Below are positions 1 through 32,857 of a stretch of 32,857 bases of DNA, piece by piece. Positions within the stretch are counted from its first letter, which is position 1. Each line of letters starts with the position of its first letter. Origin of the DNA: Streptococcus sanguinis. GTDB taxonomy: Bacteria > Bacillota > Bacilli > Lactobacillales > Streptococcaceae. Below the pieces are notes generated by a model, which had not been told where the DNA came from, did no database searches, and saw nothing but the letters and a program-made list of their open reading frames with translations. The translations under genes and the position numbers were made by a program. Location: contig NZ_RJMM01000001.1 in NCBI RefSeq assembly GCF_003943655.1, positions 17,567 to 50,423 of the forward strand, written 5' to 3'.

Positions 1-122
1 CATCAGAGGATAAGTGAATAATCAGATGGAGGTAGAATAAAATAGAGTTTTAAAAAATTATGGTACACTATACAGTGACTGAAATAAGTACTTTATTAAG
101 TATAATAAACAAGGAGAATATC

Positions 123-782
123 ATGAAAAAGCGGATTTTTCTCAAAATATTACTTTTAGGGGGAGTGATGATAGGATTAATAGGATGTGGAGAAAAGAGG
201 AGCAGCCGAGATTGGATTGAGAATAAGGTAGCTGAAGTGGGGAGCGTCTATCCCACTGAAAATCTATTTGATTTGTTTAAGCAATTTCCGGATGGGTTTA
301 AAGTAGAGCAAGTGTATATCAAACGTGGGACTTATCTTATCGAAATAACTTTACAAGGGGATAGTAGCAATCACACAATTTCTGGAGTGCTAACCAAGAC
401 ACGGGCTTCTGATGATGTCACTCAAAAGCCAGAAGAAACAATAAGAGTTGATTATATAGACAGCAATTTTGTCTTTTCTGATGAGGAGAAAGCGAAAGAA
501 TTATGGCCTTTTGATGGATTCTTATTTCAAAAGTTAACAATTAATCAGTCTTTTCTATCTTCTTTATCTATGAAATCCAAAAGTTATAATGGCAACAATG
601 GGGCGTTTGATATTGATTATTCGATTCAAAATCAAACTATCAATCAGTATTTTCACAAAAACGAAAGAGAACAGGCAACTTTAGGTTTTGGAAGCTCAAA
701 CCGAAACGACGATTATTACTATTATTCAGTAACTGTCAAATATGATAATACTTATTCATTTAGAGAAACCGTGTCAAATTAA
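123..782 (+). CDS. Putative lipoprotein, resembling the Csa1/DUF576 tandem-lipoprotein family
   Basis: The predicted product is 219 residues and membrane-anchored outside the cell. It has a lipoprotein signal peptide: Lys2-Lys3-Arg4, a hydrophobic core, and a lipobox ending LIGC with the lipidated cysteine at residue 22. An upstream in-frame start at 60 is possible, but AAGGAG at 111-116 stands six bases before ATG 123, and only this start puts the signal peptide at the N-terminus. The mature part has a 'YPTENLFDLF' segment followed by alternating beta-type stretches. This pattern recalls the staphylococcal Csa1/DUF576 tandem lipoproteins, but I judge that by eye. The C-terminus is Asn/Tyr-rich (DDYYYYSVTV). 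A second ribosome binding site follows directly, ahead of a broken frame, so this may be the survivor of a small array. Its function is unknown. Confidence 0.8.
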   Translation: MKKRIFLKILLLGGVMIGLIGCGEKRSSRDWIENKVAEVGSVYPTENLFDLFKQFPDGFKVEQVYIKRGTYLIEITLQGDSSNHTISGVLTKTRASDDVTQKPEETIRVDYIDSNFVFSDEEKAKELWPFDGFLFQKLTINQSFLSSLSMKSKSYNGNNGAFDIDYSIQNQTINQYFHKNEREQATLGFGSSNRNDDYYYYSVTVKYDNTYSFRETVSN

Positions 783-794
783 AAGGAGATTAAG

Positions 795-952
795 ATGGTG
801 GAAAAAATTTGCTAACATTGGTATTTCTACTTTTGATACTTCAAATTTAGCATGTTATCTATTTTGATAAAATCATTATTAGGAGCAACTGCCTCACCGC
901 CTTGTATCCGCTTTCGTATTTTGGTATAATAGTGATGAGCTCACTTGGGTAA
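795..952 (+). pseudogene. Possible decayed small membrane-protein frame
   Basis: AAGGAG at 783-788 precedes ATG 795, but the frame stops after six codons (TAA 813-815). Shifting one frame at about 807-810 gives a strongly hydrophobic run (LLTLVFLLLILQI). That frame then meets TAG and continues to TAA 950-952. A good ribosome binding site in front of a membrane-type segment broken by one shift and one stop suggests a degraded gene. The stretch is short, and its end overlaps a strong promoter (902-930), so the similarity to a gene may be chance. No family is recognised. Confidence 0.25.
902..930 (+). promoter_or_regulatory. Strong sigma-A promoter for the small-peptide unit
   Basis: The -35 is TTGTAT (902-907), the spacer is 17 bp, and the -10 is a perfect TATAAT (925-930). 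Transcription should start near 937, giving a leader of about 105 nt before the 44-codon ORF at 1042 and ending at the terminator at 1162-1188. The transcript would therefore be about 250 nt and independent of rel. Confidence 0.7.
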
Positions 953-994
953 GTCAGAAAGGAAAATAAAACGGAAAAAATCAGACTGCCTAAG
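944..994 (+). promoter_or_regulatory. Structured 5' leader hairpin of the small-peptide mRNA
   Basis: CTTGGGTAAGTC (944-955) can pair with GACTGCCTAAG (984-994) over 11 positions, with two G-U pairs and one bulged A, around a purine-rich loop. The stem begins about 7 nt after the predicted start of transcription and lies 30 nt before the ribosome binding site (GGAGAGGAGG, 1026-1035). It could control message stability or translation. The pairing is visible in the sequence; the function is inferred. Confidence 0.45.
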
Positions 995-1041
995 CTGGGA
1001 AGCGTATCTGCATTTTGCCTGATAAGGAGAGGAGGTTCGCC

Positions 1042-1176
1042 ATGACTATGTCTGCCTTATTTGAGTTGTTTGTCGCCCTTTTGGGTGTGGCATCTACTTG
1101 CTACCTTGTCTACGCTTATTGTCAATTTATCAAGGAAGAAGTTCATCACTTTCTTCACCACAACCCGCCCGTTTAA
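1042..1176 (+). CDS. 44-residue hydrophobic peptide, candidate type I toxin-like small membrane protein
   Basis: This ORF was found by reading the gap before rel. GGAGAGGAGG (1026-1035) lies six bases before ATG 1042; a second ATG at 1048 is also possible. The peptide has one hydrophobic segment of about 20 residues (LFELFVALLGVASTC and on), two cysteines (20 and 27), then a charged and histidine-rich tail (IKEEVHHFLHH) ending NPPV. It sits in its own unit with a strong promoter, a structured leader and an immediate terminator; the TAA (1174-1176) lies in the terminator loop. Size, single membrane span, polar tail and an isolated structured mRNA match type I toxins such as Fst or the TxpA group, but I see no clear family motif and no convincing antisense promoter. 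A small regulatory membrane protein is the alternative. Confidence 0.6.
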   Translation: MTMSALFELFVALLGVASTCYLVYAYCQFIKEEVHHFLHHNPPV

Positions 1177-1189
1177 GGCGGGTTTTTAT
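1162..1189 (+). terminator. Rho-independent terminator of the small-peptide unit
   Basis: AACCCGCC (1162-1169) pairs with GGCGGGTT (1177-1184) around a 7-nt loop, followed by a U-rich tail (TTTTTAT). The loop contains the stop codon of the 44-codon ORF, so the stem is partly coding sequence. There is no T-run on the other strand. Confidence 0.85.
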
Positions 1190-1207
1190 ATGAACCGTCT
1201 TCTAGGT

Positions 1208-1235
1208 TTTCATATCGGGTTAAAAGTGATAAAAT
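1208..1235 (+). promoter_or_regulatory. Possible weak promoter of rel
   Basis: TTTCAT (1208-1213), a 16-bp spacer and TAAAAT (1230-1235) lie just upstream of the rel ribosome binding site (GGAGAG, 1250-1255). The match is modest, but the preceding terminator means rel needs a promoter in this short gap. Confidence 0.35.
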
Positions 1236-1260
1236 AGTAGGCAGGAATTGGAGAGACGAG

Positions 1261-3480
1261 ATGCCAAAAGAAGTGAATTTGACGGGCGATCAGGTATTGG
1301 CCCTTACGAGAAAATATCTGGCTGCGGAGGATGTGGCCTTTATACAGAAAGCTTTGATCTATGCGATTGACTGTCACAGTGGGCAGTTTCGCAGGTCAGG
1401 TGAGCCTTATATCGTGCATCCTATTCAGGTGGCAGGGATTTTGGCCAAGCTCAAGCTGGACGCGGTAACGGTTGCTTGCGGCTTTCTACATGATGTGGTC
1501 GAGGATACCCGTGCGACGCTGGATGATTTGGAAAGAGAGTTTGGAACTGATGTGCGCGTGATCGTAGATGGGGTTACCAAGCTGGGTAAGGTCAAGTACA
1601 AATCCCACGAGGAGCAGCTGGCAGAAAATCACCGTAAGATGCTGATGGCCATGTCGGAGGATATCCGGGTTATTTTGGTCAAACTGGCAGACCGTCTCCA
1701 CAATATGCGGACGCTCAAGCATCTGCGCAAGGATAAGCAGGAGCGGATTTCTCGAGAAACAATGGAAATTTACGCACCCTTGGCTCATCGCCTGGGGATT
1801 TCCAGTGTCAAGTGGGAGCTGGAAGATTTGTCTTTCCGTTATCTCAATGAAGTGGAATTTTACAAAATTTCCCACATGATGAAGGAGAAGCGTCGGGAGC
1901 GTGAAGCTCTGGTAGAAGAGGTGGTTCAGAAGATTGAGACCTATGCTGGCGAGCGCAATCTGCACGGTAAGATTTATGGCCGGCCCAAGCATATCTACTC
2001 GATCTATCGCAAGATGCAGGACAAGAAGAAGCGTTTTGATGAGATTTATGATTTAATCGCCATTCGCTGTATCTTGGATACTCAAAGTGATGTTTATGCT
2101 ATGCTGGGCTACATTCATGAGCTTTGGCGGCCGATGCCGGGGCGGTTCAAGGATTATATTGCCAACCGCAAGGCCAATGGTTACCAGTCTATTCATACGA
2201 CCGTTTATGGACCCAAAGGTCCGATTGAGTTTCAGATTCGGACTAAGGAAATGCATGAGGTCGCTGAGTATGGGGTTGCGGCTCACTGGGCTTACAAGAA
2301 AGGTGTCAAGGGACAGGTAGACAGCAAAGAATCAGCCATCGGGATGAACTGGATCAAGGAGTTGATGGAGCTGCAAGACCAGTCTAACAATGCTAAGGAT
2401 TTCGTTGACTCAGTTAAGGAGAGCTATCTGGCTGAGGAAATTTACGTTTTCACACCAGATGGAGCGGTGCGTTCTCTGCCTAAGGACTCGGGTCCCATTG
2501 ACTTTGCCTATGAGATCCATACCAAGGTCGGTGAGAAAGCCACAGGAGCCAAGGTCAATGGCCGCATGGTGCCCCTGACAACCAAGCTCAGGACAGGGGA
2601 TCAGGTGGAAATCATCACCAATGCTAACTCCTTCGGACCGAGCCGCGACTGGCTCAATATTGTCAAGACCAGCAAGGCCAGAAATAAAATCCGTCAGTTC
2701 TTTAAGAATCAAGACAAGGAGCTGTCTATTTCCAAAGGCCGAGAGCTCTTGCAGGCTCAATTTCAGGAGCATGGCTATGTAGCTAATAAGTACATGGACA
2801 AGAAGCACATGGAAGAAGTGCTGCAGAAGACCAGCTATAAGACTGAAGAGGCGCTTTTTGCAGCGATTGGCTTCGGTGAGATTGGTGCCATTAGTATTTT
2901 CAACCGTTTGACAGAAAAAGAGCGCCGTGAGGAAGAACGGGCCAAGGCCAGAGCAGAAGCGGAGGAATTGGTTAAGGGCGGCGAGGTCAAGGTCGAAAAC
3001 AAAAAAGACACCCTCAAGGTTAAGCACGAAGGTGGTGTGGTTATTCAGGGGGCGTCTGGTCTCCTCATCCGGATTGCCAAATGCTGTAACCCTGTACCGG
3101 GTGATGATATTGTTGGCTATATTACCAAAGGACGCGGTGTAGCCATTCACCGGCAGGACTGCATGAATCTCAAGGCTCAGGAAAATTACGAGCAGCGACT
3201 GATTGATGTGGAATGGGAAGACAACAACACGACCAAAGAGTACACGGCTCACATTGATATATACGGTCTCAACCGCTCTGGCCTCCTCAACGATGTGTTG
3301 CAGGTTCTGTCCAATACCACCAAAAATATCTCAACAGTCAATGCTCAGCCAACCAAGGATATGAAATTTGCTAATATCCACGTTTCTTTTGGTATTGCTA
3401 ATCTGTCCATGCTGACGACGGTGGTGGATAAGATCAAGAGCGTGCCGGAGGTCTACTCGGTCAAGCGGACTAATGGCTGA
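1261..3480 (+). CDS. rel: Bifunctional (p)ppGpp synthetase/hydrolase Rel (RSH family)
   Basis: This 739-residue cytoplasmic enzyme makes and degrades (p)ppGpp in the stringent response. The order is that of a long RSH protein: an N-terminal HD hydrolase domain (about 25-200, with IVHP at His53 and the HD pair His77-Asp78 in FLHDVVED), a synthetase domain (about 230-370, with GRFKDYIANRKANGYQSIH), TGS (about 395-455), a helical region, a cysteine motif (IAKCCNPVPGD near 610) and a C-terminal ACT domain (about 665-739). The intact HD motif predicts active hydrolase. Length is typical for streptococcal RelA/Rel. A GGAGAG ribosome binding site precedes ATG 1261. dtd follows 56 bp downstream on the same strand, a common Firmicute arrangement, and the two probably share a transcript. 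Confidence 0.97.
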   Translation: MPKEVNLTGDQVLALTRKYLAAEDVAFIQKALIYAIDCHSGQFRRSGEPYIVHPIQVAGILAKLKLDAVTVACGFLHDVVEDTRATLDDLEREFGTDVRVIVDGVTKLGKVKYKSHEEQLAENHRKMLMAMSEDIRVILVKLADRLHNMRTLKHLRKDKQERISRETMEIYAPLAHRLGISSVKWELEDLSFRYLNEVEFYKISHMMKEKRREREALVEEVVQKIETYAGERNLHGKIYGRPKHIYSIYRKMQDKKKRFDEIYDLIAIRCILDTQSDVYAMLGYIHELWRPMPGRFKDYIANRKANGYQSIHTTVYGPKGPIEFQIRTKEMHEVAEYGVAAHWAYKKGVKGQVDSKESAIGMNWIKELMELQDQSNNAKDFVDSVKESYLAEEIYVFTPDGAVRSLPKDSGPIDFAYEIHTKVGEKATGAKVNGRMVPLTTKLRTGDQVEIITNANSFGPSRDWLNIVKTSKARNKIRQFFKNQDKELSISKGRELLQAQFQEHGYVANKYMDKKHMEEVLQKTSYKTEEALFAAIGFGEIGAISIFNRLTEKERREEERAKARAEAEELVKGGEVKVENKKDTLKVKHEGGVVIQGASGLLIRIAKCCNPVPGDDIVGYITKGRGVAIHRQDCMNLKAQENYEQRLIDVEWEDNNTTKEYTAHIDIYGLNRSGLLNDVLQVLSNTTKNISTVNAQPTKDMKFANIHVSFGIANLSMLTTVVDKIKSVPEVYSVKRTNG

Positions 3481-3536
3481 TTCTTTTCGGAAATCATTAT
3501 CGAGCTGTAAGTTACCGTTAAATCAAAGGAAAAGAT

Positions 3537-3980
3537 ATGAAAATAGTGATTCAGCGCGTGAAGCGTGCTCAGGTCAGCATTGACCAGCAGCTGCGCAGCA
3601 GTATTGGACAAGGTCTCCTGCTCCTAGTAGGCGTAGGGCCTGACGATAGTCAGGAGGATATGGATTATGCAGTCAGGAAGATTGTCAATATGCGGATTTT
3701 TTCCGATGCTGAGGGTAAAATGAACCTGTCTATCAAGGACATTGGCGGAGAGATTTTGTCGATTTCCCAGTTCACTCTGCATGCAGATACCAAAAAAGGT
3801 AATCGGCCAGCCTTTGTCAAGGCTGCTCCGCCAGAGATGGCTAGCAATTTTTATGATGCCTTTAATCTTGCCTTGCAGCAGGAGGTGGCAACTCGGACGG
3901 GGATTTTTGGGGCAGACATGCAGGTAGAACTAATCAATGATGGTCCAGTGACTATTATCTTGGATACAAAGAATCGCTGA
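3537..3980 (+). CDS. dtd: D-aminoacyl-tRNA deacylase (Dtd)
   Basis: The 147-residue protein is predicted to hydrolyse D-amino acids from mischarged tRNAs (a chiral proofreading step). It starts with the family N-terminus [13 protein letters not shown], carries the [17 protein letters not shown] segment that contributes the active site, and has the Gly-Pro motif near the C-terminus ([11 protein letters not shown]). Most homologues I recall have a bulky residue such as Trp or Phe where Ile follows VTI, a minor change. The ribosome binding site is AAAGGAAAAG just before ATG 3537. It follows rel and ends before a palindromic terminator. Confidence 0.95.
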
Positions 3981-3995
3981 TAAAAAGCATGAAAA

Positions 3996-4031
3996 GGAGT
4001 TTGAACACTAGTGTTCAAACTCCTAATTTTT
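3996..4031 (+). terminator. Bidirectional terminator, 28-bp perfect palindrome
   Basis: GGAGTTTGAACACT (3996-4009) and its exact reverse complement (4010-4023) adjoin with no spacer. A T-run follows on the plus strand (AATTTTTTT) and AAAA precedes, giving T-run potential on the minus strand. It lies between convergent dtd and the 4073-4870 gene, so it probably ends both transcripts. Confidence 0.88.
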
Positions 4032-4072
4032 TTGCTTCTGTAGCAATGAATAGATAGTTTCCGACAACATTA

Positions 4073-4870
4073 CTAAAAATCGCCAATAATTTCTTGAGGA
4101 ATGACTTCTTTGATGGTCGTCACTAGCTGATTGATAAGCTTTATGGCTTCAGCGGGCTCAGTGTAGAGTTTTTGAAAATAGGTCTGTATATTTTCTTCGA
4201 AATGCTGAGGCAATAGCGAGCAGTTTGTTTTTGCAAACTCCAGCATTCTCTTTTCTCCAGGGTGCGTCTGTTCGTTTAGAGCGAAGAGCAAGTCAAAATA
4301 GGAAGCAAAAAATTCACTGCTGCGGTGATTGATGCTGAGCAAGTCCTGACGCTTGAGCGCTTTTTCTATTTGTTTGGAGAAAGCTGGCATGGCTTGATCG
4401 AGTAAGAGGAGCTGCTTCTTAATAATATTCTTTTTCAGCTCAGCTGGATAAGGTAGTCTGTACTTGTTCTGAAGTGTCTCGTAGCGACCATTTCGGTCGT
4501 AGATGATTTTGCTGTGAAGCAGATTGTGCCACATACAGGTAGTATAGGCATTCTGAGCTTGGTGATCTAGGACGACAGTCTGCAGATCTTTATCAAAGCT
4601 ATCCAGTGTACGGTAAATGAGCTCAATTTCGATCTTGTTCTTTAACACACAGTCATCCTCTAGTTCCCAAAACTGATTGCCAATTTCCATGTAGGAGCAG
4701 TACTTGCTGAGGATATCGCGTCGAGTCGTGGGAGCAATGGAACCTGTCAAGTAGATATAAACATCATAGTCTGAGTCTTTGTCAAAATGCTGTCCAGTAC
4801 GAGAGCCACCGAGAACAATAGCTTCCACTTGATCTAGCTGGGCAAATTCTTTAAAAAGTTCTTGTGGCAT
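4073..4870 (-). CDS. Nucleotidyltransferase-domain protein (aminoglycoside nucleotidyltransferase-like fold)
   Basis: The 265-residue protein has an N-terminal nucleotidyltransferase motif: GGSRTG (21-26), then DSDYD with Asp34 and Asp36 as likely metal ligands (the GS...DxD signature), and an IEIELIYR strand that could supply the third acidic residue. The rest is mainly helical and resembles the C-terminal part of DUF4037-type proteins. The family transfers nucleotides to small molecules or proteins; the substrate here is unknown and resistance should not be assumed. AAGGAA lies just before ATG 4870. It is a single gene convergent with dtd. Confidence 0.75.
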   Translation of the reverse strand: MPQELFKEFAQLDQVEAIVLGGSRTGQHFDKDSDYDVYIYLTGSIAPTTRRDILSKYCSYMEIGNQFWELEDDCVLKNKIEIELIYRTLDSFDKDLQTVVLDHQAQNAYTTCMWHNLLHSKIIYDRNGRYETLQNKYRLPYPAELKKNIIKKQLLLLDQAMPAFSKQIEKALKRQDLLSINHRSSEFFASYFDLLFALNEQTHPGEKRMLEFAKTNCSLLPQHFEENIQTYFQKLYTEPAEAIKLINQLVTTIKEVIPQEIIGDF

Positions 4871-5369
4871 AATTTTTCCTTACTGATTTTTGACATCATT
4901 TTAGCAAAATGTAAGCGTGTTGGCAAGAAGGGAAAAACAGCTTTTGGCATGGTACTGAGCTTGAAAAATTGAGACTCCGAGGGGGATGAAGTGGATAAGC
5001 AGGAGCTGGGAGTATTTGACTAAAAAGAAAATCATCTAGGATAGATAGGCTGAAAATTTGACTTTGTGTGATAAAATTTTAGGACTTTTTTCTTTCTTTA
5101 ATGCATTGTCAGTTTTCTATTTTTTAAACTCAACGCCTTATTTTTATCTGCAACTTTTCTTAGATTTTTGAGATAGATCTTTAAAGAGTTTTTGAGCATC
5201 ATTTAGTCCAAAAATGATGAGCATAGCAAACAAGTGGAAGTGGCGATAATCCTTGATTGTTTATGTTTATGATTTCTTTCATTCTTTAGAAATATTTTAG
5301 AATTACTTTATAAATTCTTGAAGTTTGTCTTGTATAATCATATTAAAGAAAAGAAAGGAGTCTCTTATC
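4871..5369. other. About 500-bp AT-rich intergenic region without a recognisable gene
   Basis: I find no reading frame with a credible ribosome binding site on either strand. One small hairpin is visible: CATCATTT (5197-5204) with AAATGATG (5212-5219). It has no T-run after it, so it is not an evident terminator. TATAAT at 5333-5338 lies just before the CPBP gene and is its likely -10, without a clear -35. The rest is AT-rich, with no repeat or mobile-element end noticed. Confidence 0.5.
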
Positions 5370-5984
5370 ATGGAAAATCTAGTTCAACAGATGCTGAATG
5401 CTCTGATTCAAATTGCTTTGTTTGCTTCTCTTCCTTTTGTTTGGTGGTTGATAAGTGCTAGAAGAAAAAGTCCATTTTTAGAATGGCTTGGCTTAAAACC
5501 ACTAAAAGATGCTGGCAGCCGAAAGATCTGGCTGTGGATTTTGTTGGGTTCGCTATCTTTCTTGCTTCTTTCGTTTTTGCTAGTATATCCTGCTGTAAAA
5601 AATCTAGATACAGCGACTTCGAATTTCTCAGGCCTCGGCTTCCAAGCCTTGCCAGCTGTTCTGATTTATGGTATTTTTCAAACTTCTCTGTCGGAAGAAC
5701 TGTTATTCAGAGGTTTTCTTTTAAAGAGATTGGCTAGCCGCTTATCCTTTGTAGTGGCCAACACCATACAAGCTGCTCTTTTTGGTCTGCTCCATGGCTT
5801 GATGTTTATAACAGTGCTCTCTTGGCAGCAAACCCTGCTCATCATTTTGTGTACGGGTGGTATCGCGGCCTATATGGGCTTTGTCAATGAAAAGAAATCT
5901 GATGGCTCCATTTTAGCCAGCTGGATCATACATGCTTTAGTAAATGTGATTACGGGTAGTTTATCAGCTTTTATGCTGATTTAA
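5370..5984 (+). CDS. CPBP-family intramembrane glutamic metalloprotease (Abi/CAAX-like)
   Basis: The 204-residue protein has several membrane segments (about 11-29, 53-73, 92-107, 125-147, 151-172, 182-203). All three CPBP motifs are present: EELLFR with Glu109-Glu110 and Arg114, FGLLH with His142, and HALVN with His188 and Asn192, so it should be catalytically competent. In streptococci such proteins are often linked to bacteriocin immunity or processing, but no bacteriocin gene lies next to it. The frame can be extended upstream to a TTG at 5325, but AAAGGAG (5354-5360) points to ATG 5370, and TATAAT (5333-5338) falls inside the longer version. It is a single gene between an empty region and a terminator. 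Confidence 0.88.
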   Translation: MENLVQQMLNALIQIALFASLPFVWWLISARRKSPFLEWLGLKPLKDAGSRKIWLWILLGSLSFLLLSFLLVYPAVKNLDTATSNFSGLGFQALPAVLIYGIFQTSLSEELLFRGFLLKRLASRLSFVVANTIQAALFGLLHGLMFITVLSWQQTLLIILCTGGIAAYMGFVNEKKSDGSILASWIIHALVNVITGSLSAFMLI

Positions 5985-6011
5985 TAAATCGATAATTTCA
6001 CTTAAAATCAA

Positions 6012-6050
6012 AAAGTTCCGATTTTCCTTGAGAATCGGAACTTTAGATTT
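6012..6050 (+). terminator. Bidirectional terminator between convergent genes
   Basis: AAAGTTCCGATT (6012-6023) pairs with AATCGGAACTTT (6033-6044), with A-rich flank on the left and T-rich flank on the right. It serves the CPBP gene and probably the opposing marR-EVE operon. Confidence 0.85.
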
Positions 6051-6096
6051 AATGACAGGTGAGCAAGGTTTAGGTGTAAGTCAAACGAAGCTGCTT

Positions 6097-6522
6097 TTAC
6101 TGATTTGCAGTGCTGTCTAATTTCATTTGCTCAAAAACATAAAGGAAGAAGTCTTTCGAAACTTCGAAATGTCCATATCTTATCTGAGAAGCATATTGGC
6201 GCCACTGAGGATGTTGTCGGACTTGGTCAATGGGGCAGTCTTTGACAGGCTGGTAGTAGCTGACATCTCGCCGAAATGGGACGAAGCCTTCAAACATCTT
6301 TACTTGGTAAGCTGTGTCATCTAGAATCTTGCCAACTGCTGTAAAGGCCTGCAGTTTTTCCTGACTATTCAGCTGATACTTGGGGCTGTAGTACAGAAGA
6401 TAGTCCCCCTTTTTCATTCGGTTCAGCGGTGCTTTCTTACCATGGCAGACTTGGCAAAATCCACCTTCTACACCTCTTAGTACATGTTCTTTTGATACGA
6501 CACCAATCCAAAATCTAGTCAT
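6097..6522 (-). CDS. EVE-domain protein (PUA-like fold, UPF0310 type)
   Basis: The 141-residue protein matches the stand-alone EVE-domain layout: N-terminal FWIGVVSKEHV, then GGFCQVCHGKKAPLNRMKKGDYLLYYSPK, a central FTAVGKI strand and the aromatic PFRRDVSYYQPV segment. EVE domains share a fold with PUA and YTH domains and are thought to read modified bases in DNA or RNA; that is family knowledge, not evidence from this sequence. The ATG overlaps the last 8 bases of the marR gene, with GGAGGC inside marR as its ribosome binding site, so translation is probably coupled and the two form an operon. Ligand and role are unknown. Confidence 0.85.
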   Translation of the reverse strand: MTRFWIGVVSKEHVLRGVEGGFCQVCHGKKAPLNRMKKGDYLLYYSPKYQLNSQEKLQAFTAVGKILDDTAYQVKMFEGFVPFRRDVSYYQPVKDCPIDQVRQHPQWRQYASQIRYGHFEVSKDFFLYVFEQMKLDSTANQ

Positions 6523-6976
6523 TTTCTGCCTCCAGTTTGATTAAGAGTTGGTTTAATGTTTCTGTATTATTTCCTAATTTTCCAAAGAACGCCTGATCAA
6601 TACCTTCTACCAGAGGAAGGGCTTGGTTAACCTTTTGCAGCCCCGTATCCGTTAGGAGTATGATGTTGGCACGGCTGTCCTTGGGATGGACTTCCCGCAT
6701 GATCAAACCTTTCTTGACCAAGAGGCGGATGATTTGGGATACGGTCATAACATCCATGTCAGAAAATTGGGCAATATCGGTCTGACTAACCCATTCTTGC
6801 TGACACAGGAGTGCAGCAAGAGTGGTCAGAACGACAAACTGGGGATGGGTCAAATCAATCGTTCTCAGTTTGTTTTTTATCAGCCCATGCCACTTATGGT
6901 AGGCGCGGATAAAGAGCAGACCGGTTGATTTTTTGTATTCATCCTTGTAGATGGAGTTAAACTGCGATTTTTCCAT
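6515..6976 (-). CDS. MarR-family transcriptional regulator
   Basis: The predicted 153-residue winged-helix regulator has an N-terminal helix, the HTH region (LTHPQFVVLTTLAALL, then SQTDIAQFSDMDVMTVSQIIRLLVKKGLI) and the wing (REVHPKDSRANIILLTDTG), as in MarR proteins. A longer frame reaches ATG 7024, but a consensus promoter (-35 at 7033-7038, -10 at 7010-7015) covers that start. ATG 6976 has GAGGG just upstream, so I choose it. A 14-bp palindrome overlaps the -10, suggesting autorepression. It heads an operon with the EVE-domain gene. The ligand is unknown; it is not the zinc regulator AdcR by sequence. Confidence 0.88.
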   Translation of the reverse strand: MEKSQFNSIYKDEYKKSTGLLFIRAYHKWHGLIKNKLRTIDLTHPQFVVLTTLAALLCQQEWVSQTDIAQFSDMDVMTVSQIIRLLVKKGLIMREVHPKDSRANIILLTDTGLQKVNQALPLVEGIDQAFFGKLGNNTETLNQLLIKLEAEND

Positions 6977-6997
6977 TAGCTTTCCCTCTAGATTTTT

Positions 6998-7038
6998 ATA
7001 AGTATACTTATTATATTCCGACATCTTATTTTTGTCAA
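6998..7038 (-). promoter_or_regulatory. marR promoter with a 14-bp palindromic operator
   Basis: Reading the minus strand, TTGACA (7038-7033), a 17-bp spacer and TATAAT (7015-7010) form a perfect consensus promoter. A perfect palindrome, ATAAGTATACTTAT (6998-7011), starts within the -10 and covers the predicted start of transcription. MarR proteins usually bind such palindromes at their own promoters, so this is the likely autoregulatory operator. Confidence 0.8.
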
Positions 7039-7076
7039 TAAAAACCCAGTTTAGACTAAAAAGTCCGAACTGGGTT
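7039..7076 (-). terminator. Terminator of the manganese regulator gene
   Basis: On the minus strand AACCCAGTT (7076-7068) pairs with AACTGGGTT (7051-7043), with a nested GACT/AGTC stem in the loop, followed by TTTTTATT. The T-run merges into the -35 of the marR promoter, so the two units are separated with no spare bases. Confidence 0.82.
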
Positions 7077-7080
7077 CTGT

Positions 7081-7728
7081 TTATAGTTTTTCCACATAAA
7101 TCTGCTGGGCAATCATAGGATTGATTTGGATTTCTTGAGTTTCTGTCTTGAGAAGATAGACCTGAGCGAAAGAATCGTATTGGATGAAGGTGACGGTTTG
7201 GCCGATTTGCAGGTTGTATTTTTCCAAGTATTTAAGCAAGTCAAAGTCATCGTGTACGCGTTTGATGATATAGTCGCCAGGGGCAGAAGCCTCTTCCAGA
7301 GTCAGTTGGTTTTCTTCGTCCAGAAGCTCTCCCTTGGCTGGAATGGTGCCCCCGTGAGGACAGGTCTTGGGATACTGGAGCATGGCATCCAGACGCTCAA
7401 CGAAGCGCTCAGAAACAGTGTGCTCTAGGACTTCGGCTTCCTCATGGATTTCATCAGTCGAGTAGCCGAGATGGTTGACCAGAAAGACTTCAATCAGTCG
7501 GTGCTTGCGATAGAGGTCAGAAACTAGCCTTAGCCCCAAATCAGTCAGCAGGTAGCCGGCTTTTTTATCCTTGACCAGAAGTTCTTCCGCCAGCATTTTT
7601 TTCATCATTTCCGTCACAGCCGGAGGTGAAACCTGCATGAGCTGGGCGATTTCTTTATTGGTGATTTTTTTGTGGCGGCTGCCAATCTCATAGATACACT
7701 TGAGATAGTCTTCTTTATTTGGGGTCAT
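7081..7728 (-). CDS. scaR: Mn-dependent DtxR/MntR-family repressor (ScaR/SloR/PsaR type)
   Basis: The 215-residue metalloregulator is expected to repress manganese uptake genes when Mn(II) is plentiful. It begins with the typical MTPNKEDYLKCIYEIG, has the winged HTH (about 1-65, NKEIAQLMQVSPPAVTEMM), the dimerisation and metal-binding domain (about 66-140, KHRLIEVFLVNHLG, HEEAEVLEHTVSE) and the C-terminal FeoA/SH3-like domain (about 145-215), as in streptococcal SloR and ScaR. In S. sanguinis the orthologue is called SsaR. GAGGA precedes ATG 7728. Its likely target, the palindrome before the Mn transporter, lies about 10 kb away in this window (17966-17987). It is monocistronic, with its own terminator. 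Confidence 0.93.
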   Translation of the reverse strand: MTPNKEDYLKCIYEIGSRHKKITNKEIAQLMQVSPPAVTEMMKKMLAEELLVKDKKAGYLLTDLGLRLVSDLYRKHRLIEVFLVNHLGYSTDEIHEEAEVLEHTVSERFVERLDAMLQYPKTCPHGGTIPAKGELLDEENQLTLEEASAPGDYIIKRVHDDFDLLKYLEKYNLQIGQTVTFIQYDSFAQVYLLKTETQEIQINPMIAQQIYVEKL

Positions 7729-7828
7729 CTTGCATCCTCGCTGAACTTTCTATCATTAGTATAACAAAAATCGCTGTAAGAATACAGTGTCTAAGCCTTT
7801 CTTTGATGTTTAGATTTTCTTCATTCGC

Positions 7829-7857
7829 TTGTAATCGTTTTGCGATTATTATATAAT
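7829..7857 (+). promoter_or_regulatory. Promoter with inverted repeat and WalR-box-like sequence for the C39-like protein
   Basis: The -35 is TTGTAA (7829-7834), the spacer is 17 bp, and the -10 is TATAAT (7852-7857). The spacer holds an inverted repeat, TAATCG (7832-7837) and CGATTA (7843-7848). The same bases read TGTAAT, five bases, TGCGAT (7830-7846). The first half fits the WalR/VicR consensus (TGTWAH, 5 bases, TGTWAH) and the second half fits partly. WalR control of a secreted hydrolase-like gene would make sense but is inference. Confidence 0.6.
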
Positions 7858-7956
7858 CAAAGCGTACGATTTAAAAAATAAAAAGTAAAAATTCTTTAGC
7901 TGGTTTGCAGAAAATTTGGCTTGCTTTTTACTTTTTTGCAAAAGGAGAATCCTATT

Positions 7957-10839
7957 ATGAAAAAAAGACGAATGATGGCGTCTCGAGCAGAGAAGTTTAC
8001 TCGTTTTGGCATCCGCAAATGCAGTCTGGGAGCAGTCTCTGTAGCGATTGCGACTGGTCTGGCCTTTCTTGGAAGTGGAGCGGTTCAGGCAGATCAGCTA
8101 GCACCTAGTCAGACAGCTGACAGTGTCGCTGTCAGCCAGGCTGTGGAGAACCAAGCTAGCACAGCTGCAACTCCAACTGTAACAGAAACCAGTCTGTCAA
8201 GTATGGATAAGGCTGCACCAGCACCGGAGGCTGTTACTCCTGACGCTAGTCAGATACCTACGTCTTCCGATACCAGTGCTCAGTCTACTTCTTCAGATCC
8301 TGTAGAAAGTGCCCGGCCGAAAAGTGATACTGTAGCTTCGACAGAAAATCAACCTGCTGTGGCTGAGAACTCAGAAAAAAGTGATGCTTCTAATCAGCCA
8401 GCACAAGCAGTTTCTGCTACAGAGCGCCCCTTGGCAGCAGCAGAAGTCAAAAAGCCACAAGGCAAGATTACCATTCAGAACAACAATCCACAGACAGGTG
8501 AATTTGATATTGTCGTGTCCGATATTATCGCCCCAGATGGTCTGAAGTCTGTTTATCTACCGACATGGTCAGCTGCTAACGACCAAGATGATGTGCAGTG
8601 GTACACAGCCGAAAGACGCGCTGATGGAACCTATTTTAAGCATGTCAGCTACCGCAATCATAAGAACTCTCTGGGGGAGTATAATGTTCACCTCTATTTC
8701 GTGAATGATGCAGGCCAGCTGCAGGGTGCGGGTTCGGCTAAGACGGTAGTTACTCGCGCGCAGCCACAGGGCAAGATCACCATTCAGAACAATAATCCGC
8801 AGACAGGCGAATTTGATATAGTCGTGTCAGATATTGTAGCCCCAGATGGTCTGAAGGCCGTTTACTTGCCGACTTGGTCAGCTGCCAATGACCAAGATGA
8901 TGTGCAGTGGTACACAGCCGAAAGGCGCGCTGATGGGACCTATTTCAAACACGTCAGCTACCGCAACCACAAGAACTCTCTGGGGGAGTATAATGTTCAT
9001 CTCTATTTCGTGAATGATGCAGGCCAGCTGCAGGGTGCGGGTTCGGCTAAGACGGTAGTTACTCGCGCGCAGCCACAGGGAAAAATCACCATTCAGAACA
9101 ATAATCCGCAGACAGGCGAATTTGATATAGTCGTGTCAGATATTGTAGCCCCAGATGGTCTGAAGGCCGTTTACTTGCCGACTTGGTCAGCTGCCAATGA
9201 CCAAGATGATGTGCAGTGGTACACAGCCGAAAGGCGCGCTGATGGGACCTATTTCAAGCATGTCAGTTACCGCAATCATAAGAACTCTCTAGGTGAGTAT
9301 AATGTTCACCTCTATTTTGTGAATGATGCAGGCCAGCTGCAGGGTGCAGGCTCAGCTAAGACGGTGGTTGACCGCGCGCAACCAAAAGGCAAGATTACCA
9401 TTCAGAACAACAATCCGCAGACAGGCGAATTTGATATTGTTGTGTCCGACATTGTTGCTTCAGATGGTCTGAAGTCTGTTAGTCTTCCAACCTGGTCCAC
9501 CGCTAACGACCAAGACGACGTGCAGTGGTACACCGCTGAAAGACGAGCTGATGGGACCTATTTCAAGCATGTCAGCTACCGCAATCATAAGAACTCCTTG
9601 GGCGAGTACAATGTTCACCTCTATTTTGTGAATGATGCAGGCCAGCTGCAGGGTGCAGGTTCGGCTAAGACAGAGGTTACTCGCGCGCAGCCTCAAGGTA
9701 AGATTACCATTCAGAACAACAATCCGCAGACAGGTGAATTTGATATAGTCGTTTCTGATATTGTTGCCCCGGATGGCCTGAAGGCGGTCTACCTACCGAC
9801 TTGGTCCAGCAAGGATGACCAAGACGATGTGCAGTGGTATATCGCTGAGCGCCAATCTGACGGCACCTATAAAAAACATGTTCGAGCTCAGGATCATAAG
9901 TTTTCAGTGGGTGAGTACAAGGTTCATCTTTACTATCTGAATGAGGACGGCCAGATGCAAGGTGCAGGTGGCGAGAAGCTGATGGTTTCTGTAGCACCTG
10001 AAAACATCCGTGCGACTGGAAAAATCAATATCCAAAACAATAATGCGCGAACAGGAACTTTTGATGTAGTTGTGACAAATGTCTCCAATCCAGGTGGAAT
10101 TCAAGCAGTCTATCTGCCAACTTGGTCCACAGATAAGGATCAGGATGATGTCAAGTGGTATTTGGCCCAAAAGCAGGCAAATGGCACCTATAAGATCACG
10201 GTCCGAGCTAGTGACCATAAGCTTTCTACCGGCGAGTACAAGATTCATCTTTACTATAAGCAGGACAATGGTCAGCTCATCGCTGTTGATGCTACTACGA
10301 CCCAGGTATCAAAAGCGGTTTACAATACTCCGTACTACTCACAGCGTGATGGTCGCTGGGGTGGCAGGAAGTATGGTCCTTACAGCATGGATGCGACAGG
10401 ATGCGTGCCGACAACGCTAGCCATGGTTATTTCTGGAATTACTGGGACAGAAGTGCTTCCGACAACTGTTGCGGATTACCTATATAATCATACCAATGAA
10501 TTTAATAAAGATGGATTTGGCACCAGCAGCCGGGGTATTGTTCGCGCTGCCCAGCACTGGAATCTGACGACTGAGACCCTGTTTACAGCTTCTGCGGTCA
10601 AAGAAGTGCTTTCGCAGGGGCATCATGTCCTAGGTGCCGTTGGTACCAGCATCTTTGCCCATTATCCAGTCACTCATGAGCTGGTTCTCAAAGGCTATGA
10701 CAATGGAAAAACCTATGTCCGTGACCCTTATAATGCAGCTAATAATGGCTGGTATCCAGTAGACTATCTCTTTGGGGTCAAGAGTGTCGATCCGACGGAT
10801 AATACAGAAGGATCACCCTTTATTGCCATCAAAGGATAA
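7957..10839 (+). CDS. Secreted protein with YSIRK-type signal, six GBS_Bsp-like repeats and a C39-like cysteine peptidase domain
   Basis: The predicted product is 960 residues. ATG 7957 is preceded by AAAGGAG (7941-7947); the upstream alternative at 7921 lacks a ribosome binding site. The signal peptide has a YSIRK-like motif (FGIRKCSLGAVS, 17-28) with likely cleavage after VQA45. A Ser/Thr/Ala/Pro-rich linker (46-165) is followed by six repeats of about 103 residues (from 169), each with the pattern GKITIQNNN, LPTWS, DQDDVQWY, HK, GEY, VHLYF, which fits GBS_Bsp-like repeats. The C-terminal domain (about 789-960) resembles Peptidase_C39_2, with candidate catalytic Cys816 (DATGCVPTTLAMV) and His907 (THELVLKGYD), then Asp in VRDPYN. 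There is no LPXTG, so it is probably secreted or held to the wall by its repeats. Substrate is unknown; peptidoglycan or protein cleavage is possible. Confidence 0.88.
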   Translation: MKKRRMMASRAEKFTRFGIRKCSLGAVSVAIATGLAFLGSGAVQADQLAPSQTADSVAVSQAVENQASTAATPTVTETSLSSMDKAAPAPEAVTPDASQIPTSSDTSAQSTSSDPVESARPKSDTVASTENQPAVAENSEKSDASNQPAQAVSATERPLAAAEVKKPQGKITIQNNNPQTGEFDIVVSDIIAPDGLKSVYLPTWSAANDQDDVQWYTAERRADGTYFKHVSYRNHKNSLGEYNVHLYFVNDAGQLQGAGSAKTVVTRAQPQGKITIQNNNPQTGEFDIVVSDIVAPDGLKAVYLPTWSAANDQDDVQWYTAERRADGTYFKHVSYRNHKNSLGEYNVHLYFVNDAGQLQGAGSAKTVVTRAQPQGKITIQNNNPQTGEFDIVVSDIVAPDGLKAVYLPTWSAANDQDDVQWYTAERRADGTYFKHVSYRNHKNSLGEYNVHLYFVNDAGQLQGAGSAKTVVDRAQPKGKITIQNNNPQTGEFDIVVSDIVASDGLKSVSLPTWSTANDQDDVQWYTAERRADGTYFKHVSYRNHKNSLGEYNVHLYFVNDAGQLQGAGSAKTEVTRAQPQGKITIQNNNPQTGEFDIVVSDIVAPDGLKAVYLPTWSSKDDQDDVQWYIAERQSDGTYKKHVRAQDHKFSVGEYKVHLYYLNEDGQMQGAGGEKLMVSVAPENIRATGKINIQNNNARTGTFDVVVTNVSNPGGIQAVYLPTWSTDKDQDDVKWYLAQKQANGTYKITVRASDHKLSTGEYKIHLYYKQDNGQLIAVDATTTQVSKAVYNTPYYSQRDGRWGGRKYGPYSMDATGCVPTTLAMVISGITGTEVLPTTVADYLYNHTNEFNKDGFGTSSRGIVRAAQHWNLTTETLFTASAVKEVLSQGHHVLGAVGTSIFAHYPVTHELVLKGYDNGKTYVRDPYNAANNGWYPVDYLFGVKSVDPTDNTEGSPFIAIKG
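8461..10317 (+). repeat. Six in-frame tandem coding repeats (309-bp period)
   Basis: Repeat units begin at 8461, 8770, 9079, 9388, 9697 and 10018. The first four spacings are exactly 309 bp, the fifth is 321 bp. Units 1-4 are very close at the DNA level, and units 2 and 3 are almost identical including most silent positions. Units 5 and 6 are diverged. This pattern indicates recent duplication or gene conversion among the N-terminal copies. Confidence 0.9.
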
Positions 10840-10858
10840 GAAATTCGTGAATAAGAAG

Positions 10859-10887
10859 ACCGCTCGTTGCTTGACGGGCGGTTTTCT
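10859..10887 (+). terminator. Rho-independent terminator
   Basis: ACCGCTCGT (10859-10867) pairs with ACGGGCGGT (10874-10882), with one T-G pair, followed by a short TTTTCT tail. It closes the peptidase-repeat gene. Confidence 0.75.
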
Positions 10888-11065
10888 GCATTCTATGACT
10901 ACTATACTTGTACTCGTTCAAGAGTTTATCATTGACAAAGTCAGTAAGGGGCAAGTTTATTATGGGATAGATGGCTAGACACACAGTTTTTTTAGAAGAG
11001 ATTGAGACGTGATTCTATTTTTGGACATATTGCGATAAAAGTTCTCAAAAAAACATGTAAATAGT

Positions 11066-11094
11066 TTGACAAACAAAGCTTTTCTTATTATACT
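11066..11094 (+). promoter_or_regulatory. Promoter of the SEC10/PgrA-like surface protein gene
   Basis: TTGACA (11066-11071), a 17-bp spacer and TATACT (11089-11094) lie just before AGGAGG and ATG 11118. Transcription would start about 15 bases before the start codon, so the leader is very short. The rest of the gap 10888-11065 shows no gene. Confidence 0.82.
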
Positions 11095-11117
11095 ATTAAC
11101 ATATCAGGAGGAAAAAC

Positions 11118-13358
11118 ATGAAAAAAATCCAAAAACATGTCATTCTAGGTGCAGCAGTTCTTGCTAGTACTGGCATTGCTCACACTGTAGCTGCAGATAC
11201 AACTCCAGTGGATGCAAATGCATCTGCAAACCAAGATAAGGCTCTATCTGCAAGCCCAGAAGCTCTTAAACAGCAAACGGAGCAGGTCAATCAAGCGAAA
11301 GCGTCTGTTGACCAAGCCAAAGAACAGGTTACAGCAGCTGAGACTAAGGTTGAAACTGCTAAGAAAGATAATGCTGATACAAGTGCACAAAAAATTGCGG
11401 AAGCTCAGGCAGCTGTGACAGAAGCTGAGAAGAAAGTTGCTCCAGCAGAAAACGTAGCCAAGCAAGCCCAAGCAGCTCTTGATACAGCTAAAAAAGCAGA
11501 AAACTCACAGGTGACTGTAGCTCAGGATGCTCAAGCTCAAGCAGCTAAGGCACAAACCGAGACTCAAGCTGCTCAGGATGCTGTGAATGCAGCTCAAAAA
11601 GATGTGGACAGCAAACTGGTAAGTGAAAAGGTAACGAAGGCAAAGGAGGAGCTTGACAAGGCTAAAAATAACTTAGCTTCTTACGAAGATCAATTGAAGA
11701 CAGCTGAAGCAGAAGATGCGAAACGCCAAGCAGTGATTGATAAAGCCCAAGCAGATATTCAAGCAGCTCAAGCAGAAATCAAGGAAAAAGAAGCGAAACT
11801 TTCGTCCCAGGACCAAGTACATAATACCTTTACCCTATCACAAGCTTACATCAATGCAATTAAAAGCAATAATATCAACGGTACGGCAAAGTTATCACCT
11901 GAGGCACAAGAAATCCTTGTTAAAGAAGCAGCTACCCTAAAATCTAGCAACAACTACATTGGCAGTCAAAAAGATGCGCAGCGAATGGTTAACATCAATG
12001 CTATTCCAAATGATGTTCTGATGGAACTCAACTACTATGCACAAGATTTGATTAATCAAATCCGTAAGCAAGCAGGAACAGCACCAGTAACATTAACACA
12101 AAATGGTATGGATTATGCAGCAGCGCTAAGCCAAGCAGCTCGTGAAGAAAAATATAAATACCAATCAAAAGAACCTATAACTCTACATGTAGCTATCCCT
12201 AAAGATGTAGTTTCTAAATTTGGACTTGATCAGTTTGGACATAGAGTAGCAAGTACTAATGAACTTGGTCCTTATCCTATCCTTGCTAGTCAAGAGAATG
12301 TCTCTGTTGACTACTTAAAAAAGGCAATTTATGATGATATTAAATTCCAATTATTTGATTTGGGAGATAACATTGCATATAGAACTAGAGGAACTATCTA
12401 TGCTCAAAAAGTAGTTGGGCATCTTGAAAGTCAGAAAAAAGGTGCATATGTCGCTGTTAACTTTAGCAACAATGGCATTATTAACCGAATTAACTTCCTT
12501 CTTTTTCCAAATACCGACAACGATATTAAGGACCCTTCCAAAATAACACCAGCCTTGATTAATCCAAATGCTAATAATCAAGAGGCTGATGCAGCTCGTA
12601 AAGATTTAGCGGCTTCGCAAGCTAAATTGGACGCTGCTCAACGTACGTTGACAAATGCTCAGAACAAGCAGGAAACAGCACCATTACTGCGTGAGGTTGT
12701 GAAAACTGCTAAGGACAAGTTGGCCATGGCGGAACGTACTTACCAAACTGAACTCGAAAATAGCAAGAACTCAGCTTCTGAAGAAACCAAGGCTAAACTT
12801 GCAGTTTTAGCTAAGGCTCAAGCAAGCTTGAAAGAAAAAGAAGCAGCCCAAGCAAGTGCGCAAAAAAAAGCTGAGGAAGCTAATGCCAAACTTGCCGAAT
12901 TGAAAGCAGCTACAGCAAATGCTCAAGAAAAGGCAGCTGCTGCGGCTACAGCTCTGGAAGAGGCTCAACGCTCTGTTCAAGCTGCTAAAGACTACGTTTC
13001 TCGCTTGCAAAATGCCCCTGCTCTTCTAAAAGAAGCAGAAGCGGCTCTCAATGATGCTAAAGCAAACTTGGCAAGTAAGGAAGAAACGTATAGAGTCGAA
13101 AATGCCAAACTTGAAGCTTTGAAAGCAGCTCTTGCAGCCCTAGAGACAGACGACCCAACCAACCTCGTTTCTAAGAATGAGCGAAAGGTTCTGAAAGTCA
13201 CTACAACGGGAGTGAAGCACGGAAAGAAACCAGTTCAGACCTATCAGGCTCCGGCAGCTCTTCCAAAAACAGGTTCTGCTGAATCTTCTCTGGCACTTGC
13301 AGGTCTAGGATTACTATCTATGCTGGGACTGGCTTTTGCAAAACGTCGTAAAGCTTAA
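11118..13358 (+). CDS. LPXTG cell-wall protein with SEC10/PgrA surface-exclusion-like central domain
   Basis: The predicted product is 746 residues and sortase-anchored. It has a signal peptide (1 to about 27, ending VAA-DT), then an Ala/Lys/Glu/Gln-rich coiled coil (about 45-230), a globular centre (about 235-475), a second coiled coil (about 485-690), and LPKTG (715-719) with a hydrophobic segment and KRRKA tail. The centre (ELNYYAQDLINQIRKQAG, MDYAAALSQAAREE) resembles the SEC10/PgrA surface exclusion family and is CAP-like in its HxxA and helix pattern. In enterococci, relatives on conjugative plasmids limit mating between like donors, but no conjugation gene is present here, so an adhesin or wall-associated role is as likely. 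The coiled coils are low in complexity and may vary in length between strains. Confidence 0.87.
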   Translation: MKKIQKHVILGAAVLASTGIAHTVAADTTPVDANASANQDKALSASPEALKQQTEQVNQAKASVDQAKEQVTAAETKVETAKKDNADTSAQKIAEAQAAVTEAEKKVAPAENVAKQAQAALDTAKKAENSQVTVAQDAQAQAAKAQTETQAAQDAVNAAQKDVDSKLVSEKVTKAKEELDKAKNNLASYEDQLKTAEAEDAKRQAVIDKAQADIQAAQAEIKEKEAKLSSQDQVHNTFTLSQAYINAIKSNNINGTAKLSPEAQEILVKEAATLKSSNNYIGSQKDAQRMVNINAIPNDVLMELNYYAQDLINQIRKQAGTAPVTLTQNGMDYAAALSQAAREEKYKYQSKEPITLHVAIPKDVVSKFGLDQFGHRVASTNELGPYPILASQENVSVDYLKKAIYDDIKFQLFDLGDNIAYRTRGTIYAQKVVGHLESQKKGAYVAVNFSNNGIINRINFLLFPNTDNDIKDPSKITPALINPNANNQEADAARKDLAASQAKLDAAQRTLTNAQNKQETAPLLREVVKTAKDKLAMAERTYQTELENSKNSASEETKAKLAVLAKAQASLKEKEAAQASAQKKAEEANAKLAELKAATANAQEKAAAAATALEEAQRSVQAAKDYVSRLQNAPALLKEAEAALNDAKANLASKEETYRVENAKLEALKAALAALETDDPTNLVSKNERKVLKVTTTGVKHGKKPVQTYQAPAALPKTGSAESSLALAGLGLLSMLGLAFAKRRKA

Positions 13359-13389
13359 GAGCATTTATTGATAAAATAGAATTCTAGAT

Positions 13390-13428
13390 GAATTGTCCAA
13401 TCGGTGAAAAGTTGGACGATTCATTTCA
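13390..13428 (+). terminator. Terminator of the LPXTG gene, first hairpin
   Basis: GAATTGTCCAA (13390-13400) pairs with TTGGACGATTC (13412-13422), with one T-G pair, followed by ATTTC. The T-run is weak; a second hairpin follows at 13445. Confidence 0.6.
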
Positions 13429-13444
13429 ATAAAACTCATACTGA

Positions 13445-13477
13445 GAGAGGACCAGTTTGGTCTTCTCTTTATTTATT
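13445..13477 (+). terminator. Second tandem terminator hairpin
   Basis: GAGAGGACCA (13445-13454) pairs with TGGTCTTCTC (13458-13467), with one G-T pair and a 3-nt loop, followed by TTTATTTATT. It probably backs up the hairpin at 13390. Confidence 0.65.
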
Positions 13478-13558
13478 GAGTGATTTGTTAAGAACATCTT
13501 TATTGTTAATAGTCCAAGGATTCATATTTTGTTCTTTGCTATCATGTGAGTTTGTGAT

Positions 13559-13596
13559 AAAATCTAATTGTTCTATGTGGATTAGATTTTTTATTA
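13559..13596 (+). promoter_or_regulatory. AT-rich hairpin with T-run before the DUF3114-like gene
   Basis: AAAATCTAAT (13559-13568) and ATTAGATTTT (13581-13590) are exact inverted repeats around a 12-nt loop, followed by TTATTATAAC. It could be a weak terminator or attenuator for the gene at 13646, or an operator. TTATAA just after it may serve as a -10, in which case the repeat lies upstream of the start of transcription. I cannot separate these. Confidence 0.35.
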
Positions 13597-13645
13597 TAAC
13601 CTCTACAGTTTTGAACTACTAGAGCTAAAAGAAAGGAGGGGAGTC

Positions 13646-14746
13646 ATGTATCCGAAAGAAGAAAAAGAGCAGCTTTTTCAGCAATTGCAATCAATCGGTT
13701 GGTCTCAGTCAGCGTTGGAACGAGTTTTTGCAGGGTTAAATAACGAGCAAGGAAAAACAGTGTCAGAAGAAGGAGATTACCTGCAGGAGGCTCAGCTTTT
13801 TGGCAGTCCCTTCTTTCAAGAGCTCTGGCAGGCTGAGGCGGCTCAGAACAGCAGGTTAGTAGCTCAGGAGCTGCTGGTTCTGGCTATGAGTCTTGTTAAT
13901 ATGCCTGAGGAGTTGAGCGGAGATAAGAGAGAGACAAATCTTCTACTAGCTCGAATTGCTCCTGACCTTGCCCCTCATGACCGCTTTTGGAAGATTTTTT
14001 CAAGCACCTTACGACAGGCTTTTCCAGCAGATAATTTGAGCCAAAAGGATGGTAATCAAAAGCTCAAAAGGCAGCTGCATCAGTTTCGCTATGTCATTTC
14101 TTGTCAGCAGGCTCAGTGGGTTCGGGACCATTTCAGAGAGGTGGGGATGACGGATGCGGAGGCCTTGGCAGCTTATTTCAAGGCCGACCCCGGACTTCCC
14201 TACAGTTTCAAGGAATCCTCTCGCTTGCATAATAAAGCCTATATTGATAAGAGGTCAGAGCAAGCTATCTATCCGGATGGTCAAGTTAGTCAGGCCAATA
14301 TAAAAATCCTGATTGATTTTCATACAGAGTTTATTCTGGATCAGAGAGGTCGCTTTCTCAATATTATCGATCCAGAGGGTGCTAGTCAAAATGGTATTGT
14401 GAATAGCGCCAGCTTTAACTACGGTGAACGCAATCGTCCGGTCAATCAGGCTTCTCATACCCGCTATGACGTCAAAACACCTGCAGTCTGGGATCCTCGC
14501 TTTCGCAGGCTTGCCATTGAAAATAGCGACCGCAAGTTCAAGTCACCTCAGAATAATCGTGGTCCGCTGGGCTATCGTTCGGCTAAGAGCCCTTATGCTC
14601 GAAAGGGGCGGAGTGCTTATAAACAGGCAAAGGCAGAGATTGCTCAATTCAAGAAATTGCTGAATCGACCATCCTTTCTCTTGCGTTCCTGGGCTTGCTT
14701 CCGTCAGTTTTGGCAGAAGTTTTTCGCACAAAAAAATACGGACTAG
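13646..14746 (+). CDS. Streptococcal protein of unknown function (DUF3114-like)
   Basis: The 366-residue protein has no signal peptide or membrane segment. AAAGGAGGGG just before ATG 13646 is a very strong ribosome binding site. The N-terminal 180 residues are mainly helical. A second domain (about 200-305) has a compact pattern of polar motifs: YIDKRSEQAIYPDGQ, DFHTEFILDQRGRFLNIIDPEG, NGIVNSASFNYGERN, SHTRYD and WDPRFR. The tail is very basic (KSPYARKGRSAYKQAKAEIAQFKKLL). I believe it belongs to DUF3114, a family I know only from streptococci and relatives, but cannot confirm this. The conserved His, Glu, Asp, Asn and Arg residues suggest an enzyme or toxin-like fold; that is inference. It is a single gene between two terminator regions, next to surface-protein genes. 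Confidence 0.7.
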   Translation: MYPKEEKEQLFQQLQSIGWSQSALERVFAGLNNEQGKTVSEEGDYLQEAQLFGSPFFQELWQAEAAQNSRLVAQELLVLAMSLVNMPEELSGDKRETNLLLARIAPDLAPHDRFWKIFSSTLRQAFPADNLSQKDGNQKLKRQLHQFRYVISCQQAQWVRDHFREVGMTDAEALAAYFKADPGLPYSFKESSRLHNKAYIDKRSEQAIYPDGQVSQANIKILIDFHTEFILDQRGRFLNIIDPEGASQNGIVNSASFNYGERNRPVNQASHTRYDVKTPAVWDPRFRRLAIENSDRKFKSPQNNRGPLGYRSAKSPYARKGRSAYKQAKAEIAQFKKLLNRPSFLLRSWACFRQFWQKFFAQKNTD

Positions 14747-14761
14747 CAAATCCGTATTTTT
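14732..14761. terminator. Bidirectional terminator between the DUF3114-like gene and tpx
   Basis: AAAAATACGGA (14732-14742) pairs exactly with TCCGTATTTTT (14751-14761), with T-runs possible in both directions. The stop codon of the plus-strand gene (14744-14746) lies in the loop. It serves the two convergent genes. Confidence 0.88.
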
Positions 14762-14766
14762 ATCTT

Positions 14767-15258
14767 TTACAAACTCTTAACTGCAGCAATCGCTGCTTCA
14801 AAGTCTGGCTCGGTATTGATATTGTCTACATACTCAGCGTAGGTCACAGTGTTGTTTTCGTCCAAAACTAGAACTGCGCGAGCCAAAAGGTGCCATTCAT
14901 TGATAAGGACAGCATAGTCGCGACCGAAAGAATGATCGAAGTAGTCAGAGAGCATGACAGCATTCTCAATGCCTTCAGCAGCACACCACTTGCCTTGAGC
15001 AAAAGGCAAATCAACTGAAACCGTGATAACAACGGTATTGTCCAAGTCAGAGAGCTCTTGGTTGAAACGGCGAGTCTGAGTCGAGCAGACACCAGTATCG
15101 ATAGATGGGATGATGCTCAGGACTTTCTTTTTGCCAGCAAAGTCAGCCAGAGTTTTCTTTGAAAGATCAGTAGCTGTCAGGCTAAAATCGTGGGCGGTGT
15201 CGCCGACTTGCAGTTGTTTTCCAGTAAAGGTTACAGGATTTCCGAGAAAAGTTGTCAT
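14767..15258 (-). CDS. tpx: Thiol peroxidase (Tpx, atypical 2-Cys peroxiredoxin)
   Basis: The 163-residue cytoplasmic enzyme reduces hydroperoxides using thioredoxin. It carries the peroxidatic cysteine Cys58 in [15 protein letters not shown] and the resolving cysteine Cys92 in [10 protein letters not shown], both at the spacing usual for Tpx. Length matches the family. GGAGA precedes ATG 15258. It lies directly downstream of the manganese transporter, separated by a terminator-like hairpin; TACAAT in the gap could be its own -10. This order (transporter then tpx) is known from S. gordonii, S. parasanguinis and S. pneumoniae, and links manganese supply to peroxide defence in H2O2-producing streptococci. 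Confidence 0.96.
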
Positions 15259-15366
15259 AGGAAGTCTCCATTCATGTTTGATAGCTTCATTGTACAGCGA
15301 ATAGTGATTTTTTTCGAATAATTTGACCGGAAATTTGAGATCGACTCCATGTGAAGTTCGTTCTCC

Positions 15367-15402
15367 ATAAATAAAGAGGTTAGGATTTTGTCTTCCTAAC
15401 CT
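15367..15402 (-). terminator. Terminator after the Mn-binding lipoprotein gene
   Basis: On the minus strand AGGTTAGGA (15402-15394) pairs with TCCTAACCT (15385-15377), followed by CTTTATTTAT. Read-through into tpx may still occur, since the T-run is interrupted. Confidence 0.78.
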
Positions 15403-15409
15403 TTTATCG

Positions 15410-16339
15410 TTATTTTGCCAATCCTTCAGAAATTTTATCCAGATTGTATTTCATCATGCTGTAGTAGCTGTCACCCTCTTCCCCTTCATCAGCGATTGAG
15501 TCAGTGAAGATTTTAGCGTGGATTGGGATGTTTGTGTCTTTAGAAACAGTCTTCATCGGACGGTCGTCCACACTTGATTCGACAAAGAGAGATGGCACTT
15601 TGGTCTCGCGTAGTTTTTCAACTAAGCTCTTGATTTGGTCTGGAGTTCCTTCTTCTTCGGTGTTGATTTCCCAGATGTAGGCTGATGGCACATTGTAGGC
15701 CTTAGAGAAGTACTTGAAGCAGCCTTCACTGGTCACAATCATTTTCTTTTCCTCTGGAATATTGTTGAATTTCTCCTTGGCTTCCTTGTCCAAAGCAGTC
15801 AATTTTTCCACATAAGCTTTGAGATTTTTCTCGTAAGTGGCCTTATTGTCAGGGTCTTTTTCGATCAAACGCTTGGCAATATTTTGCGCATAGATGATAC
15901 CGTTTTCCAAATTGAGCCAAGCATGAGGGTCTTCCTTACCCTTTTCACTTTGACCTTCAAGGTAAATGACGTCAACGCCATCGCTTACAGCATAGTAGTC
16001 CTTGTTTTCTTCCTTATTGGCATTTTTGACCAACTTGGTAAACCAAGCATTACCGCCAGTTTCCAGATTGATACCGTTGTAGAAGATGAGATCCGCTTGA
16101 GAAGTCTTTTTGACATCTTCAGGCAGGGGCTCATATTCATGGGGATCTTTGCCGACTGGTACAATGCTGTGCAGGTCAATCTTATCGCCAGCTATATTTT
16201 TGGTAATATCAGCGATAATTGAGTTGGTTGCAACAACCTTGAGCTTGGACGAGTCACTGGACGCCTTCTTCTGACCGGAGCAGGCAAAGAGAGTGCAGAC
16301 TGCTAGCAAAAGCAGGGATAAAAAACCTAATTTTTTCAT
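15410..16339 (-). CDS. ssaB: Manganese ABC transporter substrate-binding lipoprotein (SsaB/ScaA/PsaA family, LraI)
   Basis: The 309-residue cell-surface lipoprotein captures Mn(II) (and possibly Fe) for the ABC transporter. The lipobox is LFAC with lipidated Cys20. Metal ligands of the PsaA family are visible: His67 in [10 protein letters not shown], the His of [12 protein letters not shown], the Glu of [10 protein letters not shown] and the Asp of FTDSIADEG. It was named SsaB in S. sanguinis, ScaA in S. gordonii and PsaA in pneumococcus; it matters for manganese uptake, oxidative-stress tolerance and endocarditis in S. sanguinis (established). It is the last gene of the three-gene operon, 19 bp after the permease gene, and ends before a hairpin and tpx. 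Confidence 0.96.
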
Positions 16340-16358
16340 GGGATTCCTCCATCAAATT

Positions 16359-17207
16359 TTATTTTAGTTTAGGTCGGTTTTTAAGTTTTAAATAGCGTTG
16401 CTTAGGGGCGATAAAGAAAGAGATGAGAAAGATGAGAGCTGAGGTCAGGACAATGCTGGATCCTGCAGCGACATTAAAGCTGTAGCCGATAAAGAGGCCC
16501 AGCACAGAAGCTAGAGCGCCCAGTCCTGAGGACAGCAGGATCATAGTTTTCAGACTGTTGGCATAGAGGTAGGCCGTTGCTGCCGGCGTAATCAAGAGAG
16601 CGACAATCAGAATGGTTCCCACACTCTGCATGGCTGTCACAGAGACCAAGGTCAAGAGAATCATCAGCAGATAGTGATAGAAGTTGACTGGCATGCCCAT
16701 GGCCTGAGCCAGCAGGGGGTCAAAGGAAGTAATCAAAAGCTGCTTGAAAAAGAGGATGATGATTAAGAGCACAGCTATTCCGACTCCGATACTGATCCAC
16801 ATATCAATATCCTGCACAGCCAAGATATTCCCGAAGAGAATATGAAAGAGGTCAGTGGAGCTATTGGCAACCCCGATCAGGATCACACCCAGAGCTAGGA
16901 AGGAAGAAAAGGTAATCCCAATGGCCGTATCGCTTTTGATAATGGAGTTGCCCTTGATGTAGGTGATAATAATCGAGGCCAAAAGTCCGAAGGTGATGGC
17001 TCCGATAAAGAAATTAATCCCTAAAATGTAGGACAGGGCCACACCGGGCAGAACCGCATGAGAGATCGCATCTCCCATGAGCGACATGCCGCGCAGAATG
17101 ATAAAGCAGCCGACAGCCCCAGCAACAATCCCAATGACGATGGCTGTGATGAGGGCATTTTGCAGGAAGTGAAAGTCCCGCAGCCCTTGGAAAAATTCTA
17201 AAATCAT
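16359..17207 (-). CDS. ssaC: Manganese ABC transporter permease (ScaB/PsaC family)
   Basis: The 282-residue membrane protein is the permease of the metal (ABC-3 family) transporter. It has about eight hydrophobic segments and the family patterns GCFIILRGMSLMGDAISHAVLPGVAL near the N-terminus and SFNVAAGSSIVLTSALIFLISFF at the C-terminus. A longer start at 17222 overlaps the ATPase gene, but GGAGGT lies inside that extension, seven bases before ATG 17207, which begins right after the ATPase stop, so 17207 is the better start. It is the second gene of the operon, after the ATPase. The symbol follows S. sanguinis ssaACB usage and assumes that species. Confidence 0.94.
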   Translation of the reverse strand: MILEFFQGLRDFHFLQNALITAIVIGIVAGAVGCFIILRGMSLMGDAISHAVLPGVALSYILGINFFIGAITFGLLASIIITYIKGNSIIKSDTAIGITFSSFLALGVILIGVANSSTDLFHILFGNILAVQDIDMWISIGVGIAVLLIIILFFKQLLITSFDPLLAQAMGMPVNFYHYLLMILLTLVSVTAMQSVGTILIVALLITPAATAYLYANSLKTMILLSSGLGALASVLGLFIGYSFNVAAGSSIVLTSALIFLISFFIAPKQRYLKLKNRPKLK

Positions 17208-17208
17208 T

Positions 17209-17928
17209 CTAGGCACCTCCATTCATAAAGAGCTGGGAGCCGTAAGTCTTTTTCATATTGTCCTTGGTAAAGCTAGTCTCGGTAGGACCAAAGGCAATCA
17301 GCTTACGATTGAGCAGGATAATTTGGTCGAAATAATCAACAACCTTGCTCAGGTCATGATGGACAATCAGGATGATCTTGCCTGCGGCTTTGAGACTGCG
17401 CAGCGTAGACATGATAATCTCTTCGCTGACAGAGTCAATCCCGACGAAGGGCTCGTCCAAAAAGATACAATCCGCCTCTTGAACCAAGCAGCGAGCAATC
17501 AAGACTCGCTGGAATTGGCCGCCGGACAGCTGGCTAATCTGACGCTCTGCCAAGTTCTCTAAACCGACAATTTTCAATGCCTCAGCCACCTTGTTCCAAT
17601 GGGAACTCTTTAGCCCCTGAAAAAGCTTGAGCTGAGGGTAAAGCCCCAAAGAGACACACTCTTTGACTTTGATAGGAAAATGATAATCAATATTGATCTT
17701 TTGCTCCACATAGGCAACCCGTTGGAGAGAGTTCTGCAGTGGCTTTTGCTCCAGCAGAGTCTGGCCTTGGTGGTCAATAATCCCTAGCATGCCCTTGAGC
17801 AGGGTGGATTTTCCGGCTCCGTTAGGACCGATAATCCCAGTAATGGTTGGCTCCTTAATGGTTAATGAAAGGGGCTCAAGAGCCAGCGTATCCTGATAGC
17901 TGACAGTCAAATCTTTAATCGTAATCAT
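17209..17928 (-). CDS. ssaA: Manganese ABC transporter ATP-binding protein (ScaC/PsaB family)
   Basis: The 239-residue cytoplasmic ATPase powers the Mn transporter. It has Walker [10 protein letters not shown], the Q-loop YVEQK, signature [15 protein letters not shown], Walker [13 protein letters not shown] and the switch histidine in IVHHDLSK. The frame extends to 17958, but GGAGGTG stands eight bases before ATG 17928 and the longer start would lie at the transcription start of the ScaR-controlled promoter, so 17928 is chosen. It is the first gene of the operon, with the permease and lipoprotein genes packed behind it. The symbol assumes S. sanguinis. Confidence 0.95.
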
Positions 17929-17949
17929 CTCATACACCTCCATGAGATT

Positions 17950-17987
17950 AATATACATTAAAATAAAAATTAAGTCAAGTTAATTTT
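17950..17987 (-). promoter_or_regulatory. Mn-transporter promoter with perfect ScaR/SloR-type operator
   Basis: Minus strand: TTGACT (17978-17973), a 17-bp spacer and TATATT (17955-17950). A perfect palindrome spans 17966-17987: an 8-base arm AAAATTAA, six central bases and the arm TTAATTTT. It covers the -35 completely. This closely matches the operators known for ScaR, SloR and PsaR, so metal-loaded repressor should block RNA polymerase here. The regulator itself is encoded at 7081-7728. Confidence 0.92.
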
Positions 17988-18077
17988 CGATAAATCTCTA
18001 AAATTAATATAAGAAATGTTTGAAAAAACAAGTAGATTTTGATAAGGTTATATCAAAAGCATGAAAGCGAGAAGAAG

Positions 18078-19970
18078 ATGACACGACTACAAGATGATTT
18101 CTATGATGCGATTAATGGTGAGTGGGCCAAGACGGCGGTCATTCCTGATGATAAGCCAGTGACGGGAGGTTTCATGGATTTGGCAGATGAGATTGAAGAT
18201 CTCATGCTCGCCACGACTGATAAATGGTTGGCTGGCGATGGAGTGCCAGAAGATGACATTCTGCAGAACTTTGTTGCTTACCATCGCTTGGCAGCGGATT
18301 ATGACAAGCGGGAAGCGGCTGGGATTGAGCCTGCGCGTGCCTACATTGATGAAATTCGCAACCTAGCGTCTTTTGAAGACTATGCTTCTAAGATTGCTGA
18401 TTTTGAGCTGGCTGGTAAGCCAACTTATTTCCCCTTTGGTGTGGCGCCTGACTTTATGGATGCCCGTATCAATGTTCTCTGGGCAGACGGACCGGGAACC
18501 ATTTTGCCAGACACGACCTACTATGCTGAGGACCATCCGCAGAAGGCTGACCTGCTTGCAAAATGGCGCAAGGCTCAGGAAGATTTGCTGGCCAAATTTG
18601 GCTTTGCGGAAGAGGAAATCAAGGATCTTTTGGATAAGGTCTTGGAGCTGGATGCTGTTTTTGCTCAGTATGTTCTGTCTAGTGAAGAAAGCTCTGAGTA
18701 TGCTAAGCTCTATCATCCTTATAAGTGGGACGATTTCAAAGCCTTGGTACCAGAGTTGCCTTTGGCAGATATTTTCACCAAGTTAATCGGTCAAGAACCC
18801 GACCAAGTCATTGTGCCAGAAGAGCGTTTTTGGCAGGCGGCTAAGGATATCTATACAGCTGCTAACTGGGATAAACTCCATGCTCTGCTGATTCTCTCTG
18901 CGGTCCGCAATACGACACCTTATCTAACGGATGGCATCCGTGTCTTGGCAGGAGCTTATCATCGTGCTCTATCAGGGACTCCTCAGGCTCAGGACAAGAA
19001 AAAAGCAGCCTTTTACCTGGCTCAAGGTCCCTTCAATCAAGCTGTCGGTCTTTGGTATGCTGGTCAGAAGTTCTCGCCAGAAGCTAAGGCTGATGTGGAG
19101 CAGAAAGTGGCGACGATGATTGAAGTTTACAAGAATCGCTTGACTCAGAATGACTGGCTAACACCAGAAACTCGGGATAAGGCTATTGTCAAACTCAATG
19201 TCATCAAGCCTTATATTGGCTATCCTGACGAGCTGCCTGAACGCTATTCCCGCAAGGTCGTCGATGAAAAGCTGACTCTCTTTGAAAATGCTCAGAAGTT
19301 AAGTCAGATTGATATTGCTTATAGCTGGAGCAAGTGGAATCAACCGGTAGATTACAAGGAATGGGGAATGCCAGCCCACATGGTCAATGCCTACTATAAT
19401 CCGCAGAAAAACCTAATTGTCTTTCCAGCGGCTATCCTGCAGGCGCCTTTCTATGATCTGCACCAATCCTCATCAGCCAATTACGGTGGTATCGGAGCGG
19501 TCATTGCCCATGAGATTTCTCATGCTTTTGATACCAATGGGGCGTCCTTTGATGAAAATGGCAGCCTCAATAACTGGTGGACAGAGCACGACTACCAAGC
19601 CTTTACCAAGCGGACTCAAAAGGTCATTGACCAGTTCGAAGGACAGGATTCCTATGGTGCTAAGGTCAATGGCAAGCTGACTGTTTCAGAAAACGTGGCA
19701 GATTTGGGCGGGATTGCAGCAGCCCTAGAAGCAGCAAAGAAAGAAGCTGATTTCTCTGCAGAGGAATTCTTTACCAACTTTGCCCGCATCTGGCGAATGA
19801 AGGGACGCGAAGAGTATATGAAGCTCTTGGCAAGCGTCGATGTCCATGCGCCAGCCAAGCTTCGGACCAATGTGCAGCTGCCTAACTTTGACGATTTCTT
19901 TACAACCTTTGATGTGCAAGAAGGAGATGGCATGTGGCGAAGTCCAGAAGAGCGGGTAGTCATTTGGTGA
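18078..19970 (+). CDS. pepO: M13-family zinc metalloendopeptidase PepO
   Basis: The 630-residue neprilysin-like endopeptidase cleaves oligopeptides. The zinc site is HEISH (478-482, in GAVIAHEISHAFD) with the third ligand in ENVADLGG (Glu538). Length matches streptococcal PepO. No signal peptide is visible; some streptococcal PepO proteins nevertheless reach the surface. The frame can be extended to a TTG at 18039, but ATG 18078, with a weak GAAGAAG before it, gives the usual MTRLQDDFYDAINGEW N-terminus. It is transcribed divergently from the manganese operon, an arrangement known from S. parasanguinis and S. gordonii, and the shared region raises the possibility of joint metal control. Confidence 0.95.
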   Translation: MTRLQDDFYDAINGEWAKTAVIPDDKPVTGGFMDLADEIEDLMLATTDKWLAGDGVPEDDILQNFVAYHRLAADYDKREAAGIEPARAYIDEIRNLASFEDYASKIADFELAGKPTYFPFGVAPDFMDARINVLWADGPGTILPDTTYYAEDHPQKADLLAKWRKAQEDLLAKFGFAEEEIKDLLDKVLELDAVFAQYVLSSEESSEYAKLYHPYKWDDFKALVPELPLADIFTKLIGQEPDQVIVPEERFWQAAKDIYTAANWDKLHALLILSAVRNTTPYLTDGIRVLAGAYHRALSGTPQAQDKKKAAFYLAQGPFNQAVGLWYAGQKFSPEAKADVEQKVATMIEVYKNRLTQNDWLTPETRDKAIVKLNVIKPYIGYPDELPERYSRKVVDEKLTLFENAQKLSQIDIAYSWSKWNQPVDYKEWGMPAHMVNAYYNPQKNLIVFPAAILQAPFYDLHQSSSANYGGIGAVIAHEISHAFDTNGASFDENGSLNNWWTEHDYQAFTKRTQKVIDQFEGQDSYGAKVNGKLTVSENVADLGGIAAALEAAKKEADFSAEEFFTNFARIWRMKGREEYMKLLASVDVHAPAKLRTNVQLPNFDDFFTTFDVQEGDGMWRSPEERVVIW

Positions 19971-20028
19971 TGCCGAGGTAAGACGCTTATCGAATCTTGC
20001 TCAAATCAAAAATAATCGAGTTCATCTC

Positions 20029-20067
20029 AATAGTCTGCTTTTGTTTGTGAAAGCAGACTATTTTATC
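20029..20067 (+). terminator. Terminator of pepO
   Basis: AATAGTCTGCTTT (20029-20041) pairs exactly with AAAGCAGACTATT (20050-20062), followed by TTATC. It separates pepO from the sugar locus. Confidence 0.85.
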
Positions 20068-20076
20068 AAAGAAAAG

Positions 20077-20113
20077 ATAAAGCGTTTACATTTGTCTAGG
20101 CTTGTGCTATACT
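20077..20113 (+). promoter_or_regulatory. Promoter of the TIM-barrel gene with overlapping cre-like site
   Basis: TTTACA (20085-20090), a 17-bp spacer and TATACT (20108-20113). Overlapping the -35, bases 20077-20090 read AT AAA GCGTTTACA; against the cre consensus (TGWAARCGYTWNCW) 12 of 14 positions fit, with the first two off. CcpA repression is expected. Confidence 0.7.
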
Positions 20114-20130
20114 GTAGTTGATAACAAAAA

Positions 20131-20155
20131 ATAAACAAAATATCCAAATAGAATA
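20131..20155 (-). promoter_or_regulatory. Shared regulatory element, copy 1 (candidate ROK operator)
   Basis: On the minus strand this reads TATTCT, ATTTGGATATTTT, GTTTAT. The same layout (TATTCT, TTTGGAT, TTTT, GTTTAT) occurs on the plus strand at 22499-22524 in front of the PTS operon. An AATAAACA/TGTTTATT inverted repeat (20130-20137, 20166-20173) also includes its edge. It lies 18 bp after the -10, a position suited to repression. Confidence 0.55.
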
Positions 20156-20202
20156 GATTTCAAAGTGTTTATTAATGAATAATAAAGAAAAGAGATGTTC
20201 TT

Positions 20203-21099
20203 ATGGTAAAACGATTCATTAGTTCAAATGCTTCAGAAATTTTAAGTATGACTGCGCCGGAGCTGAAACAGAGCATCAAGGCCAGTGAGGGCCGCGTTAT
20301 CCTATCTGAAAACGTAGCTTTCAAAGAATCTTATATCGGTGATGTGACCAATGCAGAGATTGCTCGGTCTTTTGGTGCTGACTTGATTTTGCTGAATGGG
20401 ATTGATATCTTCCAGCCTTTTGTAGCTGGTCTGGACGCCAAGGAAGATTTTGTTGAGGAACTTCATCGCTTGGTGGGTCGTCCTATCGGTATCAATCTGG
20501 AGCCGGTGGATAGTCAGGCCCAGATGGCAGGAGAACGCCTGATCATTAATGAGGGGCGTCAGGCTAGTCTAGCGACCATTCAGCGAGCAGAAGAGTTGGG
20601 CGTTGACTTTATCTGTCTGACGGGTAATCCGGGAACTGGTGTTACCAATCAGGCTATTATTGACACTATTCGAGTGGTCAAGGAGAATTTTTCCGGTTTA
20701 TTGATTGCGGGCAAAATGCATGCTTCAGGTGTGGATGAGCCGGTAGCTGACCTGGAAGCAATCGCTCAATTTATCGAAGCAGGTGTTGATATTGTCCTAG
20801 CACCGGCAGTCGGCAGTGTGCCGGGCTTTGACGAGCAGGACTTGAAGCAGATTGTCCGACTGGCCCATCAAAAGGGGGCTCTGGTTATGAGTGCTATCGG
20901 TACCAGCCAGGAGAGTGCTGATGAGGATATTGTCAAGCAAATGGCTATCCGCAACAAAATCTGCGGTGTAGATATCCAGCATATCGGGGATTCTGGTTAC
21001 GGCTGTCTGGCTCCGGTTGAAAATATCTTTGCCATGAGTAAGGCTCTCAGAGGACAGCGTCACACCATTTCCATGATTTCACGTTCGATTAATCGATAG
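20203..21099 (+). CDS. TIM-barrel-like protein of unknown function in a PTS locus (DUF7916-like)
   Basis: The 298-residue cytoplasmic protein shows alternating strand and helix segments typical of a beta/alpha barrel: RVILSENVAF, FGADLILLNGID, PIGINLEPVD, VDFICLTGNPGTG, LLIAGKMHASG, VDIVLAPAVGSVPG, ALVMSAIGTSQES and VDIQHIGDSGYG. Glycine-rich strand ends suggest a phosphate-binding site. Homologues in PTS gene clusters have been labelled as PEP-phosphonomutase-like or, misleadingly, haloacid-dehalogenase-like; I recall DUF7916 but cannot confirm it. Start ATG 20203 has AAAGAGA before it. It has its own cre-controlled promoter and terminator, and shares an element with the PTS operon promoter, so it probably acts on the same sugar or its phosphate. 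The reaction is unknown. Confidence 0.75.
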   Translation: MVKRFISSNASEILSMTAPELKQSIKASEGRVILSENVAFKESYIGDVTNAEIARSFGADLILLNGIDIFQPFVAGLDAKEDFVEELHRLVGRPIGINLEPVDSQAQMAGERLIINEGRQASLATIQRAEELGVDFICLTGNPGTGVTNQAIIDTIRVVKENFSGLLIAGKMHASGVDEPVADLEAIAQFIEAGVDIVLAPAVGSVPGFDEQDLKQIVRLAHQKGALVMSAIGTSQESADEDIVKQMAIRNKICGVDIQHIGDSGYGCLAPVENIFAMSKALRGQRHTISMISRSINR

Positions 21100-21105
21100 T
21101 AAAAT

Positions 21106-21153
21106 GAGACAGACTTTTAGGGGGAAGCTCCTAGAAAGTCTGTCTCTTTTTTT
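21106..21153 (+). terminator. Strong terminator after the TIM-barrel gene
   Basis: GAGACAGACTTT (21106-21117) pairs with AAAGTCTGTCTC (21135-21146), with an inner TAGG/CCTA extension, followed by an 8-base T-run. It faces the convergent ROK gene; the AAAAAAA just after the T-run (21156-21162) gives a minus-strand T-run without its own stem. Confidence 0.9.
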
Positions 21154-21185
21154 GTAAAAAAAGACCGAGATTCTTGTCTAGGCCT

Positions 21186-22382
21186 TTATAGGTTTCCTTT
21201 TTTATCTAAAAATTCATGATAAACACAGAGGCTGACTGCAGAGCGGGCGATGCTGTATTTAGAGTAGGGGATAATGACAATCTCTGCTTGTTTTTGTTTT
21301 GGAAAGAGAGGTACTTCCTGCTCTAACTGAGCCAGGACCTGTTCGGCAATAACCGGATAGGAGAATATTTGGCCGTCCAGATAAATCCTTTCGCTATCAA
21401 TAAGCTGGCAGAGGTTGGAAATGGAAATGGCCAGATAGCGGCAGGCAGTATGAATCAACTCAATGCTGCCCAAGTCTCCTAAGCGATAGGCGGTCATCAG
21501 ACTTGTCAAATCAATGTCATTGACGTCCTCTACAAGGGTCTTTAAGAGCGAGGTCTGGGAAGCCTGATACAGGATAGCTGCTTTATCAATCAGAGCGCTT
21601 TCGCTGGCATAAACCTGCAGGCAGCCGTGCTTGCCGCAAGGACAGCGCTCGCCTTCAGGATTGATGACGGTATGCCCCACCTCCCCGATAAGATAATTCT
21701 CCTGACTGTAAATGCTGCCCTTGTACATGTAAGAGCAATGAATACCTCTGGCGACATGATAGACGATAAAATTCCTGTCTGTAGGATGATAGCTAAAGAG
21801 GCGTTCAGCCATTGTCAAACAGTGGGACTTATTGGCAAAGTAGACAGGAAGGTCAAAGGCTTCTTGAATAGTCTGCAGGTTAATCTGTCCCCAGTGGGGA
21901 TTTTTAGAAATGATAAAATCACTCTCAGAGAGATTCACATGCCCCGGCAGCCCGAGGGCAATTGCTGAGATGGAGTATTTGCTGTTCTTTTTCAGAAACT
22001 CTTGAATCAGCCGGATGATTTCCTGGTCAGACGGCCCGCCTGTCACCTCGATCTGATAAGTCCGAATATTGCTTTCTACAATCTCACCGGTATTGTCAGC
22101 GATGACCATGGCCAGCTGTTTTTCAGAAATCTCAAAACCCAGATAGTAGCGGCTATGAGGTGCAATATCCAGCAGGGTTTTCTTGCGGCCTACGCTCTCA
22201 TCATTGAGCTCGCCCAGTTCCAGCACCAAGCCTTCCTTGATCAGTTCATTGATGATACTGCCAGTCGTGGCTGGTGTAATCTGAGTTTCTTTTGAAATGT
22301 CAATCCGAGAAATCGGTCGTTTGGCATAGAGCTGATCCAGGACAGTTGCCCTTAGCTCGTTTTGTTTTCTAGTTCGTGTCAT
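21186..22382 (-). CDS. ROK-family transcriptional repressor (NagC/XylR type)
   Basis: The 398-residue regulator has an N-terminal winged HTH (about 5-60, with SRIDISKETQITPATTGSIINELIKEG) and a ROK sugar-kinase-like domain. The zinc and sugar site is complete: GEVGH (233-237) and CPCGKHGC (247-254). The kinase nucleotide motif DxGxT is absent (GFEISEKQ instead), as usual for ROK repressors that bind sugar without phosphorylating it. AGAGGA precedes ATG 22382. It is divergent from the PTS operon, with promoters back to back around a cre site, and convergent with the TIM-barrel gene. The likely inducer is the sugar or sugar phosphate handled by that operon. Confidence 0.92.
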   Translation of the reverse strand: MTRTRKQNELRATVLDQLYAKRPISRIDISKETQITPATTGSIINELIKEGLVLELGELNDESVGRKKTLLDIAPHSRYYLGFEISEKQLAMVIADNTGEIVESNIRTYQIEVTGGPSDQEIIRLIQEFLKKNSKYSISAIALGLPGHVNLSESDFIISKNPHWGQINLQTIQEAFDLPVYFANKSHCLTMAERLFSYHPTDRNFIVYHVARGIHCSYMYKGSIYSQENYLIGEVGHTVINPEGERCPCGKHGCLQVYASESALIDKAAILYQASQTSLLKTLVEDVNDIDLTSLMTAYRLGDLGSIELIHTACRYLAISISNLCQLIDSERIYLDGQIFSYPVIAEQVLAQLEQEVPLFPKQKQAEIVIIPYSKYSIARSAVSLCVYHEFLDKKGNL

Positions 22383-22400
22383 CTTGTTTCCTCTGCTGCT

Positions 22401-22429
22401 ATACTATCAAAAAAAGCTAGAAATCTCAA
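22401..22429 (-). promoter_or_regulatory. Promoter of the ROK repressor gene
   Basis: Minus strand: TTGAGA (22429-22424), a 17-bp spacer and TAGTAT (22406-22401). Its -35 lies 1 bp from the cre site at 22431, so CcpA bound there would affect both divergent promoters. Confidence 0.65.
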
Positions 22430-22430
22430 A

Positions 22431-22467
22431 TGTAAGCGTTGACATAGTACAGAAAAATAGTTATAAT
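22431..22467 (+). promoter_or_regulatory. PTS operon promoter with overlapping cre site
   Basis: TTGACA (22439-22444), a 17-bp spacer and TATAAT (22462-22467) form a perfect consensus promoter. TGTAAGCGTTGACA (22431-22444) matches the CcpA cre consensus at 13 of 14 positions and covers the -35. A perfect promoter with this site predicts strong expression without glucose and tight catabolite repression. Confidence 0.88.
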
Positions 22468-22473
22468 ATTTAT

Positions 22474-22524
22474 AGAATATTAATAACATAGTGAAAAATA
22501 TTCTGTTTTTGGATTTTTGTTTAT
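22474..22524 (+). promoter_or_regulatory. Candidate ROK operator: inverted repeat plus shared element, copy 2
   Basis: AGAATATT (22474-22481) and AATATTCT (22497-22504) are exact inverted repeats 15 bp apart, centred downstream of the -10. The second arm runs into the shared element TATTCT, TTTGGAT, GTTTAT (22499-22524) also found reversed at 20131-20155. The position suits repression of the PTS operon. Confidence 0.55.
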
Positions 22525-22586
22525 ATATTAAAAATAAATGCTGGGCGTTGTTTCAGGCTAGGTCAGATTCATAAAGGAGGATGCCG

Positions 22587-22904
22587 ATGGAAACAAAACA
22601 GATTATGTTAGTCTGTGCGGCTGGGATGAGCACCAGTCTCATGGTCAATAAAATGCAGAAAGCTGCAGAGGAGCGAGGCTTGGCTGCGACGATATTTGCG
22701 GTACCAGTGTCAGAAGCTGAAGACTATCTAAGCGAGAAAAAGGTTGATGTCCTGTTGCTGGGGCCTCAGGTCCGCTATCTACTGGAGAATTTACAGGATA
22801 AACTAGCTTCAAAAGGCATTCCGGTTGATGTCATTCCTATGACGGACTATGGAATGATGAAGGGGGATAAGGTCCTGGATCTGGCAGAGTCGCTCATGAA
22901 GTAG
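22587..22904 (+). CDS. PTS lactose/cellobiose-family IIB component
   Basis: The 105-residue cytoplasmic phosphocarrier passes phosphate from IIA to the incoming sugar. The active cysteine is in MLVCAAGMSTS near the N-terminus, as in lactose/cellobiose-family IIB proteins, and LLLGPQVRYLL follows. An ATG at 22581 directly abuts AAAGGAGG (22573-22580), too close to be used; ATG 22587 has a 6-base spacer, so I choose it. It is the first gene of the operon IIB, IIA, IIC, beta-galactosidase, aldo/keto reductase. Confidence 0.94.
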   Translation: METKQIMLVCAAGMSTSLMVNKMQKAAEERGLAATIFAVPVSEAEDYLSEKKVDVLLLGPQVRYLLENLQDKLASKGIPVDVIPMTDYGMMKGDKVLDLAESLMK

Positions 22905-22912
22905 GTACTCTT

Positions 22913-23230
22913 ATGGAGAATAAAGATTCCTTAGAGGTCGCTATGACCCTTATTATGTATGGCGGAGAGGCCAAGTCTTGTGCTATCGAAGCCATTGCAG
23001 CAGCTAAAAAGCAGGACTTTGACCGAGCTCAGGAGAGACTGAGTCAGGCTCAGAAGGCCCTGTTGCAAGCCCATCACGCTCAGGCTGAAATGCTGAGCAA
23101 GGAGGCACAAGGAGAAAAGACAGAACTTAGTTTATTTATGGTGCATGGGCAGGATCATCTCATGACCAGTATCGCCTTTGTTGATTTGGCAAAGGAGATT
23201 GTTGATTTGCATAAAAAATTTGATGAATAG
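22913..23230 (+). CDS. PTS lactose/cellobiose-family IIA component
   Basis: The 105-residue, all-helical, probably trimeric phosphocarrier takes phosphate from HPr. The phosphorylated histidine is His78 in FMVHGQDHLM, with Asp81 nearby, at the position known for LacF. It starts 8 bp after the IIB stop, with only a weak ribosome binding site (AGGTA), so coupled translation is likely. Confidence 0.94.
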   Translation: MENKDSLEVAMTLIMYGGEAKSCAIEAIAAAKKQDFDRAQERLSQAQKALLQAHHAQAEMLSKEAQGEKTELSLFMVHGQDHLMTSIAFVDLAKEIVDLHKKFDE

Positions 23231-23241
23231 GAGAAATGCAG

Positions 23242-24597
23242 ATGAGTAGTTTGGTTGATAAATGGCAAGCGCGTCTCATGCCTATTGCCAATAAAATCGG
23301 CAACCAAAAATTTCTGGTTGCCCTGCGGGATTCCTTTATTGGAACCATGCCTGTGATTATGACGGGCTCTTTCGCCCTCATGGTCAATGCCTTTCTATCT
23401 GACTTGCCAGGACAGTTCGGCTGGACCTGGATTTCCTCTACCTTCCAGTGGCTGATTGATATTAACTGGCTGGTATTTAAGGGCAGTATTCCTATCGTTA
23501 CCCTCTTGTTCCTCTTTACCTTCGGGGTCAATATCGCTAAGATTTACAATACTGATAAGGTGTCTGCCGGTCTGGTAGCTGTTGCTTCCTATATCATTAC
23601 CATTGGTGGATCAGTTACTAAAACCTTTGAGTTGGCTGGCAAAACACCAGGGCTGAGCAAGGCGATTTCAAAACTTCCAGAGCTAAAACTTGACGGCAGT
23701 AACCTGTCTGTGACGATTAACAGTGTCATTCCAGGTGACCAAATCAGTGCGCGTGGTTACTTTACTGCCATTCTGATTGGTTTTGTATCTGTTATCATCT
23801 TTTGTAAGGTCATGAATCGTAACTGGACTATCAAACTTCCAGATTCTGTTCCGCCAGCTATCATGAAGCCCTTCCTGTCTATCATTCCGGCTGCGATTGC
23901 CATGTATGTCGTGGGAATTGCGACCTATCTCTTTAATCTGGTGACAGGCGAGCTCTTGATTGACTGGATTTACAAGATTCTTCAGGCGCCGCTTCTCAGC
24001 TTGTCTCAAAGCTTCTGGGCTGTGCTGCTCATTGTCTTTCTCAATAAGATTTTCTGGTTCTTCGGACTGCACGGCGGTAATGTGCTGGCGCCAGTTATGG
24101 CCAGTCTCTTTGGTGTGACCATGCTGGCTAATCTAGAAGCTTATCAGGCTGGGCAAGCGATTCCTTACATGTGGACGGATAATTCTTTTGGTGCTTTTGT
24201 CTGGTTTGATGCGATTGGGGTTGCCATTGCCATTCTCTGGCAATCTCGGAACAAGCACTATCGCGAAGTGGCTAAACTTGGGATTTTCCCAATGGTCTTC
24301 AACATCGGTGAGCCGGTCATGTACGGTCTGCCAATCGTTTTGAATCCAATTATGTTTATTCCTTATGTCCTGACTCCGATGGTGATGGTGACCGTGGCCT
24401 ACTTTGCAACCTCTATGGGCTTGGTTGCGCCGGTTACTCAAAACGTTACTTGGGTAATGCCGCCAATTCTCTACGGTTTCTTTGCGACAGCCTTCGACTG
24501 GCGGGCTATTATTCTTTCGCTGGTTAATATCGCTATTTCGACCGCTATATATCTGCCCTTTGTCAAGATGGCAGATAAACAGGAGGAGCTTGGATAG
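23242..24597 (+). CDS. PTS lactose/cellobiose-family IIC membrane component
   Basis: The 451-residue sugar permease of the PTS has about ten hydrophobic segments, and the conserved sugar-site region GEPVMYGLPIVLNP is present, as in CelB and LacE. It is a separate IIC, not fused to IIB. AGGAGA (23229-23234) is one base from an ATG at 23236 but seven from ATG 23242, which I take as the start. The stop codon touches the start of the beta-galactosidase gene. The sugar is unknown, though the linked glycosidase suggests a beta-galactoside. Confidence 0.94.
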   Translation: MSSLVDKWQARLMPIANKIGNQKFLVALRDSFIGTMPVIMTGSFALMVNAFLSDLPGQFGWTWISSTFQWLIDINWLVFKGSIPIVTLLFLFTFGVNIAKIYNTDKVSAGLVAVASYIITIGGSVTKTFELAGKTPGLSKAISKLPELKLDGSNLSVTINSVIPGDQISARGYFTAILIGFVSVIIFCKVMNRNWTIKLPDSVPPAIMKPFLSIIPAAIAMYVVGIATYLFNLVTGELLIDWIYKILQAPLLSLSQSFWAVLLIVFLNKIFWFFGLHGGNVLAPVMASLFGVTMLANLEAYQAGQAIPYMWTDNSFGAFVWFDAIGVAIAILWQSRNKHYREVAKLGIFPMVFNIGEPVMYGLPIVLNPIMFIPYVLTPMVMVTVAYFATSMGLVAPVTQNVTWVMPPILYGFFATAFDWRAIILSLVNIAISTAIYLPFVKMADKQEELG

Positions 24598-26376
24598 ATG
24601 GCAAAATTTGAAATTAAAGAAGAATTTTACCTGGATGGCAAACCTTTTAAGATTTTATCGGGAGCTATTCAGTATTTCCGGCTTCATCCAGACCAGTGGC
24701 GAGATACCCTTTACAATCTTAAAGCTTTAGGCTTTAATACGGTAGAAACTTATATTCCTTGGGCATTGCATGAGCCTCAGGAAGGTCAATTTCAGGCAGA
24801 GGGCATGCTAGATTTTGAAGCATACTTCAAGTTGGTTGAGGAGATGGGGCTTTATCTCATTGTCCGTCCGACACCTTACATCTGTGCAGAGTTTGACTTT
24901 GGCGGCCTGCCGGCTTGGCTCTTGAGATATCCTTCAATGCGCCTGCGGGTCAATCATCCGCTTTTTCTGGAAAAGGTCAGTCATTTCTATGACTGGCTCT
25001 TTCCCAAGCTTCTGCCCTATCAGAGTGATCAGGGCGGACCTATCCTCATGATGCAGGTGGAAAATGAATACGGTTCTTATGCCGAGGACAAGGCCTACAT
25101 GCGCAGCATTGCACAGATGATGAAGGTACGTGGTGTTACGGTTCCCCTCTTTACCTCTGATGGGACATGGATAGAGGCTTTGGAGTCTGGGACCTTGATT
25201 GAGGATGATATTTTTGTGACGGGGAATTTCGGCTCTCAGCCCAAGGAAAACACGGATAATCTGCGAGCTTTCATGGAGCGCTACGGCAAGAAATGGCCGC
25301 TTATGTGTACGGAGTTCTGGGATGGCTGGTTTAGCCGCTGGAGTGAGGAAATCGTTCGGCGGGAAGCAGAAGATTTGGCCAAGGATGTCAAAGAAATGCT
25401 GCAGCTAGGTAGCATGAACCTTTTCCTACTGAGAGGTGGGACCAATTTTGGTTTTATCAGCGGCTGTTCAGCCCGCAAGACCAAGGATTTGCCGCAGATT
25501 ACCTCCTATGATTTTGATGCTCCTATTACTGAGTGGGGGCAGCCGACCGAGAAATACTACGCTGTTCAGCGGGTGACCCACGAGGTCTTTCCAGAGCTTG
25601 AGCAGATGGAGCCTATTAGCCGACAGGCCAAAGCCTATGGCAGTTTTCCGCTGCTTGGAACAGCTAATCTGCTGGATGTGGCAGCGGATATCACTGAGGA
25701 AATTCTGCTGGATTATCCGCAGCCTATGGAGCAGATTGGGCAGAATCATGGCTATATCCTCTACCGTTCCGATATCAAAAATCAATACCATGAGGAAAGG
25801 CTCAAGGCATTGGAGACTCATGACCGCTGTCATTTCTATATCAATCAGGAGCACCTGGCTACCCAGTATCGGGAAGAAATCGGTGATGAGATGCTCTTCT
25901 CAGCTGATACAGAGCGGATTCAGATTGATGTGCTGGTGGAAAATATGGGGCGGGTCAACTATGGTTACAAGCTAGGCGCACCTAGTCAATCTAAGGGGGT
26001 CAAGGGTGGTATCATGATTAACCACCAGTTCCGAAAGGGCTGGAAGCATTATGCGCTCAAGTTTGACCAGGAAATGCTGGCCAAGCTAGACTGCTACTCA
26101 GCTCCACCGGAAAGAGTCAAGACACCAACCTTCTATCGCTTTGAAGCGAAGTTGGATGATATTGCTGATACCTTCATCGACTGCTCTAAGTATGGGAAGG
26201 GTTGTATTTCGGTCAATGGCTTTAACCTAGGCCGCTACTGGAATGAAGGGCCGATTCACTATCTCTATGTGCCGTCTGGCTTGCTTAAGGAGAAGAATGA
26301 ATTTATCGTCTTTGAAACTGAAAATGTCAAGATTGAAGAGTTGACCTTGCTTGATCATCCGGTCTATAAGAAATGA
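24598..26376 (+). CDS. bgaC: GH35 beta-galactosidase (BgaC-like)
   Basis: The 592-residue protein has no signal peptide, so it probably acts in the cytoplasm. The N-terminal barrel carries GH35 motifs: GAIQYFRLHP, RPTPYICAEFDFGGLPAWLL, VENEYGSY with the likely acid/base Glu157, and MCTEFWDGW with the likely nucleophile Glu239. GGTNFGF also fits. C-terminal beta domains follow, ending with the jelly-roll pattern GKGCISVNGFNLGRYW. Length and motifs match S. pneumoniae BgaC, which cleaves terminal Gal-beta-1,3-GlcNAc. There BgaC is paired with a mannose-family PTS; here it follows a lactose-family PTS. ATG directly follows the IIC stop, with AGGAGG upstream. Whether it cleaves free or 6-phosphorylated sugar is not shown by the sequence. 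Confidence 0.93.
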   Translation: MAKFEIKEEFYLDGKPFKILSGAIQYFRLHPDQWRDTLYNLKALGFNTVETYIPWALHEPQEGQFQAEGMLDFEAYFKLVEEMGLYLIVRPTPYICAEFDFGGLPAWLLRYPSMRLRVNHPLFLEKVSHFYDWLFPKLLPYQSDQGGPILMMQVENEYGSYAEDKAYMRSIAQMMKVRGVTVPLFTSDGTWIEALESGTLIEDDIFVTGNFGSQPKENTDNLRAFMERYGKKWPLMCTEFWDGWFSRWSEEIVRREAEDLAKDVKEMLQLGSMNLFLLRGGTNFGFISGCSARKTKDLPQITSYDFDAPITEWGQPTEKYYAVQRVTHEVFPELEQMEPISRQAKAYGSFPLLGTANLLDVAADITEEILLDYPQPMEQIGQNHGYILYRSDIKNQYHEERLKALETHDRCHFYINQEHLATQYREEIGDEMLFSADTERIQIDVLVENMGRVNYGYKLGAPSQSKGVKGGIMINHQFRKGWKHYALKFDQEMLAKLDCYSAPPERVKTPTFYRFEAKLDDIADTFIDCSKYGKGCISVNGFNLGRYWNEGPIHYLYVPSGLLKEKNEFIVFETENVKIEELTLLDHPVYKK

Positions 26377-26385
26377 GGTGTTGCG

Positions 26386-27315
26386 ATGAAATATATGACA
26401 GTCGGGAATGAACTGAAAGAAGCCAGTCAGCTGGTTTTGGGCTGCATGCGATTGGCAGAGCACGATCCTAAAGAGGTCGTTTCCGTTCTTGAAACAGCGT
26501 TAGAAGTGGGAATTAATTTCTTTGACCACTCAGATGTTTATGCTGGCGGCCAGTCTGAAGCCAAGTTTGCACAGGCTCTTCGTACGGCTAAGATCCCCCG
26601 GGACCGAGTTCTCATCCAGTCTAAGTGCGGACTGCGGGATGTTCACTCTAACTACCATTTTGACTTTTCTAAGGATTATATCATCAGCTCGGTTGAAGCC
26701 AGCTTGGCGCGTTTGCAGACAGACTATCTGGATGTGCTCCTCCTGCACCGGCCAGATGCTCTTGTGGAGCCGGAAGAGGTGGCTGAGGCTTTCTCACAGC
26801 TACACCAAGCTGGGAAGGTCCGCCATTTCGGAGTCAGCAATCAAAATCCTTATCAGATCGAGCTGCTGCAGAAAAGTGTGGAGCAGCCCTTGATTGCCAA
26901 CCAACTGCAGTTTGGTCCTGCCCATACTCCGATGCTGGATGCTGGGCTCAATGCCAATATGCTCAATCCTTTGGCAATCGTCCGGGATGGTAGTGTGCTG
27001 GACTATTGTCGATTGCATCATATCACGATTCAGCCTTGGTCACCATTTCAGGTTGACTTGAACCAGGGACTTTTTATGGAGCATCCTAAATATGCTAAGC
27101 TTACAGAAACTCTGCATGCCTTTGCGTCAAACTATCAAGTTTCCTTTGAAGCCTTAGTTCTCGCCTGGATTTTGCGTCATCCGGCTCAGATGCAGCCAAT
27201 TGTTGGCTCCATGAATCCGCAGAGAATTCGCTCAATGGTGGCTGCTTTTGATATTGAGCTCTCTCGGGCTGACTGGTATAAGATATACAAGAGCGCAGGG
27301 AATCCTCTGCCCTAA
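26386..27315 (+). CDS. Aldo/keto reductase (YdhF-like)
   Basis: The 309-residue NAD(P)H-dependent oxidoreductase has a TIM-barrel fold. The catalytic tetrad is visible: Asp and Tyr in FFDHSDVYAGG, Lys in IQSKCG, and His in LLLHRPD; GKVRHFGVSN and the C-terminal VGSMNPQRI cofactor site also match. It starts 9 bp after bgaC with GAGGTG as ribosome binding site and is the last operon gene; no clear terminator follows. Linked to a galactoside operon, it may reduce a sugar or aldehyde product, but the substrate is unknown. Confidence 0.92.
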   Translation: MKYMTVGNELKEASQLVLGCMRLAEHDPKEVVSVLETALEVGINFFDHSDVYAGGQSEAKFAQALRTAKIPRDRVLIQSKCGLRDVHSNYHFDFSKDYIISSVEASLARLQTDYLDVLLLHRPDALVEPEEVAEAFSQLHQAGKVRHFGVSNQNPYQIELLQKSVEQPLIANQLQFGPAHTPMLDAGLNANMLNPLAIVRDGSVLDYCRLHHITIQPWSPFQVDLNQGLFMEHPKYAKLTETLHAFASNYQVSFEALVLAWILRHPAQMQPIVGSMNPQRIRSMVAAFDIELSRADWYKIYKSAGNPLP

Positions 27316-27349
27316 GCTTGTTTTTGCAGGGAGATTATTTGTTATTCAG

Positions 27350-27398
27350 AATCAATGAAGGCTAAGAGCAGTGAATCAGTCTGCATACTTCATTGATT
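27350..27398. repeat. 11-bp perfect inverted repeat upstream of an LPXTG gene
   Basis: AATCAATGAAG (27350-27360) and CTTCATTGATT (27388-27398) are exact inverted repeats around 27 nt. No T-run follows. It could form a leader hairpin in the mRNA of the gene at 27434, a read-through structure after the aldo/keto reductase gene, or a protein-binding site. I see no clear promoter in this 118-bp gap. Confidence 0.6.
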
Positions 27399-27433
27399 AA
27401 CCTCGAATCTGCACCTTATGAAAGGAGAATGAT

Positions 27434-28843
27434 ATGAATAATAAGTTTTCTTGGCAAGCCCTAGCAAAATCTGCTTCTGCTGCCAAGTATGGAAGCGGCT
27501 TGCTGCTATGTGCCTCCCTCTTGTCTTTAGCAGCTTTGACGTGCGTGTCAAGAGTCGAAGCAGAAGATGTTGCGCCTGCCCCTGCCGCAGTAGCTGAAAC
27601 GCCGACTTCTTCAGCAGCTCAAGCAAGTCCTGAGGTTGAAAATCCAGCTGTGGCTGAACCCCAAGCAGCTCCTGCAAGTCAGGTCGAATCAGCTGCTAGC
27701 GAGTTGCCTGCCAGCCAAGTCATGTCTGATGAGCAGAAGCAGCGCGCCATTGCTCAGATGGGAGCCAATCAAGGGGATGTCTGGGTTTGGTCGGAGGAAA
27801 ATGTCGTTGAAGAAAATGGGGAGCGTCAAAAGCGCGGTCCTAATGGCGGCCCTGGCCAATTTAATGGGGGAGCCGTCGTGTTAGGCGGTCGTCCGACTTA
27901 TGACCCCGCAGCTGATTGGTACTACCTAGCTTATAAAGGCGAAGGGATGACCGACGAAGAAGCGCAGGCTGTCTTTGACAAGGAACGTGGCAAATGGATG
28001 AATGAATTTGATCCTTGGGGCGTTGTGATGGAAATGACGGACAATAAGGCCAGCAATGCTTGGGCGGATATTCGTAACATGCAGGCTTTCGTTCTTCGGA
28101 AGGACTCCAATGTCTGGGAGAAAATTGTAGATCACCCTCAAGGGGTTCAATGGGTTTCTCAATTCAAGGGGAATATGTCCAGCAACGTAGGAGATGCACG
28201 GCAGGAAGCCTTGGCTGGCGGGGGAACAGCTATTGAGGTCTTACCTAAGCAGGATAGGGTTGCCCACTGGGGTTCTGATCAAGCCCGTGATATTCCGAAT
28301 CCTCAAAGCATTCGAGCTGTTTTAGTTTCCGTAGAGGCTCGTATTTCTGAAAAATCTGATCCAGATGCCAAGCTTGGTATTCAAGTTGGCGGTGACTGGA
28401 AATTTGCTGAAGAAGTGAGTAAGCCGCTCTGGTATCCAGGAGCTGGTCTGGCTGGTATTCAGCGACTGACCAAGGATTGGGCTCGTTACTATTTTGTCAG
28501 CCTCACTGGTATTCAAGATGCAGTCGAAGAAAGGGCCATTTCACAAGATGAGTTTATGAAGAGTATCGTGCCGCTGGCCGATATGGAGCAGGCTCCCCAA
28601 AATCAAGCCCAGCAGCCAACTCCTGCAAGACCTGAACCAAAGGGGAGCCAGGTGGAAAATCTGACCTACAAAGCAAGCGGCCAGACGGACCCTCAAGCAG
28701 CGTCTCAACAGCCAACTCTTGAGCAAGCTTCTTCCAAACAACTGCCTAAGACCGGCAGTCAAAGCAGTCTATTGACCAATCTGCTTGGGTTCGGACTCTT
28801 AGGGCTGAGTGCTAGCTTCCTTGGCTTGAAGAAAAAATCTTAG
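27434..28843 (+). CDS. LPXTG-anchored surface protein of unknown function
   Basis: The predicted product is 469 residues. It has an N-terminal signal peptide with an unusually long n-region (about 1-42, ending VEA-ED), an Ala/Pro/Glu-rich linker (45-95), a globular region (about 98-390), a second Gln/Pro-rich linker and LPKTG (437-441) with hydrophobic segment and KKKS tail. The globular region is rich in Trp (VWVWSEENV, DPAADWYYLAY, FDPWGVVMEM, GGDWKFAEEVSKPLWYPG) and has a basic GERQKRGPNGGPG segment. I do not recognise a fold; the Trp-rich strands suggest a ligand-binding or adhesin domain. AAAGGAG precedes ATG 27434. It stands alone, followed by a terminator shared with the convergent NERD gene. 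Confidence 0.85.
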   Translation: MNNKFSWQALAKSASAAKYGSGLLLCASLLSLAALTCVSRVEAEDVAPAPAAVAETPTSSAAQASPEVENPAVAEPQAAPASQVESAASELPASQVMSDEQKQRAIAQMGANQGDVWVWSEENVVEENGERQKRGPNGGPGQFNGGAVVLGGRPTYDPAADWYYLAYKGEGMTDEEAQAVFDKERGKWMNEFDPWGVVMEMTDNKASNAWADIRNMQAFVLRKDSNVWEKIVDHPQGVQWVSQFKGNMSSNVGDARQEALAGGGTAIEVLPKQDRVAHWGSDQARDIPNPQSIRAVLVSVEARISEKSDPDAKLGIQVGGDWKFAEEVSKPLWYPGAGLAGIQRLTKDWARYYFVSLTGIQDAVEERAISQDEFMKSIVPLADMEQAPQNQAQQPTPARPEPKGSQVENLTYKASGQTDPQAASQQPTLEQASSKQLPKTGSQSSLLTNLLGFGLLGLSASFLGLKKKS

Positions 28844-28877
28844 GTTTTGCAAGCTAGAGGGAAAAATAATCTACAAA

Positions 28878-28915
28878 AAAGCAACAGCAGATTCTAGCTG
28901 TTGCTTTGTGTTTGA
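28878..28915. terminator. Bidirectional terminator between the LPXTG gene and the NERD gene
   Basis: AAAGCAACAGC (28878-28888) pairs exactly with GCTGTTGCTTT (28897-28907), with T-rich sequence after it and AAAAAA before it. The stop codon of the minus-strand NERD gene (28894-28896) lies in the loop. Confidence 0.85.
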
Positions 28916-29865
28916 TTTAGGTTTTGCACGACAGGCTGTCCAAAATTAGGTGCTTGCGTAGCGTGAGGACTGCAGACTGGCTCCTGGTATTTTTGAGTAA
29001 AGCGGCATCTTGGGAAATTGGAGCAGCCCCAAAATTTCTGACCGGTCTTAGAACCTTTGGCTGCTGTACGGAGCATCAATCCATGCTGGCAGCGAGGGCA
29101 GATTTTTTCTGCTTGTATTCTCTGTTTCTGCTGAGCAATGTGGTTAATATGGCGCTCTTTGACGACCTGCTTTCGCTTGGTCAAGGGCAGCAGCATACGA
29201 TAGAGGTCGTCAATCTGCTCGGGCGACAGGTAGGCTTGACTTTGGCAGGCCTGCCTGTCAATTGCCCCTATCACTTGCCAGGTCTGAATAACCTTATGCC
29301 TATCACTGTTTAGATGGATTTTCTTAAGCTGACAGTCATTGCCAAAGACGATATAGGAATATAGATTTGGCGTGTATTGGTTGAGATAGTAGCTGAGCCA
29401 TTTGAGATGGACTTTATTTTGAATAATGGGATTGAAAAAAGAATGCTTGTAAGATTTTCCGCGGCCTCCGGAAAGAACCTGAGTCCAGTATTGCTGATTT
29501 TCTGAGCCGAAGATCCAGCCCTTGTAGTTTTTGGACTCAAAAATGTAAATTCCAGATGGATGAATCAGCAAGGCATCAATCTCAGTGGTAGTGCTATCTT
29601 CTTTGAAGATATAGAGATTGTACAAGATCTTTTTATAGCCATAGAGCTGGTTCAAGACCTGACCAAGCTGGTACTCTCCCTGTTTTCCCTTGTTATATTT
29701 GAGTTCCCAAGAGGCAGTCTGGGTTTGCTGGAAATAGTCAGGCTCTGGGCTTTGGCTGGACGACCAATCCGAGTCCCTATCTTCCCTGTCTTCAAGTAGC
29801 TTATAACTGATAAAAAAGACGATGCCAAAGACAGCCACAAATGCAACGAAAAAGAATCCAAACAT
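28894..29865 (-). CDS. Membrane-anchored NERD-domain protein with topoisomerase-type zinc ribbon
   Basis: The 323-residue protein has an N-terminal membrane helix (about 2-22), then a NERD (nuclease-related) domain (about 55-175) with KGKQGEYQLGQVL, the acidic EIDALLI strand and the ESKNY motif. These fit the PD-(D/E)XK nuclease-like core. The C-terminus has a four-cysteine zinc ribbon (CPRC ... CSNFPRC) like the topoisomerase I C-terminal zinc finger. NERD proteins are widespread, and some are linked to DNA processing or defence, but most are uncharacterised. GGGAG precedes ATG 29865. It is a single gene divergent from the glycosyltransferase gene. The intact motif and zinc ribbon suggest nucleic-acid binding at the membrane. 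Confidence 0.88.
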   Translation of the reverse strand: MFGFFFVAFVAVFGIVFFISYKLLEDREDRDSDWSSSQSPEPDYFQQTQTASWELKYNKGKQGEYQLGQVLNQLYGYKKILYNLYIFKEDSTTTEIDALLIHPSGIYIFESKNYKGWIFGSENQQYWTQVLSGGRGKSYKHSFFNPIIQNKVHLKWLSYYLNQYTPNLYSYIVFGNDCQLKKIHLNSDRHKVIQTWQVIGAIDRQACQSQAYLSPEQIDDLYRMLLPLTKRKQVVKERHINHIAQQKQRIQAEKICPRCQHGLMLRTAAKGSKTGQKFWGCSNFPRCRFTQKYQEPVCSPHATQAPNFGQPVVQNLNQTQSNS

Positions 29866-30041
29866 TTCCTAATCTCCCTTAAAATCCCTAATTCGAGTAT
29901 AGCACAAAATAAAGGACGGAAGATTTTTATAAGTGTAAAAACACAGCAATTGAACAATATATTAAAATGTGTCTAAAAAAGCTGAAACTATCCTTTAAAA
30001 ACTTATTTTCCAAAAACGCCTCACAAACCTAAAAAATAATG

Positions 30042-30047
30042 TATAAT
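30042..30047 (+). promoter_or_regulatory. -10 element of the glycosyltransferase gene
   Basis: TATAAT lies 30 bases before ATG 30077; no good -35 is visible at the usual spacing. The divergent NERD gene probably has TATACT (minus strand, 29902-29897) as its -10. Confidence 0.4.
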
Positions 30048-30076
30048 AAAAAGACAGGAAAAGAATAGGAGTTATC

Positions 30077-30946
30077 ATGTCTCAGGAATTAATCAGTGTT
30101 ATCATCCCTGTTTACAATGTTGAGCAGTATTTAGCAGAATGTGTGAACAGCGTCTGTCGTCAGACCTATCAAAATCTGGAAATTATTCTAGTCAATGATG
30201 GTTCAACAGATGCTTCTGGTCAGATTTGCCAAGAGCTGGCTGACCAGGATGCGAGGATTCGTCTTATTCATCAGGAAAATCAAGGCTTGTCCGGTGCCCG
30301 CAACACAGGGATTGAGCACTCTAGTGCAGACTATTTGATTTTTGTGGATTCGGATGACTGGCTGCCTGAGCAACATGTTGCCCGCCTTTATGAAAAGCTC
30401 AAGGAGTACGATGCGGATATTGCCATTGGTCACCACTGTAGCTTCCGTGCAGAGGATTCAGCCTTCCTCTACTATTCGACAGAGCATTTTGAAACCCTCT
30501 ATACGCGAGAAGAGATAATTGAGGAGTACCCTAGACGGCGCATGCTAGACGGTGTTTTTCTCTGCGCCTGGGCCAAGCTCTATAAGCGTAAGCTCTTTGA
30601 TACAGTGCGCTATCCATTCGGCCGAGTGGCTGAAGATGCCTTCACAACTTATAAGCTTTATCTTCAGTCAGAGAAGATTATCTACCTCAATGAACCGCTC
30701 TATTACTATCGCTTGCGGCCAAATAGCATCTCCATGACTTGGAATGAGCAGTGGTTCCGAGACTTGATTATAGGTTTTGAGGAGCAGCTAGCCATTTTGG
30801 GGAAGCTGGGCTATGACCTGAGCTTCTACTACAAATACTACACTTTCCTGCTCCAGTATTGTCGCGATAGCGCTGCAGCCGTCGGTATGCAGTCTAGTCT
30901 GGTCTATCAGGAAATTGAAAGCAAACTCCAACTGTTTGGAGAATAA
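30077..30946 (+). CDS. Family 2 glycosyltransferase
   Basis: The 289-residue cytoplasmic transferase has a GT-A fold: ISVIIPVYNVEQYLAECVNSVCRQTYQNLEIILVNDGSTD at the N-terminus, NQGLSGARNTGIEHS, and the DxD-type motif VDSDDW near residue 92, then the acceptor-side EDAFTTYKL. It uses a nucleotide sugar and probably adds sugar to a cell-wall or surface glycan, or an adhesin. No other glycan gene is adjacent, so the acceptor is unknown. AGGAG precedes ATG 30077. It is a single gene with its own terminator. Confidence 0.93.
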   Translation: MSQELISVIIPVYNVEQYLAECVNSVCRQTYQNLEIILVNDGSTDASGQICQELADQDARIRLIHQENQGLSGARNTGIEHSSADYLIFVDSDDWLPEQHVARLYEKLKEYDADIAIGHHCSFRAEDSAFLYYSTEHFETLYTREEIIEEYPRRRMLDGVFLCAWAKLYKRKLFDTVRYPFGRVAEDAFTTYKLYLQSEKIIYLNEPLYYYRLRPNSISMTWNEQWFRDLIIGFEEQLAILGKLGYDLSFYYKYYTFLLQYCRDSAAAVGMQSSLVYQEIESKLQLFGE

Positions 30947-30950
30947 ACAA

Positions 30951-30997
30951 AACAAGCCACCTTTCAACCGCAGGGCTGAAAGCGTAGCTTGTTTTTT
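30951..30997. terminator. Terminator after the glycosyltransferase gene
   Basis: AACAAGC (30951-30957) pairs with GCTTGTT (30987-30993), with an inner CTTTCA/TGAAAG stem, followed by TTTTTT. It lies between convergent genes and, with AAAACAAAA on the left, could also act on the activase transcript. Confidence 0.8.
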
Positions 30998-31016
30998 AGT
31001 GTTTGAAAATTAAAGA

Positions 31017-31793
31017 CTAAAAATAACAATTAATGTCATGCTTCAAAAAGACATCTTGGTATTCAAATAAGTCTTCAGGGTGCAAGGCCTTGACATCTTC
31101 CATGGCATACTTTCGGCCAAGTAATTTGTATTTATTTTCGCCAAATTGATGGAAAGGCAACAGCTGGACTTGATTGATGGATAGTTCATTAAACAAAGTC
31201 GCAAACCGCTCTGCATCTTCTAAGGAGTCGTTAAAATCTGGAATGACAGGAATGCGGAGAACAATCGTCTTTTGATGAGTAAAGGCGTAGTGGATATTCT
31301 GAACAATTAATTCGTTTTTTACTCCAGTCACCTTGCGGTGGCTGACAGAGTTATAATGTTTCAGGTCTGTATAGATAAAATCAACGTACTGGATGAGATC
31401 CACGAATTTTTCGTGTTCTACAAAGGCAGTTGTTTCGATAGCAGTATGAATCCCTTTTTCCTTAGCTGCTTTAAGAATGGCCTTGGCAAATTCAAACTGG
31501 GCGAATATCTCTCCGCCAGATAAGGTCAGGCCGCCACCAGACTCTTCATAAAAATCTCTGTCCTTTAGGACTTCGTTGATAATCTCCTCGACGCTTCTCT
31601 CCTCCCCTATAGTGATGCTTTTTTTGATAGTAGCATCCAGCATAGGTTCGGGTTTTAATTGCTGTGATTCTGGATTAGAGCACCAAGGGCAGCGTAGAGG
31701 ACAGCCCTTGAGGAAAACCGTTGTACGAATCCCTGGTCCATCATGAATACTGAAATGTTGGATGTTGAAAATAATTCCTTTTGTTGTTTCCAT
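31017..31793 (-). CDS. Glycyl-radical enzyme activating protein (PflA-family radical SAM enzyme)
   Basis: The 258-residue radical-SAM activase installs a glycyl radical on a partner enzyme under anaerobic conditions. The cluster motif is CxxxCxxC in KGCPLRCPWCSNP, preceded by the family signature SIHDGPGIRTTVFL; LTLSGGE follows. It lacks the extra ferredoxin insert seen in the CutD and HpdA activases, and so resembles the short PflA type. The frame extends to 31820, but that start sits on the -10 of its promoter; AAAGGAGG before ATG 31793 decides the start. It is divergent from the DeoR gene. The same order in S. pneumoniae (activase, DeoR, second regulator, PTS, PflD-type enzyme) suggests the partner enzyme lies beyond the right edge. 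Confidence 0.92.
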   Translation of the reverse strand: METTKGIIFNIQHFSIHDGPGIRTTVFLKGCPLRCPWCSNPESQQLKPEPMLDATIKKSITIGEERSVEEIINEVLKDRDFYEESGGGLTLSGGEIFAQFEFAKAILKAAKEKGIHTAIETTAFVEHEKFVDLIQYVDFIYTDLKHYNSVSHRKVTGVKNELIVQNIHYAFTHQKTIVLRIPVIPDFNDSLEDAERFATLFNELSINQVQLLPFHQFGENKYKLLGRKYAMEDVKALHPEDLFEYQDVFLKHDINCYF

Positions 31794-31818
31794 ACTCAGG
31801 CCTCCTTTGGATATAATC

Positions 31819-31847
31819 ATTATAACTTATTTTAGAAAGAAAAACAA
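31819..31847 (-). promoter_or_regulatory. Promoter of the glycyl-radical activase gene
   Basis: Minus strand: TTGTTT (31847-31842), a 17-bp spacer and TATAAT (31824-31819). Transcription would start near 31812, giving a leader of about 20 bases. The DeoR gene diverges from this region, with TACAAT (31895-31900) as its probable -10. Confidence 0.75.
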
Positions 31848-31917
31848 TTACGAATGAAAGTTATTTTTATTTTATTTTTAAGACGTCTTTTGTTACAATA
31901 ATAGCAGAGGTGATAGA

Positions 31918-32661
31918 ATGGAACGTTTAGATGAAATTGTTAAATTAGTATCTGAATTTGAACGAATCGATGTCAATACTTTGTCTGACCGCTTAAAAGT
32001 GTCCAAAGTAACGATTCGCAAAGATTTGGATAAGCTGGAAACCAAAGGTCTGTTGCGCAGAGAGCATGGCTATGCTGTTTTAAATAGCGGCGATGATCTG
32101 AATGTCAGGCTTTCCTTTCATTATGATACCAAGCGCCGAATTGCTCAGGAAGCAGCAAAAATCGTTCAGGATAATGAAACCATTATGATCGAATCAGGTT
32201 CGACCTGTGCCTTGCTAGCTGAGGAAATCTGCCGGACGAAGAAGAATGTCAAGATTATTACCAATTCTTATTTTATTGCGGATTATATAAAACAAACTGA
32301 TTCTTGTAAAATTATCTTACTGGGCGGAGAATTTCAGAAAGATTCTCAAGTGACAGTAGGGCCTCTTCTCAAGGAAATGATCCGCTTTTTCCACGTAGAA
32401 CATGCTTTTGTCGGAACAGATGGCTATGATGAAAATCTAGGCTTTACAGGCAAGGATCTGATGCGGAGTGAGGTTGTGCAGTATATGTCAGAAGCATCTG
32501 ACCGGATGATTGTCTTGACGGACTCAAGTAAGTTTACCAGAAAAGGAATAGTTAAGAGATTTGGCTTCAAGCAGATTGCCCAAGTGGTGACTGACAAGGC
32601 GATTCCTAAAGAGGCTGTTGAGCGCTTGAAAGCTGCCGATATCAAGCTGACTCTGATCTAG
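31918..32661 (+). CDS. DeoR-family transcriptional regulator
   Basis: The 247-residue regulator has an N-terminal HTH (about 1-57, VNTLSDRLKVSKVTIRKDLDKLETKGLLRREHGYA) and the DeoR sensor domain (about 75-230, with IMIESGSTCALLAEEI, ITNSYFIADYI, LGGEFQ, HAFVGTDGYDENLGFTG and VLTDSSKF), typical for binding a sugar phosphate. GAGGTG precedes ATG 31918. It is divergent from the activase and followed 16 bp later by a second regulator, probably in one operon. The likely targets are the glycyl-radical enzyme operon and the activase. Confidence 0.93.
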   Translation: MERLDEIVKLVSEFERIDVNTLSDRLKVSKVTIRKDLDKLETKGLLRREHGYAVLNSGDDLNVRLSFHYDTKRRIAQEAAKIVQDNETIMIESGSTCALLAEEICRTKKNVKIITNSYFIADYIKQTDSCKIILLGGEFQKDSQVTVGPLLKEMIRFFHVEHAFVGTDGYDENLGFTGKDLMRSEVVQYMSEASDRMIVLTDSSKFTRKGIVKRFGFKQIAQVVTDKAIPKEAVERLKAADIKLTLI

Positions 32662-32677
32662 CAGAGAAGGAGATAAG

Positions 32678-32857
32678 ATGAAAAATGAAAGAAAAAAACT
32701 ATTGGCAAAAATTGCTTATCTCTACTATATCGAAGAAAGAAGCCAGTCTGACATTGCGGCTGAGACAGGGATTTATCGCACCACCATTAGCCGAATGCTG
32801 GCAGAAGCTAAAAAAGAGGGCATTGTAAAGATTGAGATTGAAGACTTTGATACCCGC
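32678..32857 (+). CDS. SorC/DeoR-type sugar-binding regulator, 5' part only
   Basis: Sixty codons are visible and the frame is open to the window edge. AGAAGGAG precedes ATG 32678. The visible part is an HTH: KIAYLYYIEERSQSDIAAE, then GIYRTTISRMLAEAKKEGIV. This is the pattern of SorC-family regulators, which have a sugar-binding domain after the HTH; that part lies beyond the edge. Two regulators in a row match the pneumococcal locus described for the activase gene. Confidence 0.8.
   Translation, partial: MKNERKKLLAKIAYLYYIEERSQSDIAAETGIYRTTISRMLAEAKKEGIVKIEIEDFDTR

What the first reader, a model, noticed from the sequence alone, without database searches (positions are those of the whole stretch)
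902..1189. Autonomous small-peptide gene unit directly upstream of rel
Seen: a -35/-10 pair with perfect TATAAT, a leader of about 105 nt, a strong ribosome binding site, a 44-codon ORF with one membrane span and a charged His-rich tail, and a terminator whose loop holds the stop codon. Known: type I toxins (Fst, TxpA, Ldr groups) and regulatory small membrane proteins are often encoded this way. Inference: this is an unannotated small membrane protein or toxin. Its position beside the stringent-response gene is suggestive only.
Basis: partly seen in the sequence, partly recalled or inferred. Interest (0 to 1): 0.62.

Follow-up and report, generated by a model that had tools for sequence, protein, structure and literature searches.

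The report
Small membrane-peptide gene with shared RNA leader
A real but uncharacterised 44-residue membrane-peptide gene of oral streptococci is preceded by a folded RNA leader that recurs in front of many bacteriocin-like and other secreted-peptide genes of streptococci and matches no family in the public RNA library, which hints at a shared control of these peptides.

Summary
A 44-codon gene (1042-1176) has an extended -10 promoter, a very strong ribosome-binding site and a terminator whose loop holds the stop codon. Homologues occur in 24 of 284 held Streptococcus genomes, dN/dS about 0.2 between clades; rel follows directly in 17 of the 24. So it is a small membrane-protein family. No toxin family, antisense promoter-like site or direct repeats were found: the type I toxin reading is not supported.

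The larger result is the leader. Nucleotides 944-994 form a hairpin at the predicted 5' end, with a covarying stem and a conserved loop, UAGAAAGGA..AAA..CGGAAAC.AUA. The same hairpin, nearly always just after a -10 box, precedes unrelated genes in other streptococci and at least two other Lactobacillales genomes. Most encode small secreted or membrane proteins, some of them lactococcin-972 bacteriocins. No Rfam match. The loop complements the 3' tail of 16S rRNA (7 nt or more in 41 of 44) but almost never has a start codon behind it, like the mRNA-stabilising STAB-SD element.

Best reading: a new leader-RNA class that boosts or controls expression of competition-type peptides, of which this gene is one. 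The mechanism is inferred, not shown.

The parts
902..930 (+). promoter: weak -35 (TTGTAT 902-907), 17-nt spacer, extended -10 (TGG TATAAT, 922-930)
   Evidence: sequence; TTTGGTATAAT invariant in the 15 homologous loci aligned; L111 has ATGGTATAAT
937..1041 (+). predicted 5' leader of about 105 nt (start site inferred from -10 spacing)
   Evidence: inference from the promoter; not mapped
944..994 (+). leader hairpin: stem 944-955 / 984-994 with bulged A951, loop 956-983
   Evidence: covariation; R3 match 943-995, 48.6 bits, E 1.9e-11, this sequence being in the training set; MFE fold of 937-1000 z -2.76, 4 of 200 shuffles as good
956..963 (+). loop segment AGAAAGGA, complementary to the 16S rRNA 3' tail
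972..977 (+). second conserved loop segment CGGAAA, role unknown
   Evidence: alignment A6
1023..1035 (+). ribosome-binding site TAAGGAGAGGAGG
   Evidence: invariant in the 15 homologous loci aligned
1042..1176 (+). 44-aa small membrane protein gene, one hydrophobic stretch (about residues 9-25), His-rich C-terminus
1162..1184 (+). intrinsic terminator overlapping the gene's last codons; encodes the NPP of the HHNPP end
   Evidence: cristatus copies end HHGG or HHRG and lack this stem
1207..1235 (+). separate promoter-like site of rel
   Evidence: 9 of 12; similar sequence before rel in anginosus- and cristatus-type loci
1261..3480 (+). rel (RelA/SpoT-type (p)ppGpp synthetase/hydrolase), conserved downstream neighbour
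   Evidence: function from recalled family knowledge

Best explanation
The unit is an autonomous gene for a small single-span membrane peptide whose mRNA begins with a member of a leader-RNA class that I found in no catalogue searched. Shown here: the gene is under purifying selection; the leader hairpin has a covarying stem and a conserved purine loop, sits just behind a -10 box, and recurs upstream of unrelated genes, mostly for small secreted or membrane proteins, some of them lactococcin-972 bacteriocins. Inferred: the loop's AGAAAGGA pairs with the 16S tail, so that a 30S subunit held at the 5' end shields the message from 5'-to-3' decay (STAB-SD-like) or waits there before loading at the strong true ribosome-binding site; the second loop half (CGGAAACnAUA) adds specific recognition, perhaps by a protein. 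Inferred too: the peptide belongs to a group of competition-type or membrane-active peptides that share this expression control.
For: Gene: 24 of 284 genomes, dN/dS about 0.2. Hairpin: in the gene's own family (9 sequences) 7 of 11 pairs change on both sides and 0 of 500 shuffles reach the covariation score. Of 38 hits that were not in R2's training set, 24 (near-duplicates left out) were aligned without structure and give the same stem with 7 of 7 pairs showing compensatory changes. Recurrence: 60 matches at E below 1e-3 in 284 genomes where about 0.3 is expected from rough E-values; 24 are intact family members, 1 the decayed copy, 35 lie elsewhere, 28 of these not in R2's training set though some are near-identical to each other (counted from its listing). 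5' position: 44 of 44 distinct hairpins have a -10-like hexamer (5 of 6 or better) within 60 nt upstream against 33% of control stretches, 26 of 44 a perfect TATAAT against 5%; median distance 12 nt, two outliers at 33 and 42. Downstream genes: 23 of 30 first ORFs start with a hydrophobic stretch against 20% of 487 control ORFs; four of ten proteins match lactococcin-972. 16S complement: 41 of 44 loops have 7 nt or more; mean duplex energy -11.0 against -6.2 kcal/mol for mononucleotide-shuffled loops; start codon at SD spacing in 1 of 44; the 16S tail was read in 3 of 3 related genomes. STAB-SD definition: passages of PMC4113751.
Against: No transcript, start site or protein was observed. The hits were chosen by models that contain the loop and the stem, so loop conservation, its 16S complement and pair counts are partly built in. 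Two of the measures are not exceptional (pairs with both-side changes reached by 18 of 500 shuffles, further pair types by 244 of 500), nor is the first of these (162 of 500). A plain SD function would let the pairing register drift, yet UAGAAAGG is nearly fixed, and the other loop half is not explained by the 16S tail; of nine complement words tried only the 6-mer TTTCCG occurs in 16S. Only 6 of 57 lactococcin-972 loci carry the leader, 4 of them from the training set. Some downstream genes are not secreted (a dimethylargininase-like enzyme, by eye an ABC transporter); 9 of 39 leaders had no ORF under the strict rule. Of six test folds, two were no better than shuffles and a third only moderately. 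Some model hits are clearly false, lying on start codons of other genes (L266, L268, L272). The 16S-tail pattern gave no hit in the window's own draft assembly. No antimicrobial activity of the peptide is shown.
Confidence: 0.45

Rival explanations
1. The leader hairpin is a binding site for a dedicated regulator (an RNA-binding protein, a metabolite, or a trans-acting small RNA such as the CiaR-dependent csRNAs of streptococci) that switches this peptide regulon; resemblance to the 16S tail is secondary.
For: Both loop halves are strongly conserved while the stem sequence is free, typical of sequence-specific recognition. Streptococcal csRNAs resemble each other in regions complementary to ribosome-binding sites, and six are known in S. 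sanguinis SK36 (passages of PMC8186281).
Against: The loop is SD-like in nearly all cases. I noticed no shared terminator or SD-sequestering alternative fold on reading the leaders, but did not test this systematically; a common regulator gene was not sought.
Confidence: 0.35
2. Type I toxin-antitoxin locus: the 44-aa peptide is a membrane toxin silenced by an antisense RNA.
For: Small single-span peptide, autonomous transcript, terminator overlapping the coding end.
Against: No antisense promoter-like site in five representatives, no direct repeats, no PXXXG, no family match, single copy and the same chromosomal place in the clades.
Confidence: 0.08
3. Housekeeping accessory membrane peptide (for instance a partner of a membrane complex or a metal-binding peptide through its His-rich tail); the leader is only an expression booster that this gene happens to share with secreted-peptide genes.
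For: Purifying selection, shared place upstream of rel, three His invariant in 12 aligned homologues, no NCBIfam match.
Against: Patchy presence: 24 of 284 genomes, decayed in one more; its leader relatives mostly serve secreted or membrane proteins.
Confidence: 0.35
4. The unit is a leader-peptide or attenuator controlling rel.
For: Shared place upstream of rel and a terminator between them.
Against: rel has its own promoter-like site; in 5 of 10 sanguinis-type genomes 1.5-3.1 kb of other DNA separates them; the same leader stands before other genes elsewhere.
Confidence: 0.03

Closest known systems
STAB-SD 5' mRNA stabiliser (cry3A of Bacillus thuringiensis)
   Same: SD-like sequence near the (here predicted) 5' end of the transcript that complements the 16S tail and is not followed by a start codon (definition from passages of PMC4113751)
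   Different: here it is presented in the loop of a covarying hairpin, with a second conserved loop half, and recurs before many unrelated genes of one genus
Fst/Ldr type I toxins
   Same: small single-span peptide, overlapping terminator
   Different: no PXXXG, no convergent antisense promoter-like site, no direct repeats (family features from passages of PMC7472228)
Lactococcin-972-like bacteriocins (streptococcins)
   Same: 6 of 57 such loci carry the same leader RNA
   Different: the 44-aa peptide has no match to the family model. A paper says that control of pneumococcal streptococcins A, C and D is unclear (passage of PMC11796350); whether those genes carry this leader was not tested
Published streptococcal RNA motifs (YjbJ, fthC, idnO)
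   Same: motifs in streptococcal intergenic regions; fthC is said to hold a purine-rich SD-like stretch
   Different: YjbJ has two and fthC three hairpins with a terminator, fthC has a putative AUG, idnO lies between manX and idnO (passages of PMC11109978); sequences were not compared

Membership tests
Fst/Ldr type I toxin | PXXXG motif in the membrane span | tested here: not met
   no proline before the C-terminal NPP in any of the 12 aligned homologues
Fst/Ldr type I toxin | convergent antisense RNA promoter across a bidirectional terminator | tested here: not met
   no minus-strand site with 9 of 12 or better in five representatives; weaker promoters cannot be excluded
Fst/Ldr type I toxin | direct repeats shared by toxin and antitoxin RNA | tested here: not met
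   0 direct-repeat families of 8 nt or more in 902-1260
Fst/Ldr type I toxin | toxicity when expressed | not testable with these tools
   needs the bench
STAB-SD element | complementarity to the 16S rRNA 3' tail near the mRNA 5' end | tested here: met
   by sequence only; 5' end inferred from the -10 box
STAB-SD element | not used to start translation | tested here: met
   by sequence only: start codon at SD spacing in 1 of 44 loops
STAB-SD element | 30S binding blocks RNase J and lengthens half-life | not testable with these tools
   needs half-life and toeprint assays
Any Rfam 15 family | match at the family's gathering score | tested here: not met
   window and 12 leader loci: 0 matches; 5 loci at E up to 5: 7 matches, all well below their gathering scores
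Lactococcin-972 bacteriocin (for the 44-aa peptide) | NCBIfam TIGR01653 match | tested here: not met
   0 NCBIfam families at E up to 10
Riboswitch | aptamer plus expression platform, ligand binding | not tested
   only a single covarying hairpin was seen; expression platforms were not searched for and ligand binding needs the bench

The most novel reading that the evidence does not exclude
A new class of 5'-terminal leader RNA in Streptococcus and some other Lactobacillales ties together a hidden regulon of bacteriocins, secreted enzymes and tiny membrane peptides; its hairpin displays a decoy Shine-Dalgarno loop that recruits 30S subunits or a dedicated RNA-binding factor, giving coordinated post-transcriptional control of weapons of interbacterial competition. 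The 44-aa peptide is a new membrane-active member of that set.
Probability: 0.45. Interest if true: 0.82.

Novelty: new variant of a known kind. Interest (0 to 1): 0.68.

Why it matters
If the leader class is a true regulatory element, it offers a handle on how streptococci control many orphan bacteriocin-like genes, for some of which control is stated to be unclear (passage of PMC11796350), and a search tool for new secreted peptides: the hairpin can be found even where the peptide is too small or too new to be annotated. It would also be a case of an SD-like sequence displayed in an RNA loop at the mRNA end, which is directly testable.

Tried and rejected
Type I toxin and rel attenuator were considered and set aside. 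An upstream ORF using the loop's SD-like run was rejected because 1 of 44 loops has a start codon at the right distance. Pairing of the second loop half with 16S: of nine words tried in two 16S copies only TTTCCG occurs. Relatives of the peptide on plasmids or phages: none at E up to 10. A strict DNA pattern for the loop in viral contigs: 0 hits; it is stricter than the model, so this says little.

R1 gave matches in 129 of 284 genomes at E up to 1, most of them weak; five of its hits were read (L159-L163) and 20 regions of others fetched, of which three matched a loop pattern in the intended sense (L177, L182, L183), one matched on a coding start (L180), and 16 did not match the pattern and were not read further. 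Order search with R3: 55 of 395 genomes at E up to 0.01, 27 in Streptococcus and 28 outside, where about 4 are expected by chance. Of the 20 loci shown six are outside Streptococcus: two convincing (L269, L280), L272 on a start codon, L276 without a gene, L279 unlike, L277 not located by my pattern; among the Streptococcus ones L266 and L268 lie on start codons and L263 was not located.

Literature: searches for recalled locus tags, the loop words, and leader, small-RNA and bacteriocin terms (none found, otherwise listings of 5 to 15 papers each) showed no paper that I recognised as describing this motif or gene; most subscription papers are not held. Of the 15 papers listed (of 117) I looked at two: a cloning primer and a short S. 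mutans sRNA fragment with TAGAAAGGA but without the second loop half.

Full report
Observation. The -35 is weak and the promoter is of the extended -10 type. The peptide is MTMSALFELFVALLGVASTCYLVYAYCQFIKEEVHHFLHHNPPV with one hydrophobic stretch (17-residue mean hydropathy 2.00 from residue 9).

The gene is real. In its own genome the only other match has E 0.7. A single-sequence search gave matches in 25 of 147 Streptococcus genomes at E up to 0.1: 15 clear, 10 weak and partial. A profile search of 284 genomes gave 30 at E up to 0.05: 24 below 1e-20, one decayed copy (G188, locus L112, degraded -10 and broken frame) and 5 weak. By sequence type the 24 are 10 sanguinis-like, 9 cristatus-like and 5 anginosus/sinensis-like. 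Sixteen named loci came from S. sanguinis, S. cristatus, S. sinensis HKU4, S. anginosus J4206 and Streptococcus sp. Marseille-P6264. Twelve aligned homologues keep 20 invariant columns. dN/dS between the window gene and a representative of each of the other three clades is 0.16-0.24. The C-terminal NPP is written by the terminator; cristatus copies end HHGG or HHRG and lack this stem.

Place. In all 14 genomes of the cristatus, anginosus and sinensis types rel follows on the same strand within the fetched stretch, as it does behind the decayed copy. Of the 10 sanguinis-type genomes 3 (G000, G009, G047) have rel directly behind, 5 have it after 1.5-3.1 kb (G035, G048, G063; G105, G241), and in 2 (G133, G240) it was not found in the stretch held. 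One sanguinis-like genome, G046, with a 99% identical Rel segment, lacks the gene. The neighbourhood is old but not obligatory.

Not a type I toxin by the tests available: no PXXXG, no direct repeats, no antisense promoter-like site of 9 of 12 in five representatives, no NCBIfam match at E up to 10 and only two Pfam matches to eukaryotic families below cut-off.

The leader. Aligning leaders of the clades showed a hairpin with a variable stem and a conserved loop. On nine sequences 7 of 11 pairs change on both sides; 0 of 500 shuffles reach the covariation score of 0.62 and slid controls score 0.2 or less, while 18 of 500 reach the number of two-sided pairs and 244 of 500 the number of pair types. 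A first covariance model (R1) over 284 genomes returned the 24 intact family members, the decayed copy, and weak hits elsewhere, 129 genomes in all at E up to 1. Four of these (L159-L162) and three more (L177, L182, L183) carry the same hairpin behind a -10 box but before other genes. A hairpin-only model of 12 sequences (R2; 11 of 11 pairs with two-sided changes) found matches in 79 of 284 genomes at E up to 0.05 (about 14 expected); 60 matches have E below 1e-3 (about 0.3 expected): 24 intact family members, the decayed copy and 35 elsewhere, 28 of these 35 not used in training, some near-identical to each other (counted from its listing). E-values from these models are rough.

Check on new sequences. 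Of the 38 hits in A6 that were not in R2's training set, 24 (near-duplicates left out) were aligned by MAFFT without structure; RNAalifold predicts the same stem and all 7 pairs have compensatory changes. They had been picked by a model with this stem, so the test is not fully independent. The model-fitted alignment of 50 hits (44 distinct) gives covariation 0.781 against 0.220 for shuffles and 0.289 or less when slid; two-sided pairs alone are not exceptional (162 of 500 shuffles). Single folds: window, L208 and L225 well below shuffles (z -2.8, -2.5, -3.2), L232 moderately (-1.5), L250 and L246 not (0.35, -0.35).

Anatomy of the class (44 distinct). Loop consensus UAGAAAGGA-(0-2)-AAAAnnC-GGAAAC-D-AUAUU. 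A -10-like hexamer lies within 60 nt upstream in 44 of 44 (33% of control stretches), perfect in 26 of 44 (5% of controls), at a median of 12 nt before the stem and at 33 and 42 nt in two cases; the hairpin is thus predicted to open the mRNA. In 41 of 44 loops 7 nt or more complement the 16S tail, which was read in 3 of 3 related genomes but not in the window's own draft assembly; mean duplex energy is -11.0 against -6.2 kcal/mol for mononucleotide-shuffled loops, and 30 of 44 beat 95% of their own shuffles. One of 44 has a start codon at SD spacing. Since the loop is part of the models, these counts describe the class rather than prove it. Of nine words complementary to the second loop half only the 6-mer TTTCCG occurs in two 16S copies.

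Genes behind the leader. Thirty-nine distinct leaders lie outside the family; 9 have no ORF under the strict RBS rule (some do under a looser one); of the 30 others 23 encode a protein with a hydrophobic N-terminus against 20% of 487 control ORFs taken at random places of other loci. Of 20 products scanned with NCBIfam, four match lactococcin-972 (TIGR01653; three over the cut-off, one below), one a bacteriocin-associated membrane protein family below cut-off, one dimethylargininase below cut-off, and 14 nothing. Of 10 scanned with Pfam, one matches DUF5626 and one DUF2599 over cut-off (the latter with a weak second hit), one phospholipase A2 just below, and 7 nothing at E up to 0.01. Others are unknown secreted-looking proteins of about 100-220 aa and small hydrophobic peptides of about 37-72 aa. 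Exceptions: the dimethylargininase-like enzyme and, judged by eye, an ABC transporter ATPase and an inserted transposase-like ORF. Beyond Streptococcus two convincing cases were seen among six loci viewed: L269 before an 87-aa secreted-looking peptide without family match, and L280 before a lactococcin-972 protein. In reverse, 6 of 57 lactococcin-972 loci found by protein family have the leader directly upstream on the gene's strand at E below 1e-3, four of them training sequences and two (L306, L324, the latter the same place as L280) not.

Known or not. No Rfam family matches. Searches of the paper library listed no description that I recognised; this covers open papers only. The nearest known principle is STAB-SD (PMC4113751, passages).

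Reading. Shown: the gene family, its selection, the hairpin class, its place and its gene company. Inferred: that the loop binds 30S subunits, that this stabilises or primes the mRNA, that a further factor reads the CGGAAAC half, and that the 44-aa peptide acts in competition or on membranes. I put the leader being a true conserved RNA element at about 0.93, and the specific mechanism at about 0.45.

Noticed in passing
L281 1501-1545; L282, L340, L341: The spacer right after 16S rRNA reads CTAAGGAAAAAACGGAAG in one genome, strikingly like the leader loop (AAGGAAAAAACGGAA, as in L235); the likeness is weaker in the cristatus-type and sanguinis-type copies. Probably chance, but could hint at a factor that knows both.
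   Followed up: partly
L217, L222, L223 just upstream of the hairpin: Sequences resembling catabolite (cre) sites, such as TGAAAGCGATAACA, overlap the start region of some leaders; the cre consensus is recalled.
   Followed up: no
L208, L214: The same leader stands 192 and 326 nt before a dimethylargininase-like enzyme gene, the one clearly cytoplasmic product with a family match.
   Followed up: no
L078, L079 (between the 44-aa gene and rel in two other sanguinis-type genomes): Different extra genes lie between the peptide gene's terminator and rel (for example 134- and 94-aa ORFs in one, a 130-aa ORF with a hydrophobic start in the other), as if this were a place of repeated insertion.
   Followed up: no
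L204 (G250): A strong leader hairpin followed by no ORF of 28 codons or more with an RBS for 360 nt; might be a free small RNA or have a smaller ORF.
   Followed up: no
window 123-779: A 219-aa lipoprotein-like gene without family match over cut-off lies upstream of the unit; in two anginosus-type loci a different gene of about 247 aa stands upstream (L070, L097).
   Followed up: no
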